64,000 bases of DNA from Halomonas sp. BDJS001 (GTDB taxonomy: Bacteria > Pseudomonadota > Gammaproteobacteria > Pseudomonadales > Halomonadaceae): positions 2,666,001 to 2,730,000 of the forward strand of contig NZ_CP110535.1 in the NCBI RefSeq assembly GCF_026104355.1. The letters run 5' to 3'. A model generated the notes under the pieces. That model ran no database searches. It saw only the letters and a program-made list of their open reading frames with translations, and was not told the DNA's origin. Both the position numbers and the translations under genes were made by a program. Positions 1 to 64,000 of the stretch are shown piece by piece (within the stretch, counting starts at the first letter, position 1; each line of letters starts with the position of its first letter).

Positions 1-1
1 G

Positions 2-784
2 TTAGCGCAGTACGCCGAAACCCTGGATAACAGCGATGACGTTTTGCTTATTGGCATGGGCAAGCTGGATGCCAAGCAGCAGAAAAGCGCCTGGTTTAAA
101 GCGCTGGATAAGCACGGCCTGTTTGTACCGGTATGGCCAGTGGACGCTTCCCGCTTAGGCTATTGGCTGCGGGATCGTGCTTCGCTGCACGGTTTACAAA
201 TTGATCTGGAAGCCGCTCGCCTGCTGGGTGAGCGCACCGAAGGCAATTTGTTGGCCGCCGATCAGGAGCTGCAAAAACTGGCGCTGATTCATCCCCAGGG
301 CACCCGCTTGAACGTCGAGAGCATCGCCCAGGGCGTGGAAGACAGCACCCGCTTTGATGTCTTCAATCTGGCCGATGCCTGCTTGAAAGGCGAACCCAGC
401 CGCGCTTCGCGCATTGTGAATGGACTGCGCAGTGAAGGCGTTGAGGCACCTATAGTGCTGTGGGCGCTTAGCCGTGAGCTACGCACGCTGCTGTCGCTGC
501 ATCAGCACCTGGATCAAGGCCAGAGCTTTGAGCACGCCTGCAAAACCCAAAAGCCAATGATTTTCGATAAGCGCCGCCCCGCTTACCAGAAAGCCATTGG
601 CCGCCTGCCCATGAAGCGACTGCATAAATTGCTTTTAATGGCTCAACGCCTCGATTTAGCCGTTAAGGGTGCGGCAACGGTACCGTTATGGCCCGGTCTA
701 CACGATCTGGCCATGACCATGGCCGGGGGCCGCGGACTGCTCTCAGAGTCCGCCTGGACTTATCGCATTAGTGCAAATAATTAG
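2..784 (+). CDS. holA: DNA polymerase III subunit delta (5'-truncated)
   Basis: This is the delta subunit of the clamp-loader complex, which opens the beta sliding clamp and loads it on primed DNA. The reading frame is open from base 2, so the gene starts to the left of the window; about 260 codons of a protein usually near 340 residues are visible. The stretch KLDAKQQKSAWFKAL, the RTEGNLLAADQELQKL segment and the C-terminal RLDLAVKG region are typical of HolA. The left part of the nucleotide-binding-like domain is missing; the helical linker and collar domain are present. It ends 87 bp before the next gene and I see no terminator. Recognition is by family resemblance of the visible part. Confidence 0.93.
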   Translation, partial: LAQYAETLDNSDDVLLIGMGKLDAKQQKSAWFKALDKHGLFVPVWPVDASRLGYWLRDRASLHGLQIDLEAARLLGERTEGNLLAADQELQKLALIHPQGTRLNVESIAQGVEDSTRFDVFNLADACLKGEPSRASRIVNGLRSEGVEAPIVLWALSRELRTLLSLHQHLDQGQSFEHACKTQKPMIFDKRRPAYQKAIGRLPMKRLHKLLLMAQRLDLAVKGAATVPLWPGLHDLAMTMAGGRGLLSESAWTYRISANN

Positions 785-870
785 CACTTTGCATATTACG
801 CTTAAAAATCAAACCATTTGTTTCTATACTCATTCCTTACCACCCCGACTAGTCTATAAGGAAGAAGACG

Positions 871-1269
871 ATGAAAACATTGCGTGCTTACCTCTCTACC
901 CTGCTGATTGCAGTGCTCGTTATTACCAGCTTACCCGTTGCTGCTGCCCCCGCTGCAACTCAATCCATGGATTTGGTCTCTACCCAATCTGTTTTGTCAG
1001 CTGACCGTGCTGGCGCTGATCGCGAACGGATTAACGAGATTCTGGCCCGCGCCGATGTGCAAGATCAACTGGTAAAACAGGGTGTTGATCTAGATGAAGT
1101 CGAAGCCCGTGTTGCCGCTCTAAGCGATGCAGAAGCACAGCAGATGGCGGAACAGCTTGAACAGTTGCCAGCCGGTGCTGGCGTTGTAGGCGCGTTATTC
1201 GCTGTTTTCATTATTTTGCTGGTCACCGATATTCTCGGCCTAACCGACGTTTATCCGTTTACTCGCTAA
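871..1269 (+). CDS. PA2779-family small membrane protein
   Basis: A 132-residue exported protein of unknown function. It has an N-terminal signal peptide (residues 1 to about 25, ending VAAAPAA), an acidic helical middle (RERINEILARADVQDQL, then VEARVAALSDAEAQQMAEQL) and a hydrophobic C-terminal segment around residues 104-124. A good ribosome site (AAGGAAG) lies eight bases before the ATG. Genes of this type are commonly found directly before a C39-like cysteine peptidase, as here (PA2779-PA2778 in Pseudomonas). That pairing suggests the peptidase acts on, or is partnered by, this protein, but the role is not established. The family name rests on recall of the pair and on the sequence pattern. 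Confidence 0.8.
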   Translation: MKTLRAYLSTLLIAVLVITSLPVAAAPAATQSMDLVSTQSVLSADRAGADRERINEILARADVQDQLVKQGVDLDEVEARVAALSDAEAQQMAEQLEQLPAGAGVVGALFAVFIILLVTDILGLTDVYPFTR

Positions 1270-1281
1270 TATAGGCCGCTC

Positions 1282-2220
1282 ATGACCTATCTGTTTTCCA
1301 ACGCCCGCTTTGCGGGCGTTTTTATTATGCTGTTACTGCTCAGCGGCTGTGCGCGAAACCCGGTATTACTGCAAAGCACCTATCAAGCGCTACCGCCTCA
1401 TACAGAAATCACCAGCGTGCCGTTTTATGCCCAAACGGAATATCAGTGTGGCCCTGCCACGCTGGCAATGGTGCTCAACCATCAGGGTGTCGACACTGGC
1501 GTTGACGAGCTGATTCCTCAGGTATTTCTGCCTGGGCGCGATGGCAGTGTGCAGCCTGAAATGCTGGCCACGGTGCGGCGCCATGAGCGGCTTGCGTTTC
1601 CTATTCGCGGCACCATGGATGCCTTGTTAAACCATTTGGCAGCGGGCGACCCGGTGGTGGTCATGCAAAATTTGTCGTTGCCAATTTACCCAATGTGGCA
1701 CTACGCCGTCGCCATTGGCTACGACCTACCCAATGAAACGCTTATTCTGCGTAGCGGAGAAATTGAGCGGCATACACTGTCGTTTAGCCGTTTCGATGCC
1801 ACCTGGGCACGTACTGAGCGCTGGGGATTTGTAGTGGCAGAGCCTGGTACGCTACCGGCGGGTATTAGCGCCCGTAATGCCTTAGAAGCAATTAGCGCCT
1901 ACGAAGAGACCCACGGGCCACGTGCAACGCTCTCAAGCTGGCAAGCGTTTGTGGCACGTCACCCGGCTAACGCAATAGGGCAGTTTGCGCTGGGCAACGC
2001 CTTTTATGCTGACCAGCAACCCGACAACGCCCGCAAAGCGTTTGAGCGAGCAACCGAACTGGATGAAGCGATGGGTGCTGCATGGCTAAATCTGGGTCTT
2101 GTACTGCTGCAAAGCGAGTCCCCAGACGCGGCCCGTGAAGCGTTAACCCAGGCCGCATCTCTTGAGGGTAGCTGGCAAGAAAAAGCGCGCTTAGCCCTGG
2201 ACTCCTTAAAAAGCAATTAA
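1282..2220 (+). CDS. PA2778-family C39-like cysteine peptidase lipoprotein with TPR repeats
   Basis: A 312-residue predicted lipoprotein: signal peptide with lipobox LLSGC near residue 23. Next comes a papain-fold, C39-like peptidase domain with the catalytic segment YQCGPATLAMVL (about residues 54-65) and the active histidine in HYAVAIGYD (about residue 140). The C-terminal third (about 230-310) holds TPR-like helices (GNAFYADQQPDNARKAFERA and the repeat after it). It probably works at the inner face of the outer membrane or in the periplasm. It follows the PA2779-type gene by 12 bp. A terminator-like hairpin lies inside its signal-peptide codons. An in-frame ATG at 1327 would shorten the signal to MLLLLSGC, which is less convincing, so the 1282 start is preferred. 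The substrate is unknown. Confidence 0.85.
   Translation: MTYLFSNARFAGVFIMLLLLSGCARNPVLLQSTYQALPPHTEITSVPFYAQTEYQCGPATLAMVLNHQGVDTGVDELIPQVFLPGRDGSVQPEMLATVRRHERLAFPIRGTMDALLNHLAAGDPVVVMQNLSLPIYPMWHYAVAIGYDLPNETLILRSGEIERHTLSFSRFDATWARTERWGFVVAEPGTLPAGISARNALEAISAYEETHGPRATLSSWQAFVARHPANAIGQFALGNAFYADQQPDNARKAFERATELDEAMGAAWLNLGLVLLQSESPDAAREALTQAASLEGSWQEKARLALDSLKSN
1300..1323 (+). terminator. Hairpin with T-run inside the peptidase signal-peptide codons
   Basis: A 9-bp perfect stem (AACGCCCGC / GCGGGCGTT) with a TTT loop, followed by further T residues, has the form of a Rho-independent terminator. It lies 30 bp past the PA2779-type stop and after the start codon of the following gene. 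It could partly end the upstream transcript, act as an attenuator, or be a constraint of the coding sequence. Confidence 0.5.
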
Positions 2221-2379
2221 AATCAATTACTAAACTCGATATTAATAATAACGAGCATAACTATGATGCTGCGATTAGTAAAGTTGTGGGATAGCCGATA
2301 CGGCGAGTGAGTGCTTAAGTTGCACAAGGATGATGTTAGCTGTTCATTGGATTACCTAACCATTAACGGGAGAGGTGCC

Positions 2380-2514
2380 ATGTGGAACTGCCCTGTGCAA
2401 CGGAAGCTCTCTTTTGATCACTGTCACTACGCTTTTTTATCAAACGTACTCTCGCCTGCTCAGCAGTATGCAGAGAGAGGCGGCATCACTGGCTGCTTGC
2501 TGATTATCCTGTGA
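2380..2514 (+). CDS. Possible 44-residue ORF coupled to the diguanylate cyclase
   Basis: A small ORF starts at ATG 2380 with a strong ribosome site (GGGAGAGG, four bases upstream). It encodes 44 residues beginning MWNCPVQRKLSF and ending TGCLLIIL. Its TGA stop overlaps the ATG of the diguanylate cyclase (TGATG at 2512-2516), which has no clear ribosome site of its own. That arrangement is what translational coupling looks like. The peptide resembles nothing I know, and coding bias cannot be judged at this length. It may be a regulatory leader peptide or a chance ORF. Confidence 0.42.
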   Translation: MWNCPVQRKLSFDHCHYAFLSNVLSPAQQYAERGGITGCLLIIL

Positions 2515-3716
2515 TGATGCGTCGCTTTCTTCGTCAGCCTGGCGGACGCTTAGCATCCATTTTTACTGCCCTCCTCTTCGCGATGTCGGCTGTGATGGGT
2601 AGCTACCTCTACAGTGCGTGCCAAAAAGCCAGTGCTGACTACACCACGCTGATGAGTGACATAGTCTTGGCCCAGCAAGCCACACCTCAGTTACGTGCCG
2701 CCCTGGAGGAAAGCAGCCGCTTACCTGACAGCGAACATATTCAATACATCGATTATTTTATTTCACTCTCCAAGCAGCATTTAAATAACATACAGCGCAG
2801 TATTGAGCGCCATCGATATCTCATCGCGGATGTTGAATATCTCAATACGCATTTCAGCGAGCTTAATAGCCGCCTTTCAAACCTAAAACAGCAAGCACAA
2901 GAAGCCCAGCAGCGCCCAGAGCTTCGTGACCCGTTACAGCGCATGGCCATTGAAGTCGGCGGCGCTCAGTCTTGGCTGTATAACCAACTGCTGGAAAAGG
3001 TTCGGGCCATATCCGTTCAACAGCGCTTAGTCATGCAGCGACTCTCGATCGCTGTAAGTGCGCTACTGGTGTTGATGGTCAGCGCTGCAATCACGCTCTG
3101 CCTGGCCGTCATTTACCTACAACATCAGCGCAACATTATGCATCGTTTAATGCTAACCGATGAGTTGACGGGGCTCTATAACCGGCGACATTTGGTTAAT
3201 GTAGCCTCAGCAGCGCTCATCCAGGCACAGCGCGATCAAGTACCACTTAGCCTGCTGCTATTAGATCTTGACCACTTTAAGCAGATTAATGATAACTACG
3301 GCCACCCAACCGGCGATGAGGTGCTTCGCCAGATCAGTCAACTGCTTCGTCAGCTTAGCCGCCCTGCGGATACATTAGCGAGAATCGGTGGAGAGGAGTT
3401 CTGTTTATTGATGCCCAGCACGACGACCCATGATGCGCTACAGGCGGCGGATCGGCTACGCCGGGAGGTTGAAGTTAATACCTTTAGGGGGATCGACCTA
3501 CATGCCCACCCGACCGTTAGTATCGGCGTGACGACATGCCAAAGCGGTTCGCTGTCGTTTGAACAGCTTTACTCGTTTGCCGATAAAGCGCTCTACCAGG
3601 CTAAAGCGTTGGGGCGTAACAGGGTTGAAAGCCTGCTACCCCCTGGGGAACCCCCAACCTATACCGAGGCACAAGCTTGCACTCATATTCTCATCCGCGA
3701 ATCTAGCGACTCTTAA
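2514..3716 (+). CDS. Membrane-bound diguanylate cyclase (GGDEF)
   Basis: A 400-residue inner-membrane enzyme predicted to make c-di-GMP from two GTP. It has a transmembrane helix near residues 13-33, a periplasmic helical sensor region (about 34-180, coiled-coil-like, Q/R-rich), a second helix near 182-204 and a C-terminal GGDEF domain. The domain keeps DELTGLYNRRHL, LDLDHFKQINDNYGH and the active signature GGEEF. RPAD lies five residues before the signature and is a classical RxxD inhibitory I-site, so product inhibition is likely. The periplasmic domain is not a family I recognise, so the signal is unknown. GTG 2511, ATG 2514 and ATG 2517 are all possible starts; 2514 overlaps the stop of the small upstream ORF. 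Confidence 0.92.
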   Translation: MMRRFLRQPGGRLASIFTALLFAMSAVMGSYLYSACQKASADYTTLMSDIVLAQQATPQLRAALEESSRLPDSEHIQYIDYFISLSKQHLNNIQRSIERHRYLIADVEYLNTHFSELNSRLSNLKQQAQEAQQRPELRDPLQRMAIEVGGAQSWLYNQLLEKVRAISVQQRLVMQRLSIAVSALLVLMVSAAITLCLAVIYLQHQRNIMHRLMLTDELTGLYNRRHLVNVASAALIQAQRDQVPLSLLLLDLDHFKQINDNYGHPTGDEVLRQISQLLRQLSRPADTLARIGGEEFCLLMPSTTTHDALQAADRLRREVEVNTFRGIDLHAHPTVSIGVTTCQSGSLSFEQLYSFADKALYQAKALGRNRVESLLPPGEPPTYTEAQACTHILIRESSDS

Positions 3717-3745
3717 ACGGCAACTATTAGAATAAACGGTAAGCA

Positions 3746-5143
3746 TTAGAAAACCCGATTTAAACCGTTCTGAGCCGCCACGCGGTAGGCTTCTGCCATC
3801 GTGGGGTAGTTAAAGGTGGTATTTACAAAATACTTCAGCGTATTGGCAGCGCCCTCTTGCTGCATTATGGCTTGGCCGATATGCAGAATCTCGGAGGCCT
3901 GATCGCCAAAACAGTGAATGCCGAGTATTTCCAATGTGTCCTGATGGAAAAGAATTTTCAACATGCCCACGGTATCACCCGTAATCTGCGCCCTGGCGGT
4001 ATCTTTAAAGAACGCTTTGCCTACCTCGTAAGGCACTTTTGCTTCCGTAAGCTCCCGTTCATTGGGCCCAAACGAGCTGATCTCGGGGATGGTATAAATC
4101 CCGGTGGGCACATCACTCACAAAGCGATACTCTTTATCGAGCAACTCATTGCACGAATTCAAACCCTGATCGTAAGCCGCGCTCGCCAAACTCGGCCAGC
4201 CAATCACATCGCCGGCTGCGTAGATATGGGAAACCGCGGTACGGTAGTGCTCATCAACGCTTAATTGACCACGCCCATTAGCCGTTAAGCCAATATTCTC
4301 AAGGCCTAAACTGTCGGTATTACCGGTTCGCCCATTGGCCCACAAAAAAGCGTCGGCGCGAATTTTCTTGCCCGACTTGAGACGCACAACGACGCCTGAC
4401 TCATCGCCCTCAACACTTTCATACTCTTCGTTATGTCGAACCAACACCCCGTGCTTGCGCAAATGGTAAGAGAGCGCATCACTAATCTCGTCGTCCAGAA
4501 ACGATAGCAAGCTATCTCGGTTATTAATGAGATCAACTTTGACACCCAGGCCCGAAAAGATCGATGCGTATTCACAGCCAATCACCCCGGCCCCAAAAAT
4601 GATAAGGGTTCGCGGGGTATGCAAGAGGCTTAATATGGTGTCAGAGCAGTAAATACGTGGGTGGCGGAAGTTGATATCCGCTGGACGATAGGGGCGTGAA
4701 CCAGTGGCAATCACAAACTTCTTAGCCACTAATTCTTCCATACCTTCCTGACGGTCACGAACCAACAGGGTATGCTCATCTTTAAAACGAGCAACACCGT
4801 GGAAAAGATCAATACGGTTACGCGCATAAAAAGTCGTGCGCATCTCTACCTGCTTATCGATGGTACCCCGCGAGCGCTCCATCACTTTGGGAAAAGAGAA
4901 CCAGCGTGGCTCACCAATATCGCGGAACATACGGTTGGTGTTGAACGCCATGATCTGTTTAACCTGATGGCGCAACGCTTTGGACGGGATCGTCCCCCAG
5001 TGAGTGCAGTTACCCCCTACCTGCGCCTGCTTCTCAATAATCGCAACACGCTTGCCATGCTTGGCAGCGTTGATGGCAGCACTCTCCCCTGCAGGCCCCG
5101 TACCGATCACCACAACATCGTAATTGTGAACCGCCATACTCAC
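3746..5143 (-). CDS. sthA: Soluble pyridine nucleotide transhydrogenase
   Basis: A cytoplasmic flavoprotein that exchanges hydride between NADPH and NAD+, mainly to reoxidise excess NADPH. At about 465 residues it has the family length. The N-terminal FAD dinucleotide-binding motif is [10 protein letters not shown]. At the usual disulfide site it reads [14 protein letters not shown], so the second redox cysteine of dihydrolipoamide-type enzymes is a threonine, as in SthA. The NAD-binding motif ([14 protein letters not shown]) and the C-terminal dimerisation domain ([14 protein letters not shown]) follow. The frame opens with GTG at 5143 and an ATG lies two codons later at 5137; an AGGGGA ribosome site could serve either. 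It converges with the diguanylate cyclase, 29 bp away, with no clear terminator. Confidence 0.96.
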
Positions 5144-5257
5144 TGCGTCCCCTGTTCCCCGTTAAAAAATACGCCCTTCCACACGCATGATTTACGCATA
5201 GATTCACTACAAATGGATGGGTACGTAGACCTGCATGCCTTTATCTCAACTCACGCG

Positions 5258-5512
5258 TTACCGGCGTGTGGCATCGTAGCCCAAATCGGCACCGCGGCTC
5301 TCGTCGCTACGGCGGCGCACGCCACCACGCTTACGATTCTCTTCTTCACAAACCTCGTCTTTGCCACCGCAAATATCGCAGCCATCTTTCATGCCGATTT
5401 GATTCAAACCACCGCATGAACCGGCAATCGGTTTGCGGCCCATAATGACGCCCACGGCCATCGCCCCCATTATCAGCGCCATAAAGCCGAGTACCAGCAG
5501 CCAAATCGTCAT
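5258..5512 (-). CDS. nqrM: Na+-NQR maturation protein NqrM
   Basis: A small (84-residue) membrane-anchored protein needed for assembly of Na+-translocating NADH:quinone reductase, thought to deliver iron to the NqrD/NqrE site. It has one N-terminal transmembrane helix (residues 3-24) and the four conserved cysteines C33, C45, C48 and C55 in GSCGGL, CDICGG and DEVC. The C-terminal tail is arginine-rich. It lies downstream of nqrF on the same strand, as in many gammaproteobacteria. A strong terminator separates the two, so it is probably expressed from its own promoter or by read-through. Confidence 0.92.
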   Translation of the reverse strand: MTIWLLVLGFMALIMGAMAVGVIMGRKPIAGSCGGLNQIGMKDGCDICGGKDEVCEEENRKRGGVRRRSDESRGADLGYDATRR

Positions 5513-5703
5513 ATCAACCTCCCAGCATCACATTGCTTAGCTTTAAATTATTGGCCTCACCTGACGACAACAGTTGTCGTGATAAGTGCCTCACGGTCAT
5601 TCCTCATTACCACCATTATACCTTAGCCGAGCCTTACTTATCAGCGCAGTGATGAGTCATTAACGCTGTCTATCGTCAAGCACCCACTTGTTCGCCCATG
5701 CGT

Positions 5704-5738
5704 ATAAAAAACAGGGCCAGCCCAAAAGGCCAGCCCCG
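5704..5738 (-). terminator. Rho-independent terminator after nqrF
   Basis: Read on the minus strand, GGGCTGGCC-TTTTG-GGCTGGCCC forms a 9-bp stem with two central G-U pairs, followed by a T-rich tract (TGTTTTTTAT). It sits about 35 bp past the nqrF stop and before nqrM. Confidence 0.8.
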
Positions 5739-5770
5739 TTTAACGTTTGCGCTCGATTTACATCAAGTGC

Positions 5771-7003
5771 TTAGCCACCGAAATCATCCAACAGGATATT
5801 TTCCGGCTCAACGCCCATATCAAGCAGCAGCTTGATAACCGAGGCGTTCATCATTGGCGGCCCACACATGTAGTATTCACAATCTTCAGGCGCTGGGTGA
5901 TCCTTCAGATAGTTTTCGTACAGCACGTTATGGATAAAGCCTGTCGGCCCTTCCCAGTTATCTTCCGGCTGGGGATCGGATAGTGCTAAGTGCCACTCAA
6001 AGTTGGGGAACTCTTCGGCTAACTGGTCATACTCTTCGTTGTAGAAGGTTTCACGCCAGGAGCGAGCGCCGTACCAGAAGGTAATCTTACGATCAGTCTT
6101 CAAGCGCTTCAGTTGATCGAAGATGTGACTGCGCATCGGCGCCATACCCGCACCACCACCGATAAAGATCATCTCAGCATCAGTATCACGGGCAAAGAAC
6201 TCGCCGAACGGCCCCATCACAGTGACCTTATCGCCCTCTTTAAGGCTGAAGACGTAAGTCGACATCAAGCCGGGGGGGTGGTCAGTGCCGGGAGGCGGCG
6301 TAGCGATACGAATATTGAACTTGAGGATACCCTTCTCATCCGGGTAATTCGCCATGGAGTAGGCGCGAATCACTTCCTCGTTGTTCTTATGGGAAATTTT
6401 GAACATATCAAATTTTTCCCAGTCACCCCGGTACTCCTCTTCAATATCAAAATCAGAGAATTTGACATCATAAGGGGGCGCAACCAGCTGGACGTAGCCA
6501 CCGGCGCGGAAGGCAACTTCTTCGCCTTCAGGTAGTTTCAGGTTCAGCTCTTTGATAAAGGTGGCAACGTTGGGGTTAGCGATAACCTCGCATTCCCACT
6601 TCTTCACCCCGAAGACTTCTTCAGGCACTTCTACCTTCATGTCCTGTTTTACAGGTACCTGACAGGAGAGGCGCCAGCCCTCTTTCTTCTCACGCATGGT
6701 GAAGTGCGATTCTTCGGTCGGCAAAATAGAGCCGCCGCCCTCTTCTACCCGGCACTTACACTGAGCACAAGAACCACCGCCGCCACAGGCGGAAGAGAGA
6801 AAAATGCCGTTAGCGGCAAGCGTGTTGAGCAGCTTACCACCGGCCTGGGTCTTCAAAGTGTGTTCGGGGTCGCCGTTGACTTCAATGGTCACGTCCCCGC
6901 TACTCACAAGCTTGCTTCGCGCTGCCAGAATGATCGCCGTTAAGCTAATAACGATGACCGTGAACATGACAACACCGAGCAAGATGACTGTTGTATCAAC
7001 CAT
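5771..7003 (-). CDS. nqrF: Na+-translocating NADH:quinone reductase subunit F
   Basis: The NADH-oxidising entry subunit of the sodium pump, 410 residues. A single N-terminal membrane helix (about residues 5-27) is followed by a ferredoxin-like 2Fe-2S domain with cysteines C73, C79, C82 and C114 ([11 protein letters not shown], then RLSC). Next are the FAD-binding segment RAYSMANYP and the NADH-binding domain ([20 protein letters not shown], then the C-terminal MCGPPMM and the end LLDDFGG). Electrons pass from NADH to FAD, then 2Fe-2S and on to the membrane cofactors. It is the last gene of nqrABCDEF, 72 bp beyond nqrE, and is followed by a terminator. Confidence 0.98.
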
Positions 7004-7075
7004 GTCGGTTTCCTATTGCTGGAGGTTTTCTATTACCCAGCGGTGTTCCGCACCGCTGGGAAAAACCGGCGCCGT

Positions 7076-7693
7076 TTAAAGCTGAATGCCCGAGAAGGAC
7101 ATAAAGCCCAACGACATCAGCCCCACGGTGATGAAAGTAATGCCCAGCCCTTGCAGGCCACCCGGCACATCGCTGTACTTCAGCTTTTCACGAATACCCG
7201 CCAGGGCCGCAATGGCCAGTGCCCAACCGGTACCCGCACCAAAGCCATAGACCACGGCTTCACCGAAGTTATAGCTACGCTCTACCATAAACAGCACACC
7301 ACCAAGAATGGCGCAGTTAACGGTAATCAGCGGCAGGAATACCCCTAGCGCGTTGTAAAGCGCTGGCACGTACTTATCAAGGAACATCTCCATGATTTGT
7401 ACCAGCGCAGCGATAACGCCGATATAGGAGAGCAAACCAAGGAAGGACAAATCAATATTTTCAGCACCGCTGATACCAGTCCAGGTCAACGCACCTTCCT
7501 GCAGCAAGAAGGTATAGACGAGGTTGTTAACCGGTACGGTGACAGTCAGCACCACAATAACAGCGATACCCAGGCCAATCGCTGAGGAGACTTTTTTGGA
7601 CACCGCCAAGAAAGTACACATCCCCAGGAAGAAGGCCAGTGCCATGTTCTCAACAAACACCGAGGCAACAAAAAGACTCAGATAATGTTCCAT
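7076..7693 (-). CDS. nqrE: Na+-translocating NADH:quinone reductase subunit E
   Basis: An integral membrane subunit of about 205 residues with six predicted helices. Together with NqrD it carries the intramembrane iron centre. The conserved cysteine-bearing helices are visible as [16 protein letters not shown] and [16 protein letters not shown]. Its start lies one base past the nqrD stop, so translation is very likely coupled. NqrE and NqrD are homologous, inverted-topology proteins, and both resemble RnfA/RnfE. The absence of Rnf ferredoxin genes and the presence of nqrA and nqrF around it identify this as Nqr. Confidence 0.97.
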
Positions 7694-7694
7694 G

Positions 7695-8363
7695 TTACAC
7701 GGCCTCCTTGGGCTTGGTGTTTTCCTTCATTTTGAACTCATTATCTTCTACCTGCTCGGGGTTGACGGAACGCAGAACCCAAATCAGTAGACCGATAATA
7801 AAGAACGCCGAAGGTGGCAGTAACAGCAAGCCGTTGGGAACGTACCAACCACCGTTTTGTACGGTTTGCAGGATGGTGATACCAAATACGCTACCTGCAC
7901 CTAGCAGTTCACGGAAGAAACCTACCACCATGAGAACAAAGCCATAGCCCAGACCATTGCCGATACCGTCAAGAAACGACATACCCGGCGTATTGGACAT
8001 CGCAAAGCCTTCAGCGCGACCCATGACGATACAGTTAGTGATGATCAAACCCACAAAGACCGAGAGCTGCTTGGACATCTCATAGGCATACGCTTTGAGA
8101 ATCTGATCAACCACGATAACCAGTGAGGCAATAATCGTCATCTGCACGATGATACGAATCGAAGAAGGAATATGATTCCTGATCAACGATACGAACAGAT
8201 TTGAGAATGCCGTTACGAAAATAACCGCCAACGCCATAACGAGCGATACGCTCATACTGGTGGTTACCGCAAGTGCCGAACAGATCCCCAGAATTTGCAG
8301 CGCAATGGGGTTGTTCTTGAAAATCGGCGCCGTTAAAACGCCTTTTGCATTTACGTCCGCCAT
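7695..8363 (-). CDS. nqrD: Na+-translocating NADH:quinone reductase subunit D
   Basis: A six-helix membrane subunit (222 residues) that pairs with NqrE. Conserved segments include [19 protein letters not shown] with its cysteine near residue 28, [20 protein letters not shown] and [20 protein letters not shown]. It starts two bases after the nqrC stop and its own stop is one base before the nqrE start, so the three are tightly packed. The C-terminal tail ([20 protein letters not shown]) is charged and somewhat long; such tails vary within the family. Confidence 0.97.
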
Positions 8364-8365
8364 GA

Positions 8366-9187
8366 TCAGGCCCCCTCAACGTCTTCGAAGTTGGTATCGG
8401 TCTCTTCGGCGTCTTCCGGCTCCGTGCCGCTGCGGAATTTAGCCAAATAGGGACCGAATGCTTCTTCGCTCAGCCAGAATTGCAGCATATTCGTTACGCC
8501 GTTACTGGTTAGCGTAGCGCCAGATAGCGCATCGACTTCGTATTCGTCACTGGCGCCGCCTTTGGTCAGGTGAATTTCCGGTGAGAGGTCGCCCTCTTCA
8601 TCGTAAATCTTCTTGCCTTCCCACTGAGCTTGCCAGCGCGGGTTGTTAACTTCAGCGCCCAGGCCAGGTGTTTCACTGTGCTCGTAATAGGTGATACTGA
8701 CAATGGTATTGCCATCACCCTCTACGGCCAGGAAACCACGCATTAACCCCCAGAGCCCCTGTCCACGAATCGGTAGCACGATCTGCTCCGGATCCTCTTC
8801 ATCACCAATCAGGTAAACCGTGGCATAGTTTTCGACCCGCGATAGGCCAGCAATATCGGTATCGCCAGAGAGCGTGCGCCCCGAAGCCGGGTCACGAGCG
8901 GCTTCAAAGCTGTCGTAAGTATCCGGATCATACTCATCGGAGTACTCACCCGTGTCGAGCTCAACAACCCGAGCGGTGATCTCTTCGCTAAATACCTTTT
9001 CAACGTCCATGCCGGGTTCGTAAAGCTTGGCAACGTTTAAGATATTCGTTTTACGATCCAGCTCCTGGTTAAGCTGCTGCATGGGCCGCAAAGCGACCGC
9101 TGCTGTCGAGACAATGACGGAGCACACAATACAAAGCGAGAACGCCACTATCAGGACTTTCTTGATGGAGTTGTTACCTTGTGCCAT
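8366..9187 (-). CDS. nqrC: Na+-translocating NADH:quinone reductase subunit C
   Basis: A 273-residue subunit with an N-terminal membrane helix (about residues 10-33) and a periplasmic FMN-binding domain. The flavinylation motif DALSGAT is present. Its threonine is residue 225, the same number as the covalently flavinylated threonine known in Vibrio cholerae NqrC. The ApbE flavin transferase that loads this site is not in the window. The C-terminus ends in a run of acidic residues ([17 protein letters not shown]), in keeping with a halophile. Its start overlaps the nqrB stop by one base. Confidence 0.98.
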
Positions 9188-10413
9188 TAGGCAGTCTCCT
9201 CAGCCGGTACGCCGGTACGCTTAACGCGACGCTTAATGTTGGCCTGGACGAAGAAATGGTCAATCAACGGCGCAAACAGGTTAGCGAATAAGATCGCCAG
9301 CATGATGCCTTCCGGGAAAGCCGGGTTCACAACGCGAATCAGGACGGTCATCACACCAATCAGCGCGCCAAACAGCAGGCGACCTTGATTGGTCATCGAG
9401 GCTGAGACGGGGTCGGTGGCCATGAACACCATACCGAAGGCGAAACCGCCGATCACCAGGTGCCAGTACCATGGCATGGCAAACATCGGGTTGGTGTCAG
9501 AGCCGATCAGGTTAAACAGGGTACTGGTAACCACCATGCCCAGGAACACACCCAGCATGATTCGCCAAGAGGCAATTCCTGTCCACAGCAATACAGCCGC
9601 GCCGATAAAGATCGCCAGCGTTGAGACCTCGCCCACTGAACCGGGCATAAAGCCAAGGAAGGCATCCCACCAGCTGAAGGCATCGGTCAGCGCAGACATA
9701 CCGTCCTGGAACGCCATAGAGAGTGCCGTGGCACCGGTGTAGCCATCGGCGGCTACCCACACAGAGTCACCTGAGATTTGCGCTGGGTAGGCAAAGTAAA
9801 GAAAGGCACGGCCTGTTAGCGCGGGGTTCAAGAAATTCTTACCCGTGCCACCGAAGATCTCTTTACCAATCACCACACCAAAGGTGATGCCCAGGGCAAC
9901 CTGCCAAAGCGGAATAGTCGCCGGTAGAATCAAGGCAAACAGCACCGAGGTAACGAAGAAGCCTTCGTTAACTTCGTGTCCACGCTTGATAGCAAACAAC
10001 ACCTCCCAAAAACCACCGACCACAAAGGTGACCAGATAGATGGGGAGGAAGTAGGTGGCGCCGAGAACAAAATTAGCCCAAAGACTATTTGCATCATGTC
10101 CTGACGACAGCGTCATCATAATCGCTTCGCGCCAGCCTCCCATAGAGGCGTAGCCCGCATCGATGGCGGTGTTAGCCTGCCAGCCGGCGTTCCACATACC
10201 GAACAGCATCGCTGGGAAGGTGCACAGCCAGACGGTAATCATGATGCGCTTAAGATCGACACCATCGCGCACGTGAGCAGTGGTTTTGGCCACGCTCGGC
10301 GGTGTGTAGAAAATTGTATCGACCGCTTCAAACAGCGGATAGAACTTTTCGTACTTTCCGCCTTTGTGGAAATGCGGCTCGATATTTTGGAGTGTCTGTT
10401 GAATACCCATCAT
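9187..10413 (-). CDS. nqrB: Na+-translocating NADH:quinone reductase subunit B
   Basis: The large membrane subunit (408 residues, about ten helices) that binds covalent FMN and riboflavin and forms much of the sodium path and quinone site. The flavinylation motif DGYTGAT lies at residues 223-229, with T229 as the attachment threonine. Other family signatures are [20 protein letters not shown] and the [11 protein letters not shown] segment. The start ATG overlaps the nqrA stop (TGATGATG), and a second ATG follows at once, so either M1 or M2 may be used. Confidence 0.98.
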
Positions 10414-11762
10414 CAGGCCTCTTTCTCGATCATGGTGAGATTGTCACGCAGGATAGGGCCATATTCGTATTTGCCAGGGCAAACATACGTGCACAGCGCC
10501 AGATCCTCTTCGTCCAGCTCCAAACACCCAAGCTGCATGGCAACCTCAATGTCGCCCACGATCAGCGAACGCAGTAGCTGAGTCGGCATGATATCCAGCG
10601 GCATCACCGTCTCATAGGCACCTACCGGCACCATAGCACGCTCGGAGCCATTGGTAGATGTGGTCGGTGCATAGTTGCTCAGGCCCTTAATCTTAGAGAT
10701 GTAGATGCCTAATACAGAGTGACGATTAGCACCGGGAGAGAGCCACCCCATAAAGGTGCGCTTATTGCCTTCCTCCAGCAAGCTTAGCTGATTGCTGAAG
10801 CGGCCAAGGTAGGTCAACTTACCCTCGGCGGCAAAGCCAGAGAAAACAGAGCCTGAAATTACCCGGGTGTCTTCGGGTTTGATGATTTCATTGACCAGGA
10901 GTTCATCTGTACTAGCGCCAATACGGGTACGGATCAGACGCGGATTTTCAGCACGCGGGCCACCAATGGCGACCACGCGGGTCATATCCAGTTTCCCTTC
11001 TACAAAAAACTTACCGAACGCGATAACGTCCTGATAGCCGATGTGCCACACTTTTTTATGCAGTGCGACCGGAGATAGGTAATGGATATGGGTACCGACA
11101 AGCCCGGCTGGATGAGGGCCAGCAAAGCTTTCCGCTTTAACACCGTCAACATCGCCGCCCGGAATGGAAGCATTTTCGCCCGTACATAAGAAGACGTTGC
11201 CCTCGGTCAGGCGCGCTAACACCTTGAGGCCATCTTCGAATGCCTGTGCCTGTTCATTGATGATCAGTGCAGGATCAGGGCTAAGTGGATGAGTATCCAC
11301 GGCAGTTACAAAAATATCGGCCGGGGTGCTATCAATGGCCGGTGTGCGCGAGAAGGGACGGGTGCGTAAAGCAGTCCAGAGTCCCGACTCTACCAGTTGG
11401 TCGACCACGACCTGACGTTCAAGTTGCGCTAAGGCATTACGATCATGAGCAGCGAATTCGACCGCTTCCTCAGTTTCGTCGACTTTGATCACGACAGACA
11501 GTAAACGACGTTTTTCGCCACGGTTTATTGCAAGCACTTCACCGGCAGCGGGCGCGGTATAGCGCACACCATCAATTTTCTTATCGGTGAAGAGCAATTG
11601 GCCCAGTTTGACCTTATCCCCTTCCTGAACTTCCATGGTTGGCTTCATGCCAACGTAGTCAGTACCCAGGATTGCCACGTGACGCACAGGCCGCGCATCT
11701 TCAATACGCTGCTCGGGCGCTCCCGTGATGGGGAGATCCAGGCCTTTTTTGACTTCGATCAT
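10413..11762 (-). CDS. nqrA: Na+-translocating NADH:quinone reductase subunit A
   Basis: The first gene of the operon, encoding the cytoplasmic subunit of 449 residues, close to the family norm. It begins [16 protein letters not shown], followed by the barrel-sandwich segment [16 protein letters not shown], and contains the conserved [15 protein letters not shown] motif seen in all NqrA proteins. It lacks the Fe-S domain of RnfC, which separates it from that paralogue. The 309-bp region upstream must carry the operon promoter. A weak ribosome site (GGGCGAG) precedes the ATG. Confidence 0.97.
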
Positions 11763-11984
11763 AGTCTCGCCCAGTTGTTGGATCGGATATACGAAGGTAT
11801 GGGGTTCGAATGCTTATTTTCTGCTCAGCGAATTGTTATGTTCTGCTCAGATTGTTACCAGTCCGGCCCAAGCAGCACTTGAACCACCCCGAAAAATCCC
11901 TCGTATTATAAAGACAAGCGCGTCCAATGACCACATCCCTGATGACCACCAAAAGTGCTATAGACATTAATAAAAGGCTTGAAA
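11763..11984 (-). other. Intergenic region upstream of nqrA
   Basis: About 300 bp separate nqrA from the gap stop. The right-hand part holds the gap terminator. The remaining 220 bp are expected to carry the nqr promoter, but I could not single out a convincing -35/-10 pair. No plausible gene is present. Confidence 0.5.
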
Positions 11985-12018
11985 ACGGAAAAGAAAACGC
12001 CACCCGAAGGTGGCGTGG
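11985..12018 (-). terminator. Rho-independent terminator of gap
   Basis: On the minus strand the stem CGCCACC / GGTGGCG closes a TTCG tetraloop and is followed by TTTTCTTTT. It lies about 55 bp past the gap stop. It is one of the clearest terminators in the window. Confidence 0.9.
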
Positions 12019-12071
12019 AACGTTTGCTTGGAGCGGTAGGCCTTTATGCGTGGCTTCCAATACGCTCTTAA

Positions 12072-13538
12072 TTAGCGCGGCAGCTTTAAGAACCGCACAT
12101 TAGACATCTGCTGGAGGATACGCACGACCTGGCAGCTATAACCAAACTCGTTGTCATACCACACATAAATGACCGCGTGATGACCGTTGGCGATGGTAGC
12201 TTTAGCATCCACGATACCGGCATGGCGGTTGCCCACAAAGTCCGACGACACCACTTCTGCAGAGTCAACAAAGTCAATTTGCTTCTGATAGGCCGACTCA
12301 ATCGACATCCGGCGCAGATAATCGTTGAGCGCCACAGAGTCAGTCGTTTTATCCAGTGTCAGGTTGAGAATAGCCATAGAGACATTGGGAATCGGCACGC
12401 GGATAGCGTTGCCGGTCAGCTTGCCCTCGAGTTCAGGCAGCGCCTTGGATACCGCCTTGGCAGCACCTGTCTCGGTCAAGACCATGTTCAGCGCTGCACT
12501 ACGGCCACGACGGTCACCTTTATGGTAGTTATCGATCAGGTTCTGGTCATTGGTGTAAGCATGCACAGTTTCCACGTGACCATTGACCACACCGTACTCA
12601 TCGTTAAGTACTTTCAGCACCGGAACGATCGCATTAGTGGTACAGGACGCGGCGGAGACAATAAGGTCGCCGTCGCCGATCGACTCGTGGTTAATACCAT
12701 AAACAATATTCTTGATATCGCCTTTACCTGGTGCCGTCAGCAGCGCTTTGGCAGCGCCCTTACACTTCAGGTGCTGGCCCAGGCCCTCTTCATCGCGCCA
12801 GATACCGGTATTATCAACAATCACCGCGTTATCGATATCATACTTGGTGTAGTCAATCTCACTGGGCGAATCAGCGTAAATCACCTGAATAACATTGCCG
12901 TTGACCGTCAGTGTGCGAGCCTCTGCATCGACCATGATAGTGCCGTCAAAGGGCCCATGCACAGAGTCTCGGCGCAGCAGGCTGGCACGCTTCTCAAGGT
13001 CTTTAGCGACATCGCCACGGCCTCGCACCACAATAGCGCGCAAACGCAGTAGATTACCGCCCCCAGCTTTCTCCACCATTACTCGCGCCAGCAAACGACC
13101 AATACGTCCAAAACCGTAGAGCACCACATCTTGCGGCTCCCCGGTGCTAGCGCCCGGCTGGTAACCATCAATAATCTCGTGCAGCTCTTTACGCAGGAAG
13201 GCGTCGACATCCCCACCGCCCAGATTCTTGAACATTACCGCCAGTTTCCCCACATCTACATGGGCAGGGCCAAGATTTAAAGCGACCATCCCTTTGACGA
13301 TAGGGTAAGTGTCCTCAACAGAGAGCTCGGTTCCTTCTATTTTGCGCACGAAGCGGTGGTCTTTCAGAATACGAATGACCGACCGTTTAATAAGCGAACG
13401 CCCGAACATGGTGGCAACGACGTTATTCTGACGATAGAGCTGCCCTACTAACGGGATCATCTGCTCCGCCAAGGCTTCGTTGCCTTGCCATTCTTGAAAA
13501 ACGTTTTCGAGCGCTTGCTGACTCACGTGCGGCCTCAT
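12072..13538 (-). CDS. gap: Glyceraldehyde-3-phosphate dehydrogenase, long form
   Basis: A 488-residue NAD(P)-dependent glyceraldehyde-3-phosphate dehydrogenase. About 135 extra residues at the N-terminus precede the nucleotide-binding motif GFGRIGR (about 142-148). The catalytic cysteine is C299 in SAASCTTNAIVP and the partner histidine is H326. The standard enzyme is near 335 residues. This long version, next to nqr and mfd, matches the Pseudomonas PA3001 type, which is generally linked to gluconeogenic rather than glycolytic flux. The ATG at 13538 has no good ribosome site. A GTG at 13526 has TGAGG seven bases before it and may be the true start. A strong terminator follows. Confidence 0.94.
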   Translation of the reverse strand: MRPHVSQQALENVFQEWQGNEALAEQMIPLVGQLYRQNNVVATMFGRSLIKRSVIRILKDHRFVRKIEGTELSVEDTYPIVKGMVALNLGPAHVDVGKLAVMFKNLGGGDVDAFLRKELHEIIDGYQPGASTGEPQDVVLYGFGRIGRLLARVMVEKAGGGNLLRLRAIVVRGRGDVAKDLEKRASLLRRDSVHGPFDGTIMVDAEARTLTVNGNVIQVIYADSPSEIDYTKYDIDNAVIVDNTGIWRDEEGLGQHLKCKGAAKALLTAPGKGDIKNIVYGINHESIGDGDLIVSAASCTTNAIVPVLKVLNDEYGVVNGHVETVHAYTNDQNLIDNYHKGDRRGRSAALNMVLTETGAAKAVSKALPELEGKLTGNAIRVPIPNVSMAILNLTLDKTTDSVALNDYLRRMSIESAYQKQIDFVDSAEVVSSDFVGNRHAGIVDAKATIANGHHAVIYVWYDNEFGYSCQVVRILQQMSNVRFLKLPR

Positions 13539-13693
13539 CAGGTAGTGGGAACGAAGAGTGCATTATCCGGGGCAAGCTTCGGGACCGCAATGAAAGGATA
13601 GTCGCACAACATGTAGGGGTATTACATAAATGCCAATCTCACTACAAAACGCCGTTCAGAACAGATTCACCCGCTACCTTAAGCCGCGGCACT

Positions 13694-13721
13694 CTGACTG
13701 AAACCGGTGATCGTGTATGAT
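13694..13721 (+). promoter_or_regulatory. Candidate sigma-70 promoter of mfd
   Basis: CTGACT and TATGAT are separated by 16 bases. Transcription from here would start near 13728, about 30 bases before ATG 13758. This argues against a GTG start at 13707, which would lie inside the promoter. The -35 box is only a fair match. Confidence 0.4.
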
Positions 13722-13757
13722 CTCTTTTCCGTTTCAGCGCAAAACGATATCTTGCTT

Positions 13758-16700
13758 ATGCCGACATTCTCACTGCTCGAACCGCCCCAGCCCCAAGGGA
13801 CTCGCGATACGCTCTACTGGACATCGCCGCCGGGTAGCGCGACTGCGCTGGCACTCTCACGCGTTGCTGTTGAAGCCCCGCTATTGGTGATCACTCCCAA
13901 TACGGCCAGCGCGCAGCGCCTTGAACAAGATCTCTATTTTTATAGCGATGTACCGGTACTGCCCTTCCCCGACTGGGAAACACTGCCCTACGATAGCTTT
14001 TCACCCCATCAGGATATTGTCTCGGCCCGGCTACGCACCCTGCGCCAACTGCAAGATGGCGTGCGCGGCATTGTACTGGTGCCGATCAACACGTTGATGC
14101 AGCGCCTGCCACCGGTTGAGTACATTGCCGGACGGGTGATGACGCTCAAAACCGGTGAACGTTTAAATCGCGAAGGGTTTCGTGAGTCCCTCTCCCGGGC
14201 AGGCTATCGTGCCGTTGAAACGGTTTACGAACCCGGCGAATACGCCATGCGCGGTGCGCTGATTGACCTGTTTGCCATGGGCATGGACGAACCGATCCGC
14301 ATTGATCTATTCGATGATGAGATCGATACGCTGCGCCACTTCGACCCTGGCAGCCAGCGCTCGACTGACAAACTGGAATCGCTTGAGCTGCTCCCCGCTC
14401 ACGAATACTCGTTAAGCCGCAGCGCCATTGCCTGCTTTCGCGAGCAGTTTGAAACCCTGTTCGACGTCGACCCGCGCCAATGTCCGCTTTACAACGACGC
14501 GTTAAAAGGCATTCCGTCACCGGGGCTTGAGCACTACCTGCCGCTGTTTTTCGAGCAGACCGCTTCGCTGTTTGACCACCTGACCGACGACACCCGGGTA
14601 GCGCTGCTGCCTGGGGTTTTTGAGGCGGCTGAGCAGCACTGGCAGTCGATCGACGCACGCTATGTCAATTTGGGCGTTGACCCCACACGACCACTGCTGC
14701 CTCCGCATCGGGCGTTTTTTCCGGTCAACGACGTGTTCTCGGCGATTAAAGCCCGCCCACGCATCGAACTTACTGAAGATAGTGAGCAGCGCCACGCGCA
14801 GCAGCCTGACGCTGCGCCGCTGCCTACTCTCTCTATCAACGCCCGCGCCAAGCAGCCTTTAGCCGAGCTGTCGGCATTTTTGCAAACCCACGCCCAAACC
14901 CGGGTGCTGTTTGTAGCGGAGTCGCGGGGTCGCCGGGAAGCGTTAGAAGAAATACTCGCACCGCTAAAGCTCTCGCTGCCCCACGCCGATAGCTTCCACG
15001 ACTTTATCGCCAGCGCGCCCCCCTATGCCATTACCGAAGGCTTGGTGGACAGCGGCCTATGGCTGAACAACCCTAGCGTTGCGGTGATAAGCGAAACGGA
15101 GCTGTTTGGTGACGTGGTGCGCCAAAGCCGTCGGCGCGAAAAAGCCACGGATGATAACGAACTCGCGGTACGCCACCTGTCGGAACTGCGCGAAGGCGCG
15201 CCAGTGGTTCACCAGGCCCACGGCGTGGGCCGCTATCTAGGGCTGGAAACCTTAGAGGCCGGTGGCCAGGCGAATGAGTTCCTGGCGCTTTCCTATGCCG
15301 ATGGCGCCAAGCTTTATGTACCCGTCGACAGCCTGCATATGATCTCCCGCTACAGCGGTGCCGGCGACGAACTGGCCCCGCTGCATAAACTCGGCTCGGA
15401 TCAGTGGGAGAAAGCCCGCCGTAAAGCGGCTGAGAAGATTCGCGATACCGCCGCGGAGCTGCTGGATGTCTATGCCCGCCGGGAAGCCCAGCAAGGAGTG
15501 GTCTACGAAGCCCCTGGCGAAGAGTATGTTCGCTTTGCCAGCAACTTCCCGTTTGAGGAGACCGCCGACCAGCACGCGGCGATTGAAGCGGTCATCAGCG
15601 ATATGACCTCCCCGCAGCCCATGGATCGTGTGGTGTGTGGCGACGTTGGCTTCGGCAAAACCGAAGTGGCCATGCGCGCCGCATTTCTGGCCGTGCAGTC
15701 TGGACGCCAGGTAGTGGTACTGGTTCCCACCACCCTGTTGGCTCGCCAGCACTTTGAGAATTTCCGTGACCGTTTTGCCGACACGGCCGTCAATATTGGC
15801 CTAATCTCCCGCTTTACCAGCGGCAAAGAGGTCACTCAGACGCTGGAAAGCATCAAGAGCGGCCAAACCGACATCGTCATTGGCACCCATAAGCTGCTCG
15901 CCAAAAGCGTTGAGCTACCCAAAATGGGTTTGCTGATTATCGATGAGGAGCACCGCTTTGGTGTCGCGCAAAAAGAGAAGCTCAAAACGCTACGCGCCGA
16001 AGTCGATATTTTGACTCTAACCGCCACTCCGATCCCGCGCACGCTCAATATGGCCATGAGCGGTATCCGCGATCTGTCGATCATTGCCACGCCACCCGCT
16101 CGGCGCCTGTCAGTCAAAACCTTTGTCCAACAGCACGACACCAGCATCATCAAGGAAGCTCTGCTGCGCGAGATACTGCGTGGGGGGCAGGTGTATGTGC
16201 TGCACAACGAAGTCAAAACCATTGAGAACAGCGCCGAAAAAATCCGCGAGTTGATTCCCGAAGCGCGAGTAGCGGTTGCCCACGGCCAACTCCCCGAGCG
16301 CAGCCTGGAACGGATCATGTCGGACTTCTATCACCGGCGCTTTAACGTGCTGGTGTGTTCGACCATCATTGAAACCGGCATTGATGTGCCCAGCGCCAAC
16401 ACCATTATTATCGAACGCGCTGACAAGTTTGGGCTGGCTCAACTTCACCAACTGCGGGGCCGGGTTGGGCGCAGCCATCACCAGGCTTACGCTTACCTGT
16501 TAACGCCACCGCCCAAAGCAATGACCCGTGATGCTATCAAGCGATTGGAAGCGATTAGCGCGTCCGATGATCTAGGCGCAGGCTTTACCCTGGCCAGTCA
16601 CGATATGGAGATCCGTGGCGCAGGGGAACTGCTGGGGGATGAGCAGAGCGGCCAGATGGAAACCATCGGCTACACGCTCTATATGGAGATGCTGGATCGC

Positions 16701-17207
16701 GCCGTGAAGGCCATTCGAGCGGGCAAAACGCCCAATATCAATGCGCCCTTCAATACCGGCGTGGAAATTAGTCTCAACCTTCCTGCACTGATCCCGAGTG
16801 ATTATATTCACGATGTGCAGCAACGCCTGGTGATGTACAAACGGATCGCCAATACTCAGAGCGATAGCGAGCTTAAAGAGTTACAGGTTGAGCTGATCGA
16901 TCGCTTTGGCTTACTACCCAACCCGCTGAAAAACCTGATTCGCCAAACCAAGCTTCGCCACCGTGCAGAGCAGCTCGGCATCAGCAAGATCGAGGCTGGG
17001 GATAGCCGCGGCAGAGTGCTGTTTGATAGCAGTACCCAGGTGGATCCTTTAACCCTGGTGAACCTGATTCAGACGTCACCAAAGCACTACCGTTTAGATG
17101 GATCTGACACCTTACGATTTGAATTACCAATGGAAAGTGTCGACAAGCGCTTCCAGCAGCTTGAAAACCTGCTTAGCACCCTTAATCAAAAAGTAGCGGC
17201 GGCGTGA
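13758..17207 (+). CDS. mfd: Transcription-repair coupling factor
   Basis: Mfd removes RNA polymerase stalled at lesions and recruits UvrA. It is 1149 residues from ATG 13758, the usual size. Order of domains: UvrB-like N-terminal modules (ITPNTASAQRLEQDLYFY to about 330), a linker, the RNA-polymerase-interacting domain starting at VVHQAHGVGRYLGLE, and the RecG-like translocase. The translocase has Walker A GDVGFGKTEVAMRAA, DEEHRFG (motif II), TATPIPRTL (motif III) and QLRGRVGRS (motif VI), and is followed by a C-terminal regulatory domain. The frame is open further upstream to GTG 13707, but MPTFSLLEPPQ matches the usual N-terminus better and a promoter-like sequence covers the earlier codons. 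Confidence 0.97.
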   Translation: MPTFSLLEPPQPQGTRDTLYWTSPPGSATALALSRVAVEAPLLVITPNTASAQRLEQDLYFYSDVPVLPFPDWETLPYDSFSPHQDIVSARLRTLRQLQDGVRGIVLVPINTLMQRLPPVEYIAGRVMTLKTGERLNREGFRESLSRAGYRAVETVYEPGEYAMRGALIDLFAMGMDEPIRIDLFDDEIDTLRHFDPGSQRSTDKLESLELLPAHEYSLSRSAIACFREQFETLFDVDPRQCPLYNDALKGIPSPGLEHYLPLFFEQTASLFDHLTDDTRVALLPGVFEAAEQHWQSIDARYVNLGVDPTRPLLPPHRAFFPVNDVFSAIKARPRIELTEDSEQRHAQQPDAAPLPTLSINARAKQPLAELSAFLQTHAQTRVLFVAESRGRREALEEILAPLKLSLPHADSFHDFIASAPPYAITEGLVDSGLWLNNPSVAVISETELFGDVVRQSRRREKATDDNELAVRHLSELREGAPVVHQAHGVGRYLGLETLEAGGQANEFLALSYADGAKLYVPVDSLHMISRYSGAGDELAPLHKLGSDQWEKARRKAAEKIRDTAAELLDVYARREAQQGVVYEAPGEEYVRFASNFPFEETADQHAAIEAVISDMTSPQPMDRVVCGDVGFGKTEVAMRAAFLAVQSGRQVVVLVPTTLLARQHFENFRDRFADTAVNIGLISRFTSGKEVTQTLESIKSGQTDIVIGTHKLLAKSVELPKMGLLIIDEEHRFGVAQKEKLKTLRAEVDILTLTATPIPRTLNMAMSGIRDLSIIATPPARRLSVKTFVQQHDTSIIKEALLREILRGGQVYVLHNEVKTIENSAEKIRELIPEARVAVAHGQLPERSLERIMSDFYHRRFNVLVCSTIIETGIDVPSANTIIIERADKFGLAQLHQLRGRVGRSHHQAYAYLLTPPPKAMTRDAIKRLEAISASDDLGAGFTLASHDMEIRGAGELLGDEQSGQMETIGYTLYMEMLDRAVKAIRAGKTPNINAPFNTGVEISLNLPALIPSDYIHDVQQRLVMYKRIANTQSDSELKELQVELIDRFGLLPNPLKNLIRQTKLRHRAEQLGISKIEAGDSRGRVLFDSSTQVDPLTLVNLIQTSPKHYRLDGSDTLRFELPMESVDKRFQQLENLLSTLNQKVAAA

Positions 17208-17337
17208 CGCTTGGGGCAAACTTACCAGTAGCCATGCCCGGTTGGTCAACAGCCGCTGGCTGGCAGCCATAAACCAGCAACAGCAACTGTGGCCCCATAA
17301 CGCGCAACAGCAGTGAATTAACACATTAGGAACGACC

Positions 17338-18515
17338 ATGAACATTCGCAATACCTTTACTCTCTGGGGCCCACCAGTTTGGCCGTACTACTCGCGGCCA
17401 GCCTGGCAAGCCCTGCTTTTGCGCAATCGGCCGACGACGAGCAGGCCGAGAGCCCAGCCCAAGAGCAAGTGCAAGAACAGCAGACGCAAGAACAGTCAGA
17501 AGAGGCGACTCCAGAACAGGCTCAGCAAGTCAGCCTCGACGCCGCCGACAGTGCTACCCAAGTGGCCAGTCAAGACGAGCTGCCCCGCGGTCACTTCCGC
17601 CTCCCTGAGGAAGGCGATGTGATAGGGGAGCGCTATACCGTCGTCGTTGAAGACCCCAAGCAGACACTGATAGACATCGCCCGACGCCACAATATTGGCT
17701 ATGAAGAGATTCGCATGGCCAACCCGGGTGTCAGCCTCTGGGTGCCAGGCGTAGGTACTGAGGTGGTGATTCCGGCCCAGTACATTCTGCCGCCTGCGCC
17801 GCGGGAAGGTGTTGTCGTTAACCTTTCTGAGCTGCGCCTCTACTACTATCCCGCCGATAAACCCGGCATTGTCGAAACCTACCCGGTGAGCGTTGGCCGT
17901 GAAGAGTTCGCCACCCCTGTAGGCATCACACGTACCACGGTTAAGGTTAAAGATCCCGCTTGGGCCCCACCGGCCTCCATGCGCCGTGAAGCAGCCGAAC
18001 GTGGCGAGCCAGCGCCTTCCGTAGTACCACCTGGACCTGACAACCCCCTGGGCGAGCACGCGATCCTGCTGGCGATGCCAAGCTATCTCATTCATGGCAC
18101 TAACCGCCCGGATGGCGTGGGCATGCGCGTTAGCCGCGGCTGCATTCGCATGTATCCGGAAGACATTAAATCGCTCTACGAACGCTTACCCAGCGGCACC
18201 CAGGTCAACCTGATGGACGCGCCGTTCAAAGCAGGCTTTGCTGCCGACGGCACGCTATTTGTGCAGTCATTCCCGCAGCTGGAAGAGAATGTAGAAGGCT
18301 TTGAGCCACTTCTTAATGCCCTTGAGCGCGTCACAGCGTTGACCGAGAGTGACGTGGAAATAGATGCCGAGCGGATTCAGCGCGCCGTAGAAGCCCCTGA
18401 CGGCCAGTTTATCGCCCTCTTTGGCCCTCAGGCCCCCGAGCCAGAACCAGAACCCGTGGAGCTGATTGACGAGCTCAAGATCAGCGCCGCCACTGACGGC
18501 GAAAAAGACGCTTAA
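17338..18515 (+). CDS. L,D-transpeptidase (LysM-YkuD), apparent frameshift in the signal peptide
   Basis: A periplasmic enzyme of the ErfK/YbiS type that makes 3-3 cross-links or attaches lipoprotein to murein. A Q/E-rich linker is followed by a LysM-like segment (RYTVVVEDPKQTLIDIARRH, GYEEIRMANPG). The YkuD domain has the catalytic pair HGTN and SRGCIRMY, and the tail is P/E-rich. The ATG at 17338 has a good ribosome site (AGGA) and encodes a plausible basic N-terminus (MNIRNTF). The hydrophobic core LAVLLAASLASPAFA, however, is in another frame from 17379. One base appears to be missing near 17365-17378, beside the GGGGCCC run. Otherwise translation would have to start at TTG 17379, with no ribosome site and no positive charge. 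Confidence 0.85.
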
Positions 18516-18534
18516 CGGCAGAAGCAGGCAGCAA

Positions 18535-18561
18535 CAAAAAACCCCGCCAAGGCGGGTTTTT
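18535..18561 (+). terminator. Rho-independent terminator after the L,D-transpeptidase
   Basis: CCCGC / GCGGG stem with a short CAAG loop. It is preceded by an A-run and followed by TTTTT, about 25 bp past the stop. The A-run would let it work in both directions. Confidence 0.8.
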
Positions 18562-18645
18562 GCGCAGCTAGTAAAATAATCTAATTGTTTGACGCTTACA
18601 CTTACGACGCCCTGCTTTCGATATCTTAACTAACTACATCCAGCA

Positions 18646-18679
18646 GCTGCTGAGAGAGTCTGGTGACTCCCTCAGCAGC
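18646..18679 (-). terminator. 15-bp hairpin at the 3' end of the lpp transcript
   Basis: A near-perfect 15-bp stem (GCTGCTGAGRGAGTC type, one mismatch or G-U) with a 4-base loop lies 11 bp past the lipoprotein stop. There is no T-run after it, so it may protect the 3' end of an abundant mRNA rather than act as a simple intrinsic terminator. Confidence 0.5.
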
Positions 18680-18689
18680 CCAAGCAGAA

Positions 18690-18953
18690 TTACTTCTGCA
18701 TGGAGCGCTGGAACATACGGTTCATTTCTTCACGGTTCTGCTCAGACATCTGCAGAGCGGCCTGCGCATCGCGCTGGGCTTGGTTTGCAGTGTTCATAGC
18801 TTGTGAAGCCATGCTGCGTGCTTCTGCAGCGTCAGCCTGTGCAGATTCTGCAGTCATGCGAACTTCTTCCAGCGCGCTGGTAGAAGCACAACCAGCAAGA
18901 ATTGCCAGAGAAGCGGCAGCAGCAGTCATCTTCAGAGTAGTTTTCAGAGTCAT
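18690..18953 (-). CDS. Lpp/OprI-type outer-membrane lipoprotein
   Basis: An 87-residue lipoprotein: signal peptide with lipobox LAGC (cysteine at residue 22), then an alanine-rich heptad-like helix (SAQADAAEARSMASQAMNTA onward) typical of the Lpp/OprI trimeric coiled coil. The C-terminal residue is lysine (SMQK), as needed for covalent attachment to murein diaminopimelate by an L,D-transpeptidase. Two YkuD enzymes flank it, on both sides. A very good ribosome site (AAGGAGA) precedes the ATG, which suggests high expression. It may be called oprI or lpp; I leave the symbol open. Confidence 0.88.
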   Translation of the reverse strand: MTLKTTLKMTAAAASLAILAGCASTSALEEVRMTAESAQADAAEARSMASQAMNTANQAQRDAQAALQMSEQNREEMNRMFQRSMQK

Positions 18954-19183
18954 AATGTTCTCCTTGAGTCGTCCTTGGGTACTACGTTAAGGGTATGACA
19001 AAAATAAGGCTAGTCACTTAAATTAGAATAAGTTCTTAGCTTAAATTTGTCTACCTGCGGTGCAGGTTCTTTTCAGTGACTGGTGCTGCGAAGCACGCAA
19101 GTCAAACGCTGTTTTATAATAGACCACAGCGGTTGTCTATAGCCACTTGTTTAAAACCTCGAACTTCCATCAACGGCGTTAGC

Positions 19184-19828
19184 TTAACGGATCACTACAC
19201 GAGTGCCAACACCCACTAGCGCAACCAAGCGATCAATTTGCTCATTGGTAACGGCGACACACCCCTGGGTCCAGTGATAGCGACCATGAATGTCTGGGTC
19301 TGCGCTACCCAGGCCATGGATCCCAATCGCCCCACCCAGTGCGGTATCTTGCGGCGGGCGGCCGTAACGTCGATAGTAGTCGAAGTAATTATCATAGTCA
19401 GCTTGGGAATAAATTCCTTTCTCCAGCGCCATTCTAGCGTGTACAGGCGTTGGGTAATCAATGCCGATGAAAGTACGCCACTGGCTCTCGTAATTAAAAC
19501 GGTTGATATGAAACTCACCCATAGGCGTCACATTATCACCGCGAACCCGCTGGGTTTTAGCCCCGGCACGGCCAAGCGACACAGGGGCAAAACGCTCCAT
19601 CAGCGCATTACCCCGATAAACACTGAGAGAGGCCTCCTTATCGTCCACCAACACCCACACCTCATTACTGTGGCGCGGCACATGGGCGCGACTAAGCAGC
19701 GTTTGCACCAGGTCAGTGGATGCAGCTTGCCCAGGCTCGGTAATGACGGGTGCAGTGACAGCAGCGCTGGCAACGGCTGGGAGGCTCAGCGCCATGACTA
19801 AAAATCGACGGCGATTAACTAAAAACAT
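19184..19828 (-). CDS. L,D-transpeptidase (YkuD), possible Tat substrate
   Basis: A 214-residue exported YkuD-domain protein. The N-terminus NRRRFLVMALSLPAVASA has a twin-arginine-like RRxFL motif followed by a hydrophobic stretch. The catalytic region contains IGIHGLG and, some 20 residues later, YHWTQGCVAVT with the nucleophile cysteine. The domain occupies about residues 55-214, and no LysM is present. It is distinct in sequence from the LysM-bearing enzyme 1 kb away, and together they flank the lipoprotein. It could anchor the lipoprotein or make 3-3 cross-links. Export through Tat rather than Sec is an inference from the arginines. Confidence 0.9.
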   Translation of the reverse strand: MFLVNRRRFLVMALSLPAVASAAVTAPVITEPGQAASTDLVQTLLSRAHVPRHSNEVWVLVDDKEASLSVYRGNALMERFAPVSLGRAGAKTQRVRGDNVTPMGEFHINRFNYESQWRTFIGIDYPTPVHARMALEKGIYSQADYDNYFDYYRRYGRPPQDTALGGAIGIHGLGSADPDIHGRYHWTQGCVAVTNEQIDRLVALVGVGTRVVIR

Positions 19829-19982
19829 GACAGCTCTCGAAACAAATTAGCCCGTGGTTGGCCGACTAGGTACATCTGGTGGCTGTTATACCTTATTCCC
19901 ACATCTGCCGTTAGTAATTTCGTCATATACGCAGCTAGCGCACCCCAAAAGCCATGCCCCATAATCCACTGATAAAAACGCA

Positions 19983-20450
19983 TTAAACGCCCTGCAACTC
20001 TTCCATACTCGCCATTATATGGCGTATTTCAGCATTATGCCCTTGAGCCAGAGCGTTGAAAAACTCCTCTTCAGGCTCAATTTTTGCACGCGAAGCGCGA
20101 TGTTCGTATAGTGCTTGCAGACGCTGGTGAGCCGATGTGGCAGTTCTCATCGCATCCTCTATCGAACCGGTGATTGTTTGTTCGGCCAGGCGATCCAACT
20201 CAGGCGGCTGGGGGAAATCGCTGGAGTCATCGAACCATAACTCCAGCACCTCTGAATGATCAGAGCCCTCGCGGAAGAGATCTTCAAGGCCAGTTTTCAT
20301 TTTCAGCTCGCGGCTGGCCAAGTAATTCAATGCCATCTGCAGGCGCTCATTCTCTGCCTCGTCAGCAGCTTCGCTATACTGGCGCGCCATGCGGGCATGA
20401 AAACCTGCGGCCCATTCGACTAAATCTTTCACTTGGTTATAGCGCATCAT
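19983..20450 (-). CDS. Small helical protein of unknown function
   Basis: A 155-residue, strongly charged, all-helical protein. The frame is open upstream, but the start is placed at ATG 20450 because AGGAAGGAGA lies just before it; a second ATG follows at once. The sequence has spaced acidic and histidine residues (for example ARQYSEAADEAENERLQ and a C-terminal AEIRHIMASMEE with an ExxH pair) that recall ferritin-like or rubrerythrin-like four-helix bundles. I cannot confirm metal binding. It follows the DUF6586-like gene on the same strand after a 43-bp gap. No better function can be given. Confidence 0.72.
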   Translation of the reverse strand: MMRYNQVKDLVEWAAGFHARMARQYSEAADEAENERLQMALNYLASRELKMKTGLEDLFREGSDHSEVLELWFDDSSDFPQPPELDRLAEQTITGSIEDAMRTATSAHQRLQALYEHRASRAKIEPEEEFFNALAQGHNAEIRHIMASMEELQGV

Positions 20451-20493
20451 GATCTCCTTCCTTGATGACGTGGGCGATACATAACAGTAAACA

Positions 20494-20955
20494 CTACCAC
20501 TCCAGGCTAGTTTCACGCAGCGCACCTATTTCACGCTTAGCGGCCTGAAGATTCTCTAGTAACTGTTGACGCAAACCGATTTGATTCCCCACCGCAATCA
20601 TAGCGGGGTTGTGTGTAGCGCGCCGCGCGGCACCTTCATCACTGTGTAGGCGCTCAAGTTGCTCCTCCAGCCAATTTAGCCAGCTTTCCGGCTGAGCGGC
20701 TAAATCGCGCAGACGCTGTAACTCGGCTAACGCAGGCCCCTCAGGGGCCAACAACACAGACCAACGATGCTCTGGCAGGCGGGCATGTTCGGTCACTTCA
20801 CGCAATAGCGACTCTAACGCCAGTTCAAACAGCGCTAAAGCGCTCTCTTCCAACGCCATCTGCCGTGCGGGGGCATGCTCATCATCCCCCGCAGGCAACA
20901 TTACCAGTAGCTCCGCTTGGTAAAGTAGCTGATTGGTGCGTGACCGTGCATTCAC
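20494..20955 (-). CDS. DUF6586-like protein downstream of topA
   Basis: A 153-residue helical cytoplasmic protein with no known activity. It begins, from GTG 20955, with [17 protein letters not shown]. The segment [17 protein letters not shown] and the leucine-rich C-terminus suggest a helical bundle. The start overlaps the topA stop (GTGA), and GGAGG lies ten bases before the GTG, so translation is coupled to topA. A similar short gene sits next to topA in Pseudomonas (PA3010). The family name is from memory of that context and is less certain than the gene itself. Confidence 0.75.
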
Positions 20956-23579
20956 TTGCGTTTGTCCTCCACATGCCATTTACCGCCGTCAAACATCGCC
21001 TTCCAACCAGTGGCCTTGCCCTCTTCGTCCGTCATCACATACTGCTCTTTACTCTTCCGCGAGTAGCGGATTTGCGCCGGACGGCCATCGGGATCTTCGC
21101 TGGGCGCTTTGAGAATAAAGTGATACTTCTCAGGCAGCTCTTCGGCATGCGCCTTCAGCTCTTTCACTAGCGGTGGCCGCGTTTCGCGATTTTTCGGAAA
21201 CTTGCTGGCTGCCAGAAACAGTCCGCTTGCTCCGTCACGTAGCACGTAGTGGTCGTCAACTTTTTGACAGGCCAGTTCCGGCATCGGGATAGGATCCATT
21301 TTTGGCGGCGCCACTTCGCCACTCTTCAACAGTTTACGAGTATTTTTACACTCACTATTGGTGCAGCCAAAATACTTACCAAAGCGGCCTGATTTCAACT
21401 GCATCTCAGAGCCGCACTTATCGCATTCGATAATCGGGCCATCGTAGCCCTTGATCTTGAATTTTCCGCTCTCCACTTCATAGCCGTCGCAATCGGGGCT
21501 GTTACCGCAGATGTGTAGCTTGCGCGTTTCGTCGAGCAGGTAATTGTCCATCGCCGTGCCGCACTTGGGGCAGCGTCGCTTGGCACGCAGCGCATCGGTT
21601 TCGGCCTCTTCCCCTGCATCTTCAGCCACCGCCTCTTCACCTGGAATCAGGTCAATGGTGGTTTTGCAGCGCTCTTTGGGCGGTAAATTGTAACCACTGC
21701 ACCCCAGGAAAACCCCGGTAGACGCTGTACGAATCTGCATATGACGTCCACAGCTTGGGCAGTCGATATCCGTGGGCACCGGCTGATTAGGCCGCATGCC
21801 ATCTTCGCTCTCGGCCTTCAGAAGCTCTTCCCGAAACTCACTGTAGAAGGCGTCTAGCAGCGCCTGCCAGTTACGTTCGCCTTCGGCAACTTCATCCAGG
21901 CTATCCTCCATGCGGGCGGTGAACGAAAAGTCCATCAAATCAGGGAAGGATTCTTTCAACCGCTCGGTGACGATATCGCCTAGTTTTTCAGCGTAGAAAC
22001 GGCGGTTTTCGAGCTTCACATAGCCACGATCCTGAATCGTCGAGATAATCGAGGCATAAGTCGAAGGCCGACCAATGCCCTGCTTCTCAAGCTCCTTGAC
22101 CAGGCTTGCTTCGGTGTAGCGTGGCGCGGGTTTGGTGAAGTGCTGCTGAGGATCGAGGGCTTCCAGCGCCATGGGCGTGCCCTTAGGCAAGTCGGGCAGG
22201 CTCTGGTCTTCATTTTTTCCACTGGGCTTCATCACCCGGGTATAACCATCAAACTTCAGCACGCGGCCTTTGGCGCGCAGCTCATAGCCATCGACCTCCA
22301 CACTCAGGGTGCTGGACAGGTACTCTGCGGGGGTCATTTGGCAAGCCACAAACTGACGCCAGATCAATTCGTATAGACGCTCCGCATCGCGCTCCATACC
22401 GGCCAGGTCGGAGGCCTTTCGCTCAACGCTGGAGGGACGAATCGCTTCGTGGGCCTCTTGGGCGCTCTCTTTGCTACTGTAGCGATTAGGCGCTTCTGGC
22501 AGGTAGCGCTCGCCAAACTCTGAGCCGATATAGCTGCGCGCACTCTCAACCGCATCTTTTGACAGGTTGGTGGAGTCGGTACGCATATAGGTGATGTAAC
22601 CCGCCTCGTAGAGGCGCTGGGCCATAGTCATGGTCTTTTTAACTGAAAAGCCTAATCGACCACTCGCTGCTTGCTGCAGCGTTGAGGTAATAAAGGGCGC
22701 CGTGGGTTTTGAACTAGTCGGCTTATCTTCCCGGGAGGTAATGGCCAGCTTGGCTTTGCGAAGCTGCTCAATACGCGCCAGGGTGTCTTTTTCGGAGGTG
22801 GGCTTAAAGGGTTTGCCATCCTGACGTACCAGGGCAAAACGCACCAGTTCACCCTCGGGTGAGGCCAAATCCGCGTGAACGTCCCAAAACTCTTCAGGTA
22901 TAAAGGCGCGAATTTCACGCTCACGCTCGACAATCAGTCGTACCGCAACTGACTGCACACGACCCGCCGACAGCCCACGCGCCACCTTCGCCCACAATAG
23001 CGGCGAGAGCATAAAGCCCACCACACGATCCAGGAAGCGCCTGGCTTGCTGCGCCTCCACCCGCGGTATATTAAGCGCACCAGGCGCCTTGAAGGCGTCC
23101 TGAATAGCGTTTTTGGTGATTTCGTTAAACACCACTCGCTTATAGCGGTTATCGTCTCCACCAATGGTCTCGCGCAGGTGCCAGGCAATGGCTTCCCCTT
23201 CGCGATCCAAATCCGTTGCGAGATAGACAGCGTCGGCTTTCTCAGCCAGCTTTTTGAGTTCGGCAACGACTTTCTCTTTTCCGGGCAGCACCTCATAGCG
23301 GGCTTCCCAGCCGTTGTTAGGGTCGATCCCCATACGCCGAATCAATTGATCCTGGTTTTTACGCTTTTTATACGCTTCTTTCTCTTCCGCCGACATCTTG
23401 CGTGTCGCTGCGGCCTGGCGTGCGCGCTCCTTGGGGTCGGAGGCTGCCTTACCTGAGCCGCTGGTCGGCAGGTCACGAATGTGACCCACGCTCGACTTCA
23501 CGATGAAATCGTTGCCGAGATATTTGTTAATCGTCTTCGCTTTCGCTGGCGACTCGACGATGACCAGTGACTTGCCCAT
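20952..23579 (-). CDS. topA: DNA topoisomerase I
   Basis: The type IA topoisomerase that relaxes negative supercoils, 875 residues. It starts [22 protein letters not shown] (TOPRIM), with the acidic [13 protein letters not shown] motif. The active-site tyrosine is in [14 protein letters not shown] (about residue 335). The C-terminus has three zinc-ribbon modules ([42 protein letters not shown]) and then a basic tail that helps bind single-stranded DNA and RNA polymerase. It is followed without gap by the DUF6586-like gene. Confidence 0.98.
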
Positions 23580-23867
23580 AGTGCTCCACTTTCCTAATGC
23601 ACGGGCTGTCTAGCGCGTGCTCTGAATTCGGTGCCGTATCGCCGGGACGAAACCGCCCATAAAACAAGATACGGATGAAAAAAATGCGCCTACCCTACCC
23701 CAGCCCTTGGTGAAGCGCCAGTAGCAACCAAGCCGCAGGGGGAATCCGGAGTTTTAAGACGTAGTTTCTCGACATACTTTTAAACGCGCTTCTAAAGACA
23801 TCGTTTTAGACAAAGAGTAGCTAGACACTAGACTGCCACCGGCATTACAGCAACCCAAAAGCTACGG
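23580..23867. other. Intergenic region upstream of topA
   Basis: About 345 bp lie between the topA start and the stop of the DUF3141 gene. The right end holds the terminator of that gene. The rest should contain the topA promoter, often supercoiling-sensitive, but no box could be chosen with confidence. I see no gene or repeat in it. Confidence 0.5.
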
Positions 23868-23906
23868 AAACAAACAAAACGCCCCCACCAAATAGGCAGG
23901 GGCGTG
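23868..23906 (-). terminator. Rho-independent terminator of the DUF3141 gene
   Basis: Minus strand: ACGCCCC and GGGGCGT form a 7-bp stem around a 13-base loop, followed by TTTGTTTGTTT. It lies about 20 bp past the stop. Confidence 0.8.
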
Positions 23907-23924
23907 GCAATCTAAGGCACTGTT

Positions 23925-26612
23925 TTAGCGCTTAGGGGGCGTCTTTTTTCGCCCAGCAGGCCTAGCCGGCTTAGCCGTTGGCTCACTTGCCGAATCCCTC
24001 GCCGCAGCCGGTGCAGGCGTAGACTCCTTTGAAGGCGCTGACTCGTTAACCACAGGCTGCTCAACAGCCGCTGGCGCAGGCTTGGCTGACGGGGCCGCGG
24101 AAGGCTTTGCCTTAGTGGCTTGTGGCTTATCAGCACTCGTTGGCTTCTGTGCAGCAGCAGGCTGGGCTGCCCCAGCCGCCCTACTCTTTGCGGGCTTGCT
24201 CGCTGCCGGTTTGCTCGCTGCAGCCTTACTCGCTGCTGGCTTGCTCGCTGCAGTTTTGTTCGCTGCAGCCTTACTCGCTGCTGGCTTGCTCGCTGCTGGC
24301 TTGCTCGCTGCTGGCTTGCTCTCGACCGGTTTATTCTCTACCGACTTGCGGGGCCTAGCCTTATCAAACAGCGCTTTAATCTGAGCAAAACGCTCAGCAG
24401 CATGCTCGGAAAGCTCCCCGCTGGCGGCAAACACATGCTCAAGGTGGCTGATATAGCCATCGATATCGGCGTCGCTGCTACCTGCCAGTAGAGTAGGCAG
24501 CGAATTCAACGCCTGCTCCCTATCCAGCTTCAAGATAAAGAACTGCTCGCGCACCAGGTTTTTAAAATCGCTCAGCTTGATACCTGGCTCTAGCTCTGCC
24601 CGGGAGGCACGCAGCCGCTTAAAGTTACGCTCATCCGTGGCTGGGGCGCCACCGAGTACATAGATAAGCGAGCGCATGACCGCTTCATGGGCGCCACCAT
24701 GGGCAATTTTCTCGCGTAGCGCTTCCTGGCGCTGCTCAATGAAGCGGCGATGCTCGGGTTCAGCGCCAGGGCGGCGACGATGCACATGGGCATCGCCATA
24801 TAGGCCAACGGCAGCCTGTAGCAGCGGCTGACCGTAGATATCCATAAACATTTTTTCGGTGCTGCTATCGCGTAAATCGCGCATAGCATTGAGACCAGCG
24901 ACCAGTTGGTCAGACCCCATGGTTTCAAGCGCTTTAAACAGGTTGTCTTGCGCTACCGGGTGACGATTCTTGCGCACGGCTTCCGCCATTACCGGCAACG
25001 GTACTGAAAGCGGGTTACGGTCAGAGAGCAGCTTGTAGCCTAACCGAATCGGGTGCATACGACGAATAAAGCGGGCTGCTTCCGGCGTCATGATTGCTTT
25101 TAGCCAGGGCTGCATAAAGAGCCGGTACATGCCCAAGTTGATCTCGGATATTCGCGCCACAGTGGCAAAACGGCGGTCATCCTCTGGCTTATGCATTACC
25201 GCCTGATCCAACTCTTCAAAGTTGCGCGGCATAAATTCAAGCAGATAGTCACGCTCAAACAATTCGGCATCTTCGCCCTTTTCGGCCGGTGATATGGACG
25301 TTTCATACAAGCCAGGCGGCAGGACGTCAATGTAATCCATATTGGCAGTGAATTCGGTATGCTCTTTACGCGATACACTACCCGACACAAAAATCCCTAA
25401 GTGGCCGGTGGTATCGTGCTGGCAATAGACGATGGTTTGTTCGTTCGCGATGATGTCGTCTTCGTTTTCATACAAGTCACGAATCCAGCCCAGGGCTTGA
25501 GGGGGCGGAGTAATATCGTCACCACGTGAGCAGAACACGACCACGGGCGAGCGCACATTGCGCAGGTCGATTCGACGCCCATCGCGGGTCACCAGTTGGG
25601 CGGTAGAGAGTCGATTGCCGATAAACAGGTTATCGACAATATACTGAATCTCTTCACCGCCCAATACGACGTGCCCACCCCACCAGCGCTCAAAATCGAG
25701 GTAACGGCCAGCTTCTGTATCGATATTGTCGTAAAGGTGATACTGCTTTTTCCAATAGGTGTTGGCTGGATTGAGGCGCTCAAAATTCTGCACTAGCCAG
25801 GCACCGTCGAACAAACCATTGCCTATGTCGCTGGTGAGCTCCGTTATCCAGCTGCCACCCGCCATACCTCCGGTGTAACGCATCGGCGCTTTGCCATGCT
25901 CGCCGGCCCAGTAAGAGAGCGGTGCACCGGCAATCAGAATAGGGCCGAATACGTGCGGCTCCAAGGCTGCCGCCATCATGATTTGCCAGCCTGCCTGGCA
26001 ATTGCCTACCACCATCGGTTTTTCGGTAGTTTCGGGATGAAGCTCGACCACATGGCGAAGAAAGGCAATTTCCGACTCAACGACGTCTTCGACAGTTTGG
26101 CCCGGCTCGGGAAACGGCAAAAAGCCAATAAAATAGCAAGGATGCCCTGCTTTAAGCGCCACGCCCAACTCACTATCAGGCTTGAACCCACCAATCCCTG
26201 GCCCATGACCTGCACGGGGATCCACTACAACAAAGGGGCGCTTTTGTAGATCAATCTCCGTCCCTTCATGAGGCAGCACGCGCAACAGCTCGTAGTTGGT
26301 TGGCCGTGGTAGCGTCCGGCCATCCATGAGCACTTCAGTCTCAAACCCCAGCACATTGGGCTTGGTTTGCTCCATATGCTCAAGGTACTGATTACCGCGT
26401 TCGCGCATCACATCCAGATAGAGAACGCTGCGCTCCATGCTGTCGCGCCAGTACCCAAAGGCGGCGCGGCCAAATCCGAACGGGTCGAAAAAAGCTGAGA
26501 TCGCCTCGCTAGCGGGCACCGTAGTGGCATCATTATTCTGTTTCGACCACGCGTTTGTAAAAGCGCTAGCTGGGAATAAAGAGGTGGTCAGAGGATTAGC
26601 AAGAAAGTTCAT
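23925..26612 (-). CDS. DUF3141 PhaC-like alpha/beta hydrolase with Lys/Ala/Pro tail
   Basis: An 895-residue protein from ATG 26612 (GGGAGA ribosome site). The N-terminal half resembles polyhydroxyalkanoate synthases. The nucleophile elbow is GNCQAG with C205 rather than serine, a likely acid is D365/D366 in SRGDD, and a likely base is H404 in GHLGIFVSG; their order and spacing resemble PhaC. The middle (about 410-750) is helical and specific to DUF3141. The last 140 residues are a low-complexity tail of AASKPAASK repeats, like the DNA-binding tails of PhaF or histone H1-like proteins. Whether it polymerises hydroxyacyl-CoA is not known. A LysR regulator is divergent. Confidence 0.88.
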   Translation of the reverse strand: MNFLANPLTTSLFPASAFTNAWSKQNNDATTVPASEAISAFFDPFGFGRAAFGYWRDSMERSVLYLDVMRERGNQYLEHMEQTKPNVLGFETEVLMDGRTLPRPTNYELLRVLPHEGTEIDLQKRPFVVVDPRAGHGPGIGGFKPDSELGVALKAGHPCYFIGFLPFPEPGQTVEDVVESEIAFLRHVVELHPETTEKPMVVGNCQAGWQIMMAAALEPHVFGPILIAGAPLSYWAGEHGKAPMRYTGGMAGGSWITELTSDIGNGLFDGAWLVQNFERLNPANTYWKKQYHLYDNIDTEAGRYLDFERWWGGHVVLGGEEIQYIVDNLFIGNRLSTAQLVTRDGRRIDLRNVRSPVVVFCSRGDDITPPPQALGWIRDLYENEDDIIANEQTIVYCQHDTTGHLGIFVSGSVSRKEHTEFTANMDYIDVLPPGLYETSISPAEKGEDAELFERDYLLEFMPRNFEELDQAVMHKPEDDRRFATVARISEINLGMYRLFMQPWLKAIMTPEAARFIRRMHPIRLGYKLLSDRNPLSVPLPVMAEAVRKNRHPVAQDNLFKALETMGSDQLVAGLNAMRDLRDSSTEKMFMDIYGQPLLQAAVGLYGDAHVHRRRPGAEPEHRRFIEQRQEALREKIAHGGAHEAVMRSLIYVLGGAPATDERNFKRLRASRAELEPGIKLSDFKNLVREQFFILKLDREQALNSLPTLLAGSSDADIDGYISHLEHVFAASGELSEHAAERFAQIKALFDKARPRKSVENKPVESKPAASKPAASKPAASKAAANKTAASKPAASKAAASKPAASKPAKSRAAGAAQPAAAQKPTSADKPQATKAKPSAAPSAKPAPAAVEQPVVNESAPSKESTPAPAAARDSASEPTAKPARPAGRKKTPPKR
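24193..24330 (-). repeat. 15-bp coding tandem repeats (AASKP units)
   Basis: About nine imperfect copies of a 15-bp unit related to TTGCTCGCTGCTGGC encode the AASKP/AASKA pentapeptides of the DUF3141 tail. Copies differ mainly by CTGCAG and GCTGCC variants. Such arrays change copy number easily. Confidence 0.85.
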
Positions 26613-26856
26613 AGGGTCTCCCGTGGGGTTGATGCACAAGCACCAGACCCGAAAGCAATAATGCTGCAATGCAATATAGTCTAGTCCACTACGTGTACTA
26701 CGTCGATCTTTAACCCTGATAATTACCCCTTACGCGACTAATCAAGCCGTGTTTAGGCAGCGCTAAAGGTTCAGTGTTAGCATGCTCTGCCCTGGCGATT
26801 GAGCCTGATGTTGATACTACTCTTAAACGTTTAAGGGTGCCCACTACGAGGTAGCT

Positions 26857-27843
26857 ATGTCATCCCCCAATCTGCTCAATCGCCTGACATTTCGGCAGCT
26901 TCAGGTCTTCCAAGCGGTGCATCGGCAGCGCTCATACTCCCGCGCAGCTGAGCAGTTGGGATTGACCCAGCCCGCGGTGAGCGCACAAATACGCCAACTA
27001 GAGCTGGCATTGGGTCAACCTCTGTTCAATTATGCGGGCAAAACCCTCCACTCGCTGCCTGCCGCCGACACACTTGCCCACTCAGCGCGAGAAATTTTTG
27101 GTCAGCTTTCGCGGCTGGAAATGAACCTATCGGATATTAACGGCAAAATTAGCGGAGAACTTAATATCGCAGCGGTCTCTTCAGCCCAATATGTAGTCCC
27201 TTATTTACTTGCCCGCTTCCGTGCTCACTACCCGGAGGTGCACGTTCGCTTAAAGGTGTGCAACCGCCGTCAGGCGCTCGAGCGACTCACGGAGCAGCAG
27301 GATGATCTCGTCATCATGGCGATGGTTCCTGAAGACGAACGCTTAGTGGCGATGCCGATTATTGATAACGAACTGATCGCCGTTGTGTGGCCGAACCATC
27401 CGCTACTTTCGATGCCACAACCCTCATTAGCGGACTTCGCTCGCCACTATGTTCTGATGCGCGAACCCGGCTCTGGCGTACGCAACGCCTTTGAGCAGAT
27501 GGCAGCCAGTCAGCAAGTTGCCCTTCCCCACTGTATTGAGCTGGGCACCAACGAGGCAATCAAAGGCGGTGTCATGGCTCACTTGGGCGTAGCCGTGCTG
27601 CCACGCTTAGCGGTTCAGCTGGAGCTTGAGCAGGGGTTACTTTTTGAACTGGGACTGCCCGACTTCCCCATCCACCGCTCTTGGTGCACGGTCTATACCC
27701 GGGAGCGCTTACCCACACCTGTCGCCGAGCTCTTTTTAAGCTTTGTTCGAGAACACTTACCCGATTACCGTCGCCACTTTCAGGCGCCCTCCAGCCCCCT
27801 GCCCAGCCATGGCGTAGCCTGTTTGCCAATACATTCACCCTGA
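26857..27843 (+). CDS. LysR-family transcriptional regulator (CbbR-like)
   Basis: A 328-residue regulator with an N-terminal winged helix-turn-helix (LTFRQLQVFQAV, then AAEQLGLTQPAVSAQIRQLE) and a C-terminal periplasmic-binding-like effector domain (from about residue 95). The N-terminus is of the type seen in CbbR and its relatives. No Calvin-cycle genes are here, so I do not infer that role. It is divergent from the DUF3141 gene across 244 bp. That region contains a direct repeat of ACTACGT (26688-26694 and 26697-26703) that could be part of its operator. LysR regulators often control the divergent neighbour. The ligand is unknown. Confidence 0.9.
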   Translation: MSSPNLLNRLTFRQLQVFQAVHRQRSYSRAAEQLGLTQPAVSAQIRQLELALGQPLFNYAGKTLHSLPAADTLAHSAREIFGQLSRLEMNLSDINGKISGELNIAAVSSAQYVVPYLLARFRAHYPEVHVRLKVCNRRQALERLTEQQDDLVIMAMVPEDERLVAMPIIDNELIAVVWPNHPLLSMPQPSLADFARHYVLMREPGSGVRNAFEQMAASQQVALPHCIELGTNEAIKGGVMAHLGVAVLPRLAVQLELEQGLLFELGLPDFPIHRSWCTVYTRERLPTPVAELFLSFVREHLPDYRRHFQAPSSPLPSHGVACLPIHSP

Positions 27844-28020
27844 AGAGGAGTAACGGCTTACGGTGTCTTGTCAACGACGAGATATGTTACATTAGTGGTC
27901 ACTAGGGCGATAAAGTATCGCGCATACTTGGTATAAATTAGGTAACAATTGGCAGGTTTTGGAAGGGGCGACACCCTTTTATGCCTTTGGCCTACCGCAC
28001 AGAAGAGAGGCTCTGTCCCT

Positions 28021-29085
28021 ATGAGCAATACCCCCTCGCAGCGCGTGTCCAGCGGTGAAAAATACCGTAACGAACATGGCATGTCGGTGATCAAGGATGG
28101 CATGAAGCAACGCAAAGCGCAGGCAGAGCCTTCTTCTGTTGAGCTTGAGCGCAAGCCCAAGTGGCTGCGGGCACAGATCCCAGGGGGCGAGCGTTTTGAG
28201 GCGGTCAAAAAGAACGTCGCCACCCATCGCTTAAGCACCGTTTGTGCCGAATCCCACTGCCCCAATATGGGCGAGTGCTGGAGCAACGGCACTGCCACGA
28301 TCATGCTAATGGGCTCGGTATGCACCCGCGCCTGCCGGTTCTGCGCGGTGGATACCGGCAACCCCCAGGGCTGGCTGGATCACGAAGAGCCAGAAAACAC
28401 GGCCAAATCCGTAGAGCTAATGGGGCTGCGCTACATCGTACTGACCTCAGTAGACCGTGACGACCTCGACGATGGTGGCGCCGCCCACTACGCCAACTGC
28501 ATCCGTGCGATAAAAGCGCGCACGCCGGAAGTGGTCGTGGAAGCCTTAACCCCCGACTTCGATGGCGAGCTCAAAGCTATCGAACGCGTCGTCGACTCAG
28601 GTCTGCAGGTATTTGCCCAGAATGTTGAAACCGTGGAACGTTTGACAGCTCGCGTGCGTGACCGGCGGGCAGGTTACCGTAAAACCCTTGATGTACTTGC
28701 CCATGCCAAGCGCTACCGTCCTGATATCATTACCAAAACCAGCCTGATGCTGGGTTTGGGTGAAACGGACGAAGAGATTTTGCAAACCTTTGACGATCTT
28801 CGCGAAATCGGCGTGGATATCGTCACTCTCGGTCAGTACCTTCGCCCAACCAAAAATCACCTCTCGGTGGAGCGCTGGGTAACGCCTGAAGAGTTTGATC
28901 GCTATCGTGTGATTGGCCTGGAAAAAGGCTTTATGGAAGTCCCTTCAGGCCCCCTGGTACGCTCTAGCTACCGCGCCGACCGGGTGTTCGAGAAAAACAA
29001 CCTGGGGCTCGCCTCCCCTGCTGCGATCCCCGGCCAGGAGCAGGAAGCAAACCCCAATATAATTCCAGCGCTCAACGTAGGGTAG
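28021..29085 (+). CDS. lipA: Lipoyl synthase
   Basis: A radical SAM enzyme that inserts two sulfur atoms into octanoyl groups on lipoyl domains. It is 354 residues from ATG 28021, which has AGAGAGG upstream; the frame is open further left without a good start. The auxiliary 4Fe-4S cluster ligands are in [13 protein letters not shown] and the radical SAM cluster in [10 protein letters not shown]. The C-terminal [11 protein letters not shown] segment carries the serine ligand. It faces lipB: the two genes converge here, whereas in E. coli and Pseudomonas they run in the same direction. Confidence 0.98.
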
Positions 29086-29095
29086 GCCTCAACCT

Positions 29096-29160
29096 AGCGC
29101 CATCAGGGAATTCCCAAGATGGCGCTTTGCCACCTGAAGTTGAGTATTCCCCACTTCAGG
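29096..29160. terminator. Two hairpins between convergent lipA and lipB
   Basis: The first is AGCGCCATC / GATGGCGCT (29096-29104 with 29118-29126), with a GGGAATTCCC palindrome in its loop. The second is CCTGAAGT / ACTTCAGG (29133-29140 with 29153-29160). Neither has a long T-run, but they fill the 119-bp gap between two gene ends and probably end transcription from both sides. Confidence 0.6.
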
Positions 29161-29204
29161 CTACCAGACTAACTACCTTGGACGGAGGTAAGGTGGCACG
29201 CTTT

Positions 29205-29873
29205 TTAAAGCGGCGAACGTTCAACACTCACCAATTCGCGGTTTAACCTTATGGCCAATGCTTTAGCCAATTGTTCACCCACCCGGTGCTCGCTTGGCAA
29301 AGCGACCAAGTCAGCCAGCTTCACCATAGGCATTCCCGCGTAGCCACAGGGATTAATGCGTAAAAAAGGCGCCAAGTCTCCGTCTACATTTAACGCCACG
29401 CCGTGAAAGCTTGCTCCGCGCCGAATACGCAAACCAAGTGAAGCAATCTTCGCCTCCCCCGCCTCGGTCATCACATACACACCGGGCGCATCCGGCCTTG
29501 CCCGGGCGCTCACACCATAGCCGCTTAAAACATCAATCACGGCATTTTCCAATGCAGTGACTAGATCCCGCACACCAATTTTGCCACGCCGCACATCCAG
29601 CAGCGGATAGAGCACGACCTGACCTGGGCCGTGATAGGTGACCTGCCCCCCTCGATCAACGTGCACCACCGGAATATCGCCGGGCAGTAGCAGATGTTCG
29701 GGTTTACCAGCCTGCCCCTGGGTAAATACCGGGTCATGCTCAACCAGCCAGAACTGATCCGGCGTTTGCTCATCCCGAGTATCCGTTAACGTGCGCATCG
29801 CCTCCCACACCGGCAGGTAGGCTTGGTGCCCCAAGTCGTGCAGCTCAATGGGTGCGGGGCTCTCCACAGTCAC
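29205..29873 (-). CDS. lipB: Octanoyl-ACP:protein N-octanoyltransferase
   Basis: LipB moves octanoate from acyl carrier protein to lipoyl domains, the first step of endogenous lipoate synthesis; LipA acts next. It is 222 residues. The conserved segments are [14 protein letters not shown], the lysine in [13 protein letters not shown] and the catalytic cysteine in INPCGYAGM. The start codon is GTG and overlaps the ybeD stop by four bases (GTGA), so the genes are coupled. Confidence 0.97.
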
Positions 29874-30181
29874 ACCACCATATGCACACGGCCGGTGGCC
29901 TTAAGATCCTCAAACAGCTCCTTAATATGCTGCTCTCCGGTCGCCCTAATCACCACTCGCACCGATTGAAAGCGGCCATTGCGACTGTCGACCACCTGCA
30001 TCGCAGTTGCATCGAAGTCGGGGTCGTGACGCACAATCACCTGGCACACGCAGGCAGGAAAATCCTCGGCGGCATCACCAACCACTTTTAACGAGTAATC
30101 ACAGGGAAAAGTGATTTTCGGCGGCTCCTGAGCCGCCGGTTGGCGCAAATCACGCAGCCCCTGGGGAGCATCTTTTTTCAT
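29870..30181 (-). CDS. ybeD: DUF493-family protein YbeD
   Basis: A 103-residue protein of the YbeD/DUF493 family, a small ferredoxin-like (ACT-type) fold usually encoded between dacA and lipB, as here. It has the family core [16 protein letters not shown] and the C-terminal ATGRVHMVV. No biochemical role is settled. The start is placed at ATG 30181 (MKKDAPQG) although the frame is open upstream. Confidence 0.92.
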
Positions 30182-30258
30182 AACAAGCCTATTTCGTAAA
30201 GACAACGTTCATTACGGATGCACAATAAAACCACTCAGCGTACAGGTCGTTGAGTTGC

Positions 30259-31473
30259 TTAATCGGTAAAGCTACTAATCAAATTACTAAAGAAGCGCTG
30301 CACATGATCGAACAGGCGCTTGAACAGGCCACCCTCTTCGATGTTTTCCAGCGCTACCAAGCGACGCTCGCCGACCACTTCGTCGCCCAAGTGCACTTCC
30401 AGCGTGCCGACCTCATCGCCAATAGCAATCGGTGCCTGCAAGTCTGGATTGAGGTTAAGGCGCGCGCGTAACTCTTCATTACGGTTGCGCGGTAACGTCA
30501 TAAACACTTCTTCATCCACACCGACGCGCAGCTCGTTGATATCACCACCCCAAACCCGTGGCGTTGCCAGTACGGCGCCACGTTCATAAAGTTTCATGGT
30601 TTCGAAAAAGCGGAAACCGTAGCTGAGCAGCTTTTGGGTTTCCTGAGCACGCGCTTCATCAGAGTTGGTGCCCATCACTACGGAAATCAAGCGCATGTCA
30701 TCACGCTTCGCTGAAGATACCAGACAGAAGCCGGCTTCTGTCGTCCAACCGGTTTTCAGGCCATCCACCGAAGGGTCACGCCACAGCAAACGGTTGCGGT
30801 TGGGCTGATCAATACCACCATAGGAGAACGTACGATGGGAGTAGATTTCGTAATGATCAGGGTAATCATTAATAATGTGCTGGGACAAACGCGCCAAGTC
30901 ATGGGCCGTTGAGTAGTGATTGTCGGCGGGCAAGCCAGTGGCGTTCTGGAAGTTGGTGTTATTCATGCCCAACCGCGTGGCATGCTGATTCATCAGATCG
31001 GCAAAGGGCACTTCGCCACCCGCTAAATGCTCTGCCATCGCGACGCTGGCATCGTTGCCCGACACAATGATAATACCGTGGAGCAGATCATCCACCGAAA
31101 CCTGATCACCCACCTCAATAAACATTTTCGAGCCGCCGGTACGCCAGGCATTCTCGCTAATATTAACCATATCAGTGAGGTTAATGGTGCCACGGTTGAG
31201 TTCACGCTCCACTAAATAGGCGGTCATCAGCTTGGTCAAACTCGCCGGAGGCAGACGTTCATCGGAGTTATGCTCTGCCAGTATGCGGCCACTATTCGCA
31301 TCCATGAGTATCCACGAGCTTGCCGCTAACTGAGGAGCGGCAGGAATAATGGTTTGCGGTTGTGGGATGACCGGCTGAGGAGTTGACTGGGCACCGGCGG
31401 GTACGGCAACGGTCACCACAACAGCAAAAAGGCACAGGCGGGCAGAGCGACCAATGGATGTAAACACGTTCAT
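30259..31473 (-). CDS. dacA: D-alanyl-D-alanine carboxypeptidase (PBP5/6 type)
   Basis: A low-molecular-mass penicillin-binding protein that removes the terminal D-Ala from murein pentapeptides. It is 404 residues with a signal peptide (cleaved near AGAQS). Active-site motifs are SLTK (serine nucleophile), SGN in IVSGNDASV and KTG in GLKTGWT. A beta-rich C-terminal domain and an amphipathic membrane-anchoring helix (LFKRLFDHVQRFFSNLISSF) follow. It sits in the standard rlpA-dacA-ybeD order; dacC is the name used in Pseudomonas. Confidence 0.97.
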   Translation of the reverse strand: MNVFTSIGRSARLCLFAVVVTVAVPAGAQSTPQPVIPQPQTIIPAAPQLAASSWILMDANSGRILAEHNSDERLPPASLTKLMTAYLVERELNRGTINLTDMVNISENAWRTGGSKMFIEVGDQVSVDDLLHGIIIVSGNDASVAMAEHLAGGEVPFADLMNQHATRLGMNNTNFQNATGLPADNHYSTAHDLARLSQHIINDYPDHYEIYSHRTFSYGGIDQPNRNRLLWRDPSVDGLKTGWTTEAGFCLVSSAKRDDMRLISVVMGTNSDEARAQETQKLLSYGFRFFETMKLYERGAVLATPRVWGGDINELRVGVDEEVFMTLPRNRNEELRARLNLNPDLQAPIAIGDEVGTLEVHLGDEVVGERRLVALENIEEGGLFKRLFDHVQRFFSNLISSFTD

Positions 31474-31531
31474 AACGTCAGTCTCACTTACTTGAAAGCT
31501 TGCTTGAAAAAGCTTATTTGTAAAATACGGC

Positions 31532-31548
31532 GGCGCGTAAGACGCGCC
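31532..31548 (-). terminator. Hairpin between rlpA and dacA
   Basis: GGCGCGT / ACGCGCC with a 3-base loop lies in the 101-bp rlpA-dacA gap. The T-run is poor, so it is more likely a processing or attenuation hairpin than a full terminator. Confidence 0.4.
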
Positions 31549-31574
31549 ACAAGAAATAAATTAGAGGGGATGAA

Positions 31575-32591
31575 TTATCGCACAACAAAGACCTGGGGGA
31601 ACCCTGCTTGGCGCAGAGTTTCTCGCGCCTGAAGCTCCTGCCCCTGGGCAATGGGACCAACCTGGACACGATAGACGTCGTCATCACTCATTATACGCAC
31701 TGCATGGGGCTGTTCACCCTGCAAACGCTGCTGTAACTGCTGGGCACCTTCGGGGTTACCCAGCGCCGCGATCTGCAAATACACCGCGTCGTCTGCTTCA
31801 CCTTCACTGGGCGCCTGCGGTGTTTGCACCTGTGGAGAAGGAGTCATCGATGATGCAGATGCTGTCGGCTGAACCGGCATAGAAGCAGCATCAGAAGCAA
31901 CCTCTTGCGGCGCCTCAGATACACGGGATTGGGGCGAAGCGCTGCTGCCGCCCCTGCCATGCTCAGCTAGCCACTGTTCAGGGTTGATCGCTTCCACTTT
32001 CACGGAACCGGTACCATTATCGAGGAAGCCTAGACGGGCAGCTGCCGCATAGGAGAGATCAATCTCGCGGTCACTATGGAAGGGGCCACGATCATTCACA
32101 CGGACAATCACTGACCGCCCGTTATCCAGGCTGGTGACCCGAGCAAAGGTGGGGAGAGGCAGCGACCGGTGCGCCGCCGACATTTTATACATGTCGTAGA
32201 TTTCACCGTTTGAGGTGGCATAACCATGAAATTTTTCACCGTACCAGGAGGCCGTACCGCGCTTCTCATAGCCCGTCGCATCCGGCAGCACATGGTAGGT
32301 TTTACCCCATACTTCATAGCTAGGACGGTTACCTGACCGAGAAGGCTGTTCGATGCGCGGCTCGGCATCAGGCACTTTAGTAACATCCGGTGGCTCGAGG
32401 GGGTAGGCATCGCCACTCATTGCATAGCGACCGCTGCTGTTGCTGGCCGCCGACGACGCAGGGGCTGCCGATGGTTTACTGGAGCCAGGCGCGTCTACTC
32501 GTTGGGTTTCATTACTGGCACAGCCGGCAACCAGGGCTAATAAAGCGATCGTGCTTCCTGCCCGCCGGGCCATCGTCAGTTTGCTCTTCAT
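31575..32591 (-). CDS. rlpA: RlpA lipoprotein, septal lytic transglycosylase with SPOR domain
   Basis: A 338-residue outer-membrane lipoprotein (lipobox LVAGC) with a double-psi beta-barrel domain (GTASWYGEKFHGYATSNGE, then VIVRVNDRGPF). A low-complexity linker and a C-terminal SPOR domain (VYLQIAALGNPEGAQQLQQR) follow; SPOR domains bind denuded glycan at division sites. In Pseudomonas RlpA cleaves such naked glycan. The linker is rich in S, A, P and Q. Its start overlaps the mltB stop by four bases. Confidence 0.95.
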   Translation of the reverse strand: MKSKLTMARRAGSTIALLALVAGCASNETQRVDAPGSSKPSAAPASSAASNSSGRYAMSGDAYPLEPPDVTKVPDAEPRIEQPSRSGNRPSYEVWGKTYHVLPDATGYEKRGTASWYGEKFHGYATSNGEIYDMYKMSAAHRSLPLPTFARVTSLDNGRSVIVRVNDRGPFHSDREIDLSYAAAARLGFLDNGTGSVKVEAINPEQWLAEHGRGGSSASPQSRVSEAPQEVASDAASMPVQPTASASSMTPSPQVQTPQAPSEGEADDAVYLQIAALGNPEGAQQLQQRLQGEQPHAVRIMSDDDVYRVQVGPIAQGQELQARETLRQAGFPQVFVVR

Positions 32592-33646
32592 GCCTCATCC
32601 TCATGCAGCTCAGCAATCGCTTCCGCCAACTCGGTGACGGCCATGGCGTAGAGGTGGCTGTGGTTGTAACGGGTAATGACGTAAAAATTAAACTCACCTA
32701 ACCGGTATCGGGTCTCCCCATCGGCGAATTCAAGCGCCAGGGGTATGACTAACAAATTATCATCAAGAGACTCTTCAGCCTCAATACCATGGCCAGTCAA
32801 TTGCGCAACACTCACCGAAGGAGGCGACGTTTGATTAAATGAGAGCTCCTGCAGTAGCTCTACGGGCAGTACCTCAGGGCCCCTGGCCTGGTGGTAAATA
32901 TCGCCCCCTGGCTGCCAGTTATGCTCAGCAAAGTAATTGGCAACACTGCCAATCGCATCGACCGGGTTCTCCCAGAGATCCCGCCGCCCGTCGTCATCGA
33001 AATCAACGGCATACGCTTGGTAACTGGTGGGAATAAACTGCGGATAACCCATCGCCCCTGCGTAAGAGCCGCGTAGTTCGGTGGGATCGACTTCCTGCTC
33101 GTAGGCAATGCGTAAAAAAGCCGCTAGCTCACCGCGAAAAAAAGCCCCCCTTGTCGGGTGGTGAAACGCCAGCGTGGCAAGCGAGTCCAGCACTCGGTGC
33201 TGGCCTTTATGACGGCCATAGTAGGTTTCAACGCCAATAATGGCAGTAATAATCTCTGCAGGCACGCCATAGGTGTTTTCGGCTCGCGAGAGGGCATCGG
33301 CGTGCGCGTCAATGAACGCCACCCCTTCTTCAATACGCTGCTGGGTCAGAAAAATATCGCGATACTCATGCCACTTAAGGCGGCGCTCCGCGGCTCCTTC
33401 CATGGCATCCAATACACTCTGCGTGTATTCAGCCTGCCCTAGCGCTTCTTCCAGCCAAGCCTGGGGAAGCCCTTGTTCGACCAGCTCTTCCATCAGCGCT
33501 TGGCTATTAGCATTCTGCTGGGGTGCAAAATGCTGTGGAACAGCGAATTGAGATCCTTGTGAAGGCTGATCGGCAAACGTGGTCGTTGTCCAGCACATCA
33601 GCGCGGCCAACACATAGCAGCTCGTCTTCCCTTGAACCTTGTTCAT
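32588..33646 (-). CDS. mltB: Lytic murein transglycosylase B
   Basis: A 352-residue exported lytic transglycosylase that cleaves glycan strands to 1,6-anhydro products. The signal peptide lacks a lipobox (MCWTTTTFADQ), so it is probably periplasmic and soluble, like the SltB1 type, rather than a lipoprotein. The catalytic glutamate is in IIGVETYYGRHKG, and GAMGYPQFIPTSYQAYAVD is the family signature. It lies between rodA and rlpA, as sltB1 does in Pseudomonas. Confidence 0.95.
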   Translation of the reverse strand: MNKVQGKTSCYVLAALMCWTTTTFADQPSQGSQFAVPQHFAPQQNANSQALMEELVEQGLPQAWLEEALGQAEYTQSVLDAMEGAAERRLKWHEYRDIFLTQQRIEEGVAFIDAHADALSRAENTYGVPAEIITAIIGVETYYGRHKGQHRVLDSLATLAFHHPTRGAFFRGELAAFLRIAYEQEVDPTELRGSYAGAMGYPQFIPTSYQAYAVDFDDDGRRDLWENPVDAIGSVANYFAEHNWQPGGDIYHQARGPEVLPVELLQELSFNQTSPPSVSVAQLTGHGIEAEESLDDNLLVIPLALEFADGETRYRLGEFNFYVITRYNHSHLYAMAVTELAEAIAELHEDEA

Positions 33647-33742
33647 TGGTTCTCCACTGTTGAGCTATTCATTCCAGAAACATCCATGCCTAAGCTTTTC
33701 ATTGACGAGCAACAAGGCGTTGTTTGAGTGGGGCAGCGTTGC

Positions 33743-34903
33743 CTACCGTGACAGTAGCCGACGATGAGCATGTATCGACATGAGAATACCGAAACCCGCT
33801 AGCAAGGTCACGCTTGAGGTGCCGCCATAACTCACCAACGGCAGCGGCACCCCTACCACGGGTAAAATGCCGCTTACCATGCCCATATTGACAAACACAT
33901 AGATGAAAAATGTTAAAATGATACTCCCCGCCACCAAGCGGCCAAAGGTATCTTGTGCTGAGCTTGCCATCCACAAACCACGGCTCACAATCAATAGGTA
34001 CATGAGCAGCAGCGCCAGCATTCCGACCAAACCAAACTCTTCACCCAAGACAGCAATAATGAAATCGGTGTGCCGTTCAGGCAAAAACTCTAACTGGGAC
34101 TGGGTGCCCTGCAGCCAACCTTTTCCCCATAGTCCGCCACTGCCAATAGCGGTGGTCGACTGAATAATATTCCAACCTGACCCCAATGGATCGCTTTCAG
34201 GGTTGAGAAACGTCAATACCCGCTGGCGCTGGTAGTTATGCATATTCATCCAGAGTAGCGGCACACCCGCAGCCCCCAGGGCGGCAATAAACCCGATTAA
34301 ACGCCACGATAAACCCGCCAACAGCACGACGATCAGGGCAGCGCTGGACACCAGTAGCGAGGTGCCTAAATCTGGCTGGATCGCGGTGAGCACCACAGGA
34401 ACGCCAATAATGACCCCGCATACCACAATATCGCGCAGGCGCGGCGGTAGCTCGCAACGATTTAGGTAGGCAGCGACCATTAACGGGGCCGCCAGCTTCA
34501 TCATTTCCGATGGCTGAAAACGTATCACGCCAGGAATCACTAGCCAGCGCTTAGCCCCCATGCCCACATCACCCACCACATCCACAGCCACCAGCATGGC
34601 AACCCCGACGCCATACGCCAGCGGCGCCCAGCGCAAAAAGGTCGACGGCGAAAATTGGGCAATAATCACCATTCCAACCAACGCGATTCCAAAGCGCATG
34701 CTTTGACCAATCACCGCATCAAGGGATTGCCCTGAAGCGCTGTAGAGAACGATTAAGCCACTGCCCATTAAAATCAGCAGCAAACCCAGCAGCCAGGGAT
34801 CGAGATGGATTCGCTCCCAGATACTCTTGCGCCTGGCGATGCCACTTTCGGGTGGGCGTACAGGATGGCCACGCATTGATCGCGCTATATAATGCCAAGG
34901 CAT
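33743..34903 (-). CDS. rodA: Rod-shape glycosyltransferase RodA
   Basis: A SEDS-family peptidoglycan polymerase of the elongasome, 386 residues with about ten membrane helices. Recognisable regions are FQPSEMMKLA, QPDLGTSLLV and the large extracytoplasmic loop with LEFLPERHTDFIIAVLGEE. The end GGTSSVTLLAGFGILMSIH is typical. It starts three bases after the mrdA stop, so it is coupled to its partner transpeptidase PBP2. The symbol mrdB is a synonym. Confidence 0.97.
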   Translation of the reverse strand: MPWHYIARSMRGHPVRPPESGIARRKSIWERIHLDPWLLGLLLILMGSGLIVLYSASGQSLDAVIGQSMRFGIALVGMVIIAQFSPSTFLRWAPLAYGVGVAMLVAVDVVGDVGMGAKRWLVIPGVIRFQPSEMMKLAAPLMVAAYLNRCELPPRLRDIVVCGVIIGVPVVLTAIQPDLGTSLLVSSAALIVVLLAGLSWRLIGFIAALGAAGVPLLWMNMHNYQRQRVLTFLNPESDPLGSGWNIIQSTTAIGSGGLWGKGWLQGTQSQLEFLPERHTDFIIAVLGEEFGLVGMLALLLMYLLIVSRGLWMASSAQDTFGRLVAGSIILTFFIYVFVNMGMVSGILPVVGVPLPLVSYGGTSSVTLLAGFGILMSIHAHRRLLSR

Positions 34904-34906
34904 GGT

Positions 34907-36814
34907 TTAGTTACCCTCCACATTGGCATCATCTTCTTCCAGCACTTCGCGCACTTCCTCAACATCGGGGGCATCATCTTTGAGCAACCATGCATCCGTC
35001 ATGGCCCGCGCCAGGTGGGCCGCGTGGGTACTACCGCCGCCGGCATTCTCGACAATGACGGACACGGCAATCTGAGGATCATCCAGCGGGGCAAAAGCCA
35101 TAAACAGCGCATGGTCACGTAGCCGCTCGGCCAACTGATCGGCGTTGTAGCGCTGATCCTGGCCTAGCGAAAACACCTGTGCCGTGCCAGATTTGCCGCC
35201 CATTCGGTACTCAAGGCCGACACCGGTTCGTCGGGCAGTGCCTTCACGGCCACTCATCACTTTCTCCATACCGCTGAATACGCGATCCCACCAGCTATCA
35301 TTGGCTAGCTGTATATCATTCAAGGTATTGGGTAAATCACGCGGAACGGGGGTATCACCAATCTGGCGGGCCAGCCTCGGCTTTACCCAGTGGCCACGAT
35401 TGGCCAGGGTTGCCGTGGCACTGGCGAGCTGGAGAGGAGTGATCTGCCAATAGCCTTGCCCGATCCCTACCGAGAGGGTTTCGCCGGGGTACCAGGGCTG
35501 ATTAAAGCGCGCACGCTTCCAGTCTCGCGAGGGCATCAAAGCGGTGCTTTCTCCTTGTACGTCATGGGCCACCCGCTGGCCAAAACCAAAATTACTCATT
35601 TGTTCATTCAAATTATCGATGCCCAAGTCATGGGCCAAGGTGTAGTAGTAAGTGTTATTGGATACGGCGATAGAGCGCTCCATATCGACACGACCATGCC
35701 CCCAACGTAGCCAATTGCGATAGCGGCGGGAATCGTTAGGCAATTGGTAGTAACCGGGGTCATTGATAGTGCTGTCTGGGGTGATTACTCCTTCAACCAA
35801 GCCCGCCAGGGCAAGAAAAGGTTTGATCGTAGAGCCTGGCGGGTAGTGGCCACGAATAGCGCGATTAAATAGCGGCAGGTCGAGGTCTTCCTGCAAACCT
35901 CGATAAGAGGCAACGTCAATCCCAGTGACAAATTGATTACTATCAAACCCTGGGGTCGATACCATTGCCAAAATTTCGCCGGTAGCCGGCACAATGGCCA
36001 CAATAGAGCCGCGACGGCCATCCAGCAGCTCATAAGCCAGCATCTGCATCGACTTGTCTATGGTTAGCGTTAGATTCGCCCCGGGCACGGGATCGGTGCG
36101 GCCAAGTTCGCGCAATACCCGGCCACGGGCGTTCGTTTCAACTTTGCGCAAACCTGCCTGACCGTGCAGTTCTCCTTCGTAAAAACGCTCAATACCGGTT
36201 TTACCAATAAAGTGGGTACCCGCGTAGCGGCCCGTATCCAGTGTTTCCATCTCTTCCGCGTTAATACGCCCAACATAGCCCAAGGCATGCGCCATTACTT
36301 CTGCATCGGGATAGTAACGCAGTGGCTGGGCCTCTATCTCCACACCAGGCAAGCGGTGTCGGTTAACCGCCAGACGCGCGATTTGCTCTTCGCTTAGGTC
36401 ACTGGTAAGTAGCGCAGGCTGAAAGGGGCGCTGGCGTTGGCGTGAACGCACATTGAATGCCTCAATTTCCTCCTCAGGCAGCTCAAGCAGATCTACCAGC
36501 AGCGCCAGGGTTTCGTCCAGGTTATCGACCCGCTCGCGTACCAGCGTGAGGTTGTAGGTAGGACGGTTTTCAGCCAGCAGCACGCCATTGCGGTCATAGA
36601 TCAAGCCGCGGTTAGGCGGTAGTGGCTCAACACGCACCCGGTTATTTTCGGAGCGCGTGCTATACATATCATGCTGAACGATCTGTAGATAAATTAAGCG
36701 CCCCGTTAACAAACCTGCCAGCGTCAATACCACTAATACAGCCAGCAACGCTCTAACACGGAAAATACGCAGTTCTTGCTCGGAGTTTTTTAGCGTGTTG
36801 GGGCGCTTGAGCAT
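34907..36814 (-). CDS. mrdA: Penicillin-binding protein 2
   Basis: The elongation-specific transpeptidase that works with RodA, about 635 residues. It has one N-terminal membrane helix (ALLAVLVVLTLAGLLTGRLI) and the PBP dimerisation domain (PLPPNRGLIYDRNGVLLAEN). The transpeptidase domain has the nucleophile motif STIK in GSTIKPFLALA, SNN in AVSNNTYYYT and KSGT in GGKSGTAQV. The frame is open to 36841, but MLKRPNTLKNSEQ from ATG 36814 is the more likely N-terminus. No strong ribosome site decides it. Confidence 0.96.
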   Translation of the reverse strand: MLKRPNTLKNSEQELRIFRVRALLAVLVVLTLAGLLTGRLIYLQIVQHDMYSTRSENNRVRVEPLPPNRGLIYDRNGVLLAENRPTYNLTLVRERVDNLDETLALLVDLLELPEEEIEAFNVRSRQRQRPFQPALLTSDLSEEQIARLAVNRHRLPGVEIEAQPLRYYPDAEVMAHALGYVGRINAEEMETLDTGRYAGTHFIGKTGIERFYEGELHGQAGLRKVETNARGRVLRELGRTDPVPGANLTLTIDKSMQMLAYELLDGRRGSIVAIVPATGEILAMVSTPGFDSNQFVTGIDVASYRGLQEDLDLPLFNRAIRGHYPPGSTIKPFLALAGLVEGVITPDSTINDPGYYQLPNDSRRYRNWLRWGHGRVDMERSIAVSNNTYYYTLAHDLGIDNLNEQMSNFGFGQRVAHDVQGESTALMPSRDWKRARFNQPWYPGETLSVGIGQGYWQITPLQLASATATLANRGHWVKPRLARQIGDTPVPRDLPNTLNDIQLANDSWWDRVFSGMEKVMSGREGTARRTGVGLEYRMGGKSGTAQVFSLGQDQRYNADQLAERLRDHALFMAFAPLDDPQIAVSVIVENAGGGSTHAAHLARAMTDAWLLKDDAPDVEEVREVLEEDDANVEGN

Positions 36815-36902
36815 GGCAACGATGACTCTCAAATCAAACAATCAAATCAAACAAAAGGCGCAGCAGGGCATAACAGCGATCGCCGGCCATCTCAATCAAC
36901 CG

Positions 36903-37370
36903 TTAACGGTGATAAGGGTGACCTATCAGTAATGTCCAGGCGCGGTAGAGCTGCTCGGCAAGCATTATCCGCACCAGCGGATGGGGCAGCGTCAGCGGGG
37001 AGATCGACCACTTTTTATCAGCCATCGCCGAGAGCGAAGGCTCAAGGCCATCGGGGCCACCCACAAGCAGCACAATATCGCGCCCGGCCATGCGCCAGGT
37101 GCCGGCTTCCTGTGCCAACTGCTCGGTGGTCCATGGCTTACCTTTGACTTCCAGGGCTACCACGTATTCGTCGCCACGCAGCTTATCGCGAATACGCTGC
37201 GCCTCTTGGGCGCGCGCTTTCGCGATATCTGCATTCTTGCCACGCTGGCCGAGGGCAATTTCTTCTATCTCGAGATTAAAATCTCTCGGCAGCCGTTTGC
37301 GGTAAGTGTCGACGCCCTCTTCTACCCACCCGGGCATTTTGCTTCCCACCGCTAACAGCCGGATCCTCAT
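36903..37370 (-). CDS. rlmH: 23S rRNA (pseudouridine1915-N3)-methyltransferase
   Basis: A SPOUT-class methyltransferase of 155 residues that modifies helix 69 of 23S rRNA in 70S ribosomes. It starts MRIRLLAVGSKMPGWVEEG and has the SAM-binding LLVGGPDGLEP segment and the conserved C-terminus LIGHPYHR. The start overlaps the rsfS stop by four bases. It is the usual companion of rsfS. Confidence 0.97.
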   Translation of the reverse strand: MRIRLLAVGSKMPGWVEEGVDTYRKRLPRDFNLEIEEIALGQRGKNADIAKARAQEAQRIRDKLRGDEYVVALEVKGKPWTTEQLAQEAGTWRMAGRDIVLLVGGPDGLEPSLSAMADKKWSISPLTLPHPLVRIMLAEQLYRAWTLLIGHPYHR

Positions 37371-37753
37371 GACATGCTGGCTCGCTCTTGAAAGCGCTCA
37401 AGCGATTCGCCAATTGCCCCTGAATCGCTGGGTAGATCGGCCCACAGCCGCTCCAGGTCATACAGCGTGCGCGCCTCGGGCATCATCACATGGACAACAA
37501 CATCGCCCAGGTCAACCAGCACCCAATCGGCGTTATCGCCACCTTCAACGCCCAACGGCCCTAGCCCTGCGGCCTTGGCTTTTTCCACGACATTTTGTGC
37601 CAGCGCCGCCACATGACGTGTTGAAGTGCCGCTGGCGATCAGCATGAGGTCAGTTACCTCGGTTAATTTGGCAACATCCAACTGCGTGATGTCACGTGCT
37701 TTCAGTTCTTCTAGCGCGTCAACGACTAGGTTTTTCAATGTATCGATGTGCAT
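37367..37753 (-). CDS. rsfS: Ribosomal silencing factor RsfS
   Basis: Binds ribosomal protein L14 and blocks subunit joining when nutrients are low. The protein is 128 residues from ATG 37753 (MHIDTLKNLVVDALEEL); an upstream in-frame TTG at 37768 is less likely. Conserved parts are LMLIASGTSTRHVAALAQ and VLVDLGDVVVHVMMPEAR. It lies between nadD and rlmH, the standard order. Confidence 0.96.
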   Translation of the reverse strand: MHIDTLKNLVVDALEELKARDITQLDVAKLTEVTDLMLIASGTSTRHVAALAQNVVEKAKAAGLGPLGVEGGDNADWVLVDLGDVVVHVMMPEARTLYDLERLWADLPSDSGAIGESLERFQERASMS

Positions 37754-37832
37754 GACTTCTAAAGACAACCTTTAGTGGTTAATCGGTCAATAAAGCCGGC
37801 CATTGTAACGGCTTCTTTGATGACTGCCAGCG

Positions 37833-38492
37833 CTATTCGCGCCGACGATACAGACCGCCCTGCTCAATGGCCCGTTCAACGGGATCTGGCACCAAATAGC
37901 GGACACTTTTCCCCGCTTCTAAACACTCACGAACGTAGGTTGCAGAGATCGCCATCAGCGATGGCAATTCCAGCGACAAATAGCCGCCACAGGGCTGCTG
38001 CATCAATGTCTCTATGCTATCGACCCTGCGGTGCTCGACCAGTTCCCGTAATGGTGCCGGTAGCGGATCGCCATAACCCGGCCTGGCAATCACTACCAAG
38101 TGGGCAAGCTCGAACAGGCGCTCCGGCTGGTGCCACTGGGTGAGTCGTAAGAAGGCATCGTAACCAATCGCCATCACCAGTCGCGCTTGATCACCCACTT
38201 CAGCACGCAGCTCGGCCAGGGTAACGGCACTGTATGAAGGACCGTCGCGGCGTAGTTCGCGGTCATCAGCGATGAGCCCTGGGGTATCACCAATACCTGC
38301 GGTTAATAACGCCAGCCTCTGTTTCGCAGAGACTTGGGGCCGCCCGCGAAGCGGCGGTTGTTGAGCGGGTATCATGTGCAGCCGATCAAGCGACAGCGCC
38401 TCATACAACTCTACGGCACTGCGCAAATGCCCCAGATGAATAGGGTCAAAGGTACCGCCTAGCATGCCGATACGTAGCGCCGTTTGACTCAT
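37833..38492 (-). CDS. nadD: Nicotinate-nucleotide adenylyltransferase
   Basis: Makes deamido-NAD from nicotinate mononucleotide and ATP. It is 219 residues with the nucleotidyltransferase motif GGTFDPIHLGH near the start and ISATYVRE near the C-terminus (the ISSTxIR motif). It follows proA by 40 bp and precedes rsfS by 79 bp, as in Pseudomonas. An AAGCCG/CGGCTT inverted repeat lies in the gap before rsfS but has no clear T-run. Confidence 0.96.
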   Translation of the reverse strand: MSQTALRIGMLGGTFDPIHLGHLRSAVELYEALSLDRLHMIPAQQPPLRGRPQVSAKQRLALLTAGIGDTPGLIADDRELRRDGPSYSAVTLAELRAEVGDQARLVMAIGYDAFLRLTQWHQPERLFELAHLVVIARPGYGDPLPAPLRELVEHRRVDSIETLMQQPCGGYLSLELPSLMAISATYVRECLEAGKSVRYLVPDPVERAIEQGGLYRRRE

Positions 38493-38533
38493 GCAGGCTC
38501 CCTATCCATACCAACACCATTCATACCATCACC

Positions 38534-39838
38534 CTATTCACGCACCTGGCCGTCACCGAATACTACGTACTTCTGCGTAGTTAGTCCCTCTAACCCAACC
38601 GGGCCACGGGCGTGAAGCTTATCGGTAGAAATGCCAATCTCGGCACCCAGCCCGTACTCAAAACCATCGGCAAAGCGGGTCGAGGCGTTAACAATCACCG
38701 AGCTGGAGTCGACTTCCGCCATAAAGCGACGTGCCAGCGAGTAATCCTGAGTAACAATGGCATCCGTATGGTGAGAGCCGTACTGCTCGATATGGGCAAT
38801 CGCTTCATCGATACCATCAACCACTTTTATGGCCAGTACGGGAGCAAATATTCGGCATACCAATCGCTCTCTTCGGCTGCTGCAGCCTGGGGCAACAGTG
38901 CCTGGGTTCGCTCACAGCCACGCAGCTCGACTTCATGCTCGGCATAAGCGCGGGCTAACTCGGGCAGTAGCAGATCCGCAACCGGGGCATCCACCAGCAG
39001 CGTTTCCATGGTATTGCAGGTGCCGTAGCGATGGGTTTTTGCATTGACAGCAATGGCTAACGCCTTGGCGGGGTCGGCAGTAGTATCGATATACACATGG
39101 CATACGCCATCGAGATGTTTAATGACCGGTACGCGGGCATCACGACTAATACGCTCAATCAACGACTTGCCCCGCGGGAATAATCACATCAACGTATTTC
39201 GGCATACTGATCATTTCCCCCACCGCCGCACGATCAGTGGTGGCTACCACCTGCACGCTGCCGGCAGGCAGGCCTGTATCCGCCAATCCCTGCTGGATAC
39301 AGGCGCTAATGGCAGCATTTGACTGGCTGGCTTCCGATCCGCCGCGCAAAATACAGGCATTGCCTGATTTCAAACACAGGCTTGCCGCTTCCAGGGTCAC
39401 ATTCGGCCGCGACTCGTAAATAATGCCGATGACACCCAGCGGCACGCGCATTTTGCCCACCTGGATACCACTAGGCCGATAGCGCATATCGCCAATTTCA
39501 CCCACCGGGTCAGGTAAGCCCGCCACCTGCTGCAACCCTTCAATCATGGCATCTATACGCGCGTCGTTCAGGGCTAAACGATCTAACAGCGCGCTCTCCA
39601 AACCATTCTGGCGGCCACGCTGTAAATCTTCAGCGTTGGCGTCCAGTATTTGGCCTCGCGCTTCAGCCACGCGTTTTGCCATGGCCAACAGAGCACGGTT
39701 TTTTACCCCCGTATCCGCCTTGCGCAGTTCACTAGCGGCACGCCGCGCCGCCTGCCCCAAGGCCTGCATATAGGCGGGCACATTTTCGGCAGATAAATGC
39801 TGAAGGGCCTCGTCTTGGAACGGTGTTGAAGCGCTCAT
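38534..39838 (-). pseudogene. proA: Glutamate-5-semialdehyde dehydrogenase with two frameshifts
   Basis: ProA reduces gamma-glutamyl phosphate in proline synthesis. The gene is recognisable over its full length but lies in three frame segments. Segment 1 (39838 to about 39170) runs from [13 protein letters not shown] to VDVIIP. Segment 2 (about 39165-38845) holds [11 protein letters not shown] and the catalytic cysteine in [12 protein letters not shown]. Segment 3 (about 38850-38534) starts [11 protein letters not shown] and ends [12 protein letters not shown]. At the first junction, expected IIPRGGKS, about two bases are missing in a C/G run. At the second, expected EYLAPVLA, one G is missing. 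A good ribosome site (CGGAGA) precedes ATG 39838. Apart from the three lost bases it looks intact, so sequence error is as likely as real decay. Confidence 0.9.
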
Positions 39839-40034
39839 AGTGTCTCCGTGCGAAGGGTGCTTTAATTTTTTAATTAGCCGAATGTAGCAGTTTTCTACGT
39901 TTTGCTTATGGTACGTCATTTCGCCGTTATACTGAGGTCGATTAAGGCGCTAATGTGTCGCGTACCTTTATTATCCTACAATTACTTTACTTGATGAGAT
40001 ACATCTGGTTATTCAGGACGAATAATAAGTCACC

Positions 40035-40889
40035 ATGCAAAGCAAGTACAAAATCCGCCTACTACGGGCCAATTTACTAGCCGCGGCCGTAGCCCTGGCA
40101 TTATGGACACCTGCCACGCCCCCCGCTGCGGCTCTCGTGCTGTGGCTATCTGTCGGCTGGTTATTTATCACCGCGCTAATGCTTGATTTTAGCCATCGCC
40201 GCTCACGGGGATTACCGTGGCAAATTGTGCCTGGTGCACTGCTACTGGGTTTAATTGCGGCGGCCCCAGAGCGGCACGGCATTTTAATCTGGGCGTGGGC
40301 GGCAATGCTGATGCTGCCACAAAATAATTGGGTAGCTGCTTTCAATCTCAGTGCTGGGCTGATCAGCTCTGTAATGGTAGCGCCGCTGTTGAATGCGCCC
40401 GCCTTTATACTACTGATTTGCTCCCTGCTGGTACTGGGCCTGCTGGCTTTATCCAGAGCACAGCAGCTTATCGATATGAATGGCTCGATTCGTCAACGCC
40501 TGCGCTTGATCCCAGGTCTTAACCTGTGGGCAGGTGAGCAGTTGGTGCGCGATATCAGTCGGGAACAAACGCGCTGTGAACGGGAAGGTGTCCATGCAGA
40601 GCTGTTTATTTTACATGTGAAACGCCACCAGCTCTGGCCAACGGCGCAAAAACTGTGCGAGTTAACCTACGATTTTGAAAATGTTTATCGCTTAAGCAGC
40701 ACAACGCTGGCGACAGTGATTCTCGCCAGCTCACCTAAAGAAGCCTCGCAACGACGCAGCCTACTGCTCGCCGACTTACCCGACAATATCGCCAGCGAAC
40801 ACTTTGAGTTAATTGATATCGAACCGGCAACGCTTTCGGTGCATGAGATCAGTAAACTACCGGCTGAACGGGTGCGAGAGACAATATGA
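40035..40889 (+). CDS. Membrane protein with very degenerate GGDEF-like C-terminus
   Basis: A 284-residue protein with about four to six N-terminal membrane helices (residues 10-140) and a cytoplasmic C-terminal domain of about 120 residues. The fold pattern of that part (INLxxH-type ELFILHVKRHQLW, then VYRLSSTTLATVILA where a GGDEF strand would be) suggests a GGDEF relative whose catalytic signature is gone: SSTTL replaces GGDEF, and no RxxD precedes it. It overlaps the next gene by four bases (ATGA). The two encode similar architectures and are probably a functional pair. No known name fits. Confidence 0.75.
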   Translation: MQSKYKIRLLRANLLAAAVALALWTPATPPAAALVLWLSVGWLFITALMLDFSHRRSRGLPWQIVPGALLLGLIAAAPERHGILIWAWAAMLMLPQNNWVAAFNLSAGLISSVMVAPLLNAPAFILLICSLLVLGLLALSRAQQLIDMNGSIRQRLRLIPGLNLWAGEQLVRDISREQTRCEREGVHAELFILHVKRHQLWPTAQKLCELTYDFENVYRLSSTTLATVILASSPKEASQRRSLLLADLPDNIASEHFELIDIEPATLSVHEISKLPAERVRETI

Positions 40890-41818
40890 GCGAGCACTAT
40901 ATCCCCAATCGATTGATGACACTCGCTTATGCGGCCAGCATCCCACTCATGGCAGGCTACGCGTTCTGGCTATACGCCATGGGAGATTACCGCGACCTGT
41001 TGATCCCCACCTTTATGACGCTGCTGCTAATGTCGGCCCTGTTAATGCATATCGGGCATGGGGTAAAAAGCTACCTACCCCGCATAATTCTACTTTGCGG
41101 CACCTATTCGGCCGTCTTGGGCGCTTTTTATTATCAGCCTCAGGTATCGCCTATCTGGCTAGGCCTGCCGATTACCGCTGCTTTTTTACTGTTACCACTC
41201 TGGGCCGCATTACTGGTCAATATCGGGGTCGGGCCATTGTGGTGGCTGCTTCCCTCGGTCGCCTCGGCTCCCCCGGCCATTATCGTTGGCTATGCAGCCT
41301 TGACGCTGCTCCTCGCACTCCCACGCTGGGAACATGCGCGGCGTCGGGCGCTTCTGCGGGCAACAGACCCCAATGATAGCGATTGCAGTGCCTACCACAT
41401 TGATACGCTAAAAGAGCGCTTACATAGCGAGTTCCAACGCGCTGCAATGCTCAATCAGCAACTCGCGGTGCTGGTGCTGCATTTACCGCAGTTGGATATG
41501 GCAGAAGAGCAGTTTGGCCATCGGGCAAAAACGGCACTACTGGGGGCGCTGTGTGGTGAAGTGAATAGTCGTTGCCGTGATCATGACGTGCTTGGGCGCG
41601 CGGACAGTGCCACTTTTTGGCTCGTACTTCCTGACACGAGCGAAAGCGGTGCGCTGCTAGTGCGCGAACGTTTGCAAAGAGCACTTTCACAGCGCGTCTT
41701 AGTAGAAACCGGCCAATTGGAAGCACGCATTGCGGCCTGCCTCCCTAGTCGTACAGAATACTTCGAGCACTATGTAAAGCGCCTGGAAGCACGCGGCGCT
41801 GCTCTCGCCAACGTCTAA
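40886..41818 (+). CDS. Membrane protein with degenerate GGDEF domain that keeps the RxxD I-site
   Basis: A 310-residue protein with about five membrane helices (residues 12-147) and a C-terminal GGDEF-like domain (from about 175). The signature position reads DSATF (residues 240-244), so it cannot be an active diguanylate cyclase. RDHD at 231-234, exactly five residues before it, is the RxxD inhibitory-site motif. Proteins of this kind, such as PelD, bind c-di-GMP as receptors. Translation is coupled to the upstream membrane protein by an ATGA overlap. What the pair controls is unknown; a DedA-PAP2 gene follows 46 bp later on the same strand. Confidence 0.82.
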   Translation: MSEHYIPNRLMTLAYAASIPLMAGYAFWLYAMGDYRDLLIPTFMTLLLMSALLMHIGHGVKSYLPRIILLCGTYSAVLGAFYYQPQVSPIWLGLPITAAFLLLPLWAALLVNIGVGPLWWLLPSVASAPPAIIVGYAALTLLLALPRWEHARRRALLRATDPNDSDCSAYHIDTLKERLHSEFQRAAMLNQQLAVLVLHLPQLDMAEEQFGHRAKTALLGALCGEVNSRCRDHDVLGRADSATFWLVLPDTSESGALLVRERLQRALSQRVLVETGQLEARIAACLPSRTEYFEHYVKRLEARGAALANV

Positions 41819-41864
41819 CCGCCTAGCTTTTTTCAATTTCTCTTTTCTGACGCTGGAGTACGCT

Positions 41865-43262
41865 GTGCCGCTAGCTGATATGCTCCAATCATTAACGCCA
41901 TCACCGCCGCTTATCATCTGCCTGGTGCTGGTCATTTCATTAGTAGAATCACTGGCCCTAGTGGGGCTGCTGGTACCAGGGGTGGTGTTGATCACCACCG
42001 CAGCTTCCCTGGCGGGCCACCAGGATATCGGCCTGGCCTGGTTAATCGGCGCCGCCTTTATAGGCGCGGTGTTAGGCGATGGGATCAGTTTTTCGCTAGG
42101 TTTCAAGCACCGAGAACAGGTCACACAGCGATGGCCACTGTCTCAGCATCCCGAATGGTTAGGTCGCGGAGCGCGCTTCTTTCAGCGCTATGGCATTTGG
42201 TCGGTGTTTATTGGCCGCTTTGTCGGCCCGGTGAGGCCGATTATTCCACTGGTGGCAGGTATGATGCAGATGGCACCAAGGACGTTCGTTTGGGCCAACC
42301 TAACCTCTGCGGCGCTGTGGGCACCAGCCTATGTACTGCCTGGTTATTTGCTGGGTCGCACCTGGCAGCACCATCTAAATCTACCGCCGGGTTTAGAGAC
42401 GGCACTACTCATATTTGCGGCCATAGTTGTCACACTTGCTGTCATTTTCTCATGGGGCCGACATCAGGCGACAAGGCATGGGCGACTTTACCGGGCGATT
42501 GCCGGAAGCATTCGTCGCGTACCGCTGCTGCGTCGCCCATGGCTTGCGATGAGCCAAACCGGTGATGTGCCCTTGGCCTCGCTACTACTGCTGGTCATAG
42601 CGTTGGGCAGCTTGTCTGGCTGGACATTGTTGATCATTGCCCACCACGGCCCGCTGGAAATGGATCTGCTCGTTCAGCAATTGTTCGCCATGTTGCAGAG
42701 TGATTTTTCTTACCTAGCGGGGAACATATTTGCCCAAATTGGCGACACCCTGGGCATTATCGCCTTAATACTACCTTGGGCGGCGTGGATGCTGTTGAGT
42801 AGGAGATGGGAGGCTTTACTACACTGGTGTGGCGCGTTTGCCGGTGTCGCCCTTTTAAACACAGTGGGCAAAGGGCTGTTTGGCCGTGCTCGCCCAGAGA
42901 CGCCGGACTACTTGATGGGCTCTTTCTCCTATCCGAGCGCCCATACGTCAACCACCGTGGTGCTCGTCGGCCTTGCAGCTGCCTTCGTCGCGGCCGAGAT
43001 ACCTCGTCAAAAACGCTTTTGGGTATATTGGGTAGCACTCGCACTTGCACTGCCCATGGCGCTATCAAGGCTGGCGGTCGGCGTACACTGGTTCAGTGAC
43101 CTGGTGGGCGGTGCCTTACTCGGCCTGGTCGTCTGCGCGCTCACGCTGCTCCACTGGCAGCAGCAGCCACGCCCGCCTATGCGACCCTGCCCGTGGCTAC
43201 TGCTCAGCGCGGCATCGCTAGTGCTTATTAGCGCCCGAGTAGGGTTGTTGCCACCCGTTTAA
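41865..43262 (+). CDS. DedA-PAP2 fusion membrane protein
   Basis: A 465-residue integral membrane protein joining two lipid-related domains. The N-terminal DedA/SNARE-associated domain (about 1-205) has GRFVGPVRPIIPLVAGM. DedA proteins recycle undecaprenyl phosphate or move lipids. The C-terminal PAP2 phosphatase domain (about 235-430) has KGLFGRARP, PSAHTSTT and SRLAVGVHWFSDLVGG, which together carry the three acid-phosphatase motifs. The fusion suggests dephosphorylation of undecaprenyl diphosphate or another lipid phosphate together with its transfer. It starts with GTG 41865, with CTGGAG upstream. Such fusions are known in other bacteria. Confidence 0.92.
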   Translation: MPLADMLQSLTPSPPLIICLVLVISLVESLALVGLLVPGVVLITTAASLAGHQDIGLAWLIGAAFIGAVLGDGISFSLGFKHREQVTQRWPLSQHPEWLGRGARFFQRYGIWSVFIGRFVGPVRPIIPLVAGMMQMAPRTFVWANLTSAALWAPAYVLPGYLLGRTWQHHLNLPPGLETALLIFAAIVVTLAVIFSWGRHQATRHGRLYRAIAGSIRRVPLLRRPWLAMSQTGDVPLASLLLLVIALGSLSGWTLLIIAHHGPLEMDLLVQQLFAMLQSDFSYLAGNIFAQIGDTLGIIALILPWAAWMLLSRRWEALLHWCGAFAGVALLNTVGKGLFGRARPETPDYLMGSFSYPSAHTSTTVVLVGLAAAFVAAEIPRQKRFWVYWVALALALPMALSRLAVGVHWFSDLVGGALLGLVVCALTLLHWQQQPRPPMRPCPWLLLSAASLVLISARVGLLPPV

Positions 43263-43268
43263 TGGTTA

Positions 43269-43892
43269 TTACCCCAGCGCTAACCATAAACCAACGCCAA
43301 TCATCAGCGTTCCGGCGATACGGTTAAGCAAACGCACATTGCCGCTTTTACCCAATACATTGCGCAAGGTTTTACCACCTGTGGCATAGACCAACATGCT
43401 GGCAAACTCGATGGTCAAGATGACCGCAATGAGCAGGCTGAGTTGCCCTGGCAAGGGGCGGCTACTATCCAGAAAGGGGGGTAGCAGCACCATGAAAAAG
43501 GCCCACCCTTTGGGGTTTGCCACTGCCGTCACAAATCCTTGCATGGCTAACTGCAGAGGACTTGCGGGTGGCCCTGCATCCAGCTCACTGGGGATCGCCA
43601 TACGCCCACGGGAGCGCCACATCATAATGCCCAAATACCCCAGGTAGGCGCCGCCCACCCACTTAAACAGCACAAACAGCTCTGGCTGTCGCAGCATTAA
43701 CGCCGCCACCCCTGCGCCAGCGGCCGCCGCCACCAAGCCAACGCCCAGTAACTCACCGATCATCATCCACAGCGTACGTTTAACGCCTTGGGTCATGCCC
43801 AGCACCATGGCGAGGGTCATGCACATACCGGGGGTTAGCGAAACAAACAGAAACGTTGGCACAAAAACCGACAGCGTAGCCCACGACATCAT
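43269..43892 (-). CDS. LysE/RhtB-family amino-acid exporter
   Basis: A 207-residue inner-membrane exporter with about six helices. It begins SWATLSVFVPTFLFVSLTPG, which carries the family TPGP-like motif, here TPGM, and then MCMTLAMVLGMTQGVKRTL. The segment KWVGGAYLGYLGIMMWRSR is typical of RhtB-type proteins that export homoserine, threonine or other amino acids. It ends six bases from the convergent DedA-PAP2 gene, so the two share their terminator region, and it starts three bases from the ubiX stop. The substrate cannot be told from sequence. Confidence 0.92.
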   Translation of the reverse strand: MMSWATLSVFVPTFLFVSLTPGMCMTLAMVLGMTQGVKRTLWMMIGELLGVGLVAAAAGAGVAALMLRQPELFVLFKWVGGAYLGYLGIMMWRSRGRMAIPSELDAGPPASPLQLAMQGFVTAVANPKGWAFFMVLLPPFLDSSRPLPGQLSLLIAVILTIEFASMLVYATGGKTLRNVLGKSGNVRLLNRIAGTLMIGVGLWLALG

Positions 43893-43895
43893 AGA

Positions 43896-44540
43896 TCAGT
43901 CATCCTTGTTTTCGACCTCACCCCAGCGAGGAACCAGCGAGTGCTCAATGCCTAGCTGATTGAGAATACGCGCGACAATAAAATCAATCAGATCATCAAT
44001 GCTTTGTGGGCAGTGATAAAATCCTGGGGCGGCCGGCAAAATGACCACGCCCAAGCGGCTCAATGTCAGCATGTGCTCCAAGTGAATCGGCGAAAACGGG
44101 CTTTCTCGCGGCACCAGCACTAGCGTTCGGCGCTCTTTAATCGCCACATCTGCCGCCCGCTCAATCAGGTTGTTGCTGGCCCCCGTTGCCACGGCAGAAA
44201 GCGTGCCGGTAGAGCATGGGCACACCACCATGGCAGAGGGGGCGCCAGAGCCTGACGCCACCGGTGCCATCCAGTCCTCGCGACCAAAGCAGCGAATCTG
44301 ACCGGGCCGCGCCCCACTGCGCTCACTCAGCGCCTCGGCTAAGCGCTGGGGCTGGGCGGGCAGCTCAATATCGGTTTCAGTGGCAATGACCATGTGTGCG
44401 GCTTTCGAAATCATGACCCACACTTCATGCCCTGCGGCGACCAATACATCGATCAAGCGCAAACCGTATTGCGCCCCCGACGCACCGGTGAGCGCCACGG
44501 TAACCGGTTTCTTGAACGCGGTATCGGCGTTAGCTGTCAC
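43896..44540 (-). CDS. ubiX: Flavin prenyltransferase UbiX
   Basis: Attaches a dimethylallyl group to FMN to make prenylated FMN, the cofactor of the UbiD decarboxylase in ubiquinone synthesis. It is 214 residues. Family motifs are [18 protein letters not shown] at the start, [37 protein letters not shown] split across the middle, and [16 protein letters not shown]. It overlaps the mpl stop by four bases; an mpl-ubiX pair is also found in Pseudomonas. Confidence 0.97.
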
Positions 44541-45946
44541 GCTTCCCCCTCCTTGGCTGCTGCCAATGCGGCGAGCAGTCGTTCATGCACCCCCTCAAAG
44601 CCGCCGTTGGACATCACCACAATCCGATCCAACGGTGATGCTTGAGTGACCACAGCGGCCACCAGCGCATCGATATCGTTAAACAGCTGGGCATCCGCGC
44701 CCTGGGTGGCGACCAGCTCGTCCATCGACCAGTCAAGCCCGGCGGGCTGAAACCAAAACACGCCATCAGCGTCAGCCACGCTTTCAATTAACCGCTCGCG
44801 CAGCGCGCCTAGACGCATCGTGTTAGATCGCGGCTCAATCACCGCCAGCAGACGCCCTTTAGTAGTTGCCGCACGTAGCCCTTTAAGCGTCGCGGCAATC
44901 GCCGTGGGATGATGGGCGAAATCATCGATGACCTGAATACCATTAATCTCACCACGCACTTCCTGGCGCCTTCTGGGCGTTTCAAAACGCGCCAGCGCCG
45001 CACAGCCACGGGCTAGATCAACCCCACACAAATGCGCCGCCGCCAGTGCTGCCAGGGCATTGCGGGCGTTATGCTCGCCAGTCAGCGACCACTCAACGAC
45101 CCCATCTTGCTCTTGACTACTCACCGCCTGGCCCTGCATATCACCGCTATAAATGACCTGGAAGCGACTGGCGTCGGCGCGCTCTAGCTTAAGCTGCCAT
45201 TCGGACGTGTCCTGATCACCAAAGTGGACTACCGGCGTCCAAACGCCCTGCTCTAATACACGTTCAAGCGCGGGCTGCTCATCGGCGACTAGCAGGTGGC
45301 CCTGATTTGGCACCGTTCGCACCAGATGGTGGAACTGGCGCTCGATAGCGGCCAGGTCGGGAAAGATGTCGGCGTGGTCAAACTCAAGATTGTTGAGGAT
45401 CGCGATATCCGGGCGATAGTGAACAAACTTGGAACGTTTATCGAAGAAGGCGGTGTCGTACTCATCAGCCTCTACTACGAACGGCGCTTGTGGGTCACCC
45501 AAACGCGCCGAGACGCCAAAATTACGCGGCACCCCGCCGATTAAAAACCCAGGCGCTAGCCCTGCACTTTCTAACAGCCAAGCCAATACGCTCGCGGTGG
45601 TAGTTTTGCCATGAGTACCTGCCACCGCAATCACCCGACGACCAGGCAGTACGTGTTCCGCCAACCACTGCGCACCCGAGGTATACGGCAAACCGCTGTT
45701 GAGTAACGCTTCAACCTCGTTATTGCCCCGTGACAGCGCATTGCCCACCACGACAAGATCCGGCGATGGCGACAGATGCTCGGCATGGTAGCCCTGCATT
45801 AAGGTGATGCCCGCATCAGCCAATTGGGTGCTCATGGGTGGGTATACGTTCTGATCGGAGCCACTCACCTGGTGTCCCATTTCACGCGCCAGCAGCGCCA
45901 GGCTCCCCATAAAGGTGCCACAGATACCCATAATATGCAGATGCAT
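44537..45946 (-). CDS. mpl: Murein-tripeptide ligase
   Basis: Recycles the peptide L-Ala-gamma-D-Glu-meso-DAP by ligating it to UDP-MurNAc. It is 469 residues with MurC-like domains: an N-terminal UDP-binding fold ([20 protein letters not shown]), the ATP site [15 protein letters not shown], the central [19 protein letters not shown] and a C-terminal ligase domain ([10 protein letters not shown]). The frame is open to 45979, but ATG 45946 gives the usual N-terminus. Confidence 0.96.
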
Positions 45947-46198
45947 GGCTCTCGCCCCGTTAATCGCCAGTAAACTCATTCAATAAAAGCCAAAAAATGG
46001 CGTAAAAATAGCTAACTAGCCTAGCATGATGAAACTATTTGCTCATCACCTCATCGCTAAAAACGGCGGCAATGCGCCTCTCAAGTGACAAATCCCTCTA
46101 GTTGTTGCAGGATGCGGCCACTGTTTACTAATGATGATCATCACTTTCGTACCACTCGTCACGCTGATGTGAGCCAGCATCAGCAAAGGAGCCTTTCA

Positions 46199-46585
46199 AT
46201 GCGCATTTTAATTCGCTATTTTTTCCGCGGCCTTCGCTTGGTGCTTGCCCCTGTCATGCTGATTTCCGAGAAGCTATCTACACCTAAGTCAGTGGTGCGT
46301 ACGCCTGAAGAGCAAGCTAAAGTGGATCTAGCATGCCAGAACCTCGCGCTGTACCAATTCCGCACCTGTCCTTTTTGCATCAAGGTGCGCAAAGAGATAG
46401 CACGACTGGGCTTAAACATTGAAGTACGTGATGCACAACTTGATCCTGCCCATAAGCAGGCGCTCTTGGAAGGGGGCGGCAAAGTCAAAGTGCCCTGTTT
46501 GAAAATCACCCATGACGATGGTCGTGAGGAGTGGATGTACGAATCTGACACTATTAACGCCTGGCTGCACCAGCAGTTCGGTTAA
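46199..46585 (+). CDS. Glutaredoxin-like protein with N-terminal membrane segment
   Basis: A 128-residue thioredoxin-fold protein. The start at ATG 46199 is fixed by AAAGGAG eight bases upstream. Residues 1-22 (MRILIRYFFRGLRLVLAPVMLI) form a basic-hydrophobic anchor. The catalytic pair is CPFC in FRTCPFCIKVRKEIARL, the cis-proline is in VKVPCLKI, and the glutathione-contacting end is ESDTINAWL. The second half also resembles a glutathione S-transferase N-domain. It probably reduces disulfides or mixed glutathione disulfides at the inner membrane face. It converges with the next gene. Confidence 0.9.
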   Translation: MRILIRYFFRGLRLVLAPVMLISEKLSTPKSVVRTPEEQAKVDLACQNLALYQFRTCPFCIKVRKEIARLGLNIEVRDAQLDPAHKQALLEGGGKVKVPCLKITHDDGREEWMYESDTINAWLHQQFG

Positions 46586-46653
46586 GCGCTTTGGATAGAT
46601 CTGGATAGCCACTGAGGTATTTTCACCAGGTCGGCAAACGTCGGCCTGTAATA

Positions 46654-47202
46654 TTAGAACTCTACTTTTTGCGCTTCCACATCGAACGCCACGTCAATTT
46701 CAATGCCCTCTTCCTGGCTTGGCGGCTCACCTAGTTCGACTTGCAGTAGCAGCACCCCCTCTATTTTCCCTGCCACATGAACCGTTTGGCTGGAGCGCTC
46801 ATAATGAGTCAGCGTTACTGCCACGTCTCCGCCTTCAGAGGTGAATAGCGGCGGGGAAATAGAACTTCCTATTGAGTAAATAGCCACTGCATTGATCAAC
46901 TCCCCTTCGTTCACAGTCAGGCTGATAGAGAGCGCCTCCTCGCCTTCCCACGTCTCCTCGTCAACAGAGCCAGTGATGTCAATGCTGATATCGTCGCCTA
47001 ATTCGACGAAAGAGGCATTCGAGTCACTGCCATGGCTTAAGATGAACCACTCGTGTAATTCCTCATCTAGCGTTCCTGATATTGCTGGCGCTGCGCGCCC
47101 GGTTGCCCCTTCATCAGAGGTACGCTGCTCCACCGTCTCAGTGGCAAAACCAGTGATAGGCACCCAGGAAGCGATCAACGCTACCCCAATTTTTTTCCAC
47201 AT
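46654..47202 (-). CDS. Secreted acidic protein of unknown function
   Basis: A 182-residue protein with a signal peptide (MWKKIGVALIASWVPITGFA) and a mature part rich in Glu, Asp, Ser and Val with alternating beta-strand patterns (ISIDITGSVDEETWEGEEAL, GVLLLQVELGEPPSQEEG). It looks like a small beta-sandwich periplasmic or secreted protein adapted to salt. It has no cysteines in the mature part. I recognise no family. It is divergent from the dipeptide-binding protein gene across about 300 bp, so the two may share a control region. Confidence 0.75.
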   Translation of the reverse strand: MWKKIGVALIASWVPITGFATETVEQRTSDEGATGRAAPAISGTLDEELHEWFILSHGSDSNASFVELGDDISIDITGSVDEETWEGEEALSISLTVNEGELINAVAIYSIGSSISPPLFTSEGGDVAVTLTHYERSSQTVHVAGKIEGVLLLQVELGEPPSQEEGIEIDVAFDVEAQKVEF

Positions 47203-47350
47203 AAGGTTTTCCGTCCTGTTATGCGTCGCTTTTCGCTTACTACTTTCGTCTTAAATTAAGCCATCAGCGCACCGCTATTAGCCCCATCATTCAGTAGACG
47301 AATGATGCCTGTCATTATTTCGATTGTATGACGTGATAGGCACTCTCTAT

Positions 47351-47389
47351 GTTGTAAGCCTAGGTTGTACGCCTGCGTTGTAAACAGGT
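47351..47389 (+). repeat. Three 13-bp direct repeats upstream of dppA
   Basis: GTTGTAAGCCTAG, GTTGTACGCCTGC and GTTGTAAACAGGT follow each other without spacing (47351, 47364, 47377). The shared core is GTTGTA plus a partly kept GCCT. They overlap a possible promoter and could be an operator array for the transporter operon. Confidence 0.6.
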
Positions 47390-47394
47390 ATACG
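47365..47394 (+). promoter_or_regulatory. Candidate promoter of the dipeptide transporter operon
   Basis: TTGTAC (47365-47370) and TATACG (47389-47394) are 18 bases apart. They would give a leader of about 100 bases before ATG 47499. The -10 box is only a moderate match, and the boxes coincide with the 13-bp repeats. Confidence 0.35.
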
Positions 47395-47498
47395 AACCGA
47401 CCGTGTCTGTTTTGCTGGCGCTTTCTGGTTTTAGGAGTGCTCCCTGCCTCGAAAATGGCGGCAAAACGAACAATAAACAATGACCTAAGGGAACGATA

Positions 47499-49079
47499 AT
47501 GACGCTCAAGAAAACCTTACTGGCTTCCGTAATTGGTGCAGTGGTAGCAGGTACAACCTTGCTGCCGATGACCGCAAGTGCTGAAACCCTGCGCATTGGC
47601 TACTCTGCTGACCCCGAAACTCTTGATCTCCACGAGCAGCTATCTGGCGGCGTGCTGCGTTTTTCTCATATGGCATTCGACCCACTGGTTCGCTGGACAA
47701 AAGATTTTGAGTTTGAGCCGCGCTTAGCCACCGAGTGGGAGCAGGTTGACGAAACTACCATGCGCATGACCTTGCGCGAAGGCGTTACCTTCCACTCAGG
47801 TAACGAATTCACCGCCAAAGACGTGGTATGGACCATTGAGCGTCTAAAAGAGAGCCCTGACTATCGCGCCATTTTTGAGCCGGTTGCCAGCGCCGAAGCC
47901 GTTGACGACTACACCGTTGAGATCGTCACTACCGAACCTTACCCGCTGCTACTTAACCTGGCTACCTACATCTTCCCGATGGATAGCGAGTTCTATACCG
48001 GCGAAACCGAGGGTGGCAACGACAAAGCTGAGATCGTTAAAGCAGGCAACTCCTTTGCTTCACGTAATGTTTCTGGCACTGGCCCCTTCATGGTCACTGA
48101 CCGGCGCCAGGGTGTACGGGTAGATTTTGAGCGCTTCGAAGATTACTGGGATACCGAAAGCGAAGGCAATGTCTCCAGCATCGTGCTGACACCCATCGCC
48201 GAGAACGCCTCACGGGTTGCCGCCCTGCTCTCCGGCGGTGTCGACTTTATTGATGCCGTACCCCCCAATGACCTGGATCGCGTACGCGAGGCCGACGGTG
48301 TCAATCTGGTAGAAGTTGACGGTACACGCATCATTGGTTTCCAAATGAACGAAGAGCGCGTTGAAGCCTTCCAGGATGCCCGTGTTCGCCAGGCGGTTGA
48401 TTTGGCAATCAATCAAGAGGGCATTGCCGACCGCTTAATGCGTGGATTTGCTAACCCAGCGGGACAATTCTCACCTGAAGGTTACTCCGGCCATAACCCG
48501 GACTTAACACCTCGCTACGATATCGAACGCGCCAAGGAGCTGATGGCAGAAGCAGGCTATGAAGAGGGCTTCAGCGTTGAGATGATCGCCCCCAATAACC
48601 GCTATGTGAACGATGCGCAGATCGCCCAAGCGGTGGCCAACATGCTGGCACAGATCAACATTGACGTTGATCTGCGTACCATGCCCTTGGCGCAGTACTG
48701 GCCTGAGTACGATACCCGCCAATCCGATATGGCGATGATCGGCTGGCACGCGGATACTGAAGATACTGCGAACTTCTTCCAGTATCTCTCTTTCTGCTTC
48801 GATGAAGAGACCGGTGCGGGCCAGTACAACTACGGCGGCTACTGCAACGAAGAGATCGATGCGCTGGTCACCGCAGCCGATAGCGAAACCGATTTGGAAA
48901 AACGCAACGAAATGCTGCGTGAAGCCGAAGCTATGCTCTACGAAGACGTTGGCTATATCACGCTGCACTGGCAGAACCTTGCCTATGCCGCCGCTGATGG
49001 CGTTGAGATTGAGCCTGTGGTCAACGCCCTTGACTTCCCTTACCTGGGTGACCTGGTGATTAATCGCAGCGACGACTGA
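47499..49079 (+). CDS. dppA: ABC transporter substrate-binding protein, dipeptide/oligopeptide type
   Basis: A 526-residue periplasmic solute-binding protein of the SBP_bac_5 family. The signal peptide ends MTASA, followed by ETLRIGYSADPETLDLHEQL. The family body has GVTFHSGNEFTAKDVVWTIE, NVSGTGPFMVTD and, near the end, DVGYITLHWQNL. It delivers peptides or related solutes to the permease encoded next. The presence of pepQ downstream favours peptides, but family 5 proteins also bind glutathione, nickel complexes or opines. CTAAGGGAACG precedes the ATG. A strong hairpin separates it from the permease genes. Confidence 0.92.
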   Translation: MTLKKTLLASVIGAVVAGTTLLPMTASAETLRIGYSADPETLDLHEQLSGGVLRFSHMAFDPLVRWTKDFEFEPRLATEWEQVDETTMRMTLREGVTFHSGNEFTAKDVVWTIERLKESPDYRAIFEPVASAEAVDDYTVEIVTTEPYPLLLNLATYIFPMDSEFYTGETEGGNDKAEIVKAGNSFASRNVSGTGPFMVTDRRQGVRVDFERFEDYWDTESEGNVSSIVLTPIAENASRVAALLSGGVDFIDAVPPNDLDRVREADGVNLVEVDGTRIIGFQMNEERVEAFQDARVRQAVDLAINQEGIADRLMRGFANPAGQFSPEGYSGHNPDLTPRYDIERAKELMAEAGYEEGFSVEMIAPNNRYVNDAQIAQAVANMLAQINIDVDLRTMPLAQYWPEYDTRQSDMAMIGWHADTEDTANFFQYLSFCFDEETGAGQYNYGGYCNEEIDALVTAADSETDLEKRNEMLREAEAMLYEDVGYITLHWQNLAYAAADGVEIEPVVNALDFPYLGDLVINRSDD

Positions 49080-49152
49080 GCATTAAACCAAAAGAGTCAC
49101 TACAGCATTAACCGCCTGAGTGTTAACGGTAAATGAGTTAGCCACAAGAATA

Positions 49153-49188
49153 CTTCGCTCCCTAAGCGTTTAGGGAGCGAAGCCTTTT
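49153..49188 (+). terminator. 13-bp hairpin between dppA and dppB
   Basis: CTTCGCTCCCTAA / TTAGGGAGCGAAG with a 4-base loop, then CCTTTTGTT. It lies about 75 bp past the dppA stop. It probably ends most transcripts or protects the 3' end, so that binding protein is made in excess over permease. Confidence 0.8.
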
Positions 49189-49271
49189 GTTGGGCGGTTC
49201 GCGGCTGTGAGAACTCTGCATAACATGCCCCTACTTCCTTTGATGAACCCTTCACATAGGTGGCGTACGCC

Positions 49272-50321
49272 ATGATTGCCTTTTTAATCAAGCGGCTGAT
49301 GCACGCGATTTTGGTGATGTTTGTCATCAGCGTGCTGGCCTTCGCCATTCAGGATAACCTGGGTGACCCCATACAGCAGATGGTCGGCCAGTCAGTGCCG
49401 GAGAGTGAGCGTGCAGAAATTCGCGAGCGTTTTGGCCTGAATGACCCCTTCCTGGTGCAGTACGTCCGTTTTGCTAAAAACGCCGTTCAAGGTGATTTTG
49501 GCTACTCGTACTTTTATCGCGAACCAGCGTTAGAAGTGATTGCGCGCCACTTACCCGCCACTCTGGAGCTGGTATTTGCGGCAACGCTGATTATTGTGCT
49601 TTTTTCAGTCCCCATTGGGGTGTATAGCGCCATTAAGCCGCGCTCGCCAATTTCACGCTTGTTTATGGGCGTGTCGATCATCGGCATTTCGATTCCGGTG
49701 TTCTTGACCGCCATTGTACTGATTCAAATTTTCGCCATTGGCGTTACCGTTACCCTGTTCCCTGAGAGTACCGGTTGGGGCGCTTGGCTAAATGACTTCT
49801 TCTCCACCGAAGGCAATATGCCCTCCTTTGGCCGAGGCAATGACTTGGTCAATGTAGTGGGTAACTGGGATACCAACCTAGCCACCTGGGATGGTTTAAA
49901 GCACTTGGTGCTACCGGCGGTCTCTCTGGCCTCGATTATGCTACCGCTGTTTATCCGCCTCATTCGTGCTGAAATGATGGAAGTCCTGCAGTCGGAGTAC
50001 GTCAAGTACGCCCGTGCCAAAGGTATCTCCATGCGCCGGGTTTATTTTGTCCATGCCCTCAAGAACACCATGTTGCCCGTAATTACCGTGGGCGGCGTGC
50101 AGATTGGCACCATGGTGGCTTACACCATTTTGACCGAAACCGTTTTCCAATGGCCCGGCATGGGGTTGATGTTTTTGGATGCGATCAACCGCGCCGATAT
50201 CCCGCTGATAGTGACCTACCTGATGATTGTCGGCGTTATTTTTGTGGTCACCAATACGATTGTGGATCTGATCTACGGCATGGTGAACCCCACCGTAAAA
50301 CTGACTGGGAAGCCCGCATGA
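49272..50321 (+). CDS. dppB: Dipeptide ABC transporter permease DppB type
   Basis: The first of two inner-membrane permeases, 349 residues with six helices. ATG 49272 is chosen because AGGTGG lies nine bases before it; GTG 49260 is also in frame. It begins MIAFLIKRLMHAILVMF. The EAA motif that contacts the ATPases is in EYVKYARAKGISMRRVYFVH. The stop overlaps the next start (ATGA). Confidence 0.95.
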   Translation: MIAFLIKRLMHAILVMFVISVLAFAIQDNLGDPIQQMVGQSVPESERAEIRERFGLNDPFLVQYVRFAKNAVQGDFGYSYFYREPALEVIARHLPATLELVFAATLIIVLFSVPIGVYSAIKPRSPISRLFMGVSIIGISIPVFLTAIVLIQIFAIGVTVTLFPESTGWGAWLNDFFSTEGNMPSFGRGNDLVNVVGNWDTNLATWDGLKHLVLPAVSLASIMLPLFIRLIRAEMMEVLQSEYVKYARAKGISMRRVYFVHALKNTMLPVITVGGVQIGTMVAYTILTETVFQWPGMGLMFLDAINRADIPLIVTYLMIVGVIFVVTNTIVDLIYGMVNPTVKLTGKPA

Positions 50322-51274
50322 GCACCACCAACAATTCCTCCCCAGCGAGTGCCTCACCCAGCCGCTGGGAGCGCCTGCGCGACTCCTACATGTGGTACAG
50401 CTTCAAGCGTGATCGCACCGCCCAACTCTGCTTGGCCGTGTTTATCTGCATGGTCATCGCCGCCTTTGCCTCACCGCTACTGGCGCCCACGAACCCTTAC
50501 GACCTCTCGCAGATCGACATTATGTCATCTGAGCTACCACCCTTCTGGATCAACGGCGCCGATGAGCGTTACACCCTGGGCACCGACGCACAGGGGCGTG
50601 ATCTGTGGTCGATCGTACTGTATGGCACCCGTGTTTCACTGCTAATCGGTTTCGGCGCAGTTATTTTGCAGGCGTTGCTAGGGGTCACCTTCGGCCTCAT
50701 GGCAGGCTACCTGGGCGGACGCGTTGACTCGATCCTGATGCGACTGGCGGATATTCAGCTGTCATTCTCTACGCTAATGGTCGCTATCGTGGTGGGCGCC
50801 TTGGTCAAAGCGACCATGGGCAGCGCCTTCTATAGCCAATACGCGGTGATGATGCTGATCCTGATTATCGGCCTGGCTGAATGGCCCCAGTATGCCCGCA
50901 CCGTACGTGCCTCAGTGCTGGCAGAGAAAAACAAAGAGTACGTTGACGCTGCCCGGGTGATGGGGCTGCGCAGCAAACGGATTATGTTCCGTCACGTGCT
51001 GCCCAATACCATGTCACCGATCTTCGTTATTTCCACCGTACAGATCGCCAACGCGATTATCTCTGAAGCGGCGCTATCGTTTCTGGGACTGGGCATGCCG
51101 GAGACGCATCCGTCGCTTGGCTCACTGATCAAATCAGGCTTTGACTATATTCAGTCAGGCTCTTGGTGGATCACCTTGATCCCAGGTGCCGTACTGGTGG
51201 TGCTGGTGCTGTCGATCAATCTACTCGGCGATTGGCTGCGTGATGTCATGAACCCACGACTCTACAAAGGCTGA
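50318..51274 (+). CDS. dppC: Dipeptide ABC transporter permease DppC type
   Basis: The second permease, 318 residues from ATG 50318, which overlaps the dppB stop. It has a cytoplasmic N-terminus, the OppC_N region (FKRDRTAQLCLAVFICMV), LGTDAQGRDLWSIVLYGTRV and the EAA loop EYVDAARVMGLRSKRIMFRH. It forms the membrane channel with DppB. It lies seven bases before dppD. Confidence 0.95.
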   Translation: MSTTNNSSPASASPSRWERLRDSYMWYSFKRDRTAQLCLAVFICMVIAAFASPLLAPTNPYDLSQIDIMSSELPPFWINGADERYTLGTDAQGRDLWSIVLYGTRVSLLIGFGAVILQALLGVTFGLMAGYLGGRVDSILMRLADIQLSFSTLMVAIVVGALVKATMGSAFYSQYAVMMLILIIGLAEWPQYARTVRASVLAEKNKEYVDAARVMGLRSKRIMFRHVLPNTMSPIFVISTVQIANAIISEAALSFLGLGMPETHPSLGSLIKSGFDYIQSGSWWITLIPGAVLVVLVLSINLLGDWLRDVMNPRLYKG

Positions 51275-51281
51275 GGACACC

Positions 51282-52298
51282 ATGGCACTACTTGAAGTCA
51301 ACAACCTCGATGTCCGTTTTGCACTGCGTCAGGGCGAAGTACATGCCCTGCGCGATATCTGTTTCAGCCTTGAGCGCGGTGAGCGCCTGGGGATTGTCGG
51401 TGAGTCCGGCGCAGGTAAGTCGGTCGCGGCATTCTCGCTGCTCAACTTGATCGCCAAACCGGGCTTTATCGCCGGCGGCACGGTGACGTTTGACGGTCAG
51501 GTGCTTAACCGCATGTCTGAGCGTGGCCTGCGTAAAGTACGCGGCAACCGCGTTTCGATGATCTTTCAAGACCCAATGATGACGCTGAACCCGGTGCTCT
51601 CCATTGGTGAGCAGATGGTCGAGTGTTTAAAAGCGCACCGGCGTATCTCCTCCCGGGAGGCCCGCGCGATTGCCCTGGACAAACTACGTCAGGTGCAAAT
51701 CCCCTCACCTGATAAGCGCCTGGATCAGTACCCCCATGAGCTTTCAGGCGGTATGCGCCAGCGCATTATTATCGCCATTGCGCTGCTCCTCGACCCTGAC
51801 ATTATCATTGCCGATGAGCCCACCACGGCGCTCGATGTGACCATTCAAGCCGAGATAATGGCGCTGCTACTGGAACTCTGTGAGCAGCACAACGTGGGGC
51901 TTATTCTAATCACCCACGACCTGGGTGTGGTCAGCCAGGTCACCCAGCGCATGCTGGTCATGTACGCCGGCCGAGTCATTGAGCAAGGGCCAACCCGGGA
52001 GATTATCAACGACCCGCAGCACCCTTACACGCAGGGGTTAATCAACGCCCTGCCTCAGATGGCAACGCCGGGGGAAAAGCTCAATCAGATTCGCGGCAGC
52101 ATGCCGTCACTCTCTAACCTGCCCAGCGGCTGCGCGTTTCATCCGCGCTGCGATTTTATCAATCGTGCCGATGGCAAGCCCCGCCCCGCCTGCACCCAGC
52201 AGGTGCCTGAATTTGTCGAATCCGGCAACTGCCGTGTGGCGTGTCATATGGTAGCTGAAATGCTCGAAGATCGCCGTTTGAAGGAGGAAACCTCATGA
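51282..52298 (+). CDS. dppD: Dipeptide ABC transporter ATP-binding protein DppD type
   Basis: A 338-residue ATPase. Walker A is [12 protein letters not shown], the signature is LSGGMRQRI, Walker B is [12 protein letters not shown] and the switch histidine is in LITHDLGVV. The C-terminal oligopeptide-transporter extension has CAFHPRCDF and later cysteines that in related ATPases bind an Fe-S cluster. It overlaps the start of dppF by four bases. Confidence 0.95.
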
Positions 52299-53368
52299 CT
52301 GCGCACGCTGAGGCGATAACGGATATTCATAACCCGACTCCAGGACAGAATGAAGAGAGCGCTGATTCACTGCTGCAGATTCGCGACTTGAGAAAGCGCT
52401 TCTCGCTCTCTGGAGACTTCCTCGATCAGTTGCGCTTTAAGGGCGGCAAGCTGGTTCGCCACCAAGAGCACGTCCACGCTATTAATGGTGTGAATCTGGA
52501 TATCAAACGCGGTGAAGCACTGTGCGTGGTCGGCGAGTCAGGCTGCGGTAAGTCCACCGTGGCGCGTACCGTCATGGGGCTACTAACCCCAACAGAGGGT
52601 GAGATTCGCTACGACGGCAACCGCATTGATAACTTGAGCTCGCGCCAACTGCTGCCCTATCGCAAACGCATGCAGATGATCTTCCAGAACCCCTATGCGT
52701 CGCTCAACCCACGCATGACCATTCAACAAACCCTGGAAGAGCCGCTGCGTCTGCACCACCCTGACTGGAAACGGCCGCAGATTCTCCAAAAAGTTGAAGA
52801 GGTGATGCGCTCGGTGGGTATCGACCCGGACTGGGGCAAGCGCTTTGGTCACGAATTCTCAGGCGGTCAGCGTCAGCGTATCGCCATTGCCCGCGCTTTG
52901 GCCGTCGACCCTGAGTTTATCGTTGCCGATGAGCCTATTTCTGCGCTGGATGTCTCGATTCAAGCCCAGGTACTCAACCTGCTGATGGAAGCTCAGCAAG
53001 AACGCAATCTGACCTACCTGTTCATTACCCACGACCTCGCCGTCGTGGAGCACTTTGGCACCCGCGTGGCGGTGATGTACTTAGGCACGGTGTGTGAAGT
53101 TGCTACCACCGCGACGCTGTTCGAGAAACCGCGCCACCCCTATACCCAGGCGTTGCTCTCGGCCATTCCACGCTTGAAAGATGACCGGCCCCAACATATT
53201 CGTCTCACCGGCGAAGTGCCGACTCCGGTTAACCTACCGAGTGGCTGCGTGTTTCATGGCCGCTGCCCCCATGCCAATGCGCGCTGTAAGCAAGAGATCC
53301 CAGTGCTGCAAACACAGGATGACGGAACCCGTGTGGCGTGCCACGCTGTTGAGGAGGGACGCCTATGA
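52295..53368 (+). CDS. dppF: Dipeptide ABC transporter ATP-binding protein DppF type
   Basis: The partner ATPase, 357 residues. Walker A is GESGCGKSTVART, the signature is FSGGQRQRIAIA, Walker B is FIVADEPISALD, and FITHDLAVV follows. The C-terminal CVFHGRCPHANARC carries the extension cysteines. An N-terminal stretch of about 25 residues precedes the domain. The ribosome site AAGGAGG precedes its ATG within dppD. Confidence 0.95.
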   Translation: MTAHAEAITDIHNPTPGQNEESADSLLQIRDLRKRFSLSGDFLDQLRFKGGKLVRHQEHVHAINGVNLDIKRGEALCVVGESGCGKSTVARTVMGLLTPTEGEIRYDGNRIDNLSSRQLLPYRKRMQMIFQNPYASLNPRMTIQQTLEEPLRLHHPDWKRPQILQKVEEVMRSVGIDPDWGKRFGHEFSGGQRQRIAIARALAVDPEFIVADEPISALDVSIQAQVLNLLMEAQQERNLTYLFITHDLAVVEHFGTRVAVMYLGTVCEVATTATLFEKPRHPYTQALLSAIPRLKDDRPQHIRLTGEVPTPVNLPSGCVFHGRCPHANARCKQEIPVLQTQDDGTRVACHAVEEGRL

Positions 53369-53417
53369 ACTGGACGTCATGTTTGATACAGCGAAACCAG
53401 GCGCTAAGAGGTAGAGC

Positions 53418-54329
53418 ATGGAAATTCGCTGGCTAGAAGATTTTATCGCCCTGGCCAGAACGCGGCACTTCTCACGCGCAGCAGATGATCAAAACGTTAC
53501 GCAACCCACCTTCTCCCGGCGGATCAAACTGCTTGAGGAGGAGATGGGCGTGACGCTGATTAATCGTCAAACGCTGCCGCTCTCGCTCACTCCAGCCGGG
53601 GAGGAGTTTCTGACCCTGTGCGAGCAGGTCACCGAACGAGTGCGCCTGACCCGTGACCGTGTACGCGAAATTAATGCTGGCCAGCAGCGACGTATCATGG
53701 TGGCAGCACCGCAGAGCTTGTTACCACACTTTTTACCGGAATGGTTAACGGCGACAGGTTGGCAAGATCGTGTACAGCCCTATTTGCGGGCGACCGGCTG
53801 GGTGGCCAATGACTACTTTCAAGCCTTGGCCCGGGCCGAGTGCGACCTGGCTATCTGTTACTGGCCGATTGGTCGCTGCGATCTGGAAATCGATACCAGC
53901 GCCTGCAATTATCGTGTGATTGGCCATGAACGACTGATTCCCGTGACGGGGTTAAACCCAGAGGGAGAAGCACACGCCCTGCTGCCTGGGTCGCGCCATC
54001 AACCACTGCCGTGGCTTGCCTACCCCAAGCGTGGGTTGTTGGGGTCTGCAGTAAAAGCACACCTAGCCAGGCTCCCCCAAACCACCTATTTAACCGCGCA
54101 GAGTGAAAACCTCTACGCGGCGGGTATTAAAGAGCTGGTGCTACTTGGCTACGGCATGAGCTGGCTCCCAGAGCGCAACGTCGCGGCAGAGCTTGCTCAA
54201 GGCACGCTGGTAAGAGCGGGCGACAGTCGCTGGGATGTGCCTATGGAGCTACGGCTATACCGTCATCAAAATCATCGCCACGCGGAGCTGGATAGCCTGT
54301 GGAGCGAACTGGCGCCGCCACGTGGATGA
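53418..54329 (+). CDS. LysR-family regulator between dpp and pepQ
   Basis: A 303-residue LysR-type regulator: helix-turn-helix at residues 1-60 (EIRWLEDFIALARTRHFSRA, QPTFSRRIKLLEEEMG), effector-binding domain from about 90. It starts 50 bp after dppF on the same strand, so it is probably transcribed with the transporter and may regulate it. The YPKRGLLGSAVKAHL and QSENLYAAGIKELVLLGYG segments are of the substrate-binding fold. Residues around the effector pocket do not tell me the ligand. Confidence 0.9.
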   Translation: MEIRWLEDFIALARTRHFSRAADDQNVTQPTFSRRIKLLEEEMGVTLINRQTLPLSLTPAGEEFLTLCEQVTERVRLTRDRVREINAGQQRRIMVAAPQSLLPHFLPEWLTATGWQDRVQPYLRATGWVANDYFQALARAECDLAICYWPIGRCDLEIDTSACNYRVIGHERLIPVTGLNPEGEAHALLPGSRHQPLPWLAYPKRGLLGSAVKAHLARLPQTTYLTAQSENLYAAGIKELVLLGYGMSWLPERNVAAELAQGTLVRAGDSRWDVPMELRLYRHQNHRHAELDSLWSELAPPRG

Positions 54330-54373
54330 ATCCGTATTTGCGAAAGCTTATTTAAGAGAGGGCACAGCTTTGT

Positions 54374-55672
54374 ATGTCAACCACCCTATTTAACCTACAG
54401 CATGATCATATAGCGCACCTACAGCGTGCTTATTCGGACATTTTGACCGACCACGGGTTTGATAGTCTGGCGATTTACAGTGGCCATACCAGCGTACACT
54501 TTGCTGATGACCACGCGCCCCCTTTTCAAACTTACGGGCATTTTATGCACTGGGTGGGTTTAGCCGATGTGCAGCATAGCTGGTTGATTATTCAGCCAGA
54601 AAAGCGCCCACAGCTGTACTTGTATGCGCCCGCCGACTTTTGGCACTTGCCTACTCATCTGCCCGAAGAGCCCTGGGTGGCAGCGTTTGATATCCACTTA
54701 TGTAGCGAGAAAATCTCCCCTCCGCTTACGGAAAATGCTGCCGTCATTGGCGATATAGAGCGTCTGCCTACCAGCACCCAGAAGGCGCTAAAAGCTGAAC
54801 ATCACCCTGAACGAATAGTGTATGCCCTTGACGAATTACGGATGTTTAAGACGCCCTATGAGATCGCCTGTCTCCGTGAAGCCAATCGCTTAGCGATAGC
54901 GGGACATCAGGCATCCCAGGCAGCGTTTATTGGCGCATCTGGTGAGTTGGATATTCAACTGGCGTACTTAGCAGCGAGTCGCCAGCGCGAATCAAATGTG
55001 CCTTACCAAAATATTATCGGTTTAAATGAGCATGCTGGCGTGCTGCATTATCAACACTACGCCCTTACTGCGCCTAAACAGCGCTATAGCCTGCTAGTCG
55101 ATGCGGGTCGCCGCTTTCGGGGTTACTGTGCTGATATTACGCGTACCTATGCAGGCCCCGATGCTCCAGCAGCATTTGGCGAACTGGTCACCGCCATGCA
55201 TGGATTGAAGGATGAGTTAGTCAAAGGCGTAGCCCCGGGGGTTAACTTTTTGATACTGCATGAGCAGATGCATCACCACCTGGGTGAAATATTGGTGGCT
55301 AATGATCTGTTTAAAGGCACCCCCGAAGAGGCGGTCGCTGAAGGCGTTACGCGGGCATTCTGCCCTCATGGGCTGGGTCACTCGCTGGGCCTTCAAGTGC
55401 ACGATGTGGCCGGATTGCGCCACCCGGATGGCACTCCCGCCCCTGCTCCAGAGCAGCACCCAGCGCTACGGCTGACACGCACGCTGCGCCCAGGCATGGT
55501 CGTCACCATTGAGCCTGGGCTGTATTTTATCAATATGCTGCTCGCCCCACTGCGCAATACTGACCTACCCATTAACTGGCAACTCGTCGACCAGCTTGTG
55601 CCCTGTGGCGGTATTCGTGTTGAAGATAATGTGGCGGTGACGGAAAGTGGTTTTGCGAATCTCACGCCCTAG
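54374..55672 (+). CDS. pepQ: Xaa-Pro dipeptidase
   Basis: A 432-residue cytoplasmic M24B metallopeptidase that splits dipeptides with C-terminal proline. The N-terminal non-catalytic domain (1-160) precedes the pita-bread domain. Metal ligands are D in LLVDAGRRF and in YCADITRTY, H in HGLGHSLGLQVHD, E in TIEPGLYF and E in GGIRVEDNVAV. It follows the LysR gene by 44 bp and the dpp operon, so it fits as the enzyme that processes imported proline dipeptides. Prolidases also hydrolyse some organophosphates, but nothing here indicates that as a role. Confidence 0.94.
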   Translation: MSTTLFNLQHDHIAHLQRAYSDILTDHGFDSLAIYSGHTSVHFADDHAPPFQTYGHFMHWVGLADVQHSWLIIQPEKRPQLYLYAPADFWHLPTHLPEEPWVAAFDIHLCSEKISPPLTENAAVIGDIERLPTSTQKALKAEHHPERIVYALDELRMFKTPYEIACLREANRLAIAGHQASQAAFIGASGELDIQLAYLAASRQRESNVPYQNIIGLNEHAGVLHYQHYALTAPKQRYSLLVDAGRRFRGYCADITRTYAGPDAPAAFGELVTAMHGLKDELVKGVAPGVNFLILHEQMHHHLGEILVANDLFKGTPEEAVAEGVTRAFCPHGLGHSLGLQVHDVAGLRHPDGTPAPAPEQHPALRLTRTLRPGMVVTIEPGLYFINMLLAPLRNTDLPINWQLVDQLVPCGGIRVEDNVAVTESGFANLTP

Positions 55673-55694
55673 GGCCTCTAAAAGCCCTTTTTTT
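55671..55694 (+). terminator. Rho-independent terminator of pepQ
   Basis: AGGGC / GCCCT stem overlapping the stop codon, 8-base loop, then seven T residues. The stem is short but the T-run is strong. Confidence 0.7.
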
Positions 55695-55701
55695 CAAACG
55701 C

Positions 55702-55736
55702 AAAAAAACAACGCCCGGCACATGGCCGGGCGTTGA
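55702..55736 (-). terminator. Rho-independent terminator of ompW
   Basis: Minus strand: CAACGCCCGGC / GCCGGGCGTTG, 11-bp stem, then TTTTTTT. It sits about 35 bp past the ompW stop. It is the strongest terminator in the window. Confidence 0.92.
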
Positions 55737-55771
55737 ATTGTGTCTGGCTATCAGGAAAAATCAGGTCGAGC

Positions 55772-56368
55772 TTAGAAGCGGTAAGTAACACCACCGCCAA
55801 TGGTGACAGGTTCGATGTCGACTTCACCGCCCACATTGATGTCTGCGTTCACGTCAGCATAGCTGGCGTAACCGTTAAGCATAATATTGTCAGTCACGGC
55901 CAGATCAACACCCACTTGGCCGATCGCGCCATAGCTTTCATCAACGTTCACTCCACTGGGCTCACCAGAGAAGCGTGTGTAGTTAAGGCCAGCGCCCACG
56001 TAAGGCTGAACTTTAGAATCCAAGCCACCCATCGGGTAGTAGTTCACCAAAAGGTTTATCGGCAGGCGATCTACACTGCCCACATCGCCTAAAGCAGAGG
56101 TATTCAGATCGTGCTCGAATTTCTCAGAGCTGTTGAGCTCAACGCCAACCTTATCAGTAAACAGGTAACCAGCACCGAAGGTGAAGCCGCGAGCACTCTG
56201 CACGTTTAGTGAATCACCATTCAGATTACCATTACCTGAACCCGTATCCGTTTGGGCTACGCCACCACGAACAAATACGTCCCCCGCGTTGTAGGCGAGA
56301 GCGGCCTGGCTTGCCAGAGCAAAGCTAGCGGTGATAACAGCGGCAGAAATCAGTTTCATATTACTCAT
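55772..56368 (-). CDS. OmpW-family outer-membrane protein
   Basis: An eight-stranded outer-membrane beta-barrel of about 198 residues. Signal peptide to SQAALA, then YNAGDVFVRGGVAQTD. Strands alternate polar and hydrophobic residues, LLVNYYPMGG and VQPYVGAGLNYT are OmpW signatures, and the C-terminal aromatic is in GGGVTYRF. OmpW proteins form a hydrophobic channel and respond to salt and other stresses. ATG 56368 is preferred over 56377 because AGAGG lies nine bases before it. The loops are Asp/Asn-rich. Confidence 0.9.
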   Translation of the reverse strand: MSNMKLISAAVITASFALASQAALAYNAGDVFVRGGVAQTDTGSGNGNLNGDSLNVQSARGFTFGAGYLFTDKVGVELNSSEKFEHDLNTSALGDVGSVDRLPINLLVNYYPMGGLDSKVQPYVGAGLNYTRFSGEPSGVNVDESYGAIGQVGVDLAVTDNIMLNGYASYADVNADINVGGEVDIEPVTIGGGVTYRF

Positions 56369-56551
56369 CAGGGTCATCCTCTATGCAGCGCGCAGTTCCA
56401 TGCGCTTGGGGATTGCGGTACTTGCTATCCAACTTTCCTGTACAGAGCATAGTATACGAACACTGTTTCCAAATTGCTTGTAAAATATTGTTATAAGAAA
56501 CCGGCCTCTGATAGTTTTCTATTTTATAAAGTACTTACATAAAATTTGGGC

Positions 56552-56577
56552 AAAAAAAAAGTCCCCCGAAGGGACCC
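56552..56577 (-). terminator. Isolated terminator with nine T residues
   Basis: Minus strand: GTCCC-TTCGG-GGGAC followed by TTTTTTTTT. The nearest upstream gene on that strand (bdhA) ends about 300 bp away, so the terminator belongs either to a long 3' untranslated region or to a separate short transcript. Confidence 0.75.
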
Positions 56578-56879
56578 AGGTGGAGCACGCCAGCTCACTC
56601 AGTGTGTTGCTACCAAGGGTAACAACGTGGATGACGAAGGAAGAGAAGCTAGATAGTGAATTGGGCCTCTCTGTTCAATCACCCTTTGCCATCTATATTG
56701 CGATCTGCGTGCCACCTTTTTTAAAAACACCAAAAAACAATAACTTAATAAAACATCGTTGGATTCACATTCATCTCTCTCGCACTGCAGCAAATAAACT
56801 GCACCACCATTGCGCAATTTTCAACCTTTGTGCATCACAAAGTATCATGTGACTTCGTTAGCGCTTAGAAATCCTCACA
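56578..56879 (-). other. Gene-free region between bdhA and the isolated terminator
   Basis: About 300 bp, AT-rich near 56700-56760. The only minus-strand frame of note (56599-56817, 72 codons) has no good start and an unusual composition. No gene is called. The stretch may be a 3' untranslated region of bdhA or encode a small RNA ending at the terminator beside it. Confidence 0.4.
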
Positions 56880-57950
56880 TTAGTGATTAGGTGTCACGAT
56901 GATTTTCACCTGGGCTTTGTCGCTTAGCAGCGCCTCAAAACCCTCTTCCACGATATCTGCCAATGGAATGCGCTGGGTGACCATATCTTCGGCGCGGAAA
57001 TAGCCCCGCTGCATCAGTGCCATCACCGCTGGGTACACATGGCGATAGGCGATAATGCCCTTCATGGTGCGTTCTTTGATGACGAGGTCGTTAGGCTGAA
57101 AGCTGGCCTCGCCTTCCCAGATACTCACCACCACCACTTCGCCGCCTTCGTGGGTGCTGTGTAGCGCCTGATTCAGTACAGCAGGAATGCCGGTCACTTC
57201 AAACGCCACGTCCACGCCGCCACCGCTCAGTGATTGAATCTTTGCCACCGCGTCCTCCTGCTGCGGATCAACCGCCATGGCTCCCAATGCTTCGGCCTTG
57301 GCTTTGCGAGAAGGCGCGACCTCGACGGCATAAATTTTAGCAGCCCCGGCGGCCTTAAGCGCTTCAATAGTCATCAGCCCAATGGGCCCTGCACCGAATA
57401 CTGCTGCGCTATCACCGGCTTTCAAGCAGCTTTGACGCACCGCATGCAGAGCGACCGCCGCGGGCTCTACCAAAGCGCCTTGTTCGTAGCTCAGCTCATC
57501 CGGCAGCTTATGCACCATGTGTTCCCCCATCACGGTGAACGCCGAGAAGCCACCACCACCGCCGGAGAGGCCGTGAAAACCCAGCAAGGGCGTTAGGTTA
57601 TAGCGCTCCATTTGGTAGGCACCATCCTTATTGGGCGAGAGAATCGGTTCAATCGCCACACGGTCACCCACTTTCACTCGCGTGACCTTATCGCCGACCT
57701 CGACCACCTCCCCGGCAAATTCGTGGCCCATAATGATCGGCGCCTGCTCGCCGCTGATCGGGTGCGGCTTACCTACAGGAATAAAAATAGGCCCGGCGGC
57801 ATACTCGTGCAGATCACTGCCGCAAATGCCACAGGCAGCCACTTTCACCTTCACTTCATGGGGGTCGCTGATAGTGGGAACCGACACTTGCTCGACGCGA
57901 ATATCTCTTGCTGCGTACCAAACCGCTGCCTGCATGCTTAACTGATTCAT
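56880..57950 (-). CDS. 2,3-butanediol dehydrogenase-type zinc alcohol dehydrogenase
   Basis: A 356-residue medium-chain dehydrogenase. The catalytic zinc site is CGICGSDLHEY plus GHEFAGEV, and the NAD site is AVFGAGPIGLM. Where most medium-chain enzymes have four structural-zinc cysteines, this one has EPILSPNKDGAYQMERYN, without cysteine; a cysteine-poor loop is also found in Bacillus-type BdhA, which supports the butanediol/acetoin branch. It probably interconverts a vicinal diol and its hydroxyketone. AAGGAAGGG precedes the ATG. It lies 16 bp after the monooxygenase gene, in one operon under the sigma-54 promoter. Confidence 0.88.
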   Translation of the reverse strand: MNQLSMQAAVWYAARDIRVEQVSVPTISDPHEVKVKVAACGICGSDLHEYAAGPIFIPVGKPHPISGEQAPIIMGHEFAGEVVEVGDKVTRVKVGDRVAIEPILSPNKDGAYQMERYNLTPLLGFHGLSGGGGGFSAFTVMGEHMVHKLPDELSYEQGALVEPAAVALHAVRQSCLKAGDSAAVFGAGPIGLMTIEALKAAGAAKIYAVEVAPSRKAKAEALGAMAVDPQQEDAVAKIQSLSGGGVDVAFEVTGIPAVLNQALHSTHEGGEVVVVSIWEGEASFQPNDLVIKERTMKGIIAYRHVYPAVMALMQRGYFRAEDMVTQRIPLADIVEEGFEALLSDKAQVKIIVTPNH

Positions 57951-57966
57951 GGGCTGCCCTTCCTTG

Positions 57967-59775
57967 TTACGACGTGTGGTGAACCGGCTGCAGACCGTAG
58001 ACAGGCGTTTCCAGCCCCTCCATTCGTGCTTTCAACTGCAGCGCCAAATAGTGTGAGTAGTGCCGCGACTGGTGAAGGTTGCCGCCATGGAACCACAGCG
58101 CCTCTTGCTGGGTGGGTTTCCACATATTGCGCAGCTCGCCCTCCCAAGGGCCGGGGTCTTTGGTGGTGTCGGAGCCCAGGCCCCAGCACTTGCCGACCTT
58201 ATCTGCCACCTCTTGGGAGATAAGCCGCGCCGCCCAGCCGTTCATGGAGCCATAGCCAGTGGCATAAACGATCAAATCTGCATCCAGCTCACTGCCATCG
58301 GTGAGTGTGATGGAGTGCGGGTTGATACGCTCGATCCCTACGCCGCTGCGCAGCTTGATATCGCCATTGGCAACCAGATCGCAGGCGCCCACATCGATGT
58401 AGTAACCCGAGCCCCGGCGCAGATACTTCAAGAACAGGCCAGAGTCGTCATCACCAAAATCGAGCATAAAGCCCGCATCTTCGAGTTTCTGATAGAACTC
58501 GGCGTCGCGCTGTTTGATCGTCTCAAACGCCGGGCGTTGGAAGTCTGGCAGCACCTTATAGGGGATCGAAGCAAAAATCAGATCAGCCTTGTCATGGGTC
58601 AAGCCACTGGCCACCGCCTCTTCGGAGTAGAGTGGCCCCAACACCTCTTCCATCAACGAATCAGACTTCACAATATGCGTCGACGAGCGCTGTAACATGG
58701 TCACATCGGCATCGTGCTCCCAGAGCGCCGCGGCAATATCGTGCGCAGAGTTATTGGAGCCTACAATCACACACTTCTTGCCAGCATAAGCATCCGGCCC
58801 CGGATGCTGGCTGGAGTGCTGCTGCTCGCCTGCAAAGCTTTCCGCCCCTGGGAATTGCGGCACATTGGGCATACCCGACATCCCGGTGGCCATCACCAGT
58901 TGCTTGGGCCGTAAAGTGATCGCTTCGCCGTTACGCTTGACGTTCACCACCCACTCCCCTGCGGCTTCGTCGAAGTGAGCATTCTGACACTCGGTGGCGC
59001 TCCAATAATTGAGCTCCATCACCTTTGTGTACATCTCCAGCCAATCGCCCACCTTGTCCTTGGGGGCAAACACCGGCCAGTTGTCTGGGAAAGGAATATA
59101 GGGAAGGTGGTCGTACCAGACTGGATCATGCAGGCAGAGCGACTTATAGCGCTTGCGCCAGGAGTCCCCTGCACGCTCGTTACGCTCGATAATAATGGTC
59201 GGCACGCCCATCTGCTTTAGTCGCGCGCCCAAACCAATACCGCCCTGGCCGCCGCCAATAATCACGCAGTAAGGCTGCTGCGCGTAACCAAGCTCCGCTT
59301 CTTCGCGCTGCCGTGCTTCCAGCCAGGTTTCACGCTGCTTATTGGCGCCGTGCTCAGCGCCTTTAGGACGGTGATGATTACGCGGTTCGGGGAAGTCATG
59401 CAGTGACTGCATCGTGGTGAGCAGCGTCCAGCATTTGCCGTCTTTAAGGCGCAAATAGCCTTTGCCGCTGGCGACCGCGGTCTCGAAGGTGAACCACGCC
59501 TCAGCAACATCGCCATTTTGGGTCGCTTCGCCCTCTAACTGCCAGTTAGAGGGGCGTGCGTTCTCCAAAGTGGCATTGAGCATGGCTTGAATCGCGTCTT
59601 TGCCCTCGCAGGTCTTTAAATTCCAGGTAAAGGTAAGAAAGTCGCGCCAGTAGCACTCGTCATTAAACAGGGCGAGTACCCCTTGGATATCCTGGGCCTG
59701 TAGCGCCTGATCAAAATCACTCAGCCAGCCTTGAACAGCAGCTGTGGCGGTTTGTTGGGCTTGTGTCTCTGACAT
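57967..59775 (-). CDS. Flavin-containing monooxygenase with N-terminal NTF2-like domain
   Basis: A 602-residue flavoprotein from ATG 59775 (GGAGT seven bases upstream). Residues 1-130 look like an NTF2/SnoaL-like alpha-beta cone (LSDFDQALQAQDIQGVLALF, CYWRDFLTF). Residues from about 165 carry an FAD Rossmann motif (CVIIGGGQGGIGLGARL) and a second nucleotide motif for NADPH (CVIVGSNNSAHDIA). The sequence between them, FAGEQQHSSQHPG, is a variant of the FxGxxxH monooxygenase fingerprint. It could be an N-hydroxylating, S-oxidising or Baeyer-Villiger enzyme. With the dehydrogenase next to it, a ketone or hydroxyketone substrate is an inference. Confidence 0.87.
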   Translation of the reverse strand: MSETQAQQTATAAVQGWLSDFDQALQAQDIQGVLALFNDECYWRDFLTFTWNLKTCEGKDAIQAMLNATLENARPSNWQLEGEATQNGDVAEAWFTFETAVASGKGYLRLKDGKCWTLLTTMQSLHDFPEPRNHHRPKGAEHGANKQRETWLEARQREEAELGYAQQPYCVIIGGGQGGIGLGARLKQMGVPTIIIERNERAGDSWRKRYKSLCLHDPVWYDHLPYIPFPDNWPVFAPKDKVGDWLEMYTKVMELNYWSATECQNAHFDEAAGEWVVNVKRNGEAITLRPKQLVMATGMSGMPNVPQFPGAESFAGEQQHSSQHPGPDAYAGKKCVIVGSNNSAHDIAAALWEHDADVTMLQRSSTHIVKSDSLMEEVLGPLYSEEAVASGLTHDKADLIFASIPYKVLPDFQRPAFETIKQRDAEFYQKLEDAGFMLDFGDDDSGLFLKYLRRGSGYYIDVGACDLVANGDIKLRSGVGIERINPHSITLTDGSELDADLIVYATGYGSMNGWAARLISQEVADKVGKCWGLGSDTTKDPGPWEGELRNMWKPTQQEALWFHGGNLHQSRHYSHYLALQLKARMEGLETPVYGLQPVHHTS

Positions 59776-59831
59776 AGCGGGTACTCCATGCAGGTTTGTT
59801 ATTGTTGACTGTCGTATGACACTCAACCCTA

Positions 59832-59847
59832 AGCACCCGCTATGCCA
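59832..59847 (-). promoter_or_regulatory. Sigma-54 (-24/-12) promoter of the monooxygenase operon
   Basis: On the minus strand TGGCATAGCGGGTGCT matches the consensus TGGCAYRNNNNTTGCW with one mismatch, including the essential GG and GC with correct spacing. Transcription would start near 59820, about 45 bases before the ATG. Confidence 0.8.
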
Positions 59848-59865
59848 ATCACTTAAAAAAAACCT

Positions 59866-59878
59866 CAAGATATTGATA
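59866..59878 (-). promoter_or_regulatory. IHF-binding site
   Basis: Minus strand TATCAATATCTTG is an exact match to WATCAANNNNTTR and is flanked by A-tracts. It lies between the activator sites and the sigma-54 promoter, the place where IHF bends DNA in such promoters. Confidence 0.65.
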
Positions 59879-59928
59879 AATATAAATAAAAAAACAAAAA
59901 AACGTTAGCAATTGAGCGTTATGTAGAG

Positions 59929-59973
59929 CGTACACCTGTCACACTGTTTACACTCTGGCGTTACAGGTGTAAC
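59929..59973 (-). promoter_or_regulatory. Two palindromic activator sites (UAS)
   Basis: GTTACAGGTGTAAC at 59960-59973 is a perfect palindrome of GTTACA half-sites separated by two bases. CGTACACCTGTCAC at 59929-59942 matches its reverse complement at 11 of 14 positions. The centres are 31 bp apart, about three turns of DNA. They lie roughly 115 and 145 bases upstream of the predicted start, as expected for a sigma-54 activator. Confidence 0.7.
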
Positions 59974-60001
59974 ACACGACTAACGGCGTAATGGCACGTC
60001 G

Positions 60002-60029
60002 TTGACACCCACGCCAGAGCGCATAGGCT
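60002..60029 (+). promoter_or_regulatory. Candidate sigma-70 promoter of the activator gene
   Basis: TTGACA and TAGGCT with a 16-base spacer. They would start transcription near 60036, before ATG 60066. They are close enough to the activator sites for autoregulation. Confidence 0.4.
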
Positions 60030-60065
60030 GGAAGGACAATAACAAGCCCCAGGGTGAACCACGCC

Positions 60066-62048
60066 ATGCCCACTCAATCGCCTCTACCTGCACGGCTGCA
60101 ATCCGTGCAGCGTCAACATATCGAACATGTTTTCCAGCTCGGCGAAGGCTTGGACGTTCCGCAGCTACCGGCGCAAGCAACCATCCGGCGCTCCTGGCTG
60201 CGCTGCCTAAACGAGTACCAGCTCGACCCCACCCGGCCTCGCCCTGCCCGCGTCGTACCGCAGCAGACCCTGATTGAGCACCGTGAGTCTGTCGATGAGC
60301 TTTTGCACGTAGCACGCGCAGGGGTTGACCAGCTCTATCAACAAATCGCCCAACTAGGCTATGTACTGCTGCTCACCGACCACCGCGGCATTACCGTCGA
60401 GTTTCGCGGCGACCCTAACCAAGACCAGCAACTGCGCAGAGCAGGCCTCTACCTGGGGGCCGATTGGGATGAACGCTTTGCGGGTACTTGTGCCGTGGGC
60501 ACTTGCCTATACGATCGCCAGGCGATTATCTGCCACCGCCAGGAGCACTTCGACGCCTCGCATATTTCGCTCACCTGCACCGCCGCACCTATCGCTGACC
60601 CTCAGGGCAATGTCATAGCGGTGCTGGATATCTCCGCGCTGCAATCACCTACTCAGCATGAGAGCCAAAATTTTAGCCTCTCGCTGGTAACGCTCTACGC
60701 GCGCATGATTGAGGATGCTTATTTTCTGCAGCGCTACCGCGACTGCCTGATGGTGCGCCTGGATACCTCGCGGGAGTTTGTGCACGTTAACGGACGGGGG
60801 CTCATCGCCATTGAGGAGAACGGACAAGTGATTGCTGCCAACGCAGTGGGTCGTGACTTGATCGCCGAGCACCAGCGACGCTGGCCACCCTGGTCGCTAG
60901 ACCCTACGCCCATGCTAGGAGAATTATTCGAGTGCGATATCGCCGATGTGCTTAGCATCAACAGCGCCACCGACGATCAACTGCGTGCTTTTCGCGCCAG
61001 AGTCGACAACACCATTTACTTTATTAGCCTGCTGGAGCCGCGCCGCCCTCGAGCTACTCAGCAAGCGCATTCGCTCCCTTCCAGCCTCCCTGGGCCATTG
61101 GCACGTTTAGGCGCCGACGACCCCGCCATGCGCAAAGTCCAGAAGCTGGCCGAACGACTGCGCAACGAAGCCAGCGTTAATGTGCTGATTAGTGGAGAAA
61201 CCGGCACCGGCAAAGAGGTGGTTGCCCGAGCACTACATGACAGCGGCCACCGCTCCAAAGGGCCCTTTATCGCGGTGAACTGCGCCGCTATCCCCGAAGC
61301 GCTGATCGAAAGCGAGCTGTTTGGTTACGAGCCCGGCGCCTTTACCGGCGGGCGCGCCAAAGGCATGCGCGGTCTAATCCCCCAAGCCCATGGCGGCACG
61401 CTATTTCTGGATGAAATAGGCGATATGCCGCTGGCGCTGCAAACCCGACTGCTACGTGTGCTGGCGGAACGAGAAGTGATGCCTCTTGGGGCCAATAAGC
61501 CTGAAAAGGTTGATATCCGGGTGATTACCGCCACTCATCGCAATATCGATGCGATGATCCAGCAAGGTGAGTTCCGCGAAGATCTCTATTACCGCCTTAA
61601 CGGGGCCCAACTGCGCCTGCCCGCGCTACGCGACCGCGCCGATAAGCTCTACGTTATCCGCCGCGTATTTGACGACATCATTAAAGAGCGCGCCGCCAGC
61701 CAATCACCGCGCCTGCGCGCCGATGCCATCAGTGCCCTACTCGCTTACGCCTGGCCCGGTAATATTCGTCAGCTAAAGAATGCGCTGGCCTTTGCACTGG
61801 CCACCTCAGAAAACGAAGAAATCACCGTTCATGACTTACCCGAGCAGTGCCTAAGCCAACGCATCACGCGGCAGGCAACTCCCCTGCCTGCAGACGCTGG
61901 TAGCGACAGCGATCACACACTGTTGGAAATGCTCAAGGAGCAGCACTGGAACGTTAGCGCCGTGGCTCGCGCTCTCGGGGTTTCAAGGCCCACGATATAC
62001 CGGCAAATGCGGCGCCAGGGCATAGTGCCGCCGAATTGGCAGGGGTGA
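60066..62048 (+). CDS. AcoR-type sigma-54-dependent transcriptional activator
   Basis: A 660-residue enhancer-binding protein. An N-terminal GAF-type sensor (about residues 60-215) is followed by a PAS-like region (about 235-320). The AAA+ domain has Walker A GETGTGKEVVARAL, a GAFTGG loop instead of the usual GAFTGA, and the Walker B-containing GGTLFLDEIGDM. The C-terminus is a Fis-type helix-turn-helix (NVSAVARALGVSRPTIYRQM). It has the layout of AcoR, the acetoin-responsive activator, and of related diol, ketone and alcohol regulators. It is divergent from the monooxygenase operon, whose control region has matching sites. ATG 60066 is chosen because AGGGTGA lies eight bases before it; GTG 60054 is possible. 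Confidence 0.9.
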   Translation: MPTQSPLPARLQSVQRQHIEHVFQLGEGLDVPQLPAQATIRRSWLRCLNEYQLDPTRPRPARVVPQQTLIEHRESVDELLHVARAGVDQLYQQIAQLGYVLLLTDHRGITVEFRGDPNQDQQLRRAGLYLGADWDERFAGTCAVGTCLYDRQAIICHRQEHFDASHISLTCTAAPIADPQGNVIAVLDISALQSPTQHESQNFSLSLVTLYARMIEDAYFLQRYRDCLMVRLDTSREFVHVNGRGLIAIEENGQVIAANAVGRDLIAEHQRRWPPWSLDPTPMLGELFECDIADVLSINSATDDQLRAFRARVDNTIYFISLLEPRRPRATQQAHSLPSSLPGPLARLGADDPAMRKVQKLAERLRNEASVNVLISGETGTGKEVVARALHDSGHRSKGPFIAVNCAAIPEALIESELFGYEPGAFTGGRAKGMRGLIPQAHGGTLFLDEIGDMPLALQTRLLRVLAEREVMPLGANKPEKVDIRVITATHRNIDAMIQQGEFREDLYYRLNGAQLRLPALRDRADKLYVIRRVFDDIIKERAASQSPRLRADAISALLAYAWPGNIRQLKNALAFALATSENEEITVHDLPEQCLSQRITRQATPLPADAGSDSDHTLLEMLKEQHWNVSAVARALGVSRPTIYRQMRRQGIVPPNWQG

Positions 62049-62125
62049 TAAAAAGCTACTTCAGGGCTGTTGATTTGGAAATAACTGCAACATATCTTGA
62101 GAACACGGTGCGAGGGCAGGTTGAA

Positions 62126-62219
62126 GCGAGGGTCTTTCGCCATGGATGGCGAAAGTAGCGCCCACGGATGGGTTAACAGCGCCCTCGCGGAAACCTGCAC
62201 TCGGCACAGTGTTGTGCAG
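62126..62219. repeat. Structured repeat-like element before moxR
   Basis: Nested inverted repeats. An outer stem GCGAGGG (62126-62132) pairs with CCCTCGC (62182-62188). Inside are a 10-bp perfect hairpin CTTTCGCCAT / ATGGCGAAAG (62134-62155) and a small CCCA / TGGG hairpin (62161-62172). After it comes CTGCAC / GTGCAG (62195-62219). The layout resembles interspersed REP-type elements of gammaproteobacteria; only one copy is in this window. It has no clear T-run, so it is not a plain terminator. Confidence 0.55.
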
Positions 62220-62326
62220 AATGCCAGCTATCACTACCTCTTGGCCTTGAGGGTGACCCTCACGTACACTTGTTTGAATCCGTTTATCCTTTTATAAACC
62301 CGCTTTCGACAAGCCGAGGCCCTCCC

Positions 62327-63181
62327 ATGGCGTTTGAATCCACCTCTTCCTACATCGCAACCGATGCGCTCAAGCAGGCGGTGAATGCTGCCGTGGTGCT
62401 TGAGCGGCCGCTATTGATCAAAGGCGAGCCGGGTACCGGCAAAACCCTGCTGGCTGAAGAGTTAGCCGAGTCTCTCGATACCCAGCTGATTACCTGGCAT
62501 ATCAAATCCAGCACCAAGGCGGCCCAGGGTTTATACGAGTACGATGCTGTCAGCCGTCTGCGTGACTCTCAGCTTGGCGTTGAAGGCGTGGAAAACGTCG
62601 CCAACTACATCAAGCCCGGCAAGCTGTGGGAAGCGTTTACCGCCAATCAACGGGTGGTGCTACTGATCGACGAGATCGACAAGGCCGATATCGAATTTCC
62701 CAACGATCTGCTCCAAGAGCTGGATCGTATGGAGTTTCACGTTTACGAAACCGGCGAAACCATTCGTGCCGAACAGCGCCCGATCATCGTAATCACCTCG
62801 AACAACGAAAAAGAGCTACCGGATGCCTTCCTGCGCCGCTGCTTTTTCCACTATATCGAGTTCCCTGACCGGGAGACCATGCAGGCGATTGTCGATGTCC
62901 ACTTCCCGGATATAGCCCCCCGGCTGGTCAGCGAGGCCTTAGAGGTATTTTTCGAGCTACGTAAAGCGCCAGGCCTGAAGAAAAAACCGTCTACGTCTGA
63001 ATTAGTCGACTGGCTCAAGCTACTGATGGCTGACAATATTGCTCAAGAAGCGCTCTACAACCGCGACCCGGCCAAAGCGCTGCCGCCCATGGCGGGTGCC
63101 TTGGTCAAAAACGAGCAGGACACTCAACTGCTGGAACGCCTGGCGTTTATGATCCGTCGCCAGAAAGGCACAGGCCGCTAA
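62327..63181 (+). CDS. MoxR-family AAA+ ATPase
   Basis: A 284-residue AAA+ protein from ATG 62327 (GAGG upstream). Walker A is GEPGTGKTLLAEEL and Walker B is VVLLIDEIDKAD. The sensor 1 region is IVITSNNEKELPDAFLRRC, typical of MoxR proteins. MoxR ATPases act as chaperones that activate a metallo- or VWA-domain partner, and a VWA gene follows three bases later. Which target enzyme the pair serves is not shown in the window. Confidence 0.93.
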   Translation: MAFESTSSYIATDALKQAVNAAVVLERPLLIKGEPGTGKTLLAEELAESLDTQLITWHIKSSTKAAQGLYEYDAVSRLRDSQLGVEGVENVANYIKPGKLWEAFTANQRVVLLIDEIDKADIEFPNDLLQELDRMEFHVYETGETIRAEQRPIIVITSNNEKELPDAFLRRCFFHYIEFPDRETMQAIVDVHFPDIAPRLVSEALEVFFELRKAPGLKKKPSTSELVDWLKLLMADNIAQEALYNRDPAKALPPMAGALVKNEQDTQLLERLAFMIRRQKGTGR

Positions 63182-63184
63182 GCC

Positions 63185-64000
63185 ATGTTTATCGGCCTAT
63201 TCGAAACACTAAAGCGAGCGGGTGTTCCAGTATCGCTTCGCGAGCTGTTAGATCTTCACGCCGTGTTGGAACGCGGTGTGGTGTTCGCCGACATGGAGGC
63301 CTTCTATCAGGTAGCGCGCACGGTGATGGTCAAGGATGAGCGCCACTTTGACCGCTTCGATCGTGCCTTTGCCGCTTGGTTTAAAGGCCTGGAGGATATG
63401 GATGCCGCCATTGAGGCGCTGATACCTGATGACTGGCTGCGCCGCGAGTTTGAGAAGCAGCTCACAGACGAAGAGAAAGCCAAAGTCGAATCCCTTGGCG
63501 GCCTCGAAGAGCTTATTGAGACGTTTAAAAAACGTCTGGAGGAGCAAAAAGAGCGCCACGCGGGCGGCAATAAATGGATTGGTACCGGCGGCACCAGCCC
63601 CTTTGGCGCCTACGGCTACAACCCGGAAGGTATTCGTATCGGCCAGGATGGCTCCCGCCACCGCCGTGCCACCAAGGTATGGGACGAGCGGCGTTTTCGT
63701 GACTACGACGACTCGCTGGAGCTGGGCACGCGTAATATTAAAATGGCGCTGCGCCGCCTGCGTAAGTTTGCCCGCCAGGGGGCGCTTGACGAGTTCGATG
63801 TGGATAGCACCATCCGCGAAACCGCCAAAGACGCCGGACTACTCAACGTACAGATGCGCCCAGAGCGTCATAATGCGGTGAAGGTGTTGCTGTTTTTGGA
63901 TGTGGGCGGCTCAATGGATGACCATATTCGCGTCTGTGAAGAGCTATTTTCGGCGGCCCGCTCCGAGTTCAAGCACCTGGAGCACTACTACTTTCACAAC
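63185..64000 (+). CDS. VWA-domain protein, CoxE-like (3'-truncated)
   Basis: The frame is open from ATG 63185 to the window end, giving 272 codons. It starts MFIGLFETLKRAGVPVSLRE. A helical, charged N-terminal half (to about 180) is followed by a von Willebrand A domain with a MIDAS-like DVGGSMDDH at residues 239-247, preceded by NAVKVLLFL. Proteins of this type pair with MoxR ATPases. DVGGS replaces the usual DxSxS, as seen in part of this family. The C-terminal rest of the VWA domain, with the other MIDAS residues, lies beyond the window. Confidence 0.9.
   Translation, partial: MFIGLFETLKRAGVPVSLRELLDLHAVLERGVVFADMEAFYQVARTVMVKDERHFDRFDRAFAAWFKGLEDMDAAIEALIPDDWLRREFEKQLTDEEKAKVESLGGLEELIETFKKRLEEQKERHAGGNKWIGTGGTSPFGAYGYNPEGIRIGQDGSRHRRATKVWDERRFRDYDDSLELGTRNIKMALRRLRKFARQGALDEFDVDSTIRETAKDAGLLNVQMRPERHNAVKVLLFLDVGGSMDDHIRVCEELFSAARSEFKHLEHYYFHN

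Follow-up and report, generated by a model that had tools for sequence, protein, structure and literature searches.

We favor, with measured confidence, the reading that the gene at positions 23925-26612 of the window (the whole stretch of 64,000 nucleotides of Halomonas sp. BDJS001 DNA analyzed here) encodes a granule-bound, PhaR-controlled, PhaC-like cysteine acyltransferase of the DUF3141/PhbX family, and not the PHA synthase of the cell; that job we assign to the genome's PhaC, whose gene lies beside a phasin at a different site. Species of Halomonas serve industry as producers of bioplastic, and the annotation of the gene as a second synthase is probably wrong. If the protein is indeed a granule enzyme under PhaR, it would be a target for higher polymer yield, and the question of its C-terminal tail bears on the placement and inheritance of storage granules. 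To what is already published we add a putative operator common to this gene and the phasins, the link to PhbX, a count of operons and a survey of tails.

The Gene and Its Surroundings

23925..26612, minus strand: coding sequence of the 895-residue DUF3141 protein (ORF call, Pfam and literature on relatives)
26617..26622, minus strand: Shine-Dalgarno-like GGGAGA
23879..23905, minus strand: terminator-like hairpin of 11 pairs, 8 of them G-C, directly past the stop codon (consensus scan only)

A single gene fills positions 23925-26612 and is read from 26612 to 23925; the original prediction was right about the open reading frame and omitted that it lies on the minus strand. The GGGAGA...ATG context, found in 33 of 36 aligned upstream rows, backs the start codon; this alignment consists of the window and loci L002-L036 only. 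Downstream lie the terminator-like hairpin, from a scan that found five such sites against 3.4 expected, and then topA, while divergent lysR and the lipoyl synthase gene are found upstream. Rfam at gathering scores gave no match between 23500 and 27200. A conserved hairpin in the 5'UTR, located after the promoter and ahead of the start codon, was considered and dropped (consensus -2.31 kcal/mol; two-sided changes in 0 of 7 pairs over 29 rows).

The genome from which the window comes has one match each for DUF3141, PhaC_N, PTA and PhaR (PHB_acc_N) and three for Phasin_2, and none for the phasin domain PF05597 at E up to 0.001. Its sole PhaC_N match is located elsewhere than the DUF3141 gene and belongs to a PhaC that adjoins a phasin.

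A PhaC-Type Fold With a Conserved Triad

24705..26444, minus strand: DUF3141 domain, residues 57-636 (Pfam)
25998..26000, minus strand: Cys205, nucleophile of GNCQAG (residues 203-208)
25518..25520, minus strand: Asp365, triad acid in SRGDDIT (role assigned by position)
25401..25403, minus strand: His404 of the triad in TGHLGIF (role assigned by position)

The match to PF11339 covers the complete profile (positions 1-582 of 582; E 1.8e-279; 928.7 bits against a cut-off of 29.7), and the model and the PhaC matches place an alpha/beta-hydrolase core at about residues 67-430. When a structure model of residues 1-754 (pLDDT 82.4, pTM 0.83) was compared with known structures, PhaC occupied ranks 1-13 in Foldseek (E from 1.3e-7) and ranks 1-7 in VIA (Z 22.8-24.4, rmsd 3.3-4.2 over 291-315 residues), the next VIA match being gastric lipase at Z 20.9; a PDB profile search ranked the PHA synthase 9knj first, at a weak E of 0.002. 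Judged by this model, the DUF3141 protein has a PhaC-type alpha/beta-hydrolase fold.

The original prediction of a cysteine nucleophile elbow, an Asp and a His in the order of PhaC is borne out by Cys205, Asp365 and His404, and these are conserved: across 105 aligned sequences the Cys is present in all 104 that have a residue there (one gap), and the Asp and the His are present in all 105. Besides the window, this alignment includes 79 of the 80 named loci as well as the 25 loci of a phylum sample. From 351 relatives the best 80 were kept as named loci; they come mostly from Halomonas, Vreelandella and Billgrantia, with Arhodomonas represented by L080; L058 was omitted from the alignment and has GNCQAG. 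A further set, A1, consisted of the window and 47 loci hand-picked for spread. The phylum sample holds 25 DUF3141 loci from 398 genomes, four of which belong to the window's own family. GNCQAG also agrees with the PhaC box (G/S)XCX(G/A)G as quoted in PMC8686332. PhaC_N (PF07167) gave no match in the protein at E up to 1, and the cut-offs of the NCBIfam models TIGR01836 (30.3 against 365.3 bits) and TIGR01838 (21.5 against 622.65 bits) were missed.

A Promoter Palindrome Shared With Phasin Genes

26662..26674, minus strand: PhaR-box-like palindrome TTGCATTGCAGCA, with TTGCRNYGCAGCA in 36 of 36 aligned rows
26673..26678, minus strand: -10-like TATATT running into the palindrome (35 of 36 rows; L011 deviates)

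The short form TGCRNYGCA occurs within 400 bp upstream of the gene in 78 of 80 loci (all except L061 and L080), and the longer TTGCRNNGCAGCA in 68 of 80; the respective counts among background windows are 8 and 0 of 720, these windows being of equal length and taken from the first 4 kb of the same loci, so that they are mostly coding DNA, which is a weak point of the comparison. In a later set of family loci, whose species may overlap the earlier ones, the palindrome was present in 22 of 24 (24 of 25 loci scored, L216 being left out). The motif was derived from the DUF3141 promoter and afterwards tried on phasin genes: it lies upstream of 23 of 24 phasins in eight genomes (the miss being L167), as against 8 of 120 windows, and the reversed pattern upstream of 0 of 24. 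In locus L225, two palindromes lie between the DUF3141 gene and a phasin gene divergent from it.

The PhaR box of Bradyrhizobium is NGCN3GC[GA]N3, and its proximal copy overlaps the -10 of phaP1 (PMC10888616), the same layout as that of the palindrome over the -10 in the window. The palindrome fits a putative PhaR operator. The box match alone is weak because the PhaR box is short and TTGCRYTGCA is frequent in the genome (58 occurrences against 23 for the reversed pattern); the conservation of the palindrome and its sharing with phasin genes are the stronger points. It may alternatively be a LysR site, since it sits between the DUF3141 gene and the divergent lysR. Support for PhaR control also comes from Bradyrhizobium diazoefficiens, in which blr3456 heads the predicted operon blr3456-blr3459 and changes 7.2-fold when phaR is mutated; direct PhaR binding to its promoter is not reported in the available part of that paper (PMC10888616). 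There, pta is blr3457 and ackA is blr3458, and from this gene order blr3456 would be the DUF3141 gene. The idea that every DUF3141 gene carries a PhaR box was rejected: outside the family the palindrome was found at 4 of 20 loci against 49 of 688 windows, which is no clear enrichment.

PhbX as a Probable Link to the Granule

The PhbX protein of P. extremaustralis, of 93.50 kDa, is present in purified PHA granules and gave no complementation of a PHA-negative P. putida (PMC4041789). The DUF3141 protein of L225, a locus of the window's order in a genus where 1 of 25 genomes has the gene, starts with MSQESFFA, ends with KGGSAE and has 848 residues and a mass of 93.43 kDa, while the published phbX primers translate to an initial MSQESFFA and a final KGGNAE; neither primer was found letter for letter in L225. 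The DUF3141 gene of L225 has phaR and a phasin gene on one flank and pta-ack-fabI on the other. We take PhbX to be a DUF3141 protein, on a match that extends to termini, mass and gene order. The PhbX authors write that they could not locate the key synthase residues (PMC4041789), a remark that fits poorly with the GNCQAG of the L225 protein. The literature searched for DUF3141 or GNCQAG yielded no paper that assigns PhbX to DUF3141. By its ends and mass PhbX would belong to DUF3141, as the window protein does, and no synthase activity was seen for it; it sits beside phaR and a phasin gene, being linked to phbF/phbP, and the L225 relative is followed by pta-ack-fabI.

Neighborhoods With pta, ack and fabI

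At 17 of 20 loci outside Halomonadaceae the fetched stretch contains all three of ack, pta and fabI, and at 15 of those 17 ack and pta lie on the strand of the DUF3141 gene. The exceptions are L126 and L132, with none of the three genes, and L130, with fabI only; a CoA-transferase gene is additionally present at 6 of the 20. This set covers 20 of 21 loci (L106 of genome G253 was omitted for its broken frame), five of them from one genus (g109), and Pfam confirmed the families of the query proteins used. The order DUF3141-pta-ack-fabI is annotated on pSymA of S. meliloti and on a Rhodobacter plasmid. The operon as such is already published: PMC8231600 reports phaC-pta-ack-fabI clusters from Burkholderia and links these with an ORF-pta-ack-fabI operon that PhoB controls in S. 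meliloti. The proteins of these operons belong to the same enzyme family as the window protein, for S. meliloti by annotation and for blr3456 presumably by gene order, and most of the DUF3141 proteins sampled outside the family have no long tail, unlike the window protein.

In 4 of the 17 operons Pta is long, with an extra N-terminal part that is an enoyl-CoA hydratase according to PMC8231600; one long Pta scanned by Pfam had PTA_PTB alone and no hydratase domain. The search of the window's own genome gave a single Pta match, a 743-aa frame, and no operon form, and for this reason the operon argument does not transfer directly to the window.

A Variable Tail With a Basic Cap

24351..25283, minus strand: residues 444-754, a largely helical C-terminal region in which Foldseek and VIA recognized no fold
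23928..24350, minus strand: low-complexity basic tail, residues 755-895, net charge +20
24189..24321, minus strand: 15-bp tandem repeat of about nine copies, coding AASKP-type units
23928..23972, minus strand: basic C-terminal cap, residues 881-895, net charge +7

With residues 444-754 modeled separately (pTM only 0.48), the best Foldseek match had E 1.1 and the best VIA match Z 5.8; TerB is absent among the matches listed, which is not evidence against it. A TerB-like C-terminal domain was considered and rejected, as Pfam TerB is listed for 0 of 43 members.

The original prediction described some 140 residues of AASKP-type repeats like the tail of PhaF or histone H1. Its length and basic character are confirmed: the tail has 141 residues, is rich in Ala, Lys, Pro and Ser, and has a pI of about 10.8. 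The regular AASKP-type part takes up only about 44 of these residues, the remainder being irregular and rich in A, K, P, S and E. The likeness to PhaF or histone H1 is supported as to the basic charge in the window's species; the phasin domain PF05597 is not among the Pfam matches of the protein at E up to 1, and the histone-like match is weak, HC2 (PF07382) over the tail staying below its cut-off (E 0.0082; 16.7 bits against 40).

The earlier proposal to check how often the tail is present led to a divided answer. Among 80 sequences, the window protein and 79 named loci, a tail of at least 40 residues is present in 76, and in the phylum sample in only 7 of 25, three of those seven from the window's own family. 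Nor is the basic charge kept. The net charge is at least +5 in 46 of the 76 long tails and zero or less in 17; over all 80 sequences it ranges from -16 to +25, and the length from 8 residues in L080 to 294. The body without the tail is acidic throughout (net -17 to -36). DNA binding by the whole tail as a conserved trait was accordingly rejected: as the charge varies between species, such binding is unlikely to be general. As far as these sequences indicate, the kept part of the tail is the short basic C-terminal cap only. The last 15 residues carry at least +5 in 59 of 80 sequences against 5 of 493 control ORFs, and at least +3 in 71 of 80 against 50 of 493; the controls are mechanically called ORFs of at least 200 residues from the same loci, and the sequences are related, hence these counts give no probability.

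Distribution and a Genus With Tailed PhaC

Within Halomonadaceae, 49 of 61 genomes have PhaC_N, and DUF3141 exceeds its cut-off in 32 of these 49; it occurs in one of the 12 genomes without PhaC_N, there in two pieces (Fisher p 6e-4 for the association, uncorrected for kinship). In the genus g219, which resembles Cobetia as described in PMC8686332, DUF3141 is missing from all four genomes; the PhaC frames have 895-1015 aa, with long A/S/T/K tails that hold PRRGRPS in 4 of 4. The idea of an in-place swap of the catalytic domain beside lysR in this genus was dropped, as the LysR there is only 27-28% identical to that of the window.

Proposed Function and Alternative Explanations

In the mechanism that we propose, PhaR would bind the promoter palindrome and control the DUF3141 gene together with the phasins, and the protein would be located on the granule. 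Chemically, it could pass 3-hydroxyacyl groups from polymer or oligomer on to CoA, or in the reverse direction, and the product might feed enoyl-CoA reduction (FabI), acyl phosphate formation (Pta) and ATP synthesis (Ack). The thiolysis direction of this chemistry we hold to be tentative, and the one scanned long Pta, with no hydratase domain, counts somewhat against it; the literature searched held no assay of DUF3141 chemistry. In halophiles a variable disordered tail with a basic cap would have been added, most likely as a flexible arm that holds an anionic partner such as DNA, RNA or granule lipid.

The PhaC2 annotation implies that the protein is another PHA synthase, in a class of its own. 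Such a role would suit the PhaC fold and triad and the grouping of DUF3141 with PHA synthases in PMC11878206, and is opposed by the unmatched PhaC_N, by NCBIfam PhaC scores far under cut-off, by the failed complementation with PhbX (PMC4041789) and by PhaC2 of Halomonas O-1, which gave no PHA in E. coli (PMC8686332; PMC12229310); we regard it as improbable. Two further explanations concern the tail. It could have arisen by neutral slippage of the 15-bp repeat in a disordered linker and take no part in binding, as its nine or so copies and the spread of lengths and charges among the 80 sequences would lead one to expect; the retention of the basic cap far beyond the controls, on proteins with acidic bodies, argues against it, and we view slippage as possible, if still on the unlikely side.

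The remaining alternative takes the protein to be mainly a tether between granule and nucleoid, the catalytic domain holding the granule and the basic tail binding DNA, with placement and sharing of granules as its main job, in the manner of PhaF. The C-terminal domain of PhaF binds DNA and the KPAA tail of AlgP spaces polyphosphate granules (PMC3574117; PMC9239181); the net charge of the window tail, the frequency of the basic cap relative to the controls and the long basic tails of PhaC in all four genomes of the genus without DUF3141 point the same way. We nevertheless consider a tether possible but doubtful, given tails that are neutral or acidic in 17 of 76 cases (down to -16), the nearly tailless L080, the unmatched phasin domain and an HC2 score below cut-off. 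The original prediction of a granule and nucleoid protein finds support for the granule, through the PhaC-like fold, the operator apparently shared with phasins and PhbX, and falters for the nucleoid, as the charge of the tail is not kept.

Returning to the granule-bound acyltransferase that we favor, we speculate, as an unlikely but wider extension, that DUF3141/PhbX proteins could be granule enzymes in a class of their own, which cleave PHB through transfer to CoA and, when oxygen or phosphate is short, supply an ATP-yielding route from PHB to butyrate (DUF3141, enoyl-CoA hydratase, FabI-like reductase, Pta, Ack). The gene would have departed from the operon in Halomonadaceae, remained PhaR-controlled and acquired a tail that ties granule and nucleoid together, a task that a tailed PhaC might fill in the genus lacking DUF3141.

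Relation to Known Systems

The window gene is an orthologue of the gene known as PhaC2 in Halomonas TD01 and O-1. Its basic tail and possible DNA binding, as raised in the original prediction, are already in print for the orthologue: the TD01 protein (EGP19504) was named PhaC2 and its longer C-terminus noted in 2011 (PMC3227634), and PMC8686332 (2021) describes the GNCQAG box, tail pI values of 9.60 and 10.10 and, for the TD01 protein, a histone H1-like hit, and states that the basic C-terminus of PhaC2 indicates DNA binding. The role of PhaC2 was called unresolved in 2025 (PMC12229310). The TD01 and O-1 proteins share with that of the window GNCQAG, a mass of about 90 kDa and a long C-terminus of high pI, and in TD01 also lysR upstream; we see no essential difference from TD01, compared by its published description, and tail sequence and length vary among PhaC2 relatives.

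In Halomonas 363, a "phaC" gene rises under PHA conditions and is transcribed about ten times as strongly as phaC1/phaC2 (PMC8357295); from its TIGR01836 match and size, we infer that it belongs to the same DUF3141 family. PMC8050969 lists a Jeongeupia DUF3141 gene under phaZ, a depolymerase, and in P. umsongensis one lies beside phaCAB, a phasin gene and phaR (PMC8601165).

Cobetia PhaC2 resembles the window protein in being a PhaC-like enzyme with a long basic tail and proposed DNA binding, but it is a true class I PhaC with an HC2-like tail and is described as non-homologous to TD01 PhaC2 (PMC8686332). PhaF and AlgP are likewise granule proteins with an A/K/P-rich basic tail; in place of the enzyme they have a phasin or helical N-terminal domain, and the repeats of AlgP are more regular.

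Basic tails and palindrome sites

In all four genomes of g219, a Halomonadaceae genus resembling Cobetia (loci L217-L220), PhaC itself carries a long basic tail, and all four are without DUF3141. Close to the end of this tail, each of the four PhaC proteins has the motif PRRGRPS, an AT-hook-like core. The main text of the Cobetia paper (PMC8686332) contains neither the term AT-hook nor RGRP.

In the genome of the window, the phasin adjoining phaC1 (L133) likewise ends C-terminally in a short tail with Lys/Arg. The PhaR-box-like palindrome TTGCAYTGCA occurs there at 11 sites, including window 26665-26674; at the two of these that were inspected, it lies upstream of PHA genes, one being a phasin gene and one the DUF3141 gene of the window.

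Short DUF3141 genes

Several Halomonadaceae genomes have short DUF3141 forms, some with in-frame stops. The short gene of locus L221 has a frame of about 600 aa, and a further short ORF is found on S. meliloti pSymA (L222), 1.2 kb upstream of the full-length DUF3141 gene:

L221 (G437:C32), 2285-3901 and 5722-7320: short DUF3141 gene and a second PhaC-like gene nearby
L222, 4424-4720, strand opposite to the full-length DUF3141 gene: 297-bp ORF, annotated DUF3141
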